Assembly (NCBI GenBank): GCA_018982785.1
Contig: JAHHEN010000001.1
Coordinates: forward strand, 1-64,000
Direction: 5' to 3'
DNA from: Enterococcus innesii
Lineage (GTDB): Bacteria; Bacillota; Bacilli; Lactobacillales; Enterococcaceae
DNA length: 64,000 nucleotides
The notes under the pieces were generated by a model. It made no database searches and was not told the DNA's origin. It worked only from the letters and a program-made list of their open reading frames with translations. Below are positions 1-64,000 of the stretch, piece after piece. Numbering within the stretch: position 1 is the first letter of the stretch; each line of letters opens with the position of its first letter. Made by a program: the position numbers and the translations under genes.

Positions 1-2424
<2,424 letters not shown>

Positions 2425-2586
2425 GATTTGTTTGAATGACCAGATGGTCATTAAGCTCATAAAAATTAACTTTGCTAGCTATTGCTTGCATGTATTTGTT
2501 TCAATAAATTGAAACGTCCTACACATTGGTTCGTTTGCTTGCTTTGTTCAGTTTTCAAAGGTCTACCGTGCTGTGTTAGCAACTTT

Positions 2587-2620
2587 TATATCATATCAGA
2601 GCGACGTTTGATTGTCAACT
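2587..2620 (-). promoter_or_regulatory. rRNA operon promoter, proximal
   Basis: On the minus strand TTGACA (2613-2618) and TATGAT (2590-2595) are separated by exactly 17 bp, a near-consensus sigma-A promoter about 165 bp upstream of the mature 16S end. Confidence 0.8.
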
Positions 2621-2686
2621 CTTTTTTAAAAGTTTTTTTCGCTCGTTGTTTTTCAACTTCGTAGCGGCTGTCTCAGCGACTTTATT

Positions 2687-2715
2687 AGAATAACAAATGA
2701 TTTGTTATTTGTCAA
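2687..2715 (-). promoter_or_regulatory. rRNA operon promoter, middle
   Basis: On the minus strand TTGACA (2710-2715) and TATTCT (2687-2692) have a 17 bp spacer. The spacer holds an AACAAAT/ATTTGTT inverted repeat. It is tandem with the proximal promoter, about 97 bp further upstream. Confidence 0.7.
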
Positions 2716-2783
2716 CAACTTTTTTCAATTAATTTTGTTGATGTATCAACATCGATTAACTGTTTTAAAATTGCGACTTCGTT

Positions 2784-2812
2784 ATAATATCATCTGTTTC
2801 ATTTTTGGTCAA
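2784..2812 (-). promoter_or_regulatory. rRNA operon promoter, distal
   Basis: On the minus strand TTGACC (2807-2812) and TATTAT (2784-2789) have a 17 bp spacer. This third element has the same 97 bp periodicity as the other two and A/T-rich UP-like sequence upstream. Confidence 0.65.
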
Positions 2813-2940
2813 GTCTTTTTTTGAAGTTTTTTCAAAAGCATTTTTGACCCGCTGACTCAATTGCCAACGTTGACTAATTTACCATTCTTCTTGACTCAGG
2901 TCAAGGAAATATTTCATTTTATTTACAAAAAGTTTTCAAT

Positions 2941-2966
2941 AAAAAAAGACCGTCATAACGGTCTTC
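2941..2966 (-). terminator. Intrinsic terminator
   Basis: The minus strand forms AAGACCGTTATGACGGTCTT followed by a run of T. It closes the small hypothetical gene at 2991-3362 and insulates it from the rRNA promoters. Confidence 0.85.
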
Positions 2967-2990
2967 AGGCTTTTCACTAGTACACAGGTG

Positions 2991-3362
2991 CTAAAAGAAC
3001 GGAACGCCTTCAATCTTATAGTCTTCGATGATCTTACGAAAGATATTGGGCTCTTCCCACGCATACCCTTCTGGCAGCTGTTGCGTTTGTCCTGCTTCTT
3101 GTGTTTCAAAAACAAATAAAGGAATGTTTTGCGTATCAATGTTGCCATTTGTGAGTTCAACGAGTTCGATCGCTGTCACATCAAGGTGGATACGGTCTTT
3201 AAACAATTGTAAGATCGTAGCCAAGCCGGTTTTATCTTCAGAAAAATCCGTTGACGCTAATTCCGCAGTGCCTTCGTGTATTTGCATCAAAAATCGTTTC
3301 GAACCATTTGCTAAGTGCATCATAACTGTACCCGCTACTTTTTTGGATCCCAAAATACCCAC
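2991..3362 (-). CDS. Hypothetical protein, about 120 aa
   Basis: I do not recognise this protein. It is a soluble, acidic protein with an alternating strand/helix pattern and a C-terminal block PEGYAWEEPNIF. The layout vaguely recalls a Nudix fold, but no Nudix box (GX5EX7REUXEEXGU) is present. The start is uncertain: a GTG at 3362 opens the frame, but the best Shine-Dalgarno-like GAGGTGG favours a TTG at 3353. A clear terminator follows. It is a monocistronic gene between the rRNA operon and the S1-domain gene. Confidence 0.65.
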   Translation of the reverse strand: MGILGSKKVAGTVMMHLANGSKRFLMQIHEGTAELASTDFSEDKTGLATILQLFKDRIHLDVTAIELVELTNGNIDTQNIPLFVFETQEAGQTQQLPEGYAWEEPNIFRKIIEDYKIEGVPFF

Positions 3363-3420
3363 CTCAGTTATTCATCTGTTTGTAAACTAATTTTAGCACA
3401 TTTTCAGAAAATATGCACGA

Positions 3421-3801
3421 TTATCTGTTGCTGTTTTCTTTTTCTAACATTTCTTTGGCTTCTTTCACCCACACTGGTAAAGCTTCCCCAATCGTACGGA
3501 AACCGATCCGCTTATTCTTATTTGTAAAGTAGCGTTTACGCTTAAAGGGTGGCTGAACAAAACTTGATTCCAATGTACGGCGGGACAAACTGATCTTTTG
3601 GCTGTATTCGTCAATATCAATGATTTGTACACGGATCTTTTGCCCGATCTGTAAGACTTCATGGATATTTTTGGTAAACCCGGATTGGATCTCTGAAACA
3701 TGGATCAATCCCTGTGTTTCCTTATCTAACGAAACAAATGCACCATAGGGTTGAATCCCAGTGACTGTTCCTTCTATAATGTTCCCGATTTGATAATTCA
3801 T
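3421..3801 (-). CDS. S1 domain RNA-binding protein (CvfD/YugI, general stress protein 13 type)
   Basis: The N-terminal ~75 residues form one S1 RNA-binding domain (IGNIIEGTVTGIQPYGAFVS, then GLIHVSEI and the closing KISLSRR). A short basic tail follows. The ~126 residue length and single S1 domain fit the CvfD/YugI family, ribosome-associated post-transcriptional regulators in Firmicutes. I chose the ATG at 3801 because AGAGAGGAAAG sits just upstream; the in-frame ATG at 3828 has no comparable site. Confidence 0.85.
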   Translation of the reverse strand: MNYQIGNIIEGTVTGIQPYGAFVSLDKETQGLIHVSEIQSGFTKNIHEVLQIGQKIRVQIIDIDEYSQKISLSRRTLESSFVQPPFKRKRYFTNKNKRIGFRTIGEALPVWVKEAKEMLEKENSNR

Positions 3802-3894
3802 AGTCTTTCCTCTCTTTTCCACTTTCATTATACTTGAACTAGTGGTAGATTTGAAGCATCAGAAACAACGTTGCACAATATAGGAGGGAAACGC

Positions 3895-5076
3895 ATGATC
3901 AATTTTGACAAAGTCCATCCCCGCTTAAACACCAATAGCGTTAAATGGGACACCATTGCAAAAACCTACAAGGAAGAAAACCTGCTGCCACTTTGGGTAG
4001 CGGATATGGATTTTCTGGCACCAGAACCTGTGAAAAAAGCTTTAGAAAAAGCAGTTGCCCAAGGGATCTATGGGTATTCCACCATCCCTGATTCGCTGCT
4101 TGAATCCATCATCGATTGGCAGCAAAGACGTCATGGTTATACCATCACTAAGGAAGCGATCCTTTTTAACAGTGGTGTCGTCCCTAGTATTGCCCTGGCG
4201 ATCCAAAGTTATACGCAAGAAGGAGATGCCGTACTGATCCACGATCCGGTCTACCATCCCTTTGCCCAGGTTGTCAAAAACAATCAGCGGACCTTAATTC
4301 AAGAACCGTTACTGGAAAAAGATGGCCACTTCGTCATCGATTTTGAGGCGATGGAACAAACCATCATCGAAAAGAAAGTAAAATTGTTTCTTCTATGTAA
4401 TCCTCATAATCCTGGAGGACGCGTGTGGTCAAAAGAAGAACTGCTGATGATCGGCCGGATTTGTCAAAAGCACCAGGTGATCGTTGTCAGTGATGAGATT
4501 CATCAAGACATCGTTTTTGCGCCAAATCACTTTGTCTCTTTCCAAACAGTCGAGCCAAGCTTTGCCGATTTTTCGATCATTTTGACTTCAGCAACCAAGA
4601 CTTTTAATTTAGCTGGGATCAAAAATTCGATGGTATTTATCAAAGACCAAACCTTGCGCAGCCAATTTGCAAAAACACAGGAACGTAACGTTCAAGGGGA
4701 AATCAATACGTTTGGGTTGGTCGCTACTGAAGCAGCGTATCGTGAATCTGAAGCATGGTTAGAAGAACTATTGACCTACTTAGAAGCAAATCGCACCTTT
4801 GTCTGCGACTTTTTGACTGAGCAACTCCCAGCAGTGACGTTTCAAAAGCCCGAAGGTACTTATTTGATCTGGCTGGATTTTTCTGCCTATGGCCTAACGG
4901 ATAATCAGCTACAAAGAAAACTGATTAAAGAAGCCAATGTCGTATTGAATCAAGGAAATATCTTTGGTCCCCACGGCAGTCACCATATGCGGCTGAACTT
5001 TGCCTGTCCTAAAGAGCTATTAGAAAAAGCACTCAATCAAATCGCCGCTGCGTTTAAAGACCAACCGATCGGTTAA
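3895..5076 (+). CDS. patB: PatB/MalY-type PLP-dependent C-S lyase/aminotransferase
   Basis: A fold-type I PLP enzyme of 393 aa. Typical features are LLPLWVADMDF near residue 30, the CNPHNPGGRVW block, VVSDEIHQDI, and the PLP lysine in TSATKTFNLAG (about residue 233). These match the MalY/PatB family, cystathionine beta-lyases that release homocysteine or cysteine-derived thiols. The ATG at 3895 has AGGAGGGAAACGC directly upstream. It is divergent from the S1-domain gene and ends at a bidirectional terminator shared with ppiB. Confidence 0.88.
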   Translation: MINFDKVHPRLNTNSVKWDTIAKTYKEENLLPLWVADMDFLAPEPVKKALEKAVAQGIYGYSTIPDSLLESIIDWQQRRHGYTITKEAILFNSGVVPSIALAIQSYTQEGDAVLIHDPVYHPFAQVVKNNQRTLIQEPLLEKDGHFVIDFEAMEQTIIEKKVKLFLLCNPHNPGGRVWSKEELLMIGRICQKHQVIVVSDEIHQDIVFAPNHFVSFQTVEPSFADFSIILTSATKTFNLAGIKNSMVFIKDQTLRSQFAKTQERNVQGEINTFGLVATEAAYRESEAWLEELLTYLEANRTFVCDFLTEQLPAVTFQKPEGTYLIWLDFSAYGLTDNQLQRKLIKEANVVLNQGNIFGPHGSHHMRLNFACPKELLEKALNQIAAAFKDQPIG

Positions 5077-5092
5077 CTCTTTCTTATGAAAA

Positions 5093-5162
5093 AAAGAACC
5101 CTAAAGCTTCCATTTCAACGATCTCCTTGAGGATGGCCGTTGAAACTGCTTTGGGTTCTTTT
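5093..5162. terminator. Bidirectional terminator between patB and ppiB
   Basis: A long interrupted inverted repeat has outer arms AGAACCCTAAAGC and GCTTTGGGTTCT and inner arms around TTTCAACG/CGTTGAAA. T-runs flank both sides, serving two convergent genes. Confidence 0.9.
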
Positions 5163-5165
5163 GTT

Positions 5166-5753
5166 TTATTCGCTGATTTCGATCGTTTCGATCACTACAT
5201 CATGCACTGGACGATCTTGTGGTCCCCGTTGCACGCCAGCGATTTCATCAACGACTGACATTCCTTCGATCACATGACCAAAGACTGTGTGACGGAAATC
5301 TAACCAAGGAGTACCACCTGCTTGATACGCTTCGATGATTTCAGCTGGATAACCAGCACCTTCTAATTGACCTAACATGTTGCTAGGAACATTTTGATTG
5401 TTTACGATGAAAAACTGGCTGCCGTTAGTATTCGGACCAGCGTTTGCCATGGATAAAGCGCCACGAAGATTGAACAATTCTTTTGAAAATTCATCTTCAA
5501 AGCTGCCGCCATAGATGCTTTCGCCGCCCATTCCTGTACCAGTTGGATCGCCACCTTGAATCATAAAATCAGGAATGACACGGTGGAAGATGATCCCATC
5601 GTAATATCCTTTTTTCGCTAATTCAACGAAGTTTTTCACTGTTTTTGGTGCCAATTCTGGGAACAATTGTACAACTACATCCCCACGATTGGTTTTGATG
5701 ACTGCTTTATGGCCAGTTTGTTTTTCTAATGCTAACTGTGGAAATTCAGACAC
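5166..5753 (-). CDS. ppiB: Peptidyl-prolyl cis-trans isomerase, cyclophilin type
   Basis: 195 aa with no signal peptide, so cytoplasmic. Cyclophilin motifs are in order: [15 protein letters not shown] (catalytic Arg and Phe), [19 protein letters not shown], and a C-terminal [11 protein letters not shown]. It catalyses proline isomerisation during protein folding. A ~20-residue N-terminal extension and an insertion around TPWLDFRH are usual for the lactobacillales version. AGGAGGAGTTAATG gives a strong start. Confidence 0.95.
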
Positions 5754-5824
5754 ATTAACTCCTCCTTCTCTCTCATAAATCCATGATAGCAGAAAATTGA
5801 AAAAATGCTAGTTTGGATAATTTT

Positions 5825-5862
5825 TGCTATAATGAAGCTATTCGTACAACACGAACATGCTT
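5825..5862 (+). promoter_or_regulatory. Extended -10 promoter and leader hairpin of the ferredoxin-NADP reductase gene
   Basis: TGC-TATAAT (5825-5833) is an extended -10 element. The leader then folds as GAAGCTATTCGT...ACGAACATGCTTC, a stem with an ACAAC loop, before the ribosome binding site. The role of the hairpin is not clear. Confidence 0.55.
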
Positions 5863-5893
5863 CATCCCAACGTGCTTAGAAAAGAGGAATAAT

Positions 5894-6871
5894 ATGGATA
5901 TTTTTGATATAACGATTATCGGCGCCGGACCTAGCGGGATGTTTTCTGCTTTCTATGCCGGTATGCGTAACGCCAAAACCAAGATCATCGACAGCTTGCC
6001 GCAATTAGGCGGTCAGCTTGCTACTTTATACCCAGAAAAATACATCTACGATATCCCAGGTTATCCGAAAATCAAAGCGGGCGATCTTGTCCAAAACCTG
6101 GAAAAACAGTTGACGACCTTCAATCACCAATATTGTTTAGAAGAAACCGTCTTGTCGGTCGAAAAACAAGAAGACTATATCGAAGTCACCACCGACAAAG
6201 GAATCCATTACTCGAAAGCCGTGATTTTGGCTTTAGGAAACGGCTCCTTCCAGCCGCGCAAACTGACTTTGCCAGAAAGCGAGCGGTTTGAAGGATACGG
6301 CTTAGACTATTTTGTCACCGATTTGATGAAGTATGCCGGACGCAAAGTAGCGATCGCCGGTGGCGGCGATTCTGCTATCGATTGGGCATTGATGCTGGAG
6401 CCGATCGCTAGTGAAGTCTACTTGATCCATCGCCGTCCTGAATTTCGTGCCCATGAACATAGCGTCAGTAAATTACAGGCTTCTGCCGTCAACATTTTGA
6501 CTCCTTATGTGATCCAAGAAATCCAAGGAGAGCAACGTTTGACTGGTGTCTCGTTGCAGCAAGTCAAGGGTGATGAAACGGTCAGCCTTTCATTGGATGC
6601 TTTGATCGTCAATTACGGTTTTTCTTCCACATTGAACATCAAGGATTGGGGCATGAAAAGCAGCCGCCAAGGAGTCTTCGTCTCTTCGGATATGAGCACG
6701 TCTGTTCCTGGGGTCTATGGCTGTGGGGATGTCGTTTTATACGACGGAAAAGTCGACCTGATTGCTACTGGTTTCGGGGAAGCCCCAACTGCGGTGAACA
6801 ATGCACTCCATTACATTGATCCCAAAACGCGGACGCAACCCGCCCACAGTACGAGTCTTTTTAAGGAGTAG
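5894..6871 (+). CDS. Ferredoxin/flavodoxin-NADP+ reductase, thioredoxin reductase-like (YumC type)
   Basis: 325 aa flavoprotein. FAD-binding GAGPSGMFSAFYA lies at residues 10-22 and NADP-binding GGGDSAIDWA near residue 157. There is no CxxC, which separates it from thioredoxin reductase. The C-terminal GCGDVVLYDGK and ATGFGEAPTAVN blocks match type 2 ferredoxin-NADP reductases. It transfers electrons between NADPH and ferredoxin or flavodoxin in the cytoplasm. I chose the ATG at 5894 because AAAGAGGA precedes it; the frame is open further upstream without a ribosome site. The yqeK-like gene follows after 5 bp, so they are probably cotranscribed. Confidence 0.9.
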   Translation: MDIFDITIIGAGPSGMFSAFYAGMRNAKTKIIDSLPQLGGQLATLYPEKYIYDIPGYPKIKAGDLVQNLEKQLTTFNHQYCLEETVLSVEKQEDYIEVTTDKGIHYSKAVILALGNGSFQPRKLTLPESERFEGYGLDYFVTDLMKYAGRKVAIAGGGDSAIDWALMLEPIASEVYLIHRRPEFRAHEHSVSKLQASAVNILTPYVIQEIQGEQRLTGVSLQQVKGDETVSLSLDALIVNYGFSSTLNIKDWGMKSSRQGVFVSSDMSTSVPGVYGCGDVVLYDGKVDLIATGFGEAPTAVNNALHYIDPKTRTQPAHSTSLFKE

Positions 6872-6876
6872 CTGAG

Positions 6877-7482
6877 ATGAAACAAGTTGGTCTTGCCACC
6901 TATACTCTCCCTTTACAGGGGAAGACCCTCACTGAGCAAATGGTTCAGTATCTGGAAGCCTTCGATCATGCCGAAACGGCGGGCCACAATCTAGCCGTTG
7001 CCCAAGAAGCCAAAGGATTGGCAGAACGGTTTCAAGTCAACGCGGACAAAGCTTACTCAGCAGGACTGCTGCACGATGTCAGCGTCGTCATCCCTCATGA
7101 CCAGCGAATCGCCTTGCAGATAGCGGTAGGCGAACCGATCTTAGATGCGGAGCGGCAAGCACCTTTTTTGCTGCATCAGCAGCAATCCGCTTTGTTGGCA
7201 AAAACGGTTTTTCAGGTGTCTGATCCAGACATTCTGTCCGCCATCAGCTGTCATACCACCTTAAAGGCCCATTATCGTCGTCTCGATCTAGTTGTTTTTT
7301 TAGCCGACAAAATCAAATGGGATCGCAAAGATCAAGCACCTTTCTTAACCGGCTTATTAGACCGCCTCGATGATTCCTTGGAATCTGCCGCTGGCTATTA
7401 TATGGACTGGCTCTTTGCCGGTGAATTAGTGGTCCCCCATCCTTGGGCAGTGGCAGCCAAAGCAAAACTAGCAAACACCTAA
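6877..7482 (+). CDS. HD-domain hydrolase, YqeK-like (Ap4A hydrolase family)
   Basis: 201 aa. HD-superfamily metal ligands appear as HAETAGHN, AGLLHDVS (the HD pair), and CHTTLKAHYRR, and the YqeK-type signature FLADKIKWDR is near residue 142. The family hydrolyses diadenosine tetraphosphate symmetrically. It lacks the nucleotidyltransferase partner (NadD) often found beside yqeK, so this could be a paralogue. It is tightly linked to the upstream reductase gene. Confidence 0.8.
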   Translation: MKQVGLATYTLPLQGKTLTEQMVQYLEAFDHAETAGHNLAVAQEAKGLAERFQVNADKAYSAGLLHDVSVVIPHDQRIALQIAVGEPILDAERQAPFLLHQQQSALLAKTVFQVSDPDILSAISCHTTLKAHYRRLDLVVFLADKIKWDRKDQAPFLTGLLDRLDDSLESAAGYYMDWLFAGELVVPHPWAVAAKAKLANT

Positions 7483-7608
7483 ATGCCAGAAGGGACTAAA
7501 ACCCAAACGGCATGGGCTGCAACTAGAATAGGGCACAACTTATGATTGCAATCCATCAGTCGCATATTGACTTTTGAATAAACTTTTTTTTACATGGAGG
7601 GGAACTAT

Positions 7609-8118
7609 ATGGTATTAGAAAGCAAAACACTTGAAGACAAAGCAAGAGAATTGTTGGCCGACCGCGGTGTCTCGCTACAAGACATCGGCGAATTGGTGAT
7701 GTTTTTGCAAAAAGACTACATTGAAGGCATCACCTTGGAGATGTGTATCGAAAGCGTCAACGCTGTCTTAAGCAAGCGGGAAGTCCACAACACGATTTTA
7801 ACGGGTGTTCAGTTAGATATTTTGGCAGAAGAAAATCAACTGCTGCATCCACTGCAAGAAATCGTCAAAGAAGACGAAGGGCTTTATGGGATCGATGAGA
7901 TCCTCGCACTATCCATCGTCAACGTGTACGGCTCCATCGGCTTTACTAACTACGGATACATTGATAAAGTCAAACCAGGCATTTTGAAAGAACTGAACAA
8001 GCACGACGGTCCCCGCGTTCACACCTTTTTAGATGATATCGTAGGTGCCATCGCCGCTTCTGCCGCAAGTCGCTTAGCCCATCAACACCCAAGTAAATCT
8101 CATTACATTACGCAATAA
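7609..8118 (+). CDS. pgpA: Phosphatidylglycerophosphatase A
   Basis: 169 aa, cytoplasmic-facing PgpA/YutG family. It contains the family blocks GVSLQDIGELV, YGIDEILALSIVNVYGSIGFTNYGYIDK and the HTFLDDIVGAIAASAASRL tail. The family dephosphorylates phosphatidylglycerol phosphate in cardiolipin and PG synthesis; Firmicute YutG members lack strong membrane segments, as here. TGGAGGGGAACTAT precedes the ATG at 7609. The 126 bp gap upstream shows no clear promoter. It ends at a bidirectional terminator. Confidence 0.85.
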   Translation: MVLESKTLEDKARELLADRGVSLQDIGELVMFLQKDYIEGITLEMCIESVNAVLSKREVHNTILTGVQLDILAEENQLLHPLQEIVKEDEGLYGIDEILALSIVNVYGSIGFTNYGYIDKVKPGILKELNKHDGPRVHTFLDDIVGAIAASAASRLAHQHPSKSHYITQ

Positions 8119-8174
8119 AAAAAGACCAACGATTCACCTCTCTCAAAGGAAGTGGATCGTTGATCTTTTTTCAT
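8119..8174. terminator. Bidirectional terminator
   Basis: Arms AAAGACCAACGAT and ATCGTTGATCTTT are flanked by A- and T-runs, between convergent pgpA and the membrane protein gene. Confidence 0.85.
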
Positions 8175-8812
8175 TACGCTGTTTTTTTCAAGCCTCGTTT
8201 CCCCCACCAATAGAAGGCAAAAAAGAAGACTTCAATCAAGACGAAAAAGAGAATAAAGCAATGCATGAAAAACGTTTCTGGCAGCACGTTGATGATCGGA
8301 TCGGTGGCTGGATTAAAGAGCCAATCGTCGTTACTGAAGAAAATCTCATGGAACGTAACGAAAAAGCGGTCAAAGCCGACAGCCATCAAAAACCCGAAAA
8401 TCAGCGGCAAAATCATCCCCCATTGAAAGGGACGAATCAAGCGCCATTGCTGTTGTTTTTGCCGTAACCGATTGACGAACCAGATACTCGGCAGCACCGT
8501 GACGATCATCACAGCATAATTTAATAGAAACAACTGCTTCACATCGTAAAAATGCCCAGCGCCAGCTTCAGACATTGGAAAATCGGGCAAGGCGAGCGTA
8601 CTTGCAAAGGGATTGTTTAGAAAATCTAACAATAAGCCATAGTTCTTCAACAACTCTTCTCTTGTTAGCGAGGTATAATCCAGCAGATTTAAGTGATCGA
8701 CATCAAACCAATATAACGGTCGAAAATTGATCGTTAGGGTGATCGCTAGACTGACCAAAAACAAAAACAAGCAGACAAATCCTAAGCGTTCAAGCCACAC
8801 TTGTTTTTTCAT
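8174..8812 (-). CDS. TIGR01906/DUF1461 family integral membrane protein
   Basis: 212 aa with four predicted membrane segments (about residues 10-30, 98-118, 130-150, 185-205) and a conserved extracytoplasmic loop between the first two ([13 protein letters not shown]). This is the layout of the TIGR01906 (DUF1461) family; no biochemical function is established. It overlaps the HAD hydrolase by ATGA, so it is the last gene of the yunD-yutD-yutF operon. Confidence 0.8.
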
Positions 8813-9579
8813 TGTTCAAAATCCCACTCATCTAAAGAATCAACCACATAGGTTGGTGCTACTGGTAATGTCGGAACTGCCGCTTTCGGGGTAAAGCCTG
8901 ATAATACGAGCAAAGAATCGATCCCGTTTTGGATCCCCGAGCGAATATCCGTTTCATAATTGTCCCCCACCATCAAGACCTCTTCTTTTGATAAGCCGAT
9001 GTGTGCCACCGCTTTTTCCATAATGATGGCTTCTGGTTTGCCAATAAAAATCGGTTGCGTTTGGGTGGCAGTCTCCACCATTGCAATCAGTGAACCCGCA
9101 CCTGGCAACAAGCCTCTTTCCGTCGGGATATTTTTGTCGGGATTGGTCCCGATAAAGGTTGCTCCTTTTTGGATCGCTAACGTTGCTAAAACAAATTTTT
9201 CATAGGTCACGTGGTTGTCTAAACCAACCACGACATAATCCGGATTGGTTTCTTCCCACTCAAACCCAGCAGCTAAGATCAAATCGATCAACCCCGCTTC
9301 GCCGATCACAAACACTTTGCGGCCTTTGCCATGGTCTTTCATAAAATCGATCGTTGCCAAGCTTGCGGTATAGATCGTTTCTGGTGCCACATGGATCGAA
9401 AATTCATCCGCCAATCGCTGCGCCACGACTTCGGGACTGCGGGTCGTATTATTGGTCACAAATAAATAGGGCAGTCCTTTTTCTTGTAAGGACTCTACGA
9501 AGCGTTTCCCAGCAGGGATCGGCTCTTTTCCTAAGTAAATCGTACCGTCTAAATCAATCAAATAGCCTTTATATTTCAT
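8809..9579 (-). CDS. HAD-IIA sugar phosphatase, NagD/YutF-like (TIGR01457)
   Basis: 256 aa. HAD motif I is DLDGTIY at residues 9-15 (nucleophile Asp), motif II VTNNTT, motif III lysine in FIGKPE, motif [10 protein letters not shown]. The C2B cap lies between motifs II and III. This set defines the HAD-IIA subfamily with p-nitrophenyl and sugar phosphatase activity; the physiological substrate is not evident. It starts one base from the end of yutD and overlaps the next gene. Confidence 0.9.
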
Positions 9580-9580
9580 C

Positions 9581-10201
9581 TTATTCTTCCCTTTGTCGAA
9601 TCGTAAACTCTTTTTTGCCTTTTTTCACCGTAGTTGTTTCGGTTTTTTTGACGTTCTTTTCTTTTGGTTTACGATTTTTGATCGTTGGTTTGCTTTTTTT
9701 CTGCGGTACTGCGTCACGCTTTTCTTCTATATGGGCGTTTTGTTGTGTATTTTGATTTTGATTGTTTTGGGTTGGCTTTTTCTTGCGTCGGCGGGAGGTA
9801 CTTTTTTCTTTCTTGCCGCCAACTCGTTGGATCACAAAATAGGCACAACCGAAGTTGCAATACTCATACAAATAGTCTTCCAGCATGTCGATACGCTGAT
9901 CGGGTAATGCTTTGCGGTTATCCTTTTCAAAAAAGCCTTTCAAACGCAGCTGCTCATAACCCCAATCCCCTACGATATAGTCATAACGTGCCAACACTTC
10001 ACTGTAACGCTCGCCAAGCTTTTCTGGATTGAAGCCTTCACGATAATCCATGACCAGTTTGTATTGTCGATTGCCAATCATTAATTCTTCATCATTTAAC
10101 AAAGTCACCAACTCGCCTTTTTGCGGTTGTTTCGCTGGTTCTTCAATAATTTCTTCTAGTACAGATGTCATTTCATCTGTGATCGTTTGTTTTTCGGTCA
10201 T
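9581..10201 (-). CDS. yutD: YutD family protein
   Basis: 206 aa. The first ~125 residues are the YutD domain ([48 protein letters not shown]). The rest is a highly basic, low-complexity Lys/Gln/Asn tail that looks disordered and possibly nucleic-acid binding. The function of YutD is not settled. The same gene order (yunD, yutD, yutF) occurs in other Firmicutes, which supports the call. Confidence 0.85.
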
Positions 10202-10291
10202 TTTTTCACCACCTGCTGTTTATTATACCTTGTTTTATTCCCCAATGATAGTCGCGGTTTTCTCGCAAAAACCAGCTGGAGAAGTGACGAA

Positions 10292-11674
10292 CTACTGAAT
10301 GGGGTATTTCTGACTCAGGTAATCTCCGACCACTGTGCGAATAAAGTCTGGAAAAAGAAACTCAACGGTTCCAGCAATCTCGATCGTCGGGAAAAACGGA
10401 ATAAACAAGTAGTGATCCACAAGGGTCAACGTGTAGCTTTGAGCAGGATCGACGGGCTCTTGTTTCCACAATACTTGGTGGTTTTTTTCATCAAAGCGGA
10501 TGCCTTCATAAACCAGTTCACCAAAAATCTTCCCTCGAAAACCCATTCCCATAATTGGGAAATTGCGCAAAAAGTTGCGATTTTTTTCCATCTCTAAGAT
10601 CAATCGAATGACATCCGCGCCTTGCAACGTCACCCGAATCAAATGCATCGGATGGGGCAAAATCGTGTGCAGCTGATCTTGATCAACCCGTCCTTGCGGC
10701 AAATCATCTAAAAATAGCCCCGTATTTAAGATGGCGGCATCCGTTTGTCCTTTGGCACATAATGCCAAAAGCGCCTCCCGAACCAAGGAATGTTGACTTT
10801 GCCAATCCCTCGTAAAAGCTGCTGGAATTTCTGCCACCTGATTTGCCCGCAACAAGCGATGACCGATCGATAGATATTCGGCGATCTCTTCCTCATCTTG
10901 CGGAAAAGCCACCAACGAATCGGTCGGAATCACACGTGCGCGATGCTTGATTGGGCGGTGGTGATCATCTAAGACCACTTCGACTTCGCCAATGTTAAAA
11001 CCAAACTTGCCAGCTGCGCCAATTTGGACCCCATTGATGACTTCGCCCTTTTCAAACAAATGGTGCGTGTGGGAACCTAAAATAACATCTAACTCTGGAA
11101 AGTCCCTCGCAATCTGGCGGTCAGCATTGATGCCTAGATGGCTCATCAAGACCAGCAAATCGACCTCGGGGCGCAAATGCTGCACCAATGAAGGCAAAAT
11201 CTCCAAGGGTTCGCGAATGTCCCAACCGTTGGGGGCATATGTTAGCGGAAAAGGTGCCGTAAAAGCGATCAAGCCGATTTTGGCGCCTTGATTGCTTTCC
11301 ATGATTTTGTATTCTTGTGCCCATTTGGGTGGACGCAAATCCTGTTTATCAAATAAATTGCCTAAAATGACAGGAAATTCTGCTTGGTCATATAGATGCT
11401 GCAAGACCTCTTTGGGATTGCCGACCCCTTCATTGTTCCCAATCGTCACCGCATCGTAATGTCCTTGATTCATCAAATCGACATTCGCCTTGCCGTCAGT
11501 TGCTTCTGTCAAAGGATGCCAGCGATCGACAAAGTCGCCTAAGTCGACCGCGATCACTGTCTCTTCGGTCGTATCCGCTTCTCGTTTTCTTTGATCCAAA
11601 TAACGCCGCATCTTCGGCCAATGTTCTAGGTGGGAATGCAGATCGTTGGTATGGATAATCGTAATTTTCTCCAT
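10292..11674 (-). CDS. Metallophosphatase / 5'-nucleotidase family protein (YunD)
   Basis: 460 aa. The N-terminal calcineurin-like metallophosphoesterase domain shows HTNDLHSHLE (residues 6-15), DLGDFVDRW, IGNNEG, MSHLG and GSHTHH metal ligands. The C-terminal 5'-nucleotidase domain runs from about residue 270. There is no signal peptide, unlike secreted UshA-type enzymes, which matches cytoplasmic YunD. The start at 11674 has AAAGAGGCG upstream. It is the first gene of a four-gene minus-strand operon. Confidence 0.88.
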   Translation of the reverse strand: MEKITIIHTNDLHSHLEHWPKMRRYLDQRKREADTTEETVIAVDLGDFVDRWHPLTEATDGKANVDLMNQGHYDAVTIGNNEGVGNPKEVLQHLYDQAEFPVILGNLFDKQDLRPPKWAQEYKIMESNQGAKIGLIAFTAPFPLTYAPNGWDIREPLEILPSLVQHLRPEVDLLVLMSHLGINADRQIARDFPELDVILGSHTHHLFEKGEVINGVQIGAAGKFGFNIGEVEVVLDDHHRPIKHRARVIPTDSLVAFPQDEEEIAEYLSIGHRLLRANQVAEIPAAFTRDWQSQHSLVREALLALCAKGQTDAAILNTGLFLDDLPQGRVDQDQLHTILPHPMHLIRVTLQGADVIRLILEMEKNRNFLRNFPIMGMGFRGKIFGELVYEGIRFDEKNHQVLWKQEPVDPAQSYTLTLVDHYLFIPFFPTIEIAGTVEFLFPDFIRTVVGDYLSQKYPIQ

Positions 11675-11999
11675 TGTGCGCCTCTTTTCAAATACGTCGC
11701 CTGAAATCACTATCCGTTTCTCTTGGCATCAAGGATTGCCAGCAGAAAGACGACGGAATTCTCTACAAAATAAGCATAGCATAAAATCTCTGGGAAACCA
11801 TTGGAATGCTTGGAAAAGATTGGAATAAATAGACAGTCATTTGTCAAAAAGTACCGCCATGTTTTGCTCAATTGTTGGAATGATTTTTTCCAAGCAAATA
11901 CGATCCAAAATATATAGCACTAACATACGATCATACAATTATTGAGTAATTCTCGTTTATCGTATATACTGTATATACGATATAAGGAGGAGATGTAAA
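11675..11999. other. Intergenic region between yunD and the toxin-antitoxin operon
   Basis: About 325 bp holding divergent promoters. Besides the toxin-antitoxin promoter and operator I see several TTGGAA repeats between 11800 and 11885 of unknown meaning. No gene is supported here. Confidence 0.5.
11942..11980 (+). promoter_or_regulatory. Toxin-antitoxin promoter with palindromic operator
   Basis: TTGAGT (11942-11947) and TATACT (11965-11970) are separated by 17 bp. A perfect palindrome with 10 bp arms TCGTATATAC and GTATATACGA around one base (11960-11980) covers the -10 element. This is the arrangement expected for autorepression by the antitoxin, a swapped-hairpin DNA-binding dimer. Confidence 0.8.
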
Positions 12000-12242
12000 G
12001 TGAGTATTCAAGAACGAAAAATTAGAAAGAGCGGAAATTCAGTTGTTTTAACATTATCGAAAGAATTATTAGAAAAAATAGGAATTCAAGAAAATGATTA
12101 CGTATTTGTTGATGAAGACAAATTAGCTGCTGCAATCACGAAAAAGTCATTACCTTCTGAGCAGGAACTCGAAATCAATCGTTTAATCGATCAATCTTTT
12201 TCTCAATATGAAGAGATGTATAAGGAGCTCGCAAATCATTGA
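12000..12242 (+). CDS. AbrB/MazE-type antitoxin
   Basis: 80 aa. Residues 5-47 match the AbrB/MazE/SpoVT DNA-binding domain (KIRKSGNSVVLTLSKELLEK, then GIQENDYVFV). The C-terminal half is the likely toxin-neutralising tail. The start is a GTG at 12000, set by TAAGGAGGAG at 11981-11991. Its stop overlaps the toxin start. It probably represses its own promoter through the palindrome at 11960-11980. Confidence 0.85.
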   Translation: MSIQERKIRKSGNSVVLTLSKELLEKIGIQENDYVFVDEDKLAAAITKKSLPSEQELEINRLIDQSFSQYEEMYKELANH

Positions 12243-12646
12243 CAATCTACTTATCAGAAAAACAAATCATAAAAATGAATGTCGTGCTTATCAAAAGTCA
12301 AACACCAAATGAAGAGATCGGCTTGCGTGATCCATCTGGATTAGCCATGGCTGTAAAACAACCGCAACAAATCGTTTTTTCAAAAGAATTATATCCCTCA
12401 ATGGAGGAAAAAGCTGCAATCCTTCTAATCAACTTAATCAAAAAACATCCCTTTCATAATGCCAATAAACGAACGGCTTTCATGGCAACGGATGTTTTTT
12501 TCAAGCTTAACCACTATGAAACTTTTTTCGAACAAAATCAAACGATTGCATTTCTGGTGCACATTGCGAAATATGACGAAAATAAATTTGATACTTTAAG
12601 ACGATCAACCTCTGACTACCTTCGAAAATACACAAGAAAGTCGTAA
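12239..12646 (+). CDS. Doc-like (death-on-curing, Fic fold) toxin
   Basis: 135 aa. The Fic/Doc signature HPFHNANKRTAF lies at about residues 77-88, and the Doc-specific EIGLRDPSGLAMAVKQPQ block near residue 25. Doc toxins phosphorylate and inactivate EF-Tu. The start is a TTG at 12239 overlapping the antitoxin stop (TTGA), with TAAGGAGCT 9 bases upstream; the alternative is an internal ATG 12 codons later. Translational coupling fits toxin-antitoxin stoichiometry control. Doc usually pairs with Phd, so the AbrB-type partner is notable. Confidence 0.85.
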   Translation: MTIYLSEKQIIKMNVVLIKSQTPNEEIGLRDPSGLAMAVKQPQQIVFSKELYPSMEEKAAILLINLIKKHPFHNANKRTAFMATDVFFKLNHYETFFEQNQTIAFLVHIAKYDENKFDTLRRSTSDYLRKYTRKS

Positions 12647-12775
12647 AAAAGTAACTAGCTAATCAGCAATTCTTCACCTACAATCAAACAATCGTGATTC
12701 ACTTTTTACTAGATTGGCTAAAAATTGATCATGAAAATTTATCAAAGAGAAGACTCAACTAAAGACTTTCAGACA

Positions 12776-12810
12776 ATAAAAAACCCTAAGACAGTCTGTC
12801 TCAGGGTTGA
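12776..12810 (-). terminator. Terminator of the tadA/SRP RNA transcript
   Basis: On the minus strand AACCCTGAGACAG pairs with CTGTCTTAGGGTT and is followed by TTTTTATT. It lies about 60 nt beyond the SRP RNA. Confidence 0.85.
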
Positions 12811-12861
12811 ATGGTCATCGATTCAATTAGTACTACTGCTTTCTTCAAAACAAGCAGTTTT

Positions 12862-13479
12862 TCAATCAGACACATGGAGAATCCTGCTTAGTGCTGCTTC
12901 CTTCCGGATCTGACACGCTTCACAAGACCTCCATTGTCCTAGCCTTTCGGCAAAACTTAGTATAACGTATTTCGTTAGAGATTGCCAGCCTTTTTTTGTT
13001 TTTTCTTTTCGTAATGCTCGGAAAAAATCTGTTAGCAGCTGTCCACATGCTTCTTCTAAAATGCCGCCTTCCACATAGGACCAATGGTTGAAGCGATCAT
13101 CTTCCAATAGATTCATCAATGTACCGGCAGTGCCGCCTTTGGGATCGTAGGCACCAAAATACACTTCTTCCACCCGTGCCAATAACATCGCTCCACTGCA
13201 CATCGGGCATGGTTCCAAGGTCACAAACAGCTGCGCTTGTTCTAAGCGCCAACTTCCGACCGTGCGACAGGCTTCTTCGATCGCAAACATCTCCGCATGC
13301 GCTGCGGCTTGTTGCTGCGTTTCTCGTAGATTGTGCCCACGACCAATGATTTTGCCATCCAAGACGACGACAGCACCGATCGGTACTTCTGCCAAACCTT
13401 CTGCTTTTCGGGCTTCTTTGATTGCTTCTTCCATAAAGAAGGCTTTTTCCTCAGCAGTCAAAGTACTTGTTTTTTCCAC
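12862..13479 (-). CDS. tadA: tRNA-specific adenosine-34 deaminase TadA
   Basis: 205 aa as read. Zinc/cytidine deaminase motifs are HAEM (about residue 61) and LEPCPMCSGAM (about residue 93), so it converts A34 to inosine in tRNA-Arg. The family usually ends soon after LRKEKTKK (~residue 163). Here the frame continues ~40 more residues, and the last ~26 are encoded by the SRP RNA gene. The start is a GTG at 13479 with AGAGGAG 13 bases upstream, a rather long spacing. No better start is visible. Confidence 0.9.
   Translation of the reverse strand: MEKTSTLTAEEKAFFMEEAIKEARKAEGLAEVPIGAVVVLDGKIIGRGHNLRETQQQAAAHAEMFAIEEACRTVGSWRLEQAQLFVTLEPCPMCSGAMLLARVEEVYFGAYDPKGGTAGTLMNLLEDDRFNHWSYVEGGILEEACGQLLTDFFRALRKEKTKKGWQSLTKYVILSFAERLGQWRSCEACQIRKEAALSRILHVSD
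12866..12942 (-). ncRNA. ffs: Signal recognition particle RNA (small bacterial type, 4.5S-like)
   Basis: The minus strand carries the universal SRP S-domain: GTGTCAGATCCGGAAGGAAG, i.e. the GGAA tetraloop region, followed by CAGCACTAAGCAGG. The flanking arms GGACAATGGAG and CTCCATGTGTCT pair to form the long helix. The RNA binds Ffh and targets nascent membrane proteins. The end positions are estimated to a few nucleotides. The tadA reading frame runs through the whole gene on the same strand. Confidence 0.92.
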
Positions 13480-13557
13480 GACTTCACTTTCACTCCTCTA
13501 CCTCGCACCATTGCGTGCATTTCCTTGTTAGTATAACGAAAAACGCTCAGAAAGACG

Positions 13558-13596
13558 AGAAAAACTCGCAAAGACCGATGTCCCTGCGAGTTTCAA
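13558..13596 (-). terminator. Intrinsic terminator
   Basis: On the minus strand AAACTCGCA pairs with TGCGAGTTT across a 15 nt loop and is followed by T-rich sequence; it ends the small membrane-anchored protein gene. Confidence 0.75.
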
Positions 13597-13610
13597 CTGG
13601 AATGATTGGC

Positions 13611-13946
13611 TTAAAAGACGGAATCAACAAAGCTCGTCAACTTGTCTTTGACATGTTCTGTCGAATCTTTGATGTTGTCTCCATAAACAGAGATTTTGTT
13701 GCGGCCCTCATTGACTTTTTTCATCACACCTAACAACGAATCCAATTCATTGTCAGACAAGCCGTCTACGACATCCAGCAATTTTTCATTGCCGTTGAAT
13801 TTGTCATCGACAAATTTCTTTACTTTGTGTCGGTTGCAAGCGAAGCGTACTTTATTGAATACTTTGTCTGATACAACGACGGCAGTAGTGATCCCAGCAA
13901 TCGCTGCAATGCTTAATCCAATCGTTACTTTTGATGATGTTTTCAT
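13611..13946 (-). CDS. Small N-terminally anchored hypothetical protein
   Basis: 111 aa. One hydrophobic N-terminal segment (about residues 6-25) is followed by a charged, helical cytoplasmic or surface domain. I recognise no domain. The ATG at 13946 has AGGGAGCTG upstream; the frame is open further but without a site. It is monocistronic, with its own terminator. Confidence 0.7.
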   Translation of the reverse strand: MKTSSKVTIGLSIAAIAGITTAVVVSDKVFNKVRFACNRHKVKKFVDDKFNGNEKLLDVVDGLSDNELDSLLGVMKKVNEGRNKISVYGDNIKDSTEHVKDKLTSFVDSVF

Positions 13947-14014
13947 ATCGATCAGCTCCCTTATTTTGCTACTTCCATCATAGCACGAGGACTGAAATAA
14001 AAACACTATTTCGT

Positions 14015-15381
14015 TTAAATCGCTTTGAATCTTAATCCTTTAGGAAAGAAGTTTTTCACGGTTCCTTGGACTTGTTTTCCAAAACCGACGGGGATCTCAT
14101 CGACTGTCAAAATCACCCACCCAGCATTTCCTGGCACACTCAAGGTTTCACCTGCCACATACTGCTGCCATTGCGGCAAAGTGATCGGCACTGTCGGTGC
14201 CCCTTCTTCTGCATGGATCGCCAATGCCAACGCATAACTTGGCTCGATCCGATTCTTCTTAACGACGCCGACATGCAAACCTGGGCGCATAAGCTTGATC
14301 CCTTTTAAAGAAGGCATTTCTTCAGGAACGAGCCAAAGGTTTTCACCTAGCAGCTGTGGCGTCGCATTCAGTGCCTGTAAAAAAGGAAAATCCTTGCGAA
14401 AGGCTTGCCACAACTTTTGAGTCGCTGCATCTAATGGGCTCTTGGCTGTCGCTCCTTTGCCTTTTTTCTTCTTTTTCACTGGCGCTGCTTCTGCTTGGGA
14501 GGTCAATTTCGCAGCGAAATGACCTTCTCCTTGGTTTAAATGCGGCCATAAGCGGATGGTTTTCTCGATCCCAGGTGCCTCTCCCCACTCGCTGCGCCCA
14601 TGAGATACATTATCCAAGTCGATCGCTTCGATCGCGAAGGGATACTCCTCCATTAACCAAGCCATCATCGCTTCGTTTTCTTCTGGGGCAAAGGTACAGG
14701 TGGAATAGATCAGCTGGCCCCCGGTTTTAGCATCGCAACGGCTTGTGCCAAAATGTCTTTTTGCCTGATCGCACACTGCTCAGGTGTATCTGCTTGCCAT
14801 TCTTCTAAGGCGACGGGATCTTTACGAAACATCCCTTCACCAGAACATGGGGCGTCCACCACGATCTTGTCAAAAAACTGAGGAAAATGGCGGCTCAATT
14901 CTTGCGGCGCCTGATTGGTGACGACTACATTTGGAAAGCCCCAACGCTCCACATTTTCTGATAAGATTTTGGCACGCTTGGGGAAAATCTCATTTGCTAC
15001 AAGCAGCCCTTTTCCTTGTAATTGGCTTGCCAGCTGCGTTGTTTTGCCCCCTGGTGCCGCACATAAATCTAAGACCCGCTCCCCTGGTTGAGCGGCTGCG
15101 ATCGTTGCTACGATCATCGCACTAGGTTCTTGACTGTAGACATAGCCAGCTTGATGGAGCAGCGAACGACCTTTGACTTCGCCAATATAAGCCGCTTCTG
15201 CATAGGGGGCGGGTACAGCAGCTGGCCCATATTTTGCCAGCATCGCTTGTGCGTGCGGCTTAGCAATATTCAAGCGAAAGCCTTTGACTGGCTGATTATC
15301 GGTTAAAGCGGTAAAAAAAGCTGATGCTTCTTCTCCTAGCAACCGTTGGTATTTTTCAATAAATGGTGTTGGTAATTGCAT
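14015..15381 (-). pseudogene. rsmF: RsmF-type 16S rRNA m5C methyltransferase, frameshifted
   Basis: Two overlapping frames (15381-14710 and 14776-14015) together give one complete ~455 aa NOL1/NOP2/Sun methyltransferase. The first part has the SAM motif VLDLCAAPGGKTTQL and the catalytic DAPCSGEG. The second has STCTFAPEENE, a linker rich in Lys, and the C-terminal RNA-binding domain. Reading is restored by one G in a G5 run (plus strand C at 14718-14722), giving AMLKPGGQLIYST. Everything else is intact, so a sequencing error is the simplest explanation. Confidence 0.88.
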
Positions 15382-15453
15382 ACTTACCCCTCCTCGGCTT
15401 TTTTATTCTAGCGACTGAGAAGCAATTATGCAAGAATTCCTTGATCAAATGGC

Positions 15454-15514
15454 AAAAAAACTGCAGCTGAGTGAAGTGAGCGACTAAATCGCCTCGACTT
15501 CTCTTTGCTGCAGA
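15454..15514 (-). terminator. Terminator of the YczE/YitT-like gene
   Basis: CTGCAG arms at 15461-15466 and 15508-15513 close a long imperfect stem that ends in a T7 run on the minus strand. Confidence 0.7.
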
Positions 15515-15519
15515 CCTTT

Positions 15520-16155
15520 TTATTTAAAAATCGCTTTTTTGACACTGCTTTCGATGAATGGCTGAGAGACACGGTTGTCCCAGAATTTGATCAGTGGGCC
15601 CACTAAAAAGGCACTGATGAAGGTTCCGATCCCGATTGGTCCGCCTGTAAAGAGTCCGATCAAGGCAAAGGCAACGTCTTGAATCACCCGCACCACTCGA
15701 TAATTAGCTTTCGTCTGATCGACGATGGTTGGGGCGATCGCGTCATAGGGGGCGCTGCCCAAATTCGCTGACATATAAAATGAAGCTCCGAAGGTAAAGA
15801 AGATGATCCCGATCAACAAGAACAAACCTTGCTGCCACCAATTATTCGGACCGACGGATAACCAATCAAAAACATTGGTATAAAAGTCAATGAAGAATCC
15901 TGTCAGCACCATATTGATGACCGTGCCGATACCGATATGGCGACGGCCAAAGATAAAAATCAATACTAGGACAGCGATATTGATCATCAATTGATAGACC
16001 CCAAGGGATAACCCTAGCAGCTCACCGACACCGATATTGGCTGCTGTGTATGGGTCTAGCCCCACTCCGCCGACCCGCAGCAATGCCGCCCCAAATCCTA
16101 AAATGGCGACACCAATCAACGCATACAGCGAGCGTAATCCTGTTTCTTTTTTCAT
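15520..16155 (-). CDS. YczE/YitT-family membrane protein (COG2364)
   Basis: 211 aa with five to six membrane segments and glycine-rich helices (GVAILGFGAALL, NIGVGELLGLSLGVYQ, TFGASFYMSANLGSAPYDAI). The repeated G-x-DP-Y and GSAPYDA motifs are typical of YczE/YyaS-like proteins, whose function is unknown. The ATG at 16155 is preceded by AAAGGAG; an upstream in-frame ATG at 16224 lacks a ribosome site. It stands alone between rsmF and the MerR gene. Confidence 0.75.
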   Translation of the reverse strand: MKKETGLRSLYALIGVAILGFGAALLRVGGVGLDPYTAANIGVGELLGLSLGVYQLMINIAVLVLIFIFGRRHIGIGTVINMVLTGFFIDFYTNVFDWLSVGPNNWWQQGLFLLIGIIFFTFGASFYMSANLGSAPYDAIAPTIVDQTKANYRVVRVIQDVAFALIGLFTGGPIGIGTFISAFLVGPLIKFWDNRVSQPFIESSVKKAIFK

Positions 16156-16360
16156 TAAAATTTCTCCTTTTTTCTCATCTGTTCTTTCAAGTATAACGAG
16201 AAAAAAGGAAAATGGGAATTTCAACGCTTCACAGGGCCCTTTGTAGGGAAGGGATTTGCCTTAGTCATCTCCTTTGCTTCTATTGAAAAGCCAGTGGCAA
16301 CAACCATTGTTATTAAGTAGTTTGATTTTCGTTTCCTTCATACTAAGGTTGCACGTTCCA

Positions 16361-17191
16361 CTACTCTGGCTTCACTGGAACCATCACTTCAAATATCTGC
16401 AATTCTTTTTGGGTGGTAAAGACTTCATCTTGCCATAACAATTCCCAAACATCGCCATCGATCTTCAACTGCTTCTCTTTTAGAAAGGCTTGGATGCGGT
16501 GGGTAAAAGCGGCAATTTGTTCCTCTCCTTCACTGACAAACCCAGAAACATATGTACCAGCGGGACGTGTGATAATCAGCTTTTCCGGATAGAGATGTAG
16601 CCGATCTTGGGGAATCAAGATCAATGCCCGATAAGGAGATGCGTGAAAAGTCTGATCCTCCAACGTCGTTCCGGCACTTAAAAAGCCAATGGGATAGCCA
16701 CTGAAGGCATCTTTATAATCCACTAATGGATAAAAACGAGCGTACACTTGATAAGCAGATTCTGGATCATCGCCGGCGATCTCTTCAGAAACGATAAACG
16801 CCTCTGCTTTATGATGCGCTATGGTAAAGGTCACAAAATCAGCTTCCTGTACTTTTTCATAGCGTTGAATATAGCGATCAAAAGTTCGTTCCAATTCTTG
16901 TAGCGCTGCGATTTTGTCACGGACTTCTCCTCGCCGTTCCACAAGTTCCTTTTGGGTGTATTCCGGGTTGCGGTTTTTCAAAAATTGGCGAATGTCTTGC
17001 AAGGGCATATCTAAAGAACGCAACATCAAAATCACGTCTAACTCAAGGCATTGTTCAAAGCCGTAATAGCGATAGCCATTGTCACCTATTGAATGAGGTT
17101 TGAACAGATCGATCTGATCATAATAAATCAATGTACGCCGACTCACACCGGCATAAGCGGACATCTCACTGATGGTCAATTGTTTTTTCAA
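16361..17191 (-). CDS. MerR-family regulator with GyrI-like effector domain (BmrR type)
   Basis: 276 aa. The N-terminal winged helix (residues 1-75: LTISEMSAYAGVSRRTLIYYDQIDLF, then YRYYGFEQC) is followed by a coiled coil (about 80-120) and a C-terminal GyrI/SOUL-like effector domain. Such proteins sense lipophilic cations or drugs. It is divergent from the ABC exporter genes, and the shared intergenic region has a 19 bp spacer promoter with a palindrome, so this regulator very likely activates the exporter. Confidence 0.88.
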   Translation of the reverse strand: MKKQLTISEMSAYAGVSRRTLIYYDQIDLFKPHSIGDNGYRYYGFEQCLELDVILMLRSLDMPLQDIRQFLKNRNPEYTQKELVERRGEVRDKIAALQELERTFDRYIQRYEKVQEADFVTFTIAHHKAEAFIVSEEIAGDDPESAYQVYARFYPLVDYKDAFSGYPIGFLSAGTTLEDQTFHASPYRALILIPQDRLHLYPEKLIITRPAGTYVSGFVSEGEEQIAAFTHRIQAFLKEKQLKIDGDVWELLWQDEVFTTQKELQIFEVMVPVKPE

Positions 17192-17208
17192 AAAATTTCA
17201 CTCCTTGC

Positions 17209-17239
17209 TTGACTGTAACGTTACGTTACAGTTTATTCT
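17209..17239 (+). promoter_or_regulatory. MerR-type promoter with 19 bp spacer and operator
   Basis: TTGACT (17209-17214) and TATTCT (17234-17239) are 19 bp apart, the long spacer typical of MerR-activated promoters. A perfect palindrome with 9 bp arms CTGTAACGT and ACGTTACAG (17213-17231) fills the spacer. It drives the ABC exporter genes. Confidence 0.88.
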
Positions 17240-17269
17240 ACCATAGAACAACATTTTTGGAGGGAAATC

Positions 17270-19003
17270 ATGAAACAATTACAGTTATTTTATAAAGAAG
17301 AACGACGCTTCTTTTTCAGTTTATTTCTTTTGATGCTGGTCCAATCCTTCGGCACACTCCTGTTGCCGTATTTTTTGGCAAAAATCATTGATGAAGGGAT
17401 CTTGAAAGTCGACACGACAGCCATTTGGCACAATGGCTGGTGGATGTTTGCCATTGCCATCGGCACCGTGATCGTCTCTGTAGGCGGTAGTTATTTATCT
17501 GCCCACCTTTCAGGAAAATTCGGGCATTTTTTGCGGATGCGCCTTTTCAAAAAAACACAGGAACTCTCTTTATCCGCTGTTGATGGCTATGGTACGCCCA
17601 CTTTGCTGGCACGTACCACCAGCGACATCAACAACATCCAACAAATTTTGATGATGGCGCTGCAAATGATTTTGCCAGCCCCAATGATCGTCGCAGCTTC
17701 AATTTTTCTAACCGGCACCGTCTCTTTGCGGATGATTTGGGTCCCAATCGTAGCGATCCTATGTTTTTCAATGATCGCTTATGGAGTGATCCGCAAAGCG
17801 ATCCCATTATCACAAATCACGCAAAAGCTAGTCGATAAAATGATGCGGATCTTACGAGAAACCTTTACCGGCGCTCGGGTGATTCGAGCATTCGACAAAG
17901 CAGCTTACGAAAAAGAACGGACAGATCGAACCTTGACGGAATATGCAAAAACCATGATCCAAGTCAATCGCCTCTTTGCTGTCTTGAATCCGACCGTCAA
18001 TTTAGTAATGGGACTCTCGATTTCGACCATCCTTGTCTACGGCGGCTATCAAAGTCTGCAGGGCCATCTTGCTATTGGTAGTATTACTGCCATCATCGAA
18101 TACACGATCCTGAGTCTTTGGTTTTTGACCATGGCAGCGATGGTGATCGTGATGGTACCCAAAGGCTTGACTTCCTTGCAACGGATCGAAGAAGTTTTAG
18201 AAGAACCATTTGATTTGATCGACGGTGACCAAACCTTAAACAAGACCGCCGAGTCAGAAACGATCGCCGCTTTCAATCAGGTGCAATTTACGTATGAAGG
18301 CGCCGAAGAACCTGTCTTAGAAGATATCAGCTTTGAGATCCACCGAGGCAAAACGACAGCAATCGTTGGCGGAACTGGCTCTGGCAAAAGCACCATCGCC
18401 AAAGCGCTGTTGCGTTTCAAAGATGTGACTGCTGGTTCGATCACGCTTTTTGACCACAACATCAAAGAGATCTCACAAGCCGAATTACGGGACCAAATTA
18501 GTTATGTCCCACAAAAAGCGCTCTTGCTTAGCGGCACGATTCAAGAAACCCTGCGTTTCGGCAATCGTCCAGCAACCCATGAGGCGATGGCAAAAGCCGC
18601 TGAAGTTGCTCAAGCCAAGTCATTTATCGAAAACTTGCCTGAAGGTTATGAAAGTCCAGTTGCTCAAAAAGGCAGCAATTTCTCTGGCGGTCAAAAGCAA
18701 CGATTGAGTATTGCCCGAGCGCTGACAAAGCCCGCAGAAATCTACTTCTTTGACGACAGCTTTTCTGCTTTGGATTATCAAACAGACGCCAACTTGCGGC
18801 GTGCATTGAAAGAATACACGAAAGATGCCGCCGTCATTATCGTGGCTCAACGGGTATCGACCGTCAAAAATGCCGATCAAATCATTGTCTTGGATAACGG
18901 CAAAATGGTCGGTAAAGGAACCCACGAAGAATTATTACGCAATTGCCAAACTTATCAAGAGTTTGCCTCATCTCAAGGAATGGGAGGAATGAAGGATGAG
19001 TAA
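17270..19003 (+). CDS. ABC exporter half-transporter, subunit 1 (degenerate-site partner)
   Basis: 577 aa: six membrane helices (about residues 15-300), then an ATPase domain with Walker A GGTGSGKS (about 367-374), Q-loop YVPQK, signature FSGGQKQR (about 470) and Walker B ending FFDDSFSALD. The catalytic Glu after Walker B is Asp, as in the degenerate site of heterodimeric exporters (TM287/288, BmrCD type). The next gene encodes the partner and starts 8 bp inside this one. Likely substrates are drugs or lipophilic compounds, inferred from the BmrR-like regulator. Confidence 0.9.
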   Translation: MKQLQLFYKEERRFFFSLFLLMLVQSFGTLLLPYFLAKIIDEGILKVDTTAIWHNGWWMFAIAIGTVIVSVGGSYLSAHLSGKFGHFLRMRLFKKTQELSLSAVDGYGTPTLLARTTSDINNIQQILMMALQMILPAPMIVAASIFLTGTVSLRMIWVPIVAILCFSMIAYGVIRKAIPLSQITQKLVDKMMRILRETFTGARVIRAFDKAAYEKERTDRTLTEYAKTMIQVNRLFAVLNPTVNLVMGLSISTILVYGGYQSLQGHLAIGSITAIIEYTILSLWFLTMAAMVIVMVPKGLTSLQRIEEVLEEPFDLIDGDQTLNKTAESETIAAFNQVQFTYEGAEEPVLEDISFEIHRGKTTAIVGGTGSGKSTIAKALLRFKDVTAGSITLFDHNIKEISQAELRDQISYVPQKALLLSGTIQETLRFGNRPATHEAMAKAAEVAQAKSFIENLPEGYESPVAQKGSNFSGGQKQRLSIARALTKPAEIYFFDDSFSALDYQTDANLRRALKEYTKDAAVIIVAQRVSTVKNADQIIVLDNGKMVGKGTHEELLRNCQTYQEFASSQGMGGMKDE

Positions 19004-20778
19004 ACAAACAATGGATACACCAAAAAACATCAAACATACAAGCCGACGTTTGCTGCGTTTGCTGATGGAACAAAAAGCCCGCTTTCTACTGATTATCGCT
19101 TCCGCCTTGTTCTTTTCCTTACTGATGTCCATCGCCCCTTTGATCTTGGGGCGTGGACTGGATAATCTGATTGCCTTGTTTCAACAAGAAGGCTGGCAGA
19201 TCAATGATTTTTGGCAAAGTATTTTAGGTCCAGTCGTCCTATTAGCGGGAACGTGGCTTTTGATCAGTCTCTTTTCCTTGCTGCAAGAGTATACGATGGC
19301 CAGTGTCAGTGAAACCCTGACCTTGACTTTACGCAAACAAATCAGTGACAAATTCAATCGCCTGCCTATCAGTTTTTACGACAAACATCATACTGGTGAT
19401 ATTTTAAGCCGAGTGATTCTCGATTTAGATAAAGTATCTGAAGTCTTGCAAGTTGGTTTGATGCAATTGATCACCGCAACCATCAGCATTACCTTCGGCT
19501 TGATCGCCATGCTTTATCTCAGCCCATTGCTGACGATCGGCGTGGTTCTGATTTTGCTTTTGAGTGCTTTTGTGACTACCGTTCTCGCACGAAAAAACTT
19601 GAGCTACTTTACCAAAAACCAAGAAACACTAGGTGCAGTCAGCAGTCGTGCGGAAGAGTTTTATACCGCAAATCCGCTGATCAAATCCTACAACCAACAA
19701 GTTGCTGTTGAAGCGGAAATGGCGGAATTGAGTGAAGCCCAATTTAAAGCCTTTCGAAAAGCACAGTTCGTCAGTGCAGCGATCAATCCATTCGTGCGCT
19801 TTATCAATCAAATCGGCTTTATCTTAAGCGCCGTCGTTGGTGGTCTGATGGTGTTGCAAGGGCAATTATCCATTGGTCTCGTACAAGCCTATCTGCAATA
19901 CATTAACCAAGTGTCTGAACCGATCACGCAAGCTTCTTATATTATGAATACCTTGCAAAGTGCCTTAGCATCTCTCGAACGAATTTTTGAGATCCTTGAT
20001 TATCCTGGAAGAAACAGCGACCCAGCAACTGCCAGTTCCACAAACCATCAAAGGAAAAATCGATTTTCAACACGTCTCCTTTGGCTACAACAAAGAAAAA
20101 CTCCTGATGGAAAACGTCGAATTTTCCGTCAAACCAAAACAAACGGTTGCGATCGTCGGACCAACAGGTGCTGGAAAAACCACCATGATCAATCTTTTGA
20201 TGCGCTTTTATCCATTGAATGGTGGGAAGATCTTGCTGGACGATCAAGACATGATGTCCTTTTCGGCACCAGCAGTACGGAAAAAATTCGGTATGGTGCT
20301 GCAAGATACGTGGCTGTTCCAAGGAACCATCGCTGAAAATATCGCTTATGGCAATCCCGATGCCACTCGGGAAGACATCTTGGCTGCCGCCAAAGCCGCC
20401 CAATGCGACCACTTCGTGCGAACCCTGCCCAACGGTTACGATACCGTCATTGGTTCCGAAAGCGAACTGTCACAAGGACAACAACAATTATTGACGATCG
20501 CCCGAGCGATTTTAGCAGACCCAACGATCCTGATCCTTGATGAAGCCACCTCCAGTGTCGACACGCGGACAGAACAAATGATCCAAACGGCGATGGATCG
20601 TTTGACCCAAGGACGAACCAGCTTTATCATCGCCCATCGTCTTTCTACCATCAAAAATGCCGACTTGATCTTAGTGATGAAAGACGGCTCTGTCGTCGAA
20701 AAAGGTTCCCATACAGAATTGCTGGCACAAGATTCACTTTACGCCCAACTATATAACAGCCAGTTTGCAACTGCTTGA
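18996..20778 (+). pseudogene. ABC exporter half-transporter, subunit 2 (canonical ATPase site), frameshifted
   Basis: The first frame (18996 to about 20005) encodes the six-helix domain through ASLERIFEILDYP. The second frame, from about 20009, encodes the linker and ATPase: Walker A GPTGAGKT, signature LSQGQQQ, Walker B ILILDEATSSVD with the catalytic Glu, and the AHRLSTI switch. Joined, they give a ~593 aa subunit that complements the degenerate site of subunit 1. Removing one G at 20007-20008 restores the frame as YPEETATQQ. It is coupled to the upstream gene by overlapping start and stop. Confidence 0.88.
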
Positions 20779-20780
20779 TG

Positions 20781-20834
20781 AAAAAAGGGACAATGCAACG
20801 ATTTTGAAAACAAATCGCTGCACTGTCCCTTTTA
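20781..20834. terminator. Terminator after the ABC exporter operon
   Basis: AAAAGGGACA...CGATTTT pairs with AAATCG...TGTCCCTTTT, giving a long stem with flanking A- and T-runs. Confidence 0.85.
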
Positions 20835-20983
20835 CTTATATTGCAAAATGAACTTCTGTTCATTCTCAAGAATCGCCCATGATAGGTCTCCAGAAAATCA
20901 TTTCCCTTGCGTTGCTCCTACCAATATCTGATAATCAGACGTGAGAAACGATCCATCAAACAGACCATATGGGAGTGCTGATC

Positions 20984-22486
20984 ATGAAAAATTTTCAAAT
21001 GGCATTTATTACCTCTGCTACTACAAATCGCTGGTTGAAACTATTAAATCTTTTGGAACGACACAAGACCCTTTCCAATCGTGAGTTGTCAGAAGCTGTG
21101 CAGCGTTCTCGGCGCACGATCATTTATGATGTTGAAGAGTTGAGGAGCTATTTTGGGGATACGATGATGATCGAGTCCACCTCAAATGGCTACTCTTTTC
21201 ATGAAGTTCGGCCGAAAGAATACATTGAACTAAAACGAGCACTCCTTCAAAATGAGCCGTTATTCGCTATTCTCGAGCATCAATTTAAAGGAGAGTATCG
21301 GTCCGTTTCTGAATGGGCAGCGTATTTTTACGTTTCTGAAAGTTCACTTTTGCGCTATTTATCACTTTTTGAAAAAGCACTGGTTCCCTTTCAATTGTCA
21401 GTCGATCATAAAAATTTCCGCCTCATTGGATCAGAAACAGATATTCGCAAATTCTTTCATACCTTTTATTACGAGTCTGACGCTACCCCTCATACCGTTC
21501 GCCCAACGATTGCTGTCCAAAACATTGTCTTAGATTTTTTTCAAACGATTCGTGGCGAAACCAACAACACCTCTTCCTTTTGGTATATCAGTTATTGGTT
21601 GTATATTATCCTTGAACGCTATCAAGCTGGGGAATCCGTTGCTTTATCGGAAGATTTAAAAAGAATCGTCTTAGCAGATGAATTCTTCCAAGAGTTCCAA
21701 CGCCTCAATCAGCGTATACAAACCACCTTCTCCTTGACTTTACCATTAGATGAGTTGGTCTATCTTTTTGCACTTGTGGCAAGCAACCGTGGCATAAAAA
21801 ACTATCTTGCTGAGATTTCATTCGTCAACCGCTTTGATCATTGGCCTGAGTTAAAAGGGCTAACGACCCAGTTTTGCCAGCTCCAACAAATATCAGACCA
21901 TGAAAAGACACGTGATTTCGTTTTTCTGCACTCTTTCTTCATTACAGAAAAAATCAAACAGCTGATTTCTCCGACCTATAATCGAAGTATGGAGGAAATC
22001 ACGGTCTACGCTCAAAATCAATACCCAGTGGAGTATGAGGAAAATAAACAGTTTCTTCTCAAACAGTCTATTTTTGCAGCAGAAGCAATCAGCGCCCGTT
22101 TCACCTTATATTTTGAAGGCTTGAAGGAAAAGTATTGGGGCACGCCTAGACGGATCGCCTTTCTCTTAGAAGGTGATGCTTTGATCTGTCTTCATATTAA
22201 TGCATTTGCTGTCAAATATTTTGGGCGCTACCATACATTGCATTTTCCTGATTCCTGTGAATTTTCTTTGGACTATGTTGAACGAAATAAGGTTGATCTT
22301 GTCGTAACGAATTACGCTGAATACCTTGAAGACTATCTGTTGGATGTCGAGTGCCTCCTAATCAAATCGATTCCAGATGCAGAAGACTGGAACAGTTTTT
22401 TGAAAACCATCAACCCAAAAATCATCCATAATTTTACTCTGCAAGATGTCAAAAAAATCGCACCTAGTAAATCAAAAAACGGCTAA
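20984..22486 (+). CDS. Mga-like transcriptional regulator 1
   Basis: 500 aa. It has N-terminal tandem helix-turn-helix domains (LSNRELSEAVQRSRRTIIYDVEEL at ~30-53, and a second Mga-type HTH around SVSEWAAYFYVSESSLLRYL at ~107-126). PRD-like central helices follow. The C-terminal EIIB-like domain carries RRIAFLLEGD and DLVVTNYAEY. I chose the ATG at 20984, preceded by GGGAGTG. It is convergent with the WxL locus and is the likely regulator of that locus or of a distant surface gene; neither is shown by the sequence. Closest relatives in the window are the genes at 36209, 38273 and 53897. Confidence 0.85.
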   Translation: MKNFQMAFITSATTNRWLKLLNLLERHKTLSNRELSEAVQRSRRTIIYDVEELRSYFGDTMMIESTSNGYSFHEVRPKEYIELKRALLQNEPLFAILEHQFKGEYRSVSEWAAYFYVSESSLLRYLSLFEKALVPFQLSVDHKNFRLIGSETDIRKFFHTFYYESDATPHTVRPTIAVQNIVLDFFQTIRGETNNTSSFWYISYWLYIILERYQAGESVALSEDLKRIVLADEFFQEFQRLNQRIQTTFSLTLPLDELVYLFALVASNRGIKNYLAEISFVNRFDHWPELKGLTTQFCQLQQISDHEKTRDFVFLHSFFITEKIKQLISPTYNRSMEEITVYAQNQYPVEYEENKQFLLKQSIFAAEAISARFTLYFEGLKEKYWGTPRRIAFLLEGDALICLHINAFAVKYFGRYHTLHFPDSCEFSLDYVERNKVDLVVTNYAEYLEDYLLDVECLLIKSIPDAEDWNSFLKTINPKIIHNFTLQDVKKIAPSKSKNG

Positions 22487-22495
22487 GCATACTAA

Positions 22496-22550
22496 GACGA
22501 CTGCCCTGAGTTAGTTTAAACAGCTAACTTATGGCAGTCGTTTAATATTT
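22496..22550. terminator. Bidirectional terminator between the Mga-like gene and the WxL locus
   Basis: ACGACTGCC...GAGTTAG pairs with CTAACT...GGCAGTCGT, followed by TTTAATATTTTT. Confidence 0.85.
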
Positions 22551-22598
22551 TTAATCCTCTGATGCTTGAAACAGCACTATTGGTGTACCGATATTTTT

Positions 22599-25500
22599 TC
22601 ACTCAGGTACACTGCTCAAAGACCATTCGATCGTTGCTCGATACCGCCCTGTCTTTGGATTGGCACCAGCCGGAACTTCCAATTCAACACTGGTAGCTGC
22701 CGTCTCTTGATCACCGAAACGATAGATCCATGTCCCAGTACTCCGGCTACCACCGGTTAGCAGCAGCTGACCTTCCCCGGTAATAAAGTTATGGTACCAT
22801 CATCAGCCACAGCAAGCTCTGGCATATTAGCATCAGCATTGGTCGAAGCAGTCGCAAGGTATTGATTGTGTAAATTGATTTGCGCACCAATTAAATGATC
22901 ATTATCCTCATTACGGAACCCTTGTGAATCAAATGTCGCCGATAAACGCCAGCTCGTTTCTGCCAATAGCTTACGCTGATCAGTAATCTGCACATAGTTC
23001 GGTCGGTCGGCGGTGTCACTTGTCCCTTCCTGACTGATTTGTTGAGGCAACGCATAATAGGTTCCTTTGGTACTACGAATCGGTACTTGACCAAATTGAA
23101 ACTGAGAGACAAAATCAAGACTGATCATTCCTTGGTTATCAGGAAGGAGCGGAGGATTGTCTGGCTCTACTTCCATCTCTGGTTCTAATGGATCAACTGG
23201 CGGAAATGGACCGGATTTCACAATTTTGACCGTTGTAGCAGCGGGGAATACTGCATCACGAAAGGACAATTCTGAAGGAGGATTCTGATTGCCAGTCTGA
23301 TCATTTGTGACAGGTGGATGCTGAACACCAGCTGCTTTTGCCGAACCGACAGAATCTTTCAGAAATACTTGGATCTCATCTCCATCTTTTAGCTGACGAC
23401 TACTTAAGTCAATGATAAATTGGCCATTTTCATCGATATCAGCCATCTCTGTATTGAACCACACGCCATTATGCGTTGCGCTTATTTGAACCTCTCTATC
23501 CTCTGTATAGCCATGTAGTTCTGTCGATTCTTCAAGAAGTGTCAAAGAAGAAACAACCGCGGGCGTTGGGGGAATAATCGGAAAGACTTCAACAGGACCG
23601 ACTAAAATTAGATTCAGCGCACCTTCTGTCAACTCTCCACTTGATAGTTCGACTGCTACAATTCGAACCGTCGTTCCTGCTTCCAAAGGCGCCGCTAAAG
23701 AAATTTCAAAAACGCCCCCTTGCGCTTCTTCCCCATAAATACTGATTCCGGGGTTTTCCTCTGTGTGTCCAACCGTACTAGCCGTCACTCGCTCTTTGTG
23801 ACCAGCAGCAGTTTCAATTTCTACAGTCACTTTCGCTTCATTGTCCCACGCTGGGCGAGTGCCATCAAAACCAACCGGGATACTAACTCTACCATGGATT
23901 TTTTTATCGGCATTTGTCGGAACTCGTAAAACATCTGCAATCGCCCAGCGTGCATTATTCGAACTGACTCGAGAATAGTTTGTCAATCCTTTGTCTCCAA
24001 AAGTCTCCAGATTCAGTATATCTGGCTGATTCGTCACTCCCAATGTACCAAAATCAGTACCTGAAAAAGCAAAATCAAGGGTTGGAAAGTTTAAATCTGG
24101 ATCACCGGAAAGATTCGAACCATTTTTCCAGACAGCTAAATCACTATTAGTGGCAGTTAATGTTGATAGATTGGAGACACTGAAGATGTTTCCACCATCG
24201 AAGCGCTCGTTACGGAAATCAAAAAAGACTGGATCGTTCAAGATGACAGAAAGATTTCCTGAACAAAAGACACCTCCATTCGGCGTACTTGTGTGTCCTT
24301 CCACTTGAAAATACCCTTGTTCAACATAAATCGTTGAATTGAAATAAGTGTGCATATCAATCCCAGGACCACTCTTAGCTACACACATAAACTTACTATT
24401 AACACCCACGATCGAAAAATTATTTTCCGAGCCATTTTCATAGATACCCCTTGCATAGAAAATTCCTTGGTTTCCCCAGCAACATTGCCGTCACTAGGAG
24501 TCCCTGTACCTGGATTATAAAGATCGACGATGCCTCCATCCGATATTTCAAACGAATTTCCTCCACTAGGAATTCGAATCAAAGGAGCGCTGCCACCTGT
24601 TTTAAAGACATTCACTGTACCACCATCGGTCACATGAAAAGTTACCAAACCATAATATAAAAATCGGATCGTCGCGTGATCCCCATTAGCATATTGACTG
24701 CTAGTTATTAATTTCCCATTGCTTTGAACCTCAAAGGTAAAGCCCAGACTAGTGACATTGATGGCGCTTGAGTCAATACTCTCGACTTCCAATACTGCCG
24801 AATCACTGACCATAAGCACCCCTGATTCTGAGGCATTCGCTGGAGTCGTTAAAACAAAAGAGGCTGCTCCTTCTGCTGCGGTAATTTTGCTGGAAATCGA
24901 CACATGAGTATCTTGTCCAGTGATGGTGACATCAGCATTTTTTCCGTCGACTCGCAATGCATTAGCATTTCCTGCCGTTAGGTTTGCTTTTGAACCAGAC
25001 TGAATCACCAGGTGAGGATTATCCCCTGTCAAAAATAAACCACGTCTCCTTTGTGTTGCTTCAATCTGTACGAGGGCAGCCTCACTAACAATCATCTTTG
25101 GATTGGCACCACTCATCATAATCGCATTATTTTGATTATTAGAAGCTTCGATCGTTGCACCTTGACTTTGTATGAAAAGCGATCCTTCTTCACTAATGGA
25201 AAAGGCACCATTATCTCCACGTATGTCGATCGCATTATCCTCTGCAGCAAACTCATTCGTGACACGGAGGAACGTTCTATCACCAGTGATCGTCATGGAT
25301 GGCGTGCCTCCATTCAAAAGTATGGCATTCGCATTCATTGTTTTGATCGATACATCCGCACGAGACTGGATGCTCAATTCTGGCTGATCGCCAGTAAGCG
25401 CAAGTCCTCGTTTTCTTTCCGTAACAGTGATCGAAAAAACAGCGTTTTCTGCCGCAATAAAAGCTGGATTTTTCCCAGAAAGAATAAGGGCATTATTTGC

Positions 25501-26834
25501 TTCATTCGTGGCATTCGTAGCGGCACCGGGGCTTTGAATGTCTAAGTGTGCGTTGTGGTCGAGTATGACTTTTCCGTTGTCTCCGCGAAGGTCGATAGTA
25601 TTCGCGGCCCCTTGTTGCGTCACAATAGTTACTTGAGCTCCCTCATCAATCAACAATCTAGGATCTGAAATATCTGGTGCAGTATAAAAAATCCACATAT
25701 TCGGCTTATTGATGATTACTTGTGCTTGGTTGCTTGCTTCCACTTCTTTGAGATTAAATAAAGTATCTGAATCCATAGTCATTGCTTCAAAACGATTGAT
25801 CCCACCGGTAAAATGAACTTTTGCTTCTCGAGCCAAAATAAACGGAGAACGGTTCGTAGCGACTTCTTCAACATTCGCTACCTCAACGACCCAATCGCGG
25901 CTTAAAATATTGGTCGTTTGGATCAAAGCAGTATTTCCTGTTTTATGATAGCTCAGATTTTCTAAACGGAAAGTCGTTTCTTCATTTACAGTTGTTAGGC
26001 GAAAATAAGCATTATTATTATTGAACGTCAGCGTGTGGCCGTTTCCTTGAATCATGATGGAGCGATTGATATCCATCACATTGTTAGCAGATTGAGTAAG
26101 ATCCGCTTGCAAAGAAATAATCGAAACAGTTGGATTTTGTATGGCACTCATGAACTCGGCCATGCTAACAACTTCAACAACCGATCCGTCAAAAGAACTT
26201 GATCTGGCATCACTTGCGGCTTCTTCTAAAAAATCTTGAGGGCTTTCTATACTACTTCCAGATTGCTCGGAAACACCGGTATCTGTCCCTTGAGATGCAA
26301 GAGTGCCAGTTTCCACGACCTCTTTTTGGGTATCTTCTTGGGTATCTTCTTTCGAATCATTTGCTGCCTTTATTTCGACCAGGGCTTCTGCTCCTCCACT
26401 TGTTACGACAAAACGTCCCGTCTGTTTGGCAATGATCGGAACAGCAAAGGATTGCTGCCTTTGACTTGTCTTGATTTGCCAATGATTAGTATCCTTTTTT
26501 ATTACTGTTTTTTCTGATGGTTGCTCCTCTGTTAGCACCTCAAGCTCTGGAGGTAATTCTAGGACCACTTCTTCCACCGCTAGATCACTGACCAATTCAA
26601 GTAAGAGGGGTTGCCCAAAGTACCAGAAAATCTTGGTTGCTTGAACTCAAAAGTCGCTTGTGGGAGCAATGAGCGTGTGCCAATTTCCTCAAGCAGCGAG
26701 CTTTCCTCCAATGTTTGCACCAACTCGGATTCTCCTGTCTCAGCAAAAGCAATGAGGAAAGGCTCATTCGGCAAGCAAATCAACATCAAAATAAGGCTCC
26801 ATTGAAACAAGTGTTCCAAGCTTTTCTTTTTCAT
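22599..26834 (-). pseudogene. Giant WxL-domain surface protein with pectate-lyase-like adhesin domain, three frameshifts
   Basis: Corrected, this is a ~1410 aa secreted protein. It has a signal peptide (LFQWSLILMLICLPNEPFLIAFA). A long right-handed beta-helix region follows (from about residue 190, with repeated DIRGDNG, NNALILSG/NNAIMMSG, RRGLFLTGDNP blocks), then Ig-like linkers and a C-terminal WxL domain with SWRLSATF and EWSLSSVPE. WxL domains bind peptidoglycan non-covalently. Frames change at 26607-26616, 24474-24477 and 22781-22788, each restored by one base. The ATG at 26834 has AAGGAG upstream. It is the last gene of the locus. Confidence 0.85.
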
Positions 26835-26857
26835 TCCCAGCTCTCCTTTTTCGCTTC

Positions 26858-27904
26858 TTACGTATCCGTTCTCGGCTTTTCGTTTTTCCATAACAGCCAA
26901 ATGATCGTTCCAAGAAGGACCATTACTAAACCAAATGTGCTGATTAGCCACCAATTTGCCTCAGGATCAAGGGTAACATCCTCACGATTCAAATGCTTTG
27001 CAACCTCTGCTTCAACCGTAAAGAGATACTCCCATGACCACTCCTCACCCTCTGATCGTGCCGTCAAAGACATCACATATTCTCCACTATAAAAGCGATC
27101 TCCAGCTAAGGAAACGGGGAAATGAAAATGCGAGTTTGGTGCCATTTGCATTCCTTCTCGCTGTGCCTCGTACAAAATTTCTTTCTGATCTGCTCGCCGC
27201 ACTGTCGCCACTACCTCTAACTGATTCAGGAAACGCGGCTGTGGATTTTGTAACGTCGCCCGAAATGCATTTCGGTAATTCACTTGACCAGGAAAGACGT
27301 CTAGCAAGGCAAGCTCTGGTTCAATGAGGGAAGACTCATTCCGCACTACGACTCCTAAGATATAGGCAAACCGATTTTGAATCGCAACACCCTCCACCTC
27401 TGAATCGGTGTTTTCTGCTATCACCTCACGGATACGTAAACCGCCAACTAAACTCCCAGCAAAGGCTGCTTCTGGCATATGTATTAATAATTCGATCGTC
27501 TTTTTATTGGCTGACAGTGAGATTTCACCTGGTGAATCGATCAGATCAGCTAGTGAATGAAGCAAAGTTGGATCTGGCTCAGTCGCATCTTTGCCATATT
27601 CAACAACTCCATTTCCGTTAGTAAAAGCTGTATGTGCAGAAACTTCAATCACAATGTCATCTGTCGAATGGTTTTGGATCGTCAAACCTAATAGATCACT
27701 CGTACCTGGTGCCATTTCCAGATCAAAGTAACCACTGTTTCCGTCAGCTAGTTGGCTTTGTGGCAAATTTGGGACTATATGAAATGGTAGTTCCGATTGT
27801 GTTGTTGCTCCACTCATACCGGGCGCGCCAATGAATAAAAACAACAGGAAAGCAATCCCCATCACTTGCTTAGATATTCTTGATTTTTTGTTATATCCTT
27901 TCAT
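26858..27904 (-). CDS. WxL-locus DUF916/DUF3324 cell-surface protein (WxLIP type)
   Basis: 348 aa: signal peptide (about 1-35), a DUF916 domain (peptidoglycan binding; LPFHIVPNLPQSQLADGNSGYFDLEMAPG), a DUF3324 domain (host-binding; RNAFRATLQNPQPRFLNQLEV), then a C-terminal membrane helix WWLISTFGLVMVLLGTIIW and a short basic tail. Such proteins are a fixed part of WxL loci and interact with WxL proteins. The ATG at 27904 has GGAAGGAGCGG upstream. A hairpin sits just before the ribosome site. Confidence 0.9.
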   Translation of the reverse strand: MKGYNKKSRISKQVMGIAFLLFLFIGAPGMSGATTQSELPFHIVPNLPQSQLADGNSGYFDLEMAPGTSDLLGLTIQNHSTDDIVIEVSAHTAFTNGNGVVEYGKDATEPDPTLLHSLADLIDSPGEISLSANKKTIELLIHMPEAAFAGSLVGGLRIREVIAENTDSEVEGVAIQNRFAYILGVVVRNESSLIEPELALLDVFPGQVNYRNAFRATLQNPQPRFLNQLEVVATVRRADQKEILYEAQREGMQMAPNSHFHFPVSLAGDRFYSGEYVMSLTARSEGEEWSWEYLFTVEAEVAKHLNREDVTLDPEANWWLISTFGLVMVLLGTIIWLLWKNEKPRTDT

Positions 27905-27924
27905 AACTGAACCGCTCCTTCCAT

Positions 27925-27956
27925 AATAGGCAGGAAATACGCGCCTCCTGCCTATT
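27925..27956 (-). other. Hairpin in the leader of the DUF916/DUF3324 gene
   Basis: Perfect 10 bp arms AATAGGCAGG and CCTGCCTATT enclose a 12 nt loop, located between the small WxL gene and the ribosome site of the next gene. There is no T-run, so it is not a normal terminator. The minus-strand arm plus loop contains AGGAGG, a decoy Shine-Dalgarno. It may act in mRNA processing or translation. Confidence 0.5.
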
Positions 27957-28073
27957 ACCTGAACCACTTTCCTATTTCCCGTTCAAGGATGTTTGAATAG
28001 AGAAACCTATTGTGATTTTCTGAGTTTTTTCTTCGAAACGAAGCTTCGATGCACTGCTTTTTAGCAGGACCGC

Positions 28074-28853
28074 TTAATTTTCTGGCGTAGCACTTAAATT
28101 CCACGTCAAAGTCGCCTTATAAGTAGTCGCTTGAGGGTTTGCTCCCTTTGGCACATGAAGCCAAATTGCTTCATTCAGAATGTCACTTTCTCCAGCCTCA
28201 TGCTTCTGATTCAGAAGTGTTTGGTTTCCCCACTGAACTGTCGAAACTCCAGCTCCTTGTCCCTCCGCAGCAGTCATCAATGTGTTGTCTTCACTTCCAG
28301 CATCAATGATTTGACGATTTAACTGATCGATCGGTGCGGTTGGAAAAGTCTCAGGATCTAGCGCATTTGAGCGAATCTGCGGATCTCGTAATTCAATATA
28401 GGCTCCCCGTAATATATGGCTAGAATTAGCATCTGTACTCATGAATTGATCCAAATCAACATTTAATGTCCAGCCATTATGCTCCCCACGAGTGTCCAAT
28501 ACTTGAGCAAAAGAAACATATGGAACGGTTCCTGTACCATCAGACAAACGTTCCATCTCTGCAAGCATCGCCGCTGCCCCATGTTCTGTGCTGATTGCTT
28601 GTGTACCAAAATCAAAACGCTTTGGCACATGAACAAGAGTAAAGGGTCCTTTTACATCTGGATCAATCGGATCGATTTCTACTTCCGGTTCTTTTTCAGG
28701 TAATTCAACATCGATCTCTTCATCGTCCCCTGCAATGAACTCTACTTCATTTTCCGTAATCCCTTGGATGACTGATGTTGCTAAAGCTGTCACTCCTCCA
28801 GATAGAACGGTGATACTCATAACGCCGATTGTTACTAAATTCATACGTTTCAT
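28074..28853 (-). CDS. WxL domain-containing surface protein
   Basis: 259 aa: signal peptide (residues 1-26), an acidic linker rich in Glu/Asp, then one WxL domain covering about residues 65-259. The two WxL motifs are NGWTLNVDLDQF and the C-terminal LTWNLSATPEN. It is secreted and held on peptidoglycan. I chose the ATG at 28853, preceded by GAGGAGTATT. It lies within the locus between the small LPxxN protein and the DUF916 protein. Confidence 0.92.
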   Translation of the reverse strand: MKRMNLVTIGVMSITVLSGGVTALATSVIQGITENEVEFIAGDDEEIDVELPEKEPEVEIDPIDPDVKGPFTLVHVPKRFDFGTQAISTEHGAAAMLAEMERLSDGTGTVPYVSFAQVLDTRGEHNGWTLNVDLDQFMSTDANSSHILRGAYIELRDPQIRSNALDPETFPTAPIDQLNRQIIDAGSEDNTLMTAAEGQGAGVSTVQWGNQTLLNQKHEAGESDILNEAIWLHVPKGANPQATTYKATLTWNLSATPEN

Positions 28854-29002
28854 ACTAATACTCCTCTTCTTTTTTCTAATTGATGCGTGGTCCGGATTTC
28901 TTTTCATCCCAATAGGAAATGCATTTGAGTGACTAAACCCCATTGTGCCTACTTTAAATTTCAGAATGACTTCATTCTCTAGTACAGCTTATTTTCTTGT
29001 CT

Positions 29003-29323
29003 TCAAATGGAGAGTCTTTGTTTTTTCACGTAAATTCCTACACTAACACTAACGAATAGCACCCCGATCCAATAAACTTCCCTTTGTTGACTATTTAATT
29101 GCGGAAGATCCTCGATTTTTCCACCTCCTTCTTCTTCTCCAGGTGGTAGCCATTCACCTGCCGGCGGCTTTGGATTGGACTCTTTGTTATTATCCCCAAT
29201 AAAGCGGATGACCCCTTCTGTTCGGCTAGTAACAATTTCTTTGGCATACACCGGATCAACACGAAACAAACAACATACTATCAGTGACAATACAACAAGA
29301 TAACTGAGTCTATAAAGCTTCAT
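29003..29323 (-). CDS. Small surface protein with atypical LPxxN sorting signal
   Basis: 106 aa: signal peptide (1-27), a short Pro/Gly/Glu-rich stretch, LPQLN (about residue 72), a membrane helix and a short basic tail KKQRLSI. This is the layout of the small LPXTG proteins in WxL loci, but the motif is LPQLN rather than LPxTG. Whether sortase A accepts it is not known from the sequence. GGGGGAG precedes the ATG at 29323. It is the first structural gene after the Mga-like regulator. Confidence 0.8.
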   Translation of the reverse strand: MKLYRLSYLVVLSLIVCCLFRVDPVYAKEIVTSRTEGVIRFIGDNNKESNPKPPAGEWLPPGEEEGGGKIEDLPQLNSQQREVYWIGVLFVSVSVGIYVKKQRLSI

Positions 29324-29367
29324 TACTCCCCCTTTCCCTGCCACGCTTCCTTTTAAAAGAACTTTCG

Positions 29368-30822
29368 CTAGACACAGAAAAAATCCTGTAGTTCTTCATT
29401 CAAGATTGAAACGACTATCTTAATCGTTTCCTTATAACCAATGTATTTAGGTAGAAAAAAGATTTGTGGCTGCTTTTCAATGGTGTATTCAAACGGAACG
29501 ATGTTAGTGATCAAAGTATCGCAATCAAGCTGATTGATTTGTTTGAACGACAACTGTTCTTCATACAGGACTTCCATTCGACCACTAAAATGATGCTCAA
29601 AGATACTACAAATCCATTCATCAATCACATAATTATTGGCAAGCAACACCACGATTTTTCGAGAAATCCGGATCAATTGATTGCCAAAAAGGTACAGAAC
29701 GAAGGAACAACAAAAGTCAGAGAAAAATCGATTTTCGAAATAATGCGGAATCGCATTTACTTCCATAAATGCGATCAACGGCTCATACAGATTGAATGGC
29801 AAAGAACACACGAAATGATTTGTACTATCTGAATTCTTTAAAAAAGTAGGTGCTAAGCCAACTTTTGCATACTGACGTACTAAAAAATCTTCAACGATTT
29901 GTTGGTTAGAACAAGGTTTTTCAAGATAAGAATGGTGCAGCTCCAAAAAATGAACAAATAATTGGTTAAAGTGAGTACTCTTTGTCAAAATACTGCTCAG
30001 GGGAATCCTTGTTTTACCACGAAGTGTCCATTGAGCGTATAGCATTAAATAAATGAAGCAAGCCTCTTCAGAAATACGTTTTCTTGCTATCGTTTGCAGA
30101 CTACCACTTTCTTGGATCGTCTCGTTGATCGCTAAATAAAGTGGATCTTGTTGCGCCAGTGCCTTAATTTTGCTATCAAAAGTCAATGTGCCATAAGTCG
30201 ATCGCTGAAAAGATAAACGGATAATACTAATGACTTTTTTCTTTGATATGATGTCCACTTCTTGCTCAATTCGTAATATAAGAGCTTCTTGAAGTTGGTG
30301 ATCGATTGGTGGCAAGTCAAAATAATGCGTTTCACAATAAAAATCCCAGAAAAATTTCCGCTGATTGATTTCTTCTCCTACTAAACCAATCGAAGACTTT
30401 GTTACTACCAGTTCGTAGTCATCAAGAATCATTTGCAATTTTTTTAAAAGTCGATTTGCCGTAGATTCCGAAATGTGCATGGCACGAATCCAAGCTAGAA
30501 AAGGAAACGTCTGGCCTGCATAAAAAGCCTGTACCAATAAAATAAGTGGTTCTTTTTCATAATAGGAACGTCGTTTTTTATCATACTCATCATGATCGTT
30601 GATCACTAACTTCATTCCTTGATGTGTCCCATTAAGAGAGATCGTGTCTCCAAAAAATGCACGAATTGCTTTTAGATCGGTCAAAACGGTTCGACGGGAA
30701 ATACTTGCTTTTTCTGAAAGCTGCTTGACACTTAAAACGTGTTCATTTTCCATGTGTGCCAAAAGAATGAGACTTCTTCGATTGACTGAGCTCGTTACTA
30801 ATTGGAATGTAAGACTGTTCAC
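29368..30822 (-). CDS. Mga-like transcriptional regulator 2 (WxL locus)
   Basis: 484 aa. Two N-terminal HTH segments (LSVKQLSEKASISRRTVLTDLKAI; AMHISESTANRLLKKL), helical PRD-like middle and C-terminal EIIB-like region. The C-terminal signature is diverged (CDTLITNIVPFEY replaces the VTNYxEY of its relatives). The start is a GTG at 30822, 9 bases after AAAGGAG, and aligns with the starts of the other paralogues. Its stop is 44 bp before the first WxL-locus gene, so the regulator is probably in the same operon. Confidence 0.85.
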   Translation of the reverse strand: MNSLTFQLVTSSVNRRSLILLAHMENEHVLSVKQLSEKASISRRTVLTDLKAIRAFFGDTISLNGTHQGMKLVINDHDEYDKKRRSYYEKEPLILLVQAFYAGQTFPFLAWIRAMHISESTANRLLKKLQMILDDYELVVTKSSIGLVGEEINQRKFFWDFYCETHYFDLPPIDHQLQEALILRIEQEVDIISKKKVISIIRLSFQRSTYGTLTFDSKIKALAQQDPLYLAINETIQESGSLQTIARKRISEEACFIYLMLYAQWTLRGKTRIPLSSILTKSTHFNQLFVHFLELHHSYLEKPCSNQQIVEDFLVRQYAKVGLAPTFLKNSDSTNHFVCSLPFNLYEPLIAFMEVNAIPHYFENRFFSDFCCSFVLYLFGNQLIRISRKIVVLLANNYVIDEWICSIFEHHFSGRMEVLYEEQLSFKQINQLDCDTLITNIVPFEYTIEKQPQIFFLPKYIGYKETIKIVVSILNEELQDFFCV

Positions 30823-31214
30823 GTGCTGAATCTCCTTTAGTAAGTTTCCTATCCATTGATAATCAAATTGCGTCTCCCTCCTTTGCTCTACCTTCGAATC
30901 ATTGCAATGTTTCTTGTTTGATTCTAACAAAATTACCACCTATTTTTTAACCAGCATTTGCACACAAGGGTGCAAAAAGATTGACTTCTCCTTAAATTCC
31001 CTTCGATTCTTGTCTCTTACAGTTAAATACTATTAGTTATTTTATATATGACTGCTAGCAACTCATTTAATGCGTAACTAATCTTTTTTCTGACTGTATG
31101 TCTAGCAAGAATATTCCTTTTAAATAGCTGCATTCAGTGGTGGTTTTTTTACGCAAAAAAACAGCTAGACACTCGTCTAGCTGTTTATCTAGAATTATAA
31201 GTTAGCACTACGTT
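30823..31214. other. Intergenic region upstream of Mga-like regulator 2
   Basis: About 390 bp, very AT-rich, containing the terminator of the VWA adhesin (31154-31188) and the presumed promoter of the regulator/WxL operon. I see no additional gene. Confidence 0.5.
31154..31188 (-). terminator. Terminator of the VWA adhesin gene
   Basis: AAACAGCTAGAC pairs with GTCTAGCTGTTT around GAGT, followed by T7 on the minus strand. Confidence 0.9.
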
Positions 31215-33581
31215 CTATTGCTTTTTGAAAATACTTACAGCTACGCCACTTACAATGATCGTTCCTAAAACCACTAACCAGGCAGCACGTTTTTCATTCG
31301 TTTGCGGAAGCAAACCTCCATTATTTTGACTAGAAGTGGTGGTAGTCACTGAACCACCGACCTGATCACTGGATTGACTCGTTTGGCTCGTTGATGAATG
31401 ATCATTATTTGAATCGGTGGTACTTGGTTCCGTTGTACTTGGCTCCGTTGTGCTTGGTTCCGTTGTGCTTGGTTCTGTTGTGCTTGGCTCTGTCGTACTT
31501 GGTTCCGTCGTACTTGGTTCCGTTGTGCTTGGTTCCGTTGTACTTGGCTCCGTTGTGCTTGGTTCTGTTGTGCTTGGTTCTGTCGTACTTGGTTCCGTCG
31601 TACTTGGTTCCGTTGTGCTTGGTTCTGTTGTGCTTGGTTCTGTCGTACTTGGTTCGGCTGTACTTGGTTCGGTTGTACTTGGTTCGGTTGTACTTGGTTC
31701 GGTTGTACTTGGTTCGGTTGTACTTGGTTCTGTTGTGCTTGGCTCCGTTGTGCTTGGTTCTGTTGTGCTTGGTTCCGTTGTACTTGGCTCCGTCGTGCTC
31801 GGTTCTGTTGTACTTGGTTCTGTTGTGCTTGGTTCGGTCTCTTTCTTGGTATTTGTTAGAATAATCGTTTCACCATCGTTAGTAACTGTGCTTTCAAAGT
31901 CTTCAGGAACATTGATTTCTGTCACTGTATAACTGAAGTCTTCTCCCTGATTATTGTATTTGGGTAACACGAGTTGTTGACCATTAACAGGAACCTCACT
32001 GAGGGTGACTTGGAAATCGTCTTCCTTGCTCAAGGTCAGTGGATCGGAAATTTGCCAACCTTGTTCCGAGGTGGTGGTCATTCGTTGCACTTGGTATTCG
32101 ATCTGCTCTGGAATCTCGGCGGCAGAAACATTGACCCACTTCTTAAGGACATTTATCGAAACCACTGGCGCTTTAATCGATGGAATTGGAAAATCTACTG
32201 CTTCTCCGTCTACTTCTGGCACTAATGTGGTACGACCGTTACATAAAACCCATGTTTCTCCTTGGAATGAAGAGTCTTCAGTATCAAGGCGGATTTGATA
32301 GGTCAATGTAACTCGCTCGTTCTCACCCAAAGCAAGATTGCTGACAGTGATGGTTTGATTGGCTTCTGCTACTTGCACATTTGCCACTAGGTCAGGTGCT
32401 TCGACCCAAGTTCCTTGTTCATCTTTTCGCCATCCAACCAGTTGATAGTTATCGGAATCAAAACTACCTGCACCTTGTAGCAAGATTCCTGTACCCATTG
32501 GATCAGTGATCGTACCATTGGAGATTGTCTTATCGATTTTATTTGCGATTTCCGTCAACGCTGAACCTAAGCCAACCAGATTTTCATCTATCGTTAAATA
32601 ATTCCCTGATGATGTAGCTAAGTTTCGACCAATGTATTCCCCGCGAGAAGACGGAGCTGTAGCCACCGAATACATTGGAAAGCCCGCTTCCTTGATCGCG
32701 ACGATCGTGCCTAAAGTCGCGTCTGTCACTACCGAAGTACTGACAGGGATTGCAAGAGAATCCGAAGAAGATGAACTTGTCGTATGATACGCAGAATTAT
32801 CAGTTTGAAAATCTTTGACATAGCTTTGGGTGTGATAACCGTTATAGTCTGTGATCTCCCCCGTGTTAGGATAGGTAGTCGCTCCCTCTACAGGAAGATA
32901 ACTACGATTGGCACTATTATCACCAATATGGATAAAAAGTTTTTCAGCTTCTGGACGACTTTCCTCCAGCAAGAGCCGCTCACCTTCTAATAACCCTTTT
33001 TGCATGAATGTTCCGGAATGGGACTCTGCGGTTTGACGTAGAAACTGTTCTAAGTAATCGATATCTGTTGAAAAACCATTCGTGGAGTAAACATAGCGAT
33101 TATAGGCCACGATCCCGATTCGAATAGAGCCATTTGCTAATGAGTCTGCCAATTCCGTGCCAAATTGTTGCAAGCCTAACAACGCATTATTCAATTTTTC
33201 TCCAGTCATAGAAGAAGAAAAATCGACTACTAAAACTAAATCAACCGCATTGTTCGTTTGGTTTCCTTTAACATCAAGGGTGACGTCAAACAATCCTTGA
33301 TTTCCTGCAACTTCTTGCACACTTTTCTTTAAATACGCCTGATCATCATAATTGACATAATTCTCACTATCAAACTCGACTCCAGGTGCATTTCCATAAT
33401 CATAATTGTAGGTATCTCCAGCAGCCGTACCGTGGGTAAGGTAGTGCCCCGCTTGGTTCTCCTGATAGTCAAAATCATAGGTCGCCGCTTTCGCGCTGAC
33501 ACTGATCATACTCAATATAAAAGTACATAGGATCAGTAATAAGCGACTGTTTTTTTGGAACCAACCTTTTTTTTCTTCCAT
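31215..33581 (-). CDS. Cell-wall anchored VWA/Cna_B adhesin with EPSTT repeats
   Basis: 788 aa. It has a signal peptide (1-30), then a VWA domain with MIDAS DFSSS near residue 120, the NGSIRIGIVAYNR strand and a later MIDAS Asp. A Cna_B-type domain covers about residues 490-590 (SINVLKKWVNV...FSYTVTEINVP). It is followed by about 28 EPSTT repeats, LPQTN, a membrane helix and KKQ. The layout is a pilin-like or collagen-binding adhesin. The sorting motif ends in Asn, not Gly. GAGGAGTGATA precedes the ATG at 33581. It is divergent from Mga-like regulator 3. Confidence 0.9.
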   Translation of the reverse strand: MEEKKGWFQKNSRLLLILCTFILSMISVSAKAATYDFDYQENQAGHYLTHGTAAGDTYNYDYGNAPGVEFDSENYVNYDDQAYLKKSVQEVAGNQGLFDVTLDVKGNQTNNAVDLVLVVDFSSSMTGEKLNNALLGLQQFGTELADSLANGSIRIGIVAYNRYVYSTNGFSTDIDYLEQFLRQTAESHSGTFMQKGLLEGERLLLEESRPEAEKLFIHIGDNSANRSYLPVEGATTYPNTGEITDYNGYHTQSYVKDFQTDNSAYHTTSSSSSDSLAIPVSTSVVTDATLGTIVAIKEAGFPMYSVATAPSSRGEYIGRNLATSSGNYLTIDENLVGLGSALTEIANKIDKTISNGTITDPMGTGILLQGAGSFDSDNYQLVGWRKDEQGTWVEAPDLVANVQVAEANQTITVSNLALGENERVTLTYQIRLDTEDSSFQGETWVLCNGRTTLVPEVDGEAVDFPIPSIKAPVVSINVLKKWVNVSAAEIPEQIEYQVQRMTTTSEQGWQISDPLTLSKEDDFQVTLSEVPVNGQQLVLPKYNNQGEDFSYTVTEINVPEDFESTVTNDGETIILTNTKKETEPSTTEPSTTEPSTTEPSTTEPSTTEPSTTEPSTTEPSTTEPSTTEPSTTEPSTTEPSTAEPSTTEPSTTEPSTTEPSTTEPSTTEPSTTEPSTTEPSTTEPSTTEPSTTEPSTTEPSTTEPSTTEPSTTEPSTTEPSTTDSNNDHSSTSQTSQSSDQVGGSVTTTTSSQNNGGLLPQTNEKRAAWLVVLGTIIVSGVAVSIFKKQ
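31421..31837 (-). repeat. 15 bp tandem repeat array encoding EPSTT
   Basis: About 28 in-frame copies of a 15 bp unit (plus strand GGTTCCGTTGTACTT and variants). Third-position variants (C/T/G) form a mosaic, and a single EPSTA unit is present. Copy number is likely to vary between strains and could be miscounted by assembly. Confidence 0.9.
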
Positions 33582-33728
33582 TTCTATCACTCCTCTTATT
33601 TCCAATCATTTCTTCCTGTTTGCTAGCGCAAAAGCTTATTCTTTTACCAGACCACAGTATAGAGCATCCCAGCCCTGAAAAGAGACAAAAAAATGTCAAT
33701 TTCCTATGCAAAAAAATATCCTTTTTTA

Positions 33729-33737
33729 TGCTATGAT
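33729..33737 (+). promoter_or_regulatory. Extended -10 promoter of Mga-like regulator 3
   Basis: TGC-TATGAT at 33729-33737, about 45 bp before the ATG at 33781. Confidence 0.5.
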
Positions 33738-33780
33738 GAAGATGAATCATCAATAGTGTAAGGAGATAGGAGGTCCTTTG

Positions 33781-35289
33781 ATGGAACGATTCTACACTTT
33801 TTTTGGGAGTAGTCTGAAAAAAGACCTCGATTTATTGCGTTTCTTGTATTTACAAAAACGTTTTGTCCCAATTGAAGAAATCAGTGCCACCCTTGCTCTT
33901 GATCGCCGCTCAATCCAAAAAAGTTTCATAGCGTTAACAAAACAGCTTGAGCAAAATGCCGAGGAAAAACACCCCATCTTACTGGCCAAACATGGAGCTG
34001 GATATAAATTTAACGGAAACAAAACAGACTATAAACATCTGTTACGACAACTACTAGCAAAGAATCCTTTTTTTCAATTATTAGAAACATTGCTCCTGCA
34101 TAATGAGATTAATGTGGTTCAATTTGCTAACGATTATTTTTTCTCGGAGTCTACTGTGCGCAAAAGAGTCTATGAGCTGGAGAATCTCTTGGCACCTTTA
34201 GGCTTTACATTAAAAAAATCCAAAGGAAATGTACAGCTGAATGGTGATGAAGCGCGCATTCGCTATTTTATGGTCGCCTTCTTTTGGCGTACTTTTTCAG
34301 GTGTTGATTGGCCTTTCAATCGTCTCTCTCAAAGCAAATGTGAGGAGATCGCTCGAGCTTTCTATCGCAACAATCACATACCTTTTAACACGATTGAATT
34401 GAAACAGACGACCTATATACTAGCCGTAATCTGTTTGCGTTTCCGCCAAGGTCAAACGATTGCCGAAGAAAAGTTACAGCTCCAACCACCATTAAAGGGC
34501 TTAGACTTAACCTTATTTCAACAATCAACGAATCCAGAAACACCGATTTTTACCCAACTGTCACAGGAGTTAATGACTCACTTTTTTCTGAATGAAAAAG
34601 AATGTCAGTTTTGCTTTTTGTGGCTGATGTCCAATCTAGAGCGAACGTTTCCAGAGGAGCAACTGAATTGTTATTTTCCTTCGAAAAAAACGAGTGACCA
34701 GCAATTTACTACGATTCAAAAAGCACTGGCTTCAATGACTTCGCCAGCTGAAAAGATGGTCATTTCCCAACCACGTAAACAAGTCATTTTGAATACGATC
34801 CTGAATGGGATATTATCCGTCGAACTGTTTGGCGAAACTGTTCATACGCTAGCGGGCTATAACACAGCTCAGTTCCTTACCGAACATTTTCCGAATTTGC
34901 AACTGCATTCCGAACAATTGCTAGCTTATCTAAAAGTCTATCACGAGGATTTGGAAAAACGCAAAGGACTGGCTTTGTATGTAGCAACAGCCTGGACGCT
35001 GATTTTACCTCCAGCTCGCTTTCAGCAAGTCATTCGAATCAAGTTAGAAACGGACCTGCCTTTCGCACTTTCTTTAGCAATTAAGGAGTTGATCCAAACG
35101 CCTTTTCAAGGTTTCTATAACCTCGATCTGCGGGATCACTTTGAAGACGATGATTATGATCTTTGTATCAGTACATCACCATTGACCGCAACATCGGCAG
35201 AAATACCGGTAATATTGATCAATGCACAGATCACCTTGCCAGACCTATTAGCGATCCACCAAGCCATCGAGGGCGTATTGCGAAAATAG
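33781..35289 (+). CDS. Mga-like transcriptional regulator 3
   Basis: 502 aa. HTH segments at about residues 28-48 (VPIEEISATLALDRRSIQKS) and 110-135 (NVVQFANDYFFSESTVRKRVYEL) are followed by a helical middle. The C-terminal EIIB-like part has a diverged DLCISTSPL signature. It is the most distant of the paralogues in the window. AGGAGG lies 7 bases before the ATG at 33781. Divergence from the VWA adhesin gene (175 bp between starts) suggests it controls that gene. Confidence 0.8.
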   Translation: MERFYTFFGSSLKKDLDLLRFLYLQKRFVPIEEISATLALDRRSIQKSFIALTKQLEQNAEEKHPILLAKHGAGYKFNGNKTDYKHLLRQLLAKNPFFQLLETLLLHNEINVVQFANDYFFSESTVRKRVYELENLLAPLGFTLKKSKGNVQLNGDEARIRYFMVAFFWRTFSGVDWPFNRLSQSKCEEIARAFYRNNHIPFNTIELKQTTYILAVICLRFRQGQTIAEEKLQLQPPLKGLDLTLFQQSTNPETPIFTQLSQELMTHFFLNEKECQFCFLWLMSNLERTFPEEQLNCYFPSKKTSDQQFTTIQKALASMTSPAEKMVISQPRKQVILNTILNGILSVELFGETVHTLAGYNTAQFLTEHFPNLQLHSEQLLAYLKVYHEDLEKRKGLALYVATAWTLILPPARFQQVIRIKLETDLPFALSLAIKELIQTPFQGFYNLDLRDHFEDDDYDLCISTSPLTATSAEIPVILINAQITLPDLLAIHQAIEGVLRK

Positions 35290-35321
35290 CCCAGGATTGG
35301 ATACTTCCTAAAATCAGCCCA

Positions 35322-35364
35322 AAAACGGCTAAGTAGCTTCCTAAAAAGCTACTTAGCCGTTAGT
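35322..35364 (+). terminator. Terminator of Mga-like regulator 3
   Basis: A perfect stem AACGGCTAAGTAGCTT / AAGCTACTTAGCCGTT has a 6 nt loop. The T-run is weak, so it may also act for the opposite strand. Confidence 0.75.
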
Positions 35365-35425
35365 TGTTTCTCGAAATTTATTTCGTGAATACAAAAAATG
35401 AAGTTCTTGACGAACAGAAAGACGA

Positions 35426-35809
35426 TTATTCTTCACTCATATAAATCAAACCGACTTTGGGTTTTTGAGTGACTTTCAGTCCTGTGATTTCACGATAGAA
35501 AAAGCGATGCTCTTTCCGAATCATGGCAATGATCTCTTCTTCAGTTAGGCCTAGATCAGTGACTAAGTCATCTTTCCCATGATTGCAAAGCTCCAATAAA
35601 ATTTGAAGTTGCGCATCGATCGCTAATAGTTTGGCCCACTGAACAAAAAGATTCTCGTACTTTTTATTAAACACAGCTAGAAACGTTTCCGAAAGTTCTT
35701 GGAAATATCCATATATTTTAGGAAAGTGTTGAAACACCTCTCTTTGATTGAGTTCTTTTTGGAAATATGCCAAATAATCTGTTGCATTGTCTATTTTTCT
35801 CGCCTGCAT
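35426..35809 (-). CDS. Small protein of unknown family, paralogue A
   Basis: 127 aa, soluble and helical, no signal peptide. I do not recognise it. Its C-terminal 80 residues clearly align with the protein at 37857-38219 (KYEN, IDAQLQ, EEEI, GLIYMSE/GLIYLSE). Both sit directly 3' of a Mga-like gene on the opposite strand, or between two of them, suggesting a shared role with the regulators. AAGGAGAAGAAGG precedes the ATG at 35809. Confidence 0.75.
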   Translation of the reverse strand: MQARKIDNATDYLAYFQKELNQREVFQHFPKIYGYFQELSETFLAVFNKKYENLFVQWAKLLAIDAQLQILLELCNHGKDDLVTDLGLTEEEIIAMIRKEHRFFYREITGLKVTQKPKVGLIYMSEE

Positions 35810-36208
35810 ACCTTCTTCTCCTTTGTTCCTGCTTTCATAGAAAACATTTTTACTAAGTTTCCTCTATTTTCAACCATTGCATTCCATTTTACGTATTTAC
35901 CTTTAGAGCGAACATTTTATGACTAACTTCTAAAGCAAAAAACTTGGTTAACATGCGCTGACTCTTAGTTTCGATAAAAATCCTGCCTTTTTTACTAGCG
36001 ATTGGCTCAAGAAACGATTTATATGATTACTATAGCGTCAAATGTCCGTGAAAAAAAATACTAAATTTCACCAGCCGGTGAAATTTTTCACTAGAATAAT
36101 GTTCCTTCATCTTTTATTCAGTCAGAGAAAGAGACGAAATTTCATATGTAAAGCAACAAAAAAAAAGCCCTTTTTCACCTACCACCTATTTTTAGAGGAG
36201 AGGTTTTC
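35810..36208 (+). other. Intergenic region upstream of Mga-like regulator 4
   Basis: About 400 bp of AT-rich sequence between divergent genes. It contains the nested inverted repeat at 36048-36091 and no supported ORF. Confidence 0.5.
36048..36091 (+). promoter_or_regulatory. Nested inverted repeat upstream of Mga-like regulator 4
   Basis: The inner repeat has perfect 10 bp arms AAATTTCACC and GGTGAAATTT (36063-36086) around AGCC. An outer pair GTGAAAAA / TTTTTCAC (36048 and 36084-36091) flanks it. It lies about 120 bp before the start codon and is not followed by a good T-run beyond T5, so an operator is more likely than a terminator. Confidence 0.55.
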
Positions 36209-37696
36209 ATGAAAAAATTTCAATTAAAGTTTTTCAGAAATCGATCATTGATTCGAAAAATACAGTTACTGAGTGAATTTGAAAAAAATGATACTTATAG
36301 CTTAAAAGGCCTAGCAACGATCACCCAAAGCAGCAAGCGAACCCTAATCACTGATATTCAAACGCTCCGCGAGTTCTTCAAAGATTCTCTTGCGATTCAC
36401 TCAACAAAATTTGGTTATTCCATTGAAGAAATTGATCCCGACGGTTATTTAAAGCAAAAACAGCTTCTTGTCAAAGACGAACCCATTTTTCAACTGCTAG
36501 AAAGCTTTTTTTTCAACGAAAAGTATTCTTTACTTGATTGGAGTCTCGCATTAAACTTATCCGAGCAAGCACTGTTGAATTACTTTAAGAAAATAAATAC
36601 TTACTTAGCACCTTTTCACTTGCAAATCGTCACAAATCCCGTCGTATTGATTGGTTCGGAAATCAACGTTCGCCAGTTCTTTTTTGTTTTTTATTATGAA
36701 TCAGCGATTAACGTAAACACACTGTTCCCCTCGATTGACGTGCAAAATACTGTGATAGAAATAACTCGATGCTGGCAGGATAAAACCCAACTGGCTTCCG
36801 CCTTTTCCTATTTCTCTTATATTCTCTATATCGCTATTGAACGCAACAAAAATGGCTTACAGGTCCATCTTTCTGCAGAGCTGAAAAACTTTTACGACCA
36901 AAGCAAGCCATTTTTTCAATTAGAATCTTTACATGCCATTATTGAACGTTTCTTTGATTGTACGTTTCCTGAAGAAGAAATCATCTTTTTATTTATCTGT
37001 CTGATTTGTCGGCAAAAAATCAACCAACCTGCCCTACTAACAAGTGAGCTTGTTTGCGAACAATGGCCTGAAATCAAACAACTAGCCCATGACTTTTATA
37101 AAGAAAATCGTGGCTCATCATTTGATGAAAGTAAGGACTTAGTATGGTTAGAGAGCTTTTTCATCCGACTGAAATTAAGAGAGCTACTCTCTCCAACAAT
37201 GAATGTCGCCATCGATGATTTAACGCAATTCGTCAAGGAAAAATTCACTGATGAATACCAAAAAAACCAATTCTTTTTAAACCATCACGAACTTGTCAAA
37301 CGATTCTACGATCCGACTTACCTAGATGATATTTGCGTCAGTCTGACGCTGCATATGGAAGCGATCAAAGAAGAAAATTGGGGGCGGCAACGAACGATCG
37401 CGATCATTTTCGAAGGAAATGAGTATGCTTGTGAATATGCGGAAAGTATCATCCGAAAATACTTGGCACCTTTTCATACGCTTTATTATCCTGACGCCGG
37501 CGAATTATCGCCAGAATATCTCCAAGAAAAGAACATCGATCTACTGGTCACCAACTATTCCGAATACACCACAGAGTTTTTGCTTGAAGTGGAATGCGTG
37601 TTGTTGAAGTCATTTCCTGACGCTACCGATTGGAATCGACTACTTAAGCAAATCAATCCACGAATCTTGCGTTTGGTTGTATTAGACAATGTGTAA
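36209..37696 (+). CDS. Mga-like transcriptional regulator 4
   Basis: 495 aa. N-terminal HTH (YSLKGLATITQSSKRTLITDIQTL), second HTH (YSLLDWSLALNLSEQALLNYF), a helical PRD-like middle, and an EIIB-like C-terminus with RTIAIIFEGNE and DLLVTNYSEY. There is no EIIB phosphocysteine loop. GAGGAGAGG precedes the ATG at 36209. It is flanked by the two unknown paralogous small genes on the opposite strand. Confidence 0.85.
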   Translation: MKKFQLKFFRNRSLIRKIQLLSEFEKNDTYSLKGLATITQSSKRTLITDIQTLREFFKDSLAIHSTKFGYSIEEIDPDGYLKQKQLLVKDEPIFQLLESFFFNEKYSLLDWSLALNLSEQALLNYFKKINTYLAPFHLQIVTNPVVLIGSEINVRQFFFVFYYESAINVNTLFPSIDVQNTVIEITRCWQDKTQLASAFSYFSYILYIAIERNKNGLQVHLSAELKNFYDQSKPFFQLESLHAIIERFFDCTFPEEEIIFLFICLICRQKINQPALLTSELVCEQWPEIKQLAHDFYKENRGSSFDESKDLVWLESFFIRLKLRELLSPTMNVAIDDLTQFVKEKFTDEYQKNQFFLNHHELVKRFYDPTYLDDICVSLTLHMEAIKEENWGRQRTIAIIFEGNEYACEYAESIIRKYLAPFHTLYYPDAGELSPEYLQEKNIDLLVTNYSEYTTEFLLEVECVLLKSFPDATDWNRLLKQINPRILRLVVLDNV

Positions 37697-37820
37697 GTCA
37701 GATCGCTAGATTTTTCTTCCTATATACGTATACAACATAACGCTCTTCAGATAATCAGTTATACCAAACGATGCTAGCTTTTTTCCAAATCAATCAAACA
37801 CGATGATATATATTATTTAA

Positions 37821-37847
37821 ACTCTGACCGTCTTGATCGATCAGAGT
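37821..37847. terminator. Weak convergent hairpin
   Basis: ACTCTGA and TCAGAGT arms, 13 nt loop, between the convergent Mga-like gene and paralogue B; the T-run is poor. Confidence 0.4.
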
Positions 37848-37856
37848 CTATCTTTA

Positions 37857-38219
37857 CTATTTTTCGCTGAGATAAATCAAGCCATGTGGCGCTTTTTGAT
37901 TCGTCCCAATCCCTGCCATTTGTCTGTAATAAACATTTTTGTCTTTTTTGATCATTTCGACGATCTCTTCTTCTGCTAATTCGATTTCCTTAAAAAAATC
38001 ATGTCGAAAAAAATCTAAAAACATTTGTAACTGAGCATCGATCTCTAACAAATCAGCGATTTGTTGGAGAACATTCTCGTATTTTGTATAACAAATTTCT
38101 TTGAATCGTGTCTGCAACTCGGTGCACACCTGTTTGATCAAAGGATATTCCTGTAAGTAACAAAGCTCACTATAATTTTTCAAATAGGCTTCTGGTGTCA
38201 CATGTCCTTTTTTCATCAT
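37857..38219 (-). CDS. Small protein of unknown family, paralogue B
   Basis: About 120 aa, helical and soluble, related to the protein at 35426-35809 over its whole length: TPEAYLKNYSEL aligns with ATDYLAYFQKEL, and IDAQLQMFLDFF with IDAQLQILLELC. It ends GLIYLSEK. The start is uncertain: the frame is open to a GTG at 38261, but the ATG at 38219 aligns with the paralogue's start and has AGGA upstream. It lies 53 bp downstream of the frameshifted Mga-like regulator 5, on the same strand. Confidence 0.7.
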   Translation of the reverse strand: MMKKGHVTPEAYLKNYSELCYLQEYPLIKQVCTELQTRFKEICYTKYENVLQQIADLLEIDAQLQMFLDFFRHDFFKEIELAEEEIVEMIKKDKNVYYRQMAGIGTNQKAPHGLIYLSEK

Positions 38220-38272
38220 GATTGCATCATTCCTATCTTTCATCTGAATATATTTTTGCACATAGACAAGGG

Positions 38273-39732
38273 CTAAAGTTTAAAATCGATCAGTGACATG
38301 AGTCTGCGCCAATCAGTTGAGTTCGGGATTTTATTGAATAATAAATAGACTCCTGAACAAGAAAAATTCGACATATGCTCGTTATAATTGGTAACGATAA
38401 TATCAAATTGGTTCGCTTCAAAATAGCCAGGATTAATATCTAACACATTAGGAAAATAGAGTTTTTGGTAGCTGCCAAGATACTTACGTGCTGTGACTTG
38501 AATCCGTTGAGAAATAAATTGATTTCCTTCCAATAGAAATGCGATTTTTTTGGGCTTTCCCCAGTACAATTCTTTGACACAGTCCATGTGAATCGTTAAG
38601 ACTGCGCTGATATCCACGATCATTTCTAAAGACAAGCCTTTTAGATGCTTGAATTGCTTTTGTAAAAACGTGGTGTTTTGTGCCAACTCTTCGGGAAATT
38701 GTTTTTTAACAAATGAAATCAAATCTGGAATCACTTTATTCAAGACCGGGGAAAGTTTGTTCTTTAGTAAGACTGTAGCAAAAAAGGAATGAATCAAAAC
38801 CGTGCTGTATTCAAACGCATAGGGCGGTACCACTACTTCCTTTAGATAGCGTTGGGTTAATTGCAGGATCTGAGAATCTCTGCCTAGCTTGTTGCAAAAA
38901 TTTCTTTCCATCTCAATATCAAACACAGTCCGCTTCCCCATAGATAAAGCATAAAAGTAGATGATTTCTTTTTCGGCGATCGTTGTTTGTAAATGATGCG
39001 ACAGCATCGTCTTTAAATTTTTCAGCTCGAGATAATACTCTTTGCGAAACTGTTTTACGATGGCTGGATCGATCGTGACGTAATGCCCATGAGAGGTTCT
39101 TTCTAAAATGATATATAGCATGTAACTGATTTCCTCAAAGGCGAGATTAGAGAAATTGCTGTCGAATTCTTCTTTTTTTAAATTTAGACCGATCTCATGA
39201 ATAATCAACGGTGGAAATACGGTATGAGGAGTACTGTCGGATTCATAAAAAAATTCAGAAAAAAGTGCCGGATATTGACTTCTGCTCCCACCAGATCGAC
39301 AGTGGTTTTGTTCAACGTCAATTGATATTGCGCTAAAATGGGATCAATCTTTCTGAAATAACGCATCAGTGTGGCAGGAGAAATAAACAAAATGTCTGAC
39401 CATTCATTGATTGTCAATATTTCACCTAAGAAAATGCTCTCAAAGATGCGAAACAACGGTTCATTACTGATTAAATTCCGCTTTTTTTCTAAGTAGCTCT
39501 CTGCATCAATAATTTGTAACTGATACCCACTATTTGTCGTTTCCATTTCAATCGAGGCTTCGAAGTAATCTTTTATATTTTGTAGATCTTCAATAATGGT
39601 TCGACTAGAGCTTTTGATCACTTTTGACAACCCACGAATTGGTACGTGAGAGGCATGCTCCATGTGTTCTAGCAGATGTAGCCACCTTAGCGTCGTTTTA
39701 CTAATGACAAAAGATGATTGGAATTGTCTCAT
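38273..39732 (-). pseudogene. Mga-like transcriptional regulator 5, frameshifted
   Basis: Two frames (39732-39205 and 39208-38273) form one ~487 aa Mga-like protein. HTH segments are VPIRGLSKVIKSSSRTIIEDL and LTINEWSDILFISPATLMRYF; the C-terminal domain has KKIAFLLEGNQ and DIIVTNYNEH. One A missing from the A7 run at 39247-39253 (plus strand) breaks it; adding it gives the family block FFYESDSTPHTVFPP, present in regulators 1 and 7. It starts 14 bp after the wecB stop with GTAGAGGAAGG between, so it is probably the last gene of the polysaccharide operon. Confidence 0.85.
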
Positions 39733-39746
39733 AGATTCGCCTTCCT

Positions 39747-40844
39747 CTACTCGAAATAACTTTTTAATTCAGCCACGATCCGCTCGCTCGCTTGCCCGTC
39801 TCCATAGGGATTCTTGGCTTGTGCCATTTGTTTGTACGCTGCCTCATCTGACAATAAATGAACGATTTCTGAATACACATGCTCCTCATGGGTACCAATC
39901 AGTTTCAAAGTCCCTGCTACCACCCCTTCTGGGCGTTCCGTCGTTTCACGTACGATCAAGACGGGGATACCCAAGGAGGGTGCTTCTTCTTGAATCCCTC
40001 CTGAATCGGTCAAAACAAGGTAGCTGCCTGCCAGTAACTGATAGAATGCAGGGGCATCCAATGGTTCAATCAGTTGAATGTTTTGCTGCCCTTCTAAATA
40101 GTGCTGGGCAAGTGTACGGACGCGGGGATTTTTATGCATGGGAAAGACGATCGTCAGATCTGGATAAGCAACAGCGATGCGTTTTAGTGCACGAAAGACT
40201 TGTTCCATGGGTTGCCCAATGTTTTCTCGTCGATGCATCGTAACTAAAAGGATTTTTTTCTCACTAATTAGTTTTCGCTCTTTTTTTTGTGCCAAGGTGT
40301 GGTATAAAGCGTCGATGGACGTATTGCCTGTGACTACAATACGGTCTTGTGGGTGGCTTTCTTTTAAGAGATTGGCACGGCTTTGATCCGTCGGTGCAAA
40401 GAGAAAATCCGCTAGTTGATCAATCAACCGGCGATTCATTTCTTCCGGAAACGGATCATTCTTGTTACCTGTTCGCAGCCCCGCCTCCACATGACCAATC
40501 AAGATCTGCTGATAAAAAGCGGCCAGCGCAGCTGCGACTGCCGTCGTCGTATCGCCATGAACCAACACCACGTCTGGTTCTTCTGATTGAAAAATACCTT
40601 CGAGACCTTCTAGAATACGACTGGTGATACTGGTCAAGGTTTGATTTTCTCGCATGATAGCCAAGTCGTAATCAGGAGTCAGCTCAAACGCTGCTAACGT
40701 TTGTTCAAGCATTTCTCGATGTTGCCCTGTCACTATGATCTTCGATAGAAATCGTGGATCATTTGCTAGTTTCTTGATGACCGGTGCCATTTTGATTGCT
40801 TCGGGTCGTGTACCAAAAATAGATAATACCTTTATTTTTTGCAT
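39747..40844 (-). CDS. wecB: UDP-N-acetylglucosamine 2-epimerase (non-hydrolysing)
   Basis: 365 aa, GT-B-like epimerase fold. GTRPEAIKMAP at residues 9-19, VHGDTTTA, HVEAGLRTGNK, FPEEMNRR, and TDSGGIQEE are the family motifs. It interconverts UDP-GlcNAc and UDP-ManNAc. AAAGGAGAAGTAAG precedes the ATG at 40844. With wecC upstream in the same cluster it supplies UDP-ManNAcA. It is followed after 14 bp by a Mga-like gene. Confidence 0.93.
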   Translation of the reverse strand: MQKIKVLSIFGTRPEAIKMAPVIKKLANDPRFLSKIIVTGQHREMLEQTLAAFELTPDYDLAIMRENQTLTSITSRILEGLEGIFQSEEPDVVLVHGDTTTAVAAALAAFYQQILIGHVEAGLRTGNKNDPFPEEMNRRLIDQLADFLFAPTDQSRANLLKESHPQDRIVVTGNTSIDALYHTLAQKKERKLISEKKILLVTMHRRENIGQPMEQVFRALKRIAVAYPDLTIVFPMHKNPRVRTLAQHYLEGQQNIQLIEPLDAPAFYQLLAGSYLVLTDSGGIQEEAPSLGIPVLIVRETTERPEGVVAGTLKLIGTHEEHVYSEIVHLLSDEAAYKQMAQAKNPYGDGQASERIVAELKSYFE

Positions 40845-40875
40845 CTTACTTCTCCTTTTTTCAGCAATTTGTGCA

Positions 40876-41905
40876 TTAATCAAGTTGCTTTTTGTAGATC
40901 TTATGCCAACTCGTCATATACGGCGTTAACGCATAGTTTTTTTTGATCGTTTCTCTGGCCTGTTGACTGAGATTCGTTCGTCGTTCCTTGTTTTGTAACA
41001 GTTCACTCAATGTCTCGATCATTGCTTGAGTATCACCGGCAGCTACTAGGTAGCCATTTTCACCTGAGTGGATCAACTCCGGGATTCCCCGACATTGGTC
41101 GCTACATTGGGGATGCCTGCTGCCATGGTTTCTAAAATCGCCATCGGCAAGCCTTCGTGATAAGAAGGGAGAAAATGGACGGCAGCCTTGCGAAAAACAG
41201 CTGGTAACGCATCGGTTGCTACCCACTCATTTAAGAACACATTGGTCAGGGCTTCTTCTTGGAGCAGCTGGGCAACTTGTTGATTTTCTTGATCCCCAAA
41301 CAACATAAAGCGAACCTCAGGGAAGGAAATAGCCATTGCTTTGGCAACTGCCAACAGATCAAAACTGCCTTTTCTTTGCCCGATCCTGCCAAGAGTAATG
41401 ACCCATTTTGCGGTAGGGTCATAAACGGATTCCTCCGGCACCTCTACGGCATTTGGCAAGACCTCGATCGAGGTATCCGTAATTGTTTGGTAGAATGCTG
41501 CCCAGCTGCTACTTAGTACTACAAGCTGATCCACCCGTGATAACGTAAAACGGATCCACCACTTTGCCCATGAAGGACTGTTTTGATAAAACTGATCAAA
41601 TTGCGAAGCATGCATATGAAAAATCGTCTTGCAATGTTTTGGTGCTAGCAACAACAGCAAACTCTTGCGATAGAAACTGCCCTTTTGCGCAACGTGGAAA
41701 TGAAGGATCTGGCACCTTTCTTTTTTGATATGCCGACGAAAGGTAAGAAACGCTTTGAACTGCGTCCAATATTTTCCTTTTTCCGACCAGGTCGTATGAA
41801 TGATGAAACGCACGTCCTCTGGCGCTTGTGCTTTTTGGAAATTATGAATGACCGTTGCAATCCCCCTTTTGCTGCTGGATCTGGACCGATAAGTAAGATA
41901 TTCAT
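40876..41905 (-). pseudogene. GT4-family glycosyltransferase, two frameshifts
   Basis: Corrected length ~343 aa. The start is ATG at 41905 (MNILLIGPDPAAKGG), overlapping the flippase stop. One G is missing at 41862-41866, restoring GGIATVIHNF; one more at 41087-41090 restores ATNVGGIPELI. The donor-binding C-terminal half has TLGRIGQRKGSFDLL and the EX7E motif in YHEGLPMAILETMAAG. It is a retaining GT4 enzyme adding a sugar to the repeat unit; the donor is not predictable. Confidence 0.85.
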
Positions 41906-43317
41906 GCTTTGTTGATTTTCCTTTCTTGTACAAATCTAGTTACCTGCTTTAGTTCCTTGCGATAAAGAACAACGACGAAGAGCATCAGCAGCAAAACGAG
42001 GCTCTTTTCCAGCCAAAGAGTCCGATTGAATGCCGTAAACAGCGCAAAGCAATACAGCATGATCGAAAGGCTGATTTGGCGTTTGACTGAGAATCCCTGC
42101 CAATAGGTCATCGAAAAATATGTACGGGCAAAAAAGAAGACCAAGTACCCTAATGCCGTAGCACAAGCCGCTCCTGTGGCGCCAATTGTCGGTACGAGTA
42201 GGAGATGACCAAGGGAGGCGGCTAAGACCGCCAGCAAAGAGGCAGCAATATTCAAATGACTTTTCTTATAAAAAACGATCCCGAGATTGGTCGTTTCACT
42301 GATCGTCATCATCAAGGGATAAAAACATAACAAGGGAAACAAGTACTGGGCCTCTAAGTAGTCTTGCGACAATAAGATGACGATCGTTTCTTTGAAAAAG
42401 ACCATCAGTAAAAAGAAAATCGCCAAGACGAACATGATAAAGTGACTGACTCGTTCGTAATAAATCAATGGTTTGCCTTTTTTGAACCATTCATAGGAGG
42501 TGGGAATCCAAAAATTGGCAAAACTAACTTGTAGAATCATCAAGGCACTTGCCACTTTGAATGCAGCCGTGTAGATGCCCAAAGCGGCAAAATCAGCAAA
42601 ATAGCGCAGCATCATTTTGTCGATAATCATTAACAGGCTATAGAGGAACGTTCCCACCACCGTCGGCAAGCCAAAACGACTCAGCTTCTTGATCAGGTTG
42701 CGATCAATGTGGCGAATGAGCGGCCTAAAAAGCGCCAGGTTTGCCAGAACCAAAAGACAATCACCGATGATTTGTCCTAGAAGCATGCCATAGACCACCG
42801 TAATGAACGTCGGCGGACCAAAAAAGAGAAACAGCAATGTGATGAGCAAGACCATGAACTTCAACAAAATACTGTACACGGAGAACTGGATCGCTTTGTT
42901 TTGCATTCGAATCGTTAATAAAAGAAACCGTTCAAAAATCAGTAGTCCCGACGAGAGAGCAAATAAATAAATCGCACGGGTGTACTGTGGAGATTCAAAC
43001 AAAAGCTGCGAAAACGGTGCGGCAAAAACCACTAGGATCAGCTGGAAGATCAGCGATCCGAGCAACGGGACGAGCATCGCTTGTTGCAGCAACTCGCGTT
43101 TGTTTTCGTGGTCATGGTATTCCCTCGTGAAGGCTTGGTCGAAGCCGAGATAGATCACGTATATCAAAAAGGTCTGTGCCAGGAAAAACATACTGGTCTT
43201 CCCATATTCTTCGGGTGTCAAAAAGCTGGTCGTTACGGGCAAAAGCACCAGGTTTAAAACCGCCGAACCTAACGAACCGAGGGAGAAGAAGCCCAGCCTC
43301 AAAAGTAATTTTTTCAA
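41902..43317 (-). CDS. wzx: Polysaccharide repeat-unit flippase (Wzx-like)
   Basis: 471 aa with 12-14 predicted membrane helices and the polysaccharide biosynthesis/MATE-like N-terminus (SLGSAVLNLVLLPVTTSFLTPEEYGK). The family moves undecaprenyl-linked repeat units across the membrane. It sits between wzy and a glycosyltransferase and overlaps the latter by 4 bp. Confidence 0.85.
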   Translation of the reverse strand: MKKLLLRLGFFSLGSLGSAVLNLVLLPVTTSFLTPEEYGKTSMFFLAQTFLIYVIYLGFDQAFTREYHDHENKRELLQQAMLVPLLGSLIFQLILVVFAAPFSQLLFESPQYTRAIYLFALSSGLLIFERFLLLTIRMQNKAIQFSVYSILLKFMVLLITLLFLFFGPPTFITVVYGMLLGQIIGDCLLVLANLALFRPLIRHIDRNLIKKLSRFGLPTVVGTFLYSLLMIIDKMMLRYFADFAALGIYTAAFKVASALMILQVSFANFWIPTSYEWFKKGKPLIYYERVSHFIMFVLAIFFLLMVFFKETIVILLSQDYLEAQYLFPLLCFYPLMMTISETTNLGIVFYKKSHLNIAASLLAVLAASLGHLLLVPTIGATGAACATALGYLVFFFARTYFSMTYWQGFSVKRQISLSIMLYCFALFTAFNRTLWLEKSLVLLLMLFVVVLYRKELKQVTRFVQERKINKA

Positions 43318-43325
43318 TCAGTTGT

Positions 43326-44579
43326 TCACTCTTTCTCTGTTAAAATAATGCCTCCACAAATCAATCCTAAAAAGGTGGAAGACAATGCCGAATACAAAAC
43401 ATGCCCAGCAAAAAAACTATAAAAAAGCACCACGATCAAGGCAAAGCTATAAACCGATCGCTTTTTCGGCTGAAAGGCTAAGTAAACAAAATAGGCGAGC
43501 ATCAGCAGCAATAACGCTATTCCTAGTAGGCCTTGCCCGAAAAGGGTGTCGAAGAAGTCCATTTCAATTAAGCCAAGACGACCAAAGTGGGCCAACCGGT
43601 ATTCAAAGCCTTGGCCAAAGATCATGGTAAAGTGACGAGCCTCATCATTTAAGAAGGCGTTCATCCCACCAATCAAAAAATCACTTCTTGAACTAGAAAA
43701 TAAGCGGATCAAGTCTCCATCGAAAAGATGATAAAAATACACCATGCGTAGATAGGTTCCTTCGACGGCTTGGATCAGCAATGGTAGTCCTTGAATAAGC
43801 AGCCAAGCAATCGTCATAAAACTCATAAACCAGATAAACAGTTGTTGCAGGAATGCTTTACGATCAATACCTAGCACCAATCGGATTAAAAGATAGAACA
43901 AGACACCGACACCATAAAACACGCCGGTTTTCGTACCGACCAAGACCAAACAGACGAAATTTCCAGCGAATAAACTAGCCAAAAACAACGAAAACTTATG
44001 GGTCTGTTCTTTGATCGAAACAATTAGTGCCTGGACTGTAAAGGTGATGGAAACAATAAAGGCAAAGCTCGTATCATTATTGGCAAAGAAATAGCCTTTA
44101 TACCCAGCATCAGAATTGTCATAAGTTTGGTAGCCTAACCCTAAAAAATAGGGAATCAGTAGCCCCAAGGTGAAGCAGACACTAATAAAAATAAACAAGC
44201 TGTCATAGTGCAGTTTGGAGAAGTCGTTTTTTCGTTGATAGACATAATAAGGAATCAGTACCCATAAGAGGTATTTGATATACACCGATAGATCCTCAAT
44301 CACCCATTGCCAGCTGTACTCCAAAAAAAGCGCTTGTAACAGAAAAAGCGTAAGTGTCACAGCGATAAACCCATACGTTAAATACGTATAGTAGCTAAGG
44401 GGAATCTTTTCTGTCACGATCATAATCACTAAGAACAAAAAGAACAGCAGACGGTAGAACACGCCAACGGGAAAAGGAATGCCCAGACTTAGAAATAAAC
44501 CGTTTAAGACGTCGATTATCGGAAAAATGGCCACAATCCCCAGAAAGAGGCGGTGATGGCTTTGCTGTTTTGATTTCAT
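43326..44579 (-). CDS. wzy: Polysaccharide polymerase (Wzy/O-antigen ligase-like)
   Basis: 417 aa, ten or more membrane helices and one large extracytoplasmic loop (about residues 285-345). The composition and layout match Wzy polymerases, which diverge too much for a firm motif. The ATG at 44579 would overlap the corrected stop of the WecG-like gene (ATGA), which is why I prefer it to the upstream ATG at 44606. It is followed by the flippase gene after 8 bp. Confidence 0.78.
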   Translation of the reverse strand: MKSKQQSHHRLFLGIVAIFPIIDVLNGLFLSLGIPFPVGVFYRLLFFLFLVIMIVTEKIPLSYYTYLTYGFIAVTLTLFLLQALFLEYSWQWVIEDLSVYIKYLLWVLIPYYVYQRKNDFSKLHYDSLFIFISVCFTLGLLIPYFLGLGYQTYDNSDAGYKGYFFANNDTSFAFIVSITFTVQALIVSIKEQTHKFSLFLASLFAGNFVCLVLVGTKTGVFYGVGVLFYLLIRLVLGIDRKAFLQQLFIWFMSFMTIAWLLIQGLPLLIQAVEGTYLRMVYFYHLFDGDLIRLFSSSRSDFLIGGMNAFLNDEARHFTMIFGQGFEYRLAHFGRLGLIEMDFFDTLFGQGLLGIALLLLMLAYFVYLAFQPKKRSVYSFALIVVLFYSFFAGHVLYSALSSTFLGLICGGIILTEKE

Positions 44580-45321
44580 GCGTTTCTTCTTTTTCTCCCC
44601 ACACATACTGTAAAAAGCGCAAATTTCCTATGATATAGCGATCAAACATCCTAACTGGCTCTTGAGCAAAGCGATAAAACCATTCCAACCCTGCCCGCTG
44701 CATCCACAAAGGTGCCCGTTTGGTTTTGCCTGCGACGATATCAAAGCTGCCGCCAACCCCCATCGCAAAGGGCACTTGCAATACTTCGCTGAATGTATCG
44801 AGCCAAATCTCTTTTTGCGGACTAGAAAAAGCGACAAACAGCAAGTCTGGTTTCGTCCGTGCAATCTCTTTTGCCACGTACAATGATTCGTCTTCGGAAA
44901 AATAACCATGGTGAAAACCCGCTATGTTGAGGTCGGGATAAAGCTGTTGGTCATGTTTGACGACGGCTTCTACGACTTCCGCAGTTGCTCCTAAGTAATA
45001 AGGCCGCCAGCCTTTTTCTGCTGCTAGCTTGACGAGTTCGCGAAAAAGATCGATGCCCGTTACCCTTTCTGGTACAGGACAACCTAAATATTTCGCTGCC
45101 CAGACAATCGACTGGCCATCAGCCGTGATCAAAGCTGCCCGATTGACGATCGATCGCAACGAGGGATCATTGCGCATCAAGTTTATTTTTCCCGCGTTAA
45201 TTGAAACATGTTGTGCGGGGCCCCCTTGTTCGATCATTGCCTCGATTTTAGAAATGGTTTCTTGAAAACTTAGAGAATCTAGATTGCTTCCTAAAAGTGA
45301 CACACGTGTTTGTTGCTCCAT
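44395..45321 (-). CDS. WecG/TagA/CpsF-family glycosyltransferase (3' end probably frameshifted)
   Basis: The family domain fills residues 1-245: SLLGSNLDSLSFQETI, SINAGKINLMRNDPSLR, TADGQSIVWAAKYLG, RVTGIDLF, FVAFSSPQKEIWL, GVGGSFDIVAGKTKRAP. Members transfer ManNAc or ManNAcA to a lipid-linked sugar. As read, it continues ~60 odd residues into wzy. Adding one A to the A5 run at 44590-44594 would end it at 44576 with a normal ATGA overlap, so the real end is probably 44576. The start overlaps the upstream stop as TAATG. Confidence 0.87.
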   Translation of the reverse strand: MEQQTRVSLLGSNLDSLSFQETISKIEAMIEQGGPAQHVSINAGKINLMRNDPSLRSIVNRAALITADGQSIVWAAKYLGCPVPERVTGIDLFRELVKLAAEKGWRPYYLGATAEVVEAVVKHDQQLYPDLNIAGFHHGYFSEDESLYVAKEIARTKPDLLFVAFSSPQKEIWLDTFSEVLQVPFAMGVGGSFDIVAGKTKRAPLWMQRAGLEWFYRFAQEPVRMFDRYIIGNLRFLQYVWGEKEETHEIKTAKPSPPLSGDCGHFSDNRRLKRFISKSGHSFSRWRVLPSAVLFVLSDYDRDRKDSP

Positions 45322-45968
45322 TAGAATGCTCCTTTGGGTAAGAAAACAACGCCAATCGTTTTCATAATAATTTTCAAGTCCAATAACCAGCTTAGGTTAT
45401 TGATGTAATAAAGATCCAATGCGACCATCTCCTGAAAGCTTAATTCGTTTCGTCCACTGACTTGCCACAACCCTGTGCAACCGGGTGTGACAGACAATCG
45501 TTGCTTGTCTTTTTCTGAATAGCTGATGACTTCTCTTTCTAAAGGAGGACGGGGACCAATCAGTGCCATCTCCCCTTTCAAGACATTGATCAGTTGGGGC
45601 AATTCATCAAGACTCGTTTTTCTCAACAAACGGCCTAGCCGCGTCACTCGTGGATCTTTTTTTAGTTTAAACATGGCCCCTTCAATTTCGTTTTTATCAA
45701 GATACTGTCCTAATAATTGATCGGCATCAGGTACCATCGTTCGAAATTTGTACATCACAAACGTGGACTCATTTTTCCCAACACGGACTTGCTTAAAAAT
45801 GATCGGTGCGTGCCAGTTAGAACATTTGATCCCTATACAAATCAGCAGTAACAGCGGGCTAAGGATGACTAATAAGCCCAAGCTAAAGATGGTTTCTATT
45901 GATCGTTTCCAACGTACATAGCCAGTAACCCGAACTGTTGGCTGTTTGTCTAAAGCGGGTCTTTCCAC
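45321..45968 (-). CDS. Initiating sugar-phosphate transferase (undecaprenyl-phosphate PGT family)
   Basis: 215 aa: one N-terminal membrane segment (IFSLGLLVILSPLLLLICIGI), then the cytoplasmic bacterial sugar transferase domain with MYKFRTM, LGRLLRKTSLDELPQL, MALIGPRPP and GCTGLWQVSGRN. It transfers a hexose- or HexNAc-1-phosphate to undecaprenyl phosphate, the first step of the repeat unit. The start is a GTG at 45968 after AAGGAGGGG; an upstream ATG at 46016 would overlap the kinase gene and lacks a site. Confidence 0.9.
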   Translation of the reverse strand: MERPALDKQPTVRVTGYVRWKRSIETIFSLGLLVILSPLLLLICIGIKCSNWHAPIIFKQVRVGKNESTFVMYKFRTMVPDADQLLGQYLDKNEIEGAMFKLKKDPRVTRLGRLLRKTSLDELPQLINVLKGEMALIGPRPPLEREVISYSEKDKQRLSVTPGCTGLWQVSGRNELSFQEMVALDLYYINNLSWLLDLKIIMKTIGVVFLPKGAF

Positions 45969-45981
45969 AAAGTTCCCCTCC

Positions 45982-46623
45982 TTAATAATAGTAATTTTCG
46001 GCTGTATCCGTGCCATTCACGACGACACCTAAGATGTTTGCGTTGACAAGGCGCAGTTTTTTGACGGCATTTTTTGCGGATTGCTTGTTCGTTTTATCCG
46101 CATGAACAACTAAAAGTACACCATCAACTTTCTTGGCTAAGATCAAGGCATCAGAAACGACATTGACTGGTGGTGTATCAATAATGACCACATCGTATAG
46201 TTGTTTGACCTCTTGTAAAGCTGCGGTCATTTTCGAAGAAGCGAGCAAATCATTGGGATTTGACATGATAGCTCCACTAGTAATGATTGAAAATTCGCAA
46301 TCTTCTAAAATCACTTGTTGGACACAGCTTTCGATCGAGATAGCCCGTCGAATATAATTGGACAAACCCACATGCATTTCTTGTGAAAACAAATGATGTT
46401 GGGTGGGCTTACGCAGATCCGCATCAATCAATAAGGTTCGGTTGCCTTTTTGGGCATAGGCGACCGCCAAATTTGCTGAGACCGTGGATTTTCCCGTACC
46501 GCTTTCTCCTGAAGTGATCAAAATCGTTTGAGCATCTTGTTGTTGGCATAAATAGTCGACATTTTCGCGAATCAATTTTACTTGTTCGCTGATGATGGAG
46601 TAATTTTCCTTCATGCTACGCAT
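45982..46623 (-). CDS. Bacterial tyrosine kinase, CpsD/CapB type
   Basis: 213 aa. Walker A SGESGTGKST (about residue 40), Walker A' LLIDADLRKPT, Walker B VVIIDTPPV, and a short C-terminal Tyr cluster ENYYY for autophosphorylation. It works with the Wzz-like membrane adaptor encoded just upstream to control chain length. Start and upstream stop overlap as TGATG. The cognate phosphatase (CpsB/YwqE) is not in the window. Confidence 0.9.
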   Translation of the reverse strand: MRSMKENYSIISEQVKLIRENVDYLCQQQDAQTILITSGESGTGKSTVSANLAVAYAQKGNRTLLIDADLRKPTQHHLFSQEMHVGLSNYIRRAISIESCVQQVILEDCEFSIITSGAIMSNPNDLLASSKMTAALQEVKQLYDVVIIDTPPVNVVSDALILAKKVDGVLLVVHADKTNKQSAKNAVKKLRLVNANILGVVVNGTDTAENYYY

Positions 46624-47357
46624 CACACACGCTTCCTTCCTCTAAGGCTTCTCGACTGGATGGTTTTAAACGAAGCAACTCGTTTTTCTTTGCTTATCTC
46701 ACCGATGACTTTTACCCCTAAGACCTCTTCGATTTCAGTATTTGAAGCAAAACTGCGCTCAAAAACCAACAGGAGGAACACATACGTAAAAGCGAAAAGA
46801 AGACTTAAAAAAGCGGTCAAACTGTACAACAAAAATTTGTTTGGACGAGCTGGCGTTTCTTGCGGCAAAACGGCTCCTTCTGCCAAAATCGTGACATTAT
46901 CAATGTTCATGATCTTAGGGATCTCTTCACTAAAAACATTTGCGGTCGTATTGGCGATCTTCGCTGCGATCTTCGGACTTTGATGGTAGGCATTGATCTC
47001 AATGATCTGCGAGTTAGTGGCATTCGATACACTCAAAATCTCTGACAGTTCAGCCACATCATAGCTTCCCTCTAGCGCCTCACTGACTTCATTTAAGATG
47101 CGAGGACTCATGATGATGGTGCTATAGGTACTGACGAGCTGAAGGTCTGCCTGAATCGTCTGGTTTTCCAGACGATTGCCAGCTGCCGTTTCTGACTGAC
47201 TAATCAGCAACTGTGCACTTTTTTGATAAATGGGTTCAGCAAACAGGGTTAGATAAAGCAACATCGCTAGTAAGGGAACACTAATGATCATGAGGATCCA
47301 GCCTATTCTTTGCTGAAAAACTTGCTTCAATTTTTTTGTGTTTATTTCTTTATTCAT
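46623..47357 (-). CDS. Wzz/CpsC-type chain-length determinant and kinase adaptor
   Basis: 244 aa with two membrane helices (about residues 20-40 and 178-198) and an extracytoplasmic loop between them, the Wzz layout. The Pro-rich PARPNK precedes the second helix. The cytoplasmic C-terminal tail should activate the adjacent kinase. AAAGGGAAAACC precedes the ATG. It lies 40 bp downstream of wecC. Confidence 0.88.
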   Translation of the reverse strand: MNKEINTKKLKQVFQQRIGWILMIISVPLLAMLLYLTLFAEPIYQKSAQLLISQSETAAGNRLENQTIQADLQLVSTYSTIIMSPRILNEVSEALEGSYDVAELSEILSVSNATNSQIIEINAYHQSPKIAAKIANTTANVFSEEIPKIMNIDNVTILAEGAVLPQETPARPNKFLLYSLTAFLSLLFAFTYVFLLLVFERSFASNTEIEEVLGVKVIGEISKEKRVASFKTIQSRSLRGRKRV

Positions 47358-47397
47358 TGGTTTTCCCTTTCAATAACATAAATAGCAATCAAACCAT

Positions 47398-48651
47398 TTA
47401 CTGGGCGCTTGGTAATGCCCCAAGAGAATAGGCAGCATCGAACCTCGTTTTATCTGTCACAATATTTTTCGTGTCAAAAACGATTTTTTGTTTCATCGCT
47501 TGAATGGCGGCTGGCGCTATGTCTTTAAAAGCATCATGGTCACAGAGGATCAATGCCAGATCACTGTCTGTTAGTGCTACTTCGAGATGTGCAACATCAG
47601 AAGTGGCGACATAGGGGTCATAAGTGGTGACTTGCAGTGCTTTCTTTTGTTTCAGTCTTTTGGCGATCTCAATTGCCGGACTTTCTCTGGCATCGTCAAT
47701 ATTGCCTTTATAAGCCAACCCTAAGACCGCGATCTTGTTTCCGCCATGGATTGCTAAAATCTCTTCGACTTTTTTTATAATGAATTCAGGCATCTCTGTA
47801 TTGATCATCCGCCCCAACTGAATCAACTTTGCGTCTTCAGGTGCTGCCGCAACCACAAAATATGGATCAACCGCTAAGCAATGGCCTCCGACACCAGGTC
47901 CTGGTTGATGGATATTGACCCGTGGATGCTGATTGGCTAATGCAATCACTTGGAGTGCATCAATGTTTAGGCGATCCCCAATTTGGACCAATTCATTGGC
48001 TAGTGCAATATTCAAGTCCCGATAGGTGTTCTCCATCAATTTCGATAGCTCAGCGATACTTGCAGAAGTCTCCAACACGTTTCCTTTGACGAAGGTCTGA
48101 TAAATGCGTTTGCCTTGTTGGGTACAAGCGCTCGTCATGCCACCAATGATTCGGTTATTCATCACTAGCTCTTCAAAAATTTTCCCTGGTAAAACTCGCT
48201 CTGGGCAATGCAACAAATAGAGTTCTTCTCCAATGGTATAACCTGCTTTTTCAAAAAATGGTCCAACGATGTCCTCCATCGTGCGAGGTTGAATGGTCGA
48301 TTCAACAATGACAGTGTTGCCTTGTTCAAGATAGGGTAGGATAGCAGCCATCGCCGCCTTGACGTAGGACAAGTCGCAACTACCAAATTGATCAGCGAGG
48401 TTTGGCGTTGGTACGGCAATGATAAAAGCATCCGCTTTTTCTGGTACCAATTGTGCCTTGAATGTCTTTTTCGCTAAAGCTTGTGCTAGATAGCGATCAA
48501 TGTTGGGTTCTTCGATTGGGGCCAGACCTGCTTGAAGTGATTGAACGACTGTTTCTGACACATCAACCCCAACGACTTCAATCCCATGATTTGCAAAAGT
48601 AAGTGCTGTGGGTAGCCCGATATATCCCAATCCGATAACGTTTACCTTCAT
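47398..48651 (-). CDS. wecC: UDP-N-acetyl-D-mannosamine dehydrogenase
   Basis: 417 aa UDP-sugar dehydrogenase. NAD-binding GLGYIGLPTALTFA at residues 7-20, ESTIQPRT, LMENTYRDLNIALANE, the catalytic cysteine in GPGVGGHCLAVDP (about residue 260), and the C-terminal VLGLAYKGNIDDARESP. It oxidises UDP-ManNAc to UDP-ManNAcA in two NAD-dependent steps. The WecC assignment over UDP-Glc dehydrogenase follows the CLAVDP block and the presence of wecB. It overlaps the lipoprotein stop by ATGA. Confidence 0.9.
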   Translation of the reverse strand: MKVNVIGLGYIGLPTALTFANHGIEVVGVDVSETVVQSLQAGLAPIEEPNIDRYLAQALAKKTFKAQLVPEKADAFIIAVPTPNLADQFGSCDLSYVKAAMAAILPYLEQGNTVIVESTIQPRTMEDIVGPFFEKAGYTIGEELYLLHCPERVLPGKIFEELVMNNRIIGGMTSACTQQGKRIYQTFVKGNVLETSASIAELSKLMENTYRDLNIALANELVQIGDRLNIDALQVIALANQHPRVNIHQPGPGVGGHCLAVDPYFVVAAAPEDAKLIQLGRMINTEMPEFIIKKVEEILAIHGGNKIAVLGLAYKGNIDDARESPAIEIAKRLKQKKALQVTTYDPYVATSDVAHLEVALTDSDLALILCDHDAFKDIAPAAIQAMKQKIVFDTKNIVTDKTRFDAAYSLGALPSAQ

Positions 48652-49141
48652 TCGCTCTTAACATCCCATTCTGCCAATTGTTCTTCTCCAGGCTTATAAA
48701 TCAATTTTTTCGCCACTTGCCCTTCTTCTAAAGCAAAGGAAACTTGTCCAGTGATGGTTTCACCTACAGCGATCTCATTGCCAAACATCGCCATAGTATG
48801 ATCAAGTTCAAGAAGTTCCCCATCCTCGGTTTCTAGCAGGAAATCAATTGAACCTAACCCTGCGGCAACTGACCCCATATTTTCTGCTGTGATGGTAAAT
48901 GTATGTAAAACTTGTTCCCCATCTTCTGTTTTCTTTTGATTGATTTCTTGTTTGTCGATGATGATCTTTAATCCACCAATGATCGATTGCGGCTCGGCAT
49001 TGCTTTGGTCCGTGATTTGTTCGATCGGTTCGCTGCCTTGGGTAGTATCCGTCTTTGCTTGGTCATCCGTCGAGCAAGCCGCTAAAAAACTCCCCATAAG
49101 GGCGAGACTAAAGAAGGTAACGATTTTTTCTTCATGTTCAT
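48648..49141 (-). CDS. DUF4352-like lipoprotein (N-terminal frameshift)
   Basis: About 165 aa once corrected. A type II signal peptide ends in the lipobox FLAAC, followed by a Thr/Gln/Glu linker and a C-terminal Ig-like beta-sandwich of the DUF4352/TRF2-like kind (FTITAENMGSVAAGLGSIDFLL). Adding one A to the A6 run at 49124-49129 lets an ATG at 49135 or 49141 read MKKKIVTFFSLALMGSF. It is exported and lipid-anchored. A role in polymer export or attachment is inferred only from its place in the cluster. Confidence 0.8.
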
Positions 49142-49167
49142 TTGCTTTCTCTCTTTCTATCAATGAA

Positions 49168-49201
49168 GAGACCCTTGCAACAGGCAAGGTACAAGGGTCT
49201 C
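49168..49201 (-). terminator. Hairpin between the adhesin and the polysaccharide genes
   Basis: Perfect 10 bp arms GAGACCCTTG and CAAGGGTCTC, 14 nt loop. On the minus strand only short T-runs follow, so partial readthrough into the cluster is plausible. Confidence 0.55.
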
Positions 49202-49217
49202 TCGTAGTTTTTGTTTC

Positions 49218-52200
49218 TTATTCTGTGATCGAAACGGTTGCTTGTGCGATTTCTCGTGTGCTTAGGTCAGCAAAGCGATGCAATGCATAGATCGTCATCT
49301 GGCTGTCTTTCGTCACGCGGTTGGCTTGTTCTTGGTTCAAATAAGCGGTAAACGTGCCATCCGCAAAACCACTTACCCACAGAATCATGCCATCAATTTC
49401 AAGTCGTCCAAAGTTGATGTCATCTCCTGTATAGGTTCCCGTAATGGTTCTGTCACCCAGCTTATATGGGTCTGGTGTAATCGTACCAATAAATTCTTTA
49501 TCGATAGTGACTACACTGCGATCCAATTCGGTGTCCACTGGACGGCCATTAACAACCTCCCGATGGTAAGCAACCAATTCAACTGTTTCCGCATCGCGAA
49601 TTAAATTGCGTGTATCTTGATTGACAAAGTAAGTAAAGGTTTGGTCTGTTGTGTTAAAGGTACCACCCCATGAAACTGAACGCCCATCAACGATCAAGTT
49701 GGCGAAATTCACATTACCAGTAAAGGTTCCGGTAATTTCACTCTCTGTCACTTTGAAGGCTGCTGGTTGAATCGAACCTGTTGCTTTGACGATTTCTACC
49801 GGCTGCAACACCAGCTTATGATCAATCGTTTGTCCATCGACTGTTTCACGATGGTAAGTTTGTAATTCAACTTTCGCTGCTGTTCTGATCTGGTCTCTAA
49901 ATTGTGCGTGAACAAAGAATTCAAAGCGACCCGTCTCTTTATTGAAGGTACCACCCCAGTTACCTACCGATTGTCCATCAATCACCAAGTTGGCAAAATT
50001 GATATCCCCCGTAAAGGTTCCCGTAATCGTGGTATCAGTGTAATTGTATTTATCTGGTGTGATCGTCCCTTGAAGTTGATCAATCACTGTTACTTCTTTG
50101 GTTTCTAGCACTTCGATGGCTTCCGTGTTGCCATTGATTTGACGATTCAACGCTTGGATCTCAACTTTGTCGCCCGCTTTGATCCCAAGGTTCGCTACAT
50201 AAAACGAGAAGGTGCCATCGGCATTGAAGGTACCACCCCATGCATTAGAAGGCGTGCCATTGATCACTAAACGGGCAAAGTTGACATCACCCGTAAAGGT
50301 CCCTGTAATCATGGTTTCACCAACTCGGTATTGATCCGGTGTGATCGTACCAGCCAAATCTCTAGTCAATTCAACAGTTGTCCGATCAAGTACTTTGCCA
50401 TATTGATCCAAGGCTTCGATTTCTACGACATCATCTACGGATTGGATGCGATTGCCGATAAAGAATTCGAACGAACCATCAGCAAAATTCCCACCACGAA
50501 CGGATAACCCATTTACATACACACGGGCAGAAGCAACATCACCGGTATACGTTCCTCTCAGGAATTGATCGCCAGAAGAAACATTGTAGGTATCTGGTGT
50601 GATCGTGCCTTCGGTGTTTGCTGGATCAGTGACAACGATCGTTGAAGCAATATTTGATTGCAATCCGTCAATGCTTGCTTGAGCAGTAATAATTGTTCCC
50701 GCTGCTTGTTGATCAATCTCTACTTCAAAATTGCCCTCACTGTCAACAGTGGCATTTTTCGTTTCAGAATCGCCTATAGTAATTTCCACATGTGCATCTG
50801 GTTCGGCTGTTCCACTAACAGTCGTGTCTGTGGTTGTCACTTGATTCAACGTTGTTTCGGCGATCGTTGCGCGCTCAACCATGGTTTCCGCAATATTTGA
50901 TGAAATGCCATTTAAGGTTGCTTGGGCGGTGACTACCGTACCAGCTTGTTGTTTCTCAATCGTCAATGCATAGATACCATCACTACCCACTCGTCCATTC
51001 GCAATGATCGTGTCACCGGCTTTGATCGTAATCTCAGCATTCGGCTCAGCCGTTCCCGTCACACTTGTGGAGTCAGTATTTAGATCGGAAATCGTTGTTT
51101 CGGCAATCGTTTCTTTTTCACTATCTTCTACAACTGTTTCTGCAACCGATTGGATACCATTGGCCGTTGCGGTAACAGTCACTTTTGTTCCAACTGCTAA
51201 CGGTGCGTTCGGAATCGCAAATTGATAAGTTCCATCACTTGCAACGCGTCCCGTCAAACTTCCTTGTCCTTCAATAGTGACTGCTAAATCGGCATTTGGC
51301 TCAGCTCGTCCCGTAATGTGCGTTGAGCTTGTGGTTAAGTCGTCAATGGTCGTTTGTTGAATCGTTGCGGTATCCACAAAGTCACCAAAAGCGATTTTTC
51401 CGATTTGAGAACTATTGAATGTTGCGTTGAAGATTGAGTCATTGGATTCAATTCGCGAAGTAACTTGTTTGTTCGTATAAGTATTTAGTGAGAAAGAACC
51501 TTGTCTAAACTCTGGATAATTAAAGCTGGGCTCTCCTGAAAAATCAGCTGATCTTCTCCAAGTTTGCATTCCTGTCGATGAGTGAATCGTGTAGTTCGTT
51601 GTTCCTGGATAGGACCCAATTGCGGTTCCATTGGTATGATTGTTTTGGATTCGTACATTTGATCCTTCATGGAAAGTGCTTGATTGTCCAACGTTTACCG
51701 TTGAATACGTGCTTCTTCCCACGACATCCAGTGTTCCCCCAGATAATACGGTCAAAGCACCTCGTAATCCCAAGGCTTCTTGTGTTTTTTGCGTATTTGG
51801 TGCACTTGTGATCTTAAACGTTGCATTCGAATTAACTACTACGCTTGAGGCACTTCCTTCGATCAAGACTGCTTTTGCTGTATTTGAAGGATTGTTTTGA
51901 GTAACATCTAATAAGCTGCCTTCACCTAAATCAATTCGACCACCACTTGCAAGATAAATCGCACGAGCTGTTCCGTTGTTATTTGCAACTACAGAAGCAC
52001 CACTGCCGATATTCATCCGGACATTCGAAGTAGCCCAAATCAAGGAACCTGCATTTAATCGGTTTTCGCCAAAGAAATTAGCTGAAGAATTGCTAGCGGC
52101 TAAATAGAGTAAACGCCCTGTTGCATGACTATTTTCATGAGTAACGTTTGTAAAGGAAACACTGGACGTTCTATTTTGATAGATCGTATTTGTTGCATGG

Positions 52201-52826
52201 GCTACGATTCTCACATTTCTGATACTTAATCCTTGATTCACCGTATTTCCATACAACCGAACATTATTCCCGAAGGTTAACGTATGACCATTCCCTTCAA
52301 TCGTTTTGGTCGTCCCTGTCCATGTCACACTACTAGTCATCGTGATGTTATTGGCTAAGCTGATTTGTGTAACGGTCGCATTGGCTAATGCTGTCCGTAA
52401 TTCAGCATCAGACGTTACTTGGACACTTGCCCTTGTTGAACGGGTTTCGGCAGCGTTTTCCGATGAGTCATCAGAACTATTTTCGGAATTTTCTCCATTT
52501 GATGCGTCTGTTTGTTCCTCATTTTCTGCAGCTTCATTATTTTCTGAAGAGTTCTCAGTAGATGCTTCTGTTTGAGCTTCTTCACTTTCAATAGAAGAAC
52601 TATCGGTTTCCTGATTTTCTTGATCATCGGTCGCGGTAATCTCATTGCCTAAGTCTTGCGTCGTTTCACCATCCGATAATAGATTGGGTGCTTCTACTCT
52701 CTCTTGAGGAGCTTCTAAGGAATCGGAAGCTTTTTCTGTCGCCATCGCATTTATTGGCAGCGCCGATAATGTTAAATGACTGATCAACAATAAACCTGTG
52801 ACTTTTTTACTAAATTTGTTATTCAT
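49218..52826 (-). CDS. Large secreted adhesin: pectate-lyase-like domain plus Ig-like modules
   Basis: 1202 aa. Signal peptide (1-29); Ser/Glu/Asn-rich linker (to ~125); beta-helix domain (about 130-480, with GNGHTLTFG, SNVRIQNNHTNG and FSGEPSFNYPEF). Three Ig-like modules follow (about 490-740; each starts IxxTTI/L and holds TGxAEPNA or SGTAEPDA), then five modules beginning G(T/S)I(T/Q)P (about 745-1202; each with TGTFTGD-type cores). No LPxTG, WxL or C-terminal helix is present, so anchoring is unclear. The beta-helix region resembles that of the giant WxL protein. AAAGGAGTTACTT precedes the ATG. Confidence 0.88.
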   Translation of the reverse strand: MNNKFSKKVTGLLLISHLTLSALPINAMATEKASDSLEAPQERVEAPNLLSDGETTQDLGNEITATDDQENQETDSSSIESEEAQTEASTENSSENNEAAENEEQTDASNGENSENSSDDSSENAAETRSTRASVQVTSDAELRTALANATVTQISLANNITMTSSVTWTGTTKTIEGNGHTLTFGNNVRLYGNTVNQGLSIRNVRIVAHATNTIYQNRTSSVSFTNVTHENSHATGRLLYLAASNSSANFFGENRLNAGSLIWATSNVRMNIGSGASVVANNNGTARAIYLASGGRIDLGEGSLLDVTQNNPSNTAKAVLIEGSASSVVVNSNATFKITSAPNTQKTQEALGLRGALTVLSGGTLDVVGRSTYSTVNVGQSSTFHEGSNVRIQNNHTNGTAIGSYPGTTNYTIHSSTGMQTWRRSADFSGEPSFNYPEFRQGSFSLNTYTNKQVTSRIESNDSIFNATFNSSQIGKIAFGDFVDTATIQQTTIDDLTTSSTHITGRAEPNADLAVTIEGQGSLTGRVASDGTYQFAIPNAPLAVGTKVTVTATANGIQSVAETVVEDSEKETIAETTISDLNTDSTSVTGTAEPNAEITIKAGDTIIANGRVGSDGIYALTIEKQQAGTVVTAQATLNGISSNIAETMVERATIAETTLNQVTTTDTTVSGTAEPDAHVEITIGDSETKNATVDSEGNFEVEIDQQAAGTIITAQASIDGLQSNIASTIVVTDPANTEGTITPDTYNVSSGDQFLRGTYTGDVASARVYVNGLSVRGGNFADGSFEFFIGNRIQSVDDVVEIEALDQYGKVLDRTTVELTRDLAGTITPDQYRVGETMITGTFTGDVNFARLVINGTPSNAWGGTFNADGTFSFYVANLGIKAGDKVEIQALNRQINGNTEAIEVLETKEVTVIDQLQGTITPDKYNYTDTTITGTFTGDINFANLVIDGQSVGNWGGTFNKETGRFEFFVHAQFRDQIRTAAKVELQTYHRETVDGQTIDHKLVLQPVEIVKATGSIQPAAFKVTESEITGTFTGNVNFANLIVDGRSVSWGGTFNTTDQTFTYFVNQDTRNLIRDAETVELVAYHREVVNGRPVDTELDRSVVTIDKEFIGTITPDPYKLGDRTITGTYTGDDINFGRLEIDGMILWVSGFADGTFTAYLNQEQANRVTKDSQMTIYALHRFADLSTREIAQATVSITE

Positions 52827-53394
52827 AAGTAACTCCTTTTTCTCTATTCTTTCTCTTGTACTTTAAAGATTCATTTCACGTTTTTACCAGTCACCCTTTC
52901 TTACTCCCTCGAAAAATATCAGTCTTAGTCCTTATTGGAACAACCTATTCGAAGCAAACTCTCTAAATACCTAAATAAGAACTAAAATATGATGTTTTTT
53001 TGACGAAAGTTTATTGCTTTTGACGAGGTTAAATTTAACATGGTTGAACATCAATAGATAAATCAAGATTTGCAAACCTGTATGAATAAATTGATTTTCA
53101 TTTTCTTTTCAAATAAGGCATTTTGAAAGTTTGTGCAAAAAAAAGCGTTATAAAAAAAGACGATTTCTTATTCTTTAAAAAGGATCGTCCATTTTTGTTA
53201 TTACCTGAAACCACTTGACTCATTAAGATGGATACAAGGTTTCTGCCTACTAATTCTTCTTAGTACCAGAAACATTGTTAACAACAGTTCTCTTCAACAG
53301 AATGCTTCTTTTCTATAAAAAATGTCCCAAAAAAAGCAAAATAAAAGAAATTCGTTGTAATTTTACACATCTTCTAAAAAAATTCATTTTTCCT

Positions 53395-53403
53395 TGGTAT
53401 AAT
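53395..53403 (+). promoter_or_regulatory. Extended -10 promoter of the small ORF
   Basis: TGG-TATAAT (53395-53403) without a clear -35 element; transcription would begin near 53410. Confidence 0.6.
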
Positions 53404-53431
53404 AATTAGAGATCTGCGTATCATTAGATTT

Positions 53432-53471
53432 ACGTTGCCCGTTAGTGAAGTTTCAGGCAACGTTTCTTTTT
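53432..53471 (+). terminator. Leader terminator upstream of the small ORF
   Basis: ACGTTGCC (53432-53439) pairs with GGCAACGT (53456-53463) and is followed by TTCTTTTT, an intrinsic terminator only 14 bp before the start codon. It either makes a ~60 nt RNA or attenuates the downstream gene. Confidence 0.75.
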
Positions 53472-53484
53472 GGGGGATAGCTAT

Positions 53485-53688
53485 ATGGAAGATAAGCAAA
53501 TTTTTGATAAGCGGTGGCTATTAGCTACCAGTGAACAACGGGAGAAATACCATGCCTTAATTGCCTCTTACCCTTCAATAGAGTGGACTTTTAAAGAAAA
53601 AAGCTACCTTTTGTGGCTTTGCCAACTAGATAATGACACATTCAAATCCTTTGAAGCGATTTTTGCTAAACTGGCAAATGAACAGTAA
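53485..53688 (+). CDS. Small protein of unknown function behind a leader terminator
   Basis: 67 aa, charged and aromatic-rich, no membrane segment, not recognised. GGGGGA lies 7 bases before the ATG at 53485 and directly follows the leader terminator T-run. Expression should depend on terminator readthrough, so conditional expression is likely. An alternative is that only the leader RNA matters. A strong terminator at 53777-53820 follows. Confidence 0.6.
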   Translation: MEDKQIFDKRWLLATSEQREKYHALIASYPSIEWTFKEKSYLLWLCQLDNDTFKSFEAIFAKLANEQ

Positions 53689-53776
53689 GAGTTTTCGTGG
53701 ATCAAGCTACTTCATCTCAGAAGCGTCCATCTTTTTTTTAAGAGGAGTGAAGGAAATTCCTTCCTTGCTTATTAAG

Positions 53777-53820
53777 AAAAAAGCCACAACCATTTTTCTC
53801 AACGGTTGTGGCTTTTTAGC
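53777..53820. terminator. Bidirectional terminator
   Basis: AAAAAGCCACAACC pairs with GGTTGTGGCTTTTT around a 12 nt loop, between the small ORF and Mga-like regulator 6. Confidence 0.9.
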
Positions 53821-53896
53821 TTAATAGGTATTCTGCTTTCATGAGCATTTCTGCTAGCAATAGCTTCACTGATTGCATTCAAAGTATACACTTGAC

Positions 53897-55387
53897 TTAA
53901 CTTGGGGTTGCACTTAATGCTTGCCCCAACTGAGGATCGATTTTTTCAATCACTCTTAGCCAATCTTGATGATCCGGGATTGTTTTAAGTAAGAGATAGT
54001 CCGTGGATAAGATGAACTCTGATAGGTATTCACTATAATTCGTTACCACGAGATCGATAGCATTTTCCTTCAAATAGGCAGTCGTCAATTCATTGATTTT
54101 TGGGAAAAACACGTAATGATCATTGCCAACATAGCGCAAAAAGCGTGCGCGGATAGCGTGACAGGTGTAAAGGTCGCCTTCTAATGTCAATGCGATTCGG
54201 TTGACCTTTTGATAATAGAGTTCCTTGAGCGCCTCACTATACAAGGTAAGCGCTGCACAGATATCAGACAGGTACTCCTTACTGACCCCAAGAATTGCTT
54301 GATTCTGCTTCAAAAATACAAGATTTTTTTGATAGGCGACGTAGCTATGCTTTAGGGGCTCATTTTTTACTTCCGTCAGCAAGCGATTCAAAATGGGCGC
54401 TAGTTGATCATTGATTTTCTTAGATAACAAAAAGGCGTGAATCATCGTCTCGATTAGTTGGGGATCATTAAATGGGATGCCCCATTCTTGAACAAAGTGT
54501 TGACTTAGCGCCTGTAGTTCAGGATAAAGTGCAAACAATGCAATGAACTGCTGTTCTTTTACGGGCTCAGTCAATGTACGCTTCATCACCGTGACTAGAT
54601 AAAGCCACACCAATTCTTCTTGTGGTAGTCTCACCTGGTAAAGGGCTTCGATTTTAGGTGCTAAGTCTTTCATTACGGTAAATGCCGTGTGGTCTTTGAC
54701 TATCTCAGCCAAATGAGTAGGAAGTTGGATGGTCTTTCCAGACTGATAACGCTTGATTGTAATATACAAACTATAATAAAAATCACTAGGAGCAACACCC
54801 GTGTTCACCACATCAGTTGGCACTTCTGAAAACGTCTCACTGACTACCGCAATCAGCTCTTTAGGTGGAAGCAGAGTATGAGGAGTAACATCTGATTCAT
54901 AATAAAAATCTTTGAAAAATTTACGAATATTCGCTTCTACTCCACTCAAATTAACTGGTTGTAGCACCAACTCTAAACCATACTTTCTCAACGTGAGTGA
55001 AGCACTATTCAAATAACGCCGCATCGTGCTTTCTGATACATACAAGCGCTGTGCCCACTCTTCAACAGAACAAAGTTCACCATGAAAGATTGCTTCTAAA
55101 ATTTGATACATACCTTCTTTTGCAACCAGCGCTCTTTTTTTGGTCAAGTATACTTTCGGATTCGTTTCCATAAAATGATAACCATTAGCCACATGCACAA
55201 ACTTGGCTGCATCCTGCAAATAGGCTTTCAGTTCCTTGATATCAGAGCTGATCGTCCGTTGAGTTACATCAAGTTTGTTCGCAAAGCTTGCGATTGAACA
55301 AGTACGTTCACGCTCAAACGCATTTAAAATTTGAAGCCAGCGAACGGTCGTTTTGTTCAGCATAAAACTTAACTGCAATTCTCTCAT
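53897..55387 (-). CDS. Mga-like transcriptional regulator 6
   Basis: 496 aa. HTH segments CSIASFANKLDVTQRTISSDIKEL (about 30-53) and CSVEEWAQRLYVSESTMRRYL (about 106-126); the block FFKDFYYESDVTPHTLLPP; and a C-terminal EIIB-like domain with NRIALTLEGD and DLVVTNYSEY. AAGGAGGGGAAC precedes the ATG at 55387. It is divergent from the serine recombinase and lies 1.1 kb downstream (in its own direction) of nothing obvious. The large adhesin on the same strand could be a target, by proximity only. Confidence 0.85.
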   Translation of the reverse strand: MRELQLSFMLNKTTVRWLQILNAFERERTCSIASFANKLDVTQRTISSDIKELKAYLQDAAKFVHVANGYHFMETNPKVYLTKKRALVAKEGMYQILEAIFHGELCSVEEWAQRLYVSESTMRRYLNSASLTLRKYGLELVLQPVNLSGVEANIRKFFKDFYYESDVTPHTLLPPKELIAVVSETFSEVPTDVVNTGVAPSDFYYSLYITIKRYQSGKTIQLPTHLAEIVKDHTAFTVMKDLAPKIEALYQVRLPQEELVWLYLVTVMKRTLTEPVKEQQFIALFALYPELQALSQHFVQEWGIPFNDPQLIETMIHAFLLSKKINDQLAPILNRLLTEVKNEPLKHSYVAYQKNLVFLKQNQAILGVSKEYLSDICAALTLYSEALKELYYQKVNRIALTLEGDLYTCHAIRARFLRYVGNDHYVFFPKINELTTAYLKENAIDLVVTNYSEYLSEFILSTDYLLLKTIPDHQDWLRVIEKIDPQLGQALSATPS

Positions 55388-55793
55388 GTTCCCCTCCTTG
55401 TAAGCGATAGTTTGTCTAACGATTTTCTTTCAAAATGTCTTAACTCTAAAAATGATTGGCTAACACATGCCTCGAAAAAGGTGTTGCACCAGTGTGTGAC
55501 TTTCAGAATCTGTTGTATCGAAAGAAGTCAAACGGAGCTCTTATAGGTTTATCTACCTTATTCAGACGATTTTTTGAATCACTGTGTTTCCTAACATCTC
55601 AAGCGTTGTTTCGATAGCGACTGAGAACTGCCTCGTTCAACGCCGCAGGTTTCCTCTCTATAGTACATTATTTGCTTACAGAAAAAAACTACCCTATTTC
55701 CTTTATTCATAATACGTTGGTCTTAGGTTGTATACTTAAGTGAACAAACGAGGTATTCTCTAGGTAGACTTATTTTTAAATGGAGGAAATTGT
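55388..55793. other. Intergenic region between Mga-like regulator 6 and the recombinase
   Basis: About 405 bp, presumably holding divergent promoters. I searched for the ~26 bp inverted crossover sites of serine invertases and found none convincing. Confidence 0.4.
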
Positions 55794-56369
55794 ATGTCAA
55801 ATATGGTTTATGGATACGCTCGCGTATCTACAAGACAGCAGGATCTTTCTCGTCAACTAGACTTGCTTGAACGATATGAATGCCACAAAATTTATACTGA
55901 AAAAATTAGCGGCATTCGCACAAATCGACCGGAATTAAACAAACTAAAAAAGCGAGTGAAAGAAAATGACAAAATTATTATTGAAAGCTTTTCACGGCTT
56001 GGTCGGAGCACCAAAGACTTGATTGATCTCGTCTATTTTTTCGAAAGAAAAGGAGTAAAAGTGATTAGTATCAAAGAAAATTTTGATACACAGACCCCTC
56101 AAGGAAAACTGATGATGACGGTTTTCCAAGCCTTCAGCCAATTTGAACGAGACATTATTGTGGAGCGAACCAAAGAAGGGCTAGATTCTGCTAGAGCCAG
56201 AGGAAATATTGGTGGGCGTCCACGAATCGACCCTAAACTGATTCAGCACGCCCTGAATCTTTATCAGAAGGAAGGTCGAACTGTCGTTGATATTTGTGCC
56301 CAAACTGGAATAAAACGATCAACTTTCTATCGCTATCTTCGTTTAGAAAACAACAACCTCCTTTCATGA
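55794..56369 (+). CDS. Serine recombinase (resolvase/invertase family)
   Basis: 191 aa, full length. Catalytic domain with YGYARVSTRQQDLSRQLD (nucleophile Ser at about residue 12), SFSRLGRSTKDL, QTPQGKLMMTVFQAFSQFERDIIVERTKEGL, then the C-terminal HTH GGRPRIDPKLI...GIKRSTFYRYL. It could be a DNA invertase, a transposon resolvase or a plasmid-derived relic; no transposase or paired sites are visible. TGGAGGA precedes the ATG. It sits between two Mga-like genes in a region rich in surface functions. Confidence 0.92.
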   Translation: MSNMVYGYARVSTRQQDLSRQLDLLERYECHKIYTEKISGIRTNRPELNKLKKRVKENDKIIIESFSRLGRSTKDLIDLVYFFERKGVKVISIKENFDTQTPQGKLMMTVFQAFSQFERDIIVERTKEGLDSARARGNIGGRPRIDPKLIQHALNLYQKEGRTVVDICAQTGIKRSTFYRYLRLENNNLLS

Positions 56370-56835
56370 ATAGGTACTCTGATTTTGCTAATGACCCTAG
56401 ATTCCCCGTAACAAAAAGCACAAGACGGATCTTGCTGATTTGTTTGATCCTTCAAAGATAACTTCTTAAGTTAGCTTTGAGGGACACTCACAGTTCTTCG
56501 TCCGGTGCTTTTTTCGTCTAGCAGATTGTTTCCTTTATTCTTCTTCATTGCTTTTTCTTTTGCTCTCTTTTCTAGAGGAACTTCCGATGATTTGTCCTCT
56601 CCCGAACCTAAGCTAAGATGCACCGAAACAGGCACCGTTCTTTTCGAAGGGCACTTCTTCGTTAATTGAAGGGTGATTTACGTATAAGTAGCGCTTGTTA
56701 AATCTGGTTCTATTAAGTTTCAAAGGATAAAGCTTCTTGATTGACGTAGAGTATTATATAATCTACTTAAAACCAACGTAATTTACATTCGGCACTGATT
56801 GCTTCCATAAGATTTTAAAAGAGGTGGTGATATCA
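56370..56835. other. Intergenic region downstream of the recombinase
   Basis: About 465 bp. A CCTTCAAAG/CTTTGAGGG stem (56449-56483) without T-run may end the recombinase transcript. A GTAGA...TCTAC inverted repeat around an AT-rich core at 56746-56766 lies 70 bp before Mga-like regulator 7. I see no gene. Confidence 0.45.
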
Positions 56836-58347
56836 ATGTTAGAAAATTTATCAATCAATTTGCATCGAGACAAGTCATTTTCCCGTCAAGTAAAAATTTT
56901 ACAGATGCTAAATGCAGCACCAACCGGTTATCATCCGCAAGAATTGGCAACGTTGTTGGGTCTATCTATGCCGACAATCACGAAAGAACTCAATGTTTTA
57001 AGCGATAGCTTGCCAGAAGAACTGATTAAAATCAACTTTTCTGAAAGTAACATCGTTTCAATCAAGTATGCACCAAATGCCTCAATCAATTTAGCGATTC
57101 AGCTTTTAAGCATGGAAACACTCGAGTTTAAAATCATGTCGAGTATCATTGATAACAAAAAATACTCCATTCATCGAGCAACGATCGAATTTGGCTATTC
57201 TCGTAGTCACTTGTTGCGAACCATCAGCTACATGAACAAGTCTTTACAAACCTATTCTGTGACGATCGCTACGAATCAACTTGACTTTATTGGTACTGAA
57301 GCCGATATTCGTTTTTGTCTGTTTGTCTTTTTCTCCGCTTATGGTGACAGCACGATTTTAGATAAAGATAGCCCGGCGGATGCACGTCTTCTGGTCCAAA
57401 AAGCCAAGGAAGCCAACAAGAAAGAGTTACATTACAGCCATTATCGACTGGCCCTGTGGTTAAGTATCGCCAAACGCAGATGGCGCTATTCTTACTTTTT
57501 GAACTTGCCGCCTTCTTTAGAGCGTAACCTATTGGAAAAAGAACGCTTTAGCATTTTCTCGCAAGTATTGAACGAGTATTATTTAAAAAAATACCGGATC
57601 ATTCACTTACCAAAACAAGAACTACTTTGGCTCTTCCTCACTACACTCCACTGTCTGTCTTATAGTACATTGGATGTTACTGAAGAAGATGCAGCTAAAT
57701 ACATTTTTCACCATACAGAGAAACCGGAAATCATTGCGGAAATTGGTCTGTTTTTAAAAAAAGGCCAACAACCTATTTCCTCTGCAGTCTCTCAGAAAAT
57801 CATCTCTTATCTAGTGAACCTCCGCTTGTTATCGATGATTTCTGCCAACTATGAATTTGCTGATCCACAAATCAAAACCTTTGTTGAATCGACCTTTAAG
57901 ACAGAGTACCTCGCTTGGAATAAGTGGTTGAAACAATTCAATGACCAAAGCGCCTTCTTCTCCTTTACTCACTTGGAGCATATCGCAGTCACATTGACCT
58001 TATTAAGCGAACTGGCACCTAGTACTCCGCTAAAAAAACAACTTAAAGTGGCCTTTGCTTTTCAAGGTGGCGCTGGATTGGATGCTTTCTTAGCCGCATC
58101 AGCGGAGCTATTCAAAAATGATCAGACTGAAGTCAGTTACTTTTTCGAAGTGACTCCTGATACCCATGAATTGATCCATCAGGAAATTGATTTGATCGTC
58201 AGCAATTTTGACTTACACTTGAAAAATAACCCCCACTTTCAGCAATTGCGAATTTCGAATGTACCAAGTCTATCTGACTGGATGATCATTCATAAAACGA
58301 TTGAACAATTGGTTCAGCCAAAGCTCATCCCCGATTATTTACCGTAA
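56836..58347 (+). CDS. Mga-like transcriptional regulator 7
   Basis: 503 aa. HTH YHPQELATLLGLSMPTITKELNVL (about 32-55) and a second HTH (YSIHRATIEFGYSRSHLLRTI), helical middle, and a C-terminal EIIB-like domain with KVAFAFQGG and DLIVSNFDLH, a diverged form of the VVTNYxEY signature. I chose the ATG at 56836 with GAGGTGG upstream. A hairpin at 58346-58392 follows. Confidence 0.82.
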   Translation: MLENLSINLHRDKSFSRQVKILQMLNAAPTGYHPQELATLLGLSMPTITKELNVLSDSLPEELIKINFSESNIVSIKYAPNASINLAIQLLSMETLEFKIMSSIIDNKKYSIHRATIEFGYSRSHLLRTISYMNKSLQTYSVTIATNQLDFIGTEADIRFCLFVFFSAYGDSTILDKDSPADARLLVQKAKEANKKELHYSHYRLALWLSIAKRRWRYSYFLNLPPSLERNLLEKERFSIFSQVLNEYYLKKYRIIHLPKQELLWLFLTTLHCLSYSTLDVTEEDAAKYIFHHTEKPEIIAEIGLFLKKGQQPISSAVSQKIISYLVNLRLLSMISANYEFADPQIKTFVESTFKTEYLAWNKWLKQFNDQSAFFSFTHLEHIAVTLTLLSELAPSTPLKKQLKVAFAFQGGAGLDAFLAASAELFKNDQTEVSYFFEVTPDTHELIHQEIDLIVSNFDLHLKNNPHFQQLRISNVPSLSDWMIIHKTIEQLVQPKLIPDYLP

Positions 58348-58392
58348 GGAAACTGACGGCGCTTTACTAAAGCCAGCCGCCAGTTTCCTTCT
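58346..58392 (+). terminator. Terminator of Mga-like regulator 7
   Basis: AAGGAAACTG-CGGC pairs with GCCG-CAGTTTCCTT; the T-run is modest. Confidence 0.7.
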
Positions 58393-58766
58393 TTCATTTG
58401 GAAGTTCAAGAAGCAAGTGCTGCTGCCCCCTCTTTGCTTGCGTTTTGCCTACAGGAAAAGCAAAAAAACGGTTCCTCACATTCCTTTGTATCAGTAACTT
58501 ATCGATGTGTTGCTCCTGGTATCTCATCACTAGAAGCCATCTAAGTAGTCGCTGGTTCCATCGCCTGCCTTTTTTAATGGAAACAGCCTCTCACTTATTT
58601 CTAGGATTCGTTATAGTAACGGTCACCAAAAATAAAAAGACTTACCCCTGAATACTACACATATTTGAAAGAACTTTTATATCTATTTTTTTGATTTACG
58701 ATAAAAAAAAGAAATTATTTCACTTTCCTTTTTTTGTATAATTTGAGAAAAGAAAGGGGAACAAAT
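58393..58766. other. Intergenic region upstream of the LysR gene
   Basis: About 370 bp. A TATAAT at 58737-58742 is the likely -10 of the LysR gene. No other feature is supported. Confidence 0.45.
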
Positions 58767-59633
58767 GTGGATTTTATCAAAGAGCTGCAATCCTTTAAAA
58801 CAATCGTCGAAGAAGGGACTTTTACGAAGGCTGCTGCCAAACTAAACTATGCCCAATCAACGGTTACCAATCATATCAAAAAGTTAGAAACAGAGTTAGA
58901 AGTGGCGTTATTTTTAGAAGGGAAAAGCAATGTACTAACATTGGAAGGCGAATTGTTGAAGCTGGAAGTCCCTGGACTGATCGCCCAATGGGAGCAGGTA
59001 AAAGAACAGTTGCACAACGCTTCAAGTACGATCGACTCATCTATACGGATGGGGATCGTTCAGCCCTATGACATTTCCATTTTGCCAGAACTGCTCCATA
59101 TGTTTGCTCAGCAATACCCAAAAGTGAAATTCGAGATTCTTGTGGGAACCACCATGGAATTAGCCAAGTCAGTAAAAGAAAATCGTATTGATGTCGCACT
59201 ATGCTCACTTCCTCACGAGGGAGATTTTGTTTACGAAGAATTTTTCCAAGAAGAGCTTTGCTGCATCACATCGATCCACAACCCGTTAACGATCAATAAA
59301 CTAGCTGATTTCGAAGGCTGCCACTTCTATCGTTTTAACGATGACAGCCTAGCACATAAAAAAGTTGAAAGCTATCTTGCCAGTTGTGTGCCATCGATCC
59401 ATTGGGAATATGTCAACAATATTAGTACGATTCCTTACTTGATCGAACAAACTGGTTATTGCAGTTTAGTGCCTCGCTCTATCGTTGATCAGACCCGCGC
59501 TGGAATAAAAATCTTAGCGAATCCTTTAGCAAATACTCGTATGTCGATCGGATTGCTTTCAAAAAAATCCCTAATGCATTCTCCCAGTATTACAAAAGAA
59601 TTTGTCTTTGAATTAAAAAAACGTCTGCTCTAG
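58767..59633 (+). CDS. LysR-family transcriptional regulator
   Basis: 288 aa. Winged helix at residues 1-62 (ELQSFKTIVEEGTFTKAAAKLNYAQSTVTNHIKKLE), then a periplasmic-binding-like effector domain (about 90-288; RMGIVQPYDISILPELL, RIDVALCSLP). The start is a GTG at 58767 with AAAGGGGAAC upstream. No obvious target gene is adjacent, so the ligand and regulon are unknown. Confidence 0.9.
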   Translation: MDFIKELQSFKTIVEEGTFTKAAAKLNYAQSTVTNHIKKLETELEVALFLEGKSNVLTLEGELLKLEVPGLIAQWEQVKEQLHNASSTIDSSIRMGIVQPYDISILPELLHMFAQQYPKVKFEILVGTTMELAKSVKENRIDVALCSLPHEGDFVYEEFFQEELCCITSIHNPLTINKLADFEGCHFYRFNDDSLAHKKVESYLASCVPSIHWEYVNNISTIPYLIEQTGYCSLVPRSIVDQTRAGIKILANPLANTRMSIGLLSKKSLMHSPSITKEFVFELKKRLL

Positions 59634-60133
59634 TTATCCAAAGGAGATTATGTATCATTGACTTTTTATGCACGTTTGCTTTTTCTTGAATCAAGTGTAG
59701 TTATTTTGAAAGGATCGTCACTGTAGAAAAGAAACAAGCTGTACAATGTCTAATGGAATCAAAGACGTTGTACAGCAAGGTTTTGGATATTTCTGACTCT
59801 CATAAAATGATGAAATCATAGCTTTTCCTCAATTTTAATCTGTGTTATCATTTTACTTTTTTTATACAAATTGATACGATTATTCATACCATTGATAAGA
59901 ATCTGAAAAGAAAGGCTACTCTTAAATTTCAGAATTTTTCACCGATTGTAAAAAACAGAAACTCTCTTTTGTCCTTTCCAAAGTATACTCTACTTCGGAA
60001 AGACACAATGAACAAAAACGCCGGACGTGTAAACCGCTCGACTGTATTTTTCAGTAGCAGGTAGCTATTGAACAACGAGCCTATTTTTGCAATTGTCTGA
60101 AAAGATAGACGCTGAGAAAAGGAGGAGAAAACC
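59634..60133. other. Intergenic region with a strong hairpin
   Basis: About 500 bp. GCTGTACAA (59738-59746) pairs with TTGTACAGC (59768-59776), with additional GTC/GAC pairing inside. It may end lysR or be an operator. No ORF is supported on either strand apart from the small gene at 60134. Confidence 0.5.
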
Positions 60134-60286
60134 ATGTTTATCGTTGAAGCGATCTTCAGCTTTCTAAGAGACACATTAGGTGTGATCCTAGCCATTCTCT
60201 TAGGGACACTTTGTTTGTCGATGGTGGTCAATCTGATCGTGATCGTTGTAAAAAACACCTATACAAAATTCAAAAAAAATTATTGA
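60134..60286 (+). CDS. Small single-span membrane peptide (50 aa)
   Basis: The sequence begins MFIVEAIFSFLRDTLG, has one membrane helix (about residues 17-39) and a basic tail KFKKNY. GAGAAAAGGAGGAGAAAACC precedes the ATG and a good terminator follows, so it looks like a real gene. I do not recognise it; a type I toxin, a signalling peptide or a small accessory membrane protein are all possible. Confidence 0.65.
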   Translation: MFIVEAIFSFLRDTLGVILAILLGTLCLSMVVNLIVIVVKNTYTKFKKNY

Positions 60287-60292
60287 TCAATT

Positions 60293-60317
60293 GCTATCTT
60301 CCATAGATAGCTTTTTT
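60293..60317 (+). terminator. Terminator of the small membrane peptide gene
   Basis: GCTATCT pairs with AGATAGC around TCCAT, followed by T6. Confidence 0.85.
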
Positions 60318-60323
60318 GATCTT

Positions 60324-60857
60324 CTAGGTTTCTTTTTTTCCTTTGTAATATCTTTTTTCAAACTCAATCCAAGACTTGCTGAATTCATGGTTGGAAAAGG
60401 CGCTTTTTAATCCTGAGCGTTGTTTAAAGCGGAAAACTTCTTCACGATCCATCCCTAATTCCTTGGCAATTCGTTCATCCGTCCAGTCATTAGCGACCAA
60501 TTGCTGCACGATATTTCCCATCTTCTCGATGCCATGGGTACCGCGGGCCCGATTGTGACGAATTGTTGAAGCGATGCGATTCTCAAAAGGCTTATCGATC
60601 ACTGTGACCGGAACGCTTGGCAACGCCAAGCGCTCTTTTGCTACGATATACCGATGAAACCCATCAATCAAAATATACTGGTCTTGCTCTTTATCGTGGT
60701 AACAAACCAATGGTTGCGTAAACCCATCTTCTCGAATCGACAGTTCCAACAAATCCATTTCTGGAGCAGCCACGGTGTTGGGATTATACGTATTCGCGTG
60801 AATCTTGTTGACTGGGATCAGCTTCGCCGCTAACACTGGAAAATCGATATCGCTCAT
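60324..60857 (-). CDS. ParB/Spo0J N-domain protein (IbrB-like)
   Basis: 177 aa. ParB/Srx-type domain over residues 10-100 (PVNKIHANTYNPN, LLELSIREDGFTQPL, YILIDGFHRYIVA, TIRHNRARGTHG), then an HTH (TDERIAKELGMDREEVFRF). The combination with an IbrA-like partner identifies it as IbrB-like; IbrA/IbrB were described as activators of prophage eib gene expression in E. coli. It is the last gene of a three-gene operon and overlaps the corrected GNAT stop by ATGA. Confidence 0.85.
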   Translation of the reverse strand: MSDIDFPVLAAKLIPVNKIHANTYNPNTVAAPEMDLLELSIREDGFTQPLVCYHDKEQDQYILIDGFHRYIVAKERLALPSVPVTVIDKPFENRIASTIRHNRARGTHGIEKMGNIVQQLVANDWTDERIAKELGMDREEVFRFKQRSGLKSAFSNHEFSKSWIEFEKRYYKGKKET

Positions 60858-61275
60858 GAGGGACTACACTCCTTTTTAGAAATGAATAATTTTTTGTTTG
60901 TCGATAGACCGCAAACCCTTTTGACTCCAAAAGGACAATTTCACTAGGCTGGTTAGTAGAAGCGAGAATCTCTGCTTCTGGGTAGTTGCGGGTGATATCC
61001 ACCAACATTTTCCGTAAAAGAAACTTTTTAAATTGAGCAGCTGGATCTTTTTCATAAAATTCCCCTAGCTCCACTTTGTTGGCGCCTTTTTCATAATAAG
61101 AAAAAGCGGTCACTCGTTTTTCATCATCAAGAATCACGTACCAGTAACAGTTCTCATCATTGACTAAGTACGGAAATTGTTGCTGATACACTCGCTCTGC
61201 AAAGAAAGCTCCCATCAATTGATAGAATTGGCTTTTCTTATACGGTGGAAAAAATAAAACCAATCGTTCGTTCAC
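60784..61275 (-). CDS. GNAT-like acetyltransferase (3' end probably frameshifted)
   Basis: As read, 163 aa. Features resemble a GNAT fold: VILDDEKRVTAFSYYEKG, EFYEKDP, LRKMLVDITRNYPEAEILASTNQPSEIVLLESKGF. It overlaps the next gene by 74 bp. Adding one A to the A5 run at 60873-60877 would end it at 60854 with an ATGA overlap (140 aa), which I think is correct. The start is a GTG at 61275 after AGAGAGGAAGGG. Its place between ibrA- and ibrB-like genes suggests a shared function. Confidence 0.75.
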   Translation of the reverse strand: MNERLVLFFPPYKKSQFYQLMGAFFAERVYQQQFPYLVNDENCYWYVILDDEKRVTAFSYYEKGANKVELGEFYEKDPAAQFKKFLLRKMLVDITRNYPEAEILASTNQPSEIVLLESKGFAVYRQTKNYSFLKRSVVPHERYRFSSVSGEADPSQQDSREYV

Positions 61276-61289
61276 AAAACCCTTCCTCT

Positions 61290-62616
61290 CTACGGACCCA
61301 TTCGTCCATCGTTAGGTGATTTTTTCGTTAGATACTCGTATTTGGCATTCAATTTTTTCAACTGATACTTTGGTAAATGCTCGATCCCCAACGCCGCCCC
61401 AAAATCCACCGCCAACTCATACAATTCAGACTCATCTTTTTTCGTCAAACTGTATTGTCGCGTGCTCAAGGAAAAATCATTTTTTCTAACGCACGAGCGA
61501 TCCCTTTCCAGTCATGCCAGAGTACTTCGTTTTTTAGCCACTCCTTACGTTTGGTCACATCGGGAATGTCTTCCACTTCGATTCCGTGCTTTTCTCGATA
61601 ATGATCAATCAAAATCGTGATTTTGCGGTAATAATGATCCTGTAATTTCTTTGAATAAAGTCCAATTGATTCCAGTAGAAAGACCGCATACTCTTGCCAA
61701 GTCATATGACTGGGTTTTCTCGTATTGTAATGCGCCAGCAATCCTGTCTGGGCATACAAGCGACCAAAATTGGCTCCTGACACACGATTTACGACGCGCT
61801 CCCACGTTTCCGGTTCCACCAAAGCATATTGGTACAAGCCTTTTCGTTGCTGCATGCCGTAAGGCTGACAGATCCGCATTTGATGGATCGGAACGCCATG
61901 ATCATACAACTTTTCATAAAAGCCATTGATCGGCCAGTCAAAACGAGCATAGGCTCCCCAGACATCTTCGGTTTTCCAATCATAGATGGGGTAAAAATTG
62001 ACAACCATTGAATCTGCTACTTGCCGTTTGATCCAGCATTGCTTCCGAAAGTTATACTTTGGCGATGTGATTGATCGATACCGATACAGACTTTCTTGTG
62101 TCCGAATACCTACACCGCAAGCAACGGGCTCAAAGCCATGGTGACTTGCGTACCAATGAGCAAAGTTTCGCAAGAACTTATCAGGATTCATATTTGCACT
62201 CTGATAAATCTCCATCAATGATTCATCTAAATCACCAAGTGAAATCGCATCTTTTGGCATTGGCTGTACCCACTTCTCCCGTTCTTGTTCATCCCACATC
62301 AGCCATTGTGGCTGAAATACGCTGGTATTGTTGTCCTCGTAAAAGGGTAAGCAAAAATGGTAAGTTTGATTGATACTTGGTAACGCTTTGATTTTTTCCA
62401 TGAATACTCGTGTAGCATCATAATTTGCCTCTATATCTAAAATCAGCAGATCGAAGGTTTTCTTTTTTGTCGGGCGACTTGATCGGCCAACTGGATCATA
62501 GCACCACTGTCTTTTCCGCCACTGAACGAAAAGTACACATGGGGAAACGTATCAAAAATATATACCAGACGATTCATCGCCGCTTCCAGCACATTTTCCT
62601 TACAATATTTCTTCAT
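61290..62616 (-). pseudogene. IbrA-like DUF3440 PP-loop protein (PAPS reductase family), two frameshifts
   Basis: Corrected length ~443 aa. The N-terminus, from ATG at 62616 (MKKYCKENVLEAAMNRLVY), contains the PP-loop SGGKDSGAM. The central DUF3440 part has CGVGIRTQESLYRYRSI, NFYPIYDWKTEDVW, GVPIHQMRICQPYGMQQRKGL. The C-terminus reads RALEKNDFSLSTRQYSLTKK and ends at 61290. One A is missing at 62463-62468 and one at 61480-61485. The family is related to PAPS reductase and DndC ATPases. It heads a three-gene operon with GNAT- and IbrB-like genes. Confidence 0.87.
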
Positions 62617-62791
62617 AAAAGCTCATGTCCTCATTTTATTTGTCCTTTTTTTGAATAAGTATTACATTCTAGTATAAAGTTTCACTTGGCTTCTTACAAG
62701 GACTTAAGGGAGATTTTGCATGCGATACATGCAACTAATTGGTAACTATCATTGCAGCATGCTCCTCATTCCTCCTGACTATTCCCAGTAA

Positions 62792-62834
62792 TCAAGAAAA
62801 AAAAGTGGGGGAAAACAGCAAGCCCCCCCTTCTG
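62792..62834 (-). terminator. Terminator of the unknown gene at 62861
   Basis: GGGGG pairs with CCCCC around an 11-13 nt loop and is followed by ACTTTTTTTTCTT on the minus strand. Confidence 0.75.
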
Positions 62835-62860
62835 AAACAAGTTCAATTGCTTTTCTTGAT

Positions 62861-63385
62861 TCATTCGGTCAAAAGAGTTTGAAGGACTTTATCAATACGC
62901 TTCATTTGTTTTTCATTGAAGTTTGAAAGCCATACTTGATCCGTAAGCAAGCGTTTCTTTTCATGCTGAAGGTCTTTGTGTCGACTGGCTTCCTTGATAT
63001 TTTCAATCATCTTCAAGAAATTGCTAATTTTTTCTTCTTTAGGCAGTAGTACATATTCTTGCTTGATTGCTTCAAACTTGTCTTCATGATCGATCACCAG
63101 AAGTTGCGTGATCAAATCGTGGGCGATCCACCGATGATAGGAGTTTTTATGGGTATGCAACGCCCAGATCCGTTCCCACTCATCATAAATCAACTCAGGG
63201 TTTTTAACGGCTACTTCTTTAATGATCAAATAACTATTAAAATACTCATTGATATGATTTTGACCATCAACGATATTCTCCACTAGCCTCTCTCTTATCT
63301 TTCGATCATCGATCGCCGTTTGCACAAACGGTTGGGGATCAAAGGATGTTGTCTGGAAATGACCTGAGATTTCTAGGTAGTCCAT
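62861..63385 (-). CDS. Hypothetical helical protein
   Basis: 174 aa, soluble and almost entirely helical, with a repeat-like pattern reminiscent of HEAT/ARM proteins (ELIYDEWERIWALHTHKNSYHRWIAHDLI; LLPKEEKISNFLKMI). I do not recognise a family. GAAGGTGAAAGC precedes the ATG at 63385. It lies upstream of the IbrA-like operon on the same strand but has its own terminator. Confidence 0.65.
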   Translation of the reverse strand: MDYLEISGHFQTTSFDPQPFVQTAIDDRKIRERLVENIVDGQNHINEYFNSYLIIKEVAVKNPELIYDEWERIWALHTHKNSYHRWIAHDLITQLLVIDHEDKFEAIKQEYVLLPKEEKISNFLKMIENIKEASRHKDLQHEKKRLLTDQVWLSNFNEKQMKRIDKVLQTLLTE

Positions 63386-63734
63386 GCTTTCACCTTCTTT
63401 AAAAATTATCAGATTATTTTTCATGTTTGAACCTCTATATGTATTTTAACAGAATTCAAGTATGAAAAAAGTGGCTTTTGGATTCCCTCTTCTTACATCA
63501 ATCATCAATTCTGCTCATACAGATAGACTAACGTCTTTTCGAATATCATTCTTTTTGGAAAAACAGTTAGGAAGAACCATCTTGATTCTTTATCCACTAA
63601 CACATCTATTGATTTCTTTCATTCGTCTATTGGGCTCTCGCAAGCTTCCTTTTGTATCCTCTTCCGAAAGTGGTCCTCCACAAGAGAACGTGTTGACAAC
63701 TGCTTTTTCGATAAGCACCCTATTTCAATGACAT

Positions 63735-63766
63735 AAAAAAGGAAGTCCCGTCTTCGGAACTTCCTG
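63735..63766 (-). terminator. Terminator of the gene entering from the right edge
   Basis: On the minus strand AGGAAGTTCC pairs with GGGACTTCCT and is followed by T6. Confidence 0.8.
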
Positions 63767-63792
63767 CATTTCTTTTCTCTTTAAAGACTATT

Positions 63793-64000
63793 TCACGCAT
63801 AGTTGCGAGATGCTGGATCACGCGTCCTTTCTCCGAATACCTCGGCTGGTAGGCATTTTGATCCATTGTTCTGGCGGACGCTTTCTGATTTTTTTGGTGC
63901 AAACATCAGTTGAACAGTTCTTTTGACAAAGTTATTTCGGTATACGTTTTCCATAACTTGCACGCCCTTTTCAATTGATTTAGGAAGTGGTGACGCCGAT
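63793..64000 (-). CDS. Partial minus-strand gene, 3' end only, unidentified
   Basis: An open minus-strand frame enters from the right edge (VMENVYRNNFVKRTVQLMF) and reaches a stop at 63793. An A7 run near 63893-63899 could again hide a frameshift; the shifted frame reads IRKRPPEQWIKM and stops at 63818. A terminator at 63735-63766 supports a gene ending here. I cannot name it. Confidence 0.35.
   Translation of the reverse strand, partial: SASPLPKSIEKGVQVMENVYRNNFVKRTVQLMFAPKKSESVRQNNGSKCLPAEVFGERTRDPASRNYA

Follow-up and report, generated by a model that had tools for sequence, protein, structure and literature searches.

A putative terminator RNA with a nearly invariant loop on plasmids and chromosomes of Enterococcus

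The leader of a 67-codon open reading frame (ORF) in Enterococcus innesii is a structured RNA belonging to a covarying family, in which the stem of a hairpin is kept by compensatory changes across contexts. This conclusion, together with the conservation of the hairpin loop, the geometry of the leader, the purifying selection on the ORF and the occurrence of the RNA without the ORF, rests on data. As far as our searches go the family, found in enterococci and on plasmids, is apparently new and of a familiar kind; a literature search found the leader RNA undescribed, though it could still stand unnamed in a transcription map. We lean, if only slightly, towards the reading that it is a mobile terminator RNA of about 60 nt whose loop contacts a partner acting in trans and which, at this locus, also throttles the small gene.

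The leader lies within a window of 64,000 nucleotides (contig JAHHEN010000001.1, positions 1 to 64,000), to which all coordinates refer; features are on the plus strand unless otherwise marked. An original prediction, made from the letters of the window, had described here a small ORF behind an intrinsic terminator in its own leader. That observation is confirmed and its interpretation holds in part, while the conservation of the loop, the plasmid family and the stand-alone copies of the RNA were absent from it.

Layout of the leader and covariation of its stem

The extended -10 promoter that had been predicted is present as TGGTATAAT (TG-G-TATAAT) at 53395-53403, as read from the sequence. 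In 30 of 33 distinct copies a box TGnTAnnnT lies upstream where it would be expected, whereas 200 shuffles gave 3.25 such copies on average and never more than 8. A consensus scanner did not report the promoter and no -35 element is recognisable. Transcription would be expected to start at about 53410, some 22 nt 5' of the stem; we infer this position, like that of termination, from the sequence. The 5' segment of the RNA (AGATCTGC...TTAGAYTT, 53410-53431) is alike in alignments of most ORF-linked copies and differs in stand-alone copies. As predicted, a terminator follows closely: the arms ACGTTGCC (53432-53439) and GGCAACGT (53456-53463) form the 8-bp covarying stem of a hairpin at 53432-53463, enclosing the nearly invariant 16-nt loop CGTTAGTGAAGTTTCA (53440-53455), and the T-run of the intrinsic terminator occupies 53463-53471. 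This terminator was not reported by the consensus scanner either, whose loop limit is 8 nt. A second, weaker hairpin with an 8-nt loop appears 5' of the terminator stem when the window sequence is folded.

The ribosome site, GGGGGA at 53472-53477, directly follows the T-run. Of the 18 copies whose ORF is intact or broken, 15 have GGGG and three have GGAGG or GAGGG. The ORF runs from an ATG at 53485 to a stop codon at 53686-53688. A promoter of its own is very unlikely, since the spacing from T-run to ATG is only 13 nt and inspection by eye of the hairpin's 3' arm and the sequence beyond it revealed no -10-like box; the same two features speak against a transcription start downstream of the hairpin, named in the original prediction as evidence to the contrary. 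With so short a gap the ORF is, in our judgement, almost certainly expressed via read-through of the terminator. A strong terminator-like hairpin (AAGCCACAACC...GGTTGTGGCTTTTT) was also seen by eye 3' of the ORF, at 53780-53816.

Taken as a single sequence the leader folds unremarkably (-15.2 kcal/mol, z -1.33), 18 of 200 shuffles folding equally well. The original prediction had suggested looking for covariation in relatives, and it is comparative evidence of this kind, not the single-sequence fold, that places the hairpin above chance. In 16 aligned leaders sharing one helix, the eight stem pairs are kept in 98.4% of cells and six of the eight have changed on both sides. None of 500 shuffles reached the observed paired percentage or the covariation score of 0.484, for which the shuffled mean was 0.241. 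When the partner strand was slid, at most 52.3% of cells were paired, a comparison that favours slide 0 because the structure was read from the same 16 rows; the double changes are independent of that. The count of further pair types was ordinary, being reached by 161 of 500 shuffles. A contiguous stem of at least 7 bp is present in 26 of 31 distinct copies.

Conservation of the loop

In the places sampled, the loop is either present nearly unchanged or missing along with the leader. The consensus 16-nt loop, CGTTANTGAAGTTTCA, is exact in nine of ten plasmid ORF matches chosen without regard to the loop (10 of the 196 plasmid records from the protein search, several of them closely related); the remaining match, L021, is without such a leader. 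At ten ORF places in 40 genomes the exact loop was found at four (L001, L002, L006 and L009) and no loop at six. Among 29 distinct copies, all but one of the 16 loop columns show the same letter in 27 copies or more, a figure that is partly built in, as the copies were gathered by loop pattern, BLAST or covariance model. Column 6 is free, with G in 13 copies, T in 13 and A in three. The ten letters on the 3' side of the loop form a self-complementary stretch, counting two G-U pairs. The borders of the loop are sharp, for the closing pair at stem position 1 is C-G in 24 of the 29 copies, G-C in three and T-A in two. The loops of L006 and L009 are identical, while their ORFs differ by 25% of nucleotides. 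A degenerate loop was found by the model in L043 and L046, both of which are among the 13 copies with an intact ORF, and once more in L123.

In 105 family genomes the exact 15-mer was found at 21 places, spread over 19 of the genomes, against five matches for the reversed control. A stem reaching 5 bp is present at 16 of the 21, and the five stemless places equal in number the five control matches. A search of 97 genomes with one mismatch allowed yielded nine matches, all exact, and ten for the reversed control, and on its own proves little. A phage origin was considered and rejected: 40 viral contigs carry the same loop letters, with never more than three contiguous stem pairs, so that these matches look like chance, and the protein occurs in none of 50,697 phage records (E 0.01).

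Several further structures were also set aside. An H-type pseudoknot noticed by eye, in which ACUU 5' of the stem would pair with the loop letters AAGU, is broken in L027, L029 and L054. A mini-hairpin within the loop, UGA-AGUU-UCA, has one inner pair kept by a double change in two degenerate copies and one pair broken in pMRC01, and is too little to claim. The reading frame of a tiny in-frame peptide through the leader is, by eye, not kept among copies.

The ORF is a genuine gene under purifying selection, with dN/dS of about 0.1. This ratio was computable for six of ten ORF pairs, lying between 0.07 and 0.13 in five and at 0.31 in one, and synonymous sites were saturated in four. These pairs bear on the simplest account of the leader, namely that it is a plain constitutive terminator keeping expression low, its loop seeming conserved only through recent plasmid spread. 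The distribution is indeed mobile, and 98 of the 175 plasmid records matching the leader share at least 99% identity with the query, so that one plasmid lineage dominates. However, the loops in the four saturated pairs are identical apart, at most, from the free column, and stand-alone copies with an identical loop have wholly different stems. We regard a plain terminator as improbable, and continue to favour an RNA whose loop is read in trans.

Occurrence of the RNA with and without the ORF

A covariance model of the leader found the RNA at 17 places in 14 of 105 Enterococcaceae genomes; across the order, with an even draw and stricter filters, it was found in 10 of 395 genomes, all Enterococcaceae. 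The leader of L023, used as query, matched 175 of 72,556 plasmid records, comprising 172 from Enterococcus and three from Lactococcus. As 61 of these fall in the 80-90% identity band, of which one (L123) was read, L043-like leaders may be numerous among plasmids. Some of the matching Enterococcus plasmids carry resistance genes.

The ORF family is distributed similarly, in 196 of the 72,556 plasmid records (193 from Enterococcus and three from Lactococcus), pMRC01 being one carrier. ORF relatives were present in 5 of 40 genomes searched, including the home genome (3,687,248 bases in 14 contigs), which has three copies counting that at 53485-53688. A protein of Enterococcus casseliflavus NBRC 100478, 89% identical, is the sole named locus confirmed by genome scan, a scan that may omit very near records. 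The 67-residue protein has no match in Pfam, NCBIfam, PHROGs or PADLOC at E 0.001, and its best match among solved chains reaches only E 0.16. Its predicted structure comprises four helices (mean pLDDT 91.3), for which no fold match was found at E 0.001 in PDB and viral libraries. On several plasmids a neighbouring gene encodes a resolvase, a protein of 101-107 residues, a Y-family polymerase, ParA or a peptidase of the SOS response. Of two plasmid-type copies of the 101-107-residue protein that were tested, one weakly resembles homing-endonuclease or NUMOD domains. In the window itself, Mga-type regulators (53897-55387, minus strand, and 56824-58347, plus strand) lie near the leader on either side of a resolvase gene (55794-56369), and a 1202-residue protein of surface type, comprising a Pectate_lyase_5 domain and six Big_15 stretches, is encoded beside the leader at 49218-52826 on the minus strand.

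The RNA and the ORF come apart in both directions. The ORF is intact (64-75 codons) in 13 of the 31 distinct copies of the RNA, broken in five and absent in 13. Three of the ORF-free copies (L026 at 1269, L037 and L129 at 24040) resemble ORF-linked leaders after loss of the ORF; the other ten are stand-alone, some of them representing a single locus met again in related genomes or plasmids. Stems of at least 8 bp persist beside four of the five broken ORFs. Such retention of the RNA is not general, since three decayed ORF relatives (L004, L005 and L008) have no loop nearby. Conversely, six loci with ORF relatives (L003, L004, L005, L007, L010 and L021) are without the RNA as judged by the model. 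The T-run is weak, missing or deleted in four ORF-free copies (L044, L045, L062 and L121). On the E. faecium plasmids L121, L125 and L126, all three stand-alone copies read are without the 3' arm of the hairpin and the T-run. Among the 60 matches listed from the 229 records of a search, 57 stop just after the loop, and coverage of at least 80% is found in only two of the 229; intact copies exist, yet the broken form lacking the 3' arm seems common on those plasmids.

Chromosomal stand-alone copies were found next to regulators. One (L048, in genome G117) lies about 200 nt 5' of a Mga-like gene, and G073 and G118 have the same flanking sequence; another (L051, G102) is about 50 nt 5' of a LytTR response regulator; and a third, in G003, is about 370 nt 5' of the first gene of a cluster containing AgrB. 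In that cluster (L050, 1773-5153) the neighbouring ORFs read as regulator- or kinase-like.

These positions, and that of the hairpin directly before the ORF in E. innesii, would suit an attenuator acting in cis, in which a factor binding the loop or the 5' tail chooses between termination and read-through in the manner of ANTAR or BglG-type antiterminators, the stand-alone copies then attenuating other regulator genes or serving as decoys. A riboswitch-bearing E. faecalis RNA that sequesters a response regulator (PMC7724050) is a precedent for a decoy. Against attenuation in cis, no competing antiterminator helix is evident in the leader, as the stem arms vary and so leave no fixed 5' segment able to pair with them, and one stand-alone copy (L049, G115) is followed by about 980 nt in which its strand has no ORF of at least 55 residues. 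The original prediction had read the layout as that of an attenuator or of a small RNA of about 60 nt with occasional read-through. The layout stands, and of its two readings we favour the small RNA, given that 13 of the 31 distinct copies are free of the ORF. A search of the leader for signs of regulated attenuation in cis revealed no leader peptide, Rfam riboswitch or ANTAR-type double hairpin. We consider such attenuation a somewhat doubtful possibility, and one that could hold at once with our preferred reading of a partner in trans.

Comparison with known systems and possible function

The hairpin matches no known Rfam family, whether riboswitch, T-box or other: its sole match, to mir-33, a model of an animal microRNA, scores 13.5 bits (gathering threshold 50) with E 6.6, and no match at the leader RNA was found in nine further sources at E up to 0.5. 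Nor does it resemble a ribosome-mediated attenuator, there being by eye no ATG, and so no leader peptide, between the expected start and the hairpin. The closest parallels are with three systems. ANTAR (EutV) leaders of Enterococcus faecalis and the related decoy RNA, known as EutX, likewise tie hairpin loops of fixed letters to intrinsic terminators, and occur as leaders in cis and, once, as an RNA in trans. The ANTAR motif itself (PMC3369931) consists of two 3-bp hairpins with hexanucleotide loops in which A at position 1 and G at position 4 are conserved. Here, in contrast, the conserved element is a single 8-bp hairpin that is the terminator stem itself, with its 16-nt loop, and the weaker 5' hairpin has a loop of 8 nt; an ANTAR motif was accordingly rejected.

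The second parallel is with the type III toxin-antitoxin loci ToxIN, CptIN and TenpIN, in which an RNA is likewise followed by a terminator and then a protein gene. The leader and ORF might by analogy form an addiction pair, the RNA before the terminator neutralising the protein made by read-through, and the order promoter, RNA, terminator, small gene fits this, as does the plasmid setting, close to resolvase genes and on several plasmids also to partition genes. However, type III loci have tandem RNA repeats before the terminator (PMC5086642), whereas the approximately 22 nt between expected start and stem show no repeat by eye; the protein matches no known toxin family or fold at E 0.001, where type III loci encode an endoribonuclease toxin, and RNA and ORF each occur alone. 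An addiction pair is in our view very improbable.

The third is the type I system Fst/par, whose convergent RNAs share a bidirectional terminator and direct repeats, and whose antitoxin, RNA II, is a short plasmid RNA with a terminator loop that starts RNA contact (PMC7472228 for both). The resemblance to RNA II (Rfam RefA9, with RefB11) lies in a short plasmid RNA ending in a terminator with a contact loop. Unlike Fst/par, no convergent toxin RNA was seen here, no Fst-like ORF was found by eye among minus-strand ORFs of at least 30 residues, and neither RefA9 nor RefB11 matches at the leader RNA. The E. gallinarum plasmid pEG002 (L022), itself a carrier of the leader, has three RefB11/RefA9 pairs (Fst-type toxin RNA/antitoxin RNA) within 16 kb, which differ from the leader RNA in sequence and layout.

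The contact might be made with RNA. A small RNA acting in trans, its loop serving as seed for pairing with chromosomal mRNAs and the ORF being a passenger or co-expressed partner, would account for an exposed loop that is nearly fixed, a promoter box of its own and copies free of the ORF. The loop and tail were screened for duplexes against both strands of six carrier replicons, with four dinucleotide-type shuffles: pAJ10XM1A, pF162_2_2, G000:C14 and G048:C2 whole, 45,000 of the 60,232 bases of pMRC01 and 50,000 of the 61,338 bases of pP47-61. Windows with a 9-base exact complement were masked, which removes the RNA itself and could hide a true target. In 5 of the 12 tests, against 2.4 expected, the best non-self duplex was stronger than that of every one of the four shuffles, the excess being about 1 kcal/mol at most and the places unrelated; unmasked, there was one loop duplex in pP47 of -19.1 kcal/mol. 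No complementary site for loop or tail is common to the six replicons, and neither loop nor tail contains, by eye, a CCTCC-like anti-Shine-Dalgarno motif. Pairing with mRNAs is tentative as an explanation, a possibility that we place below that of the mobile RNA read through its loop.

For this favoured reading the following course can be proposed. Transcription would start at the extended -10 box and run through a short 5' tail into the hairpin, acting as the RNA's own intrinsic terminator, at which the majority of transcripts would end as a small RNA. The stem would be selected for pairing only and the 16-nt loop letter by letter. Since the stem is conserved in its pairing alone and the loop by its letters, the loop would be the contact site of a trans-acting partner that several enterococcal species share, be it a second RNA or a protein that binds RNA. 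Where an ORF follows, the rare transcripts passing the terminator would be the sole source of the small protein, whose level might be set by the partner or simply by terminator strength. Termination in the cell, the separate small RNA product and both the existence and nature of the partner are here what we infer. A more far-reaching version is rather speculative: an undescribed mobile family of terminator-loop RNAs, shared by Enterococcus plasmids and chromosomes, might all be recognised by a single RNA-binding factor of the host, for which the copies on plasmids would be decoys or sensors that link expression of the small protein to Mga-like, LytTR or agr-like regulators.

The combination of a drifting stem and a fixed loop in a terminator suggests that the loop is read by some partner, and the 16-nt loop would offer a concrete bait for such an RNA-binding factor or RNA partner. 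The leader also suggests how a conserved plasmid gene may be held at a low level, by an RNA that sits beside chromosomal regulators as well as on plasmids.
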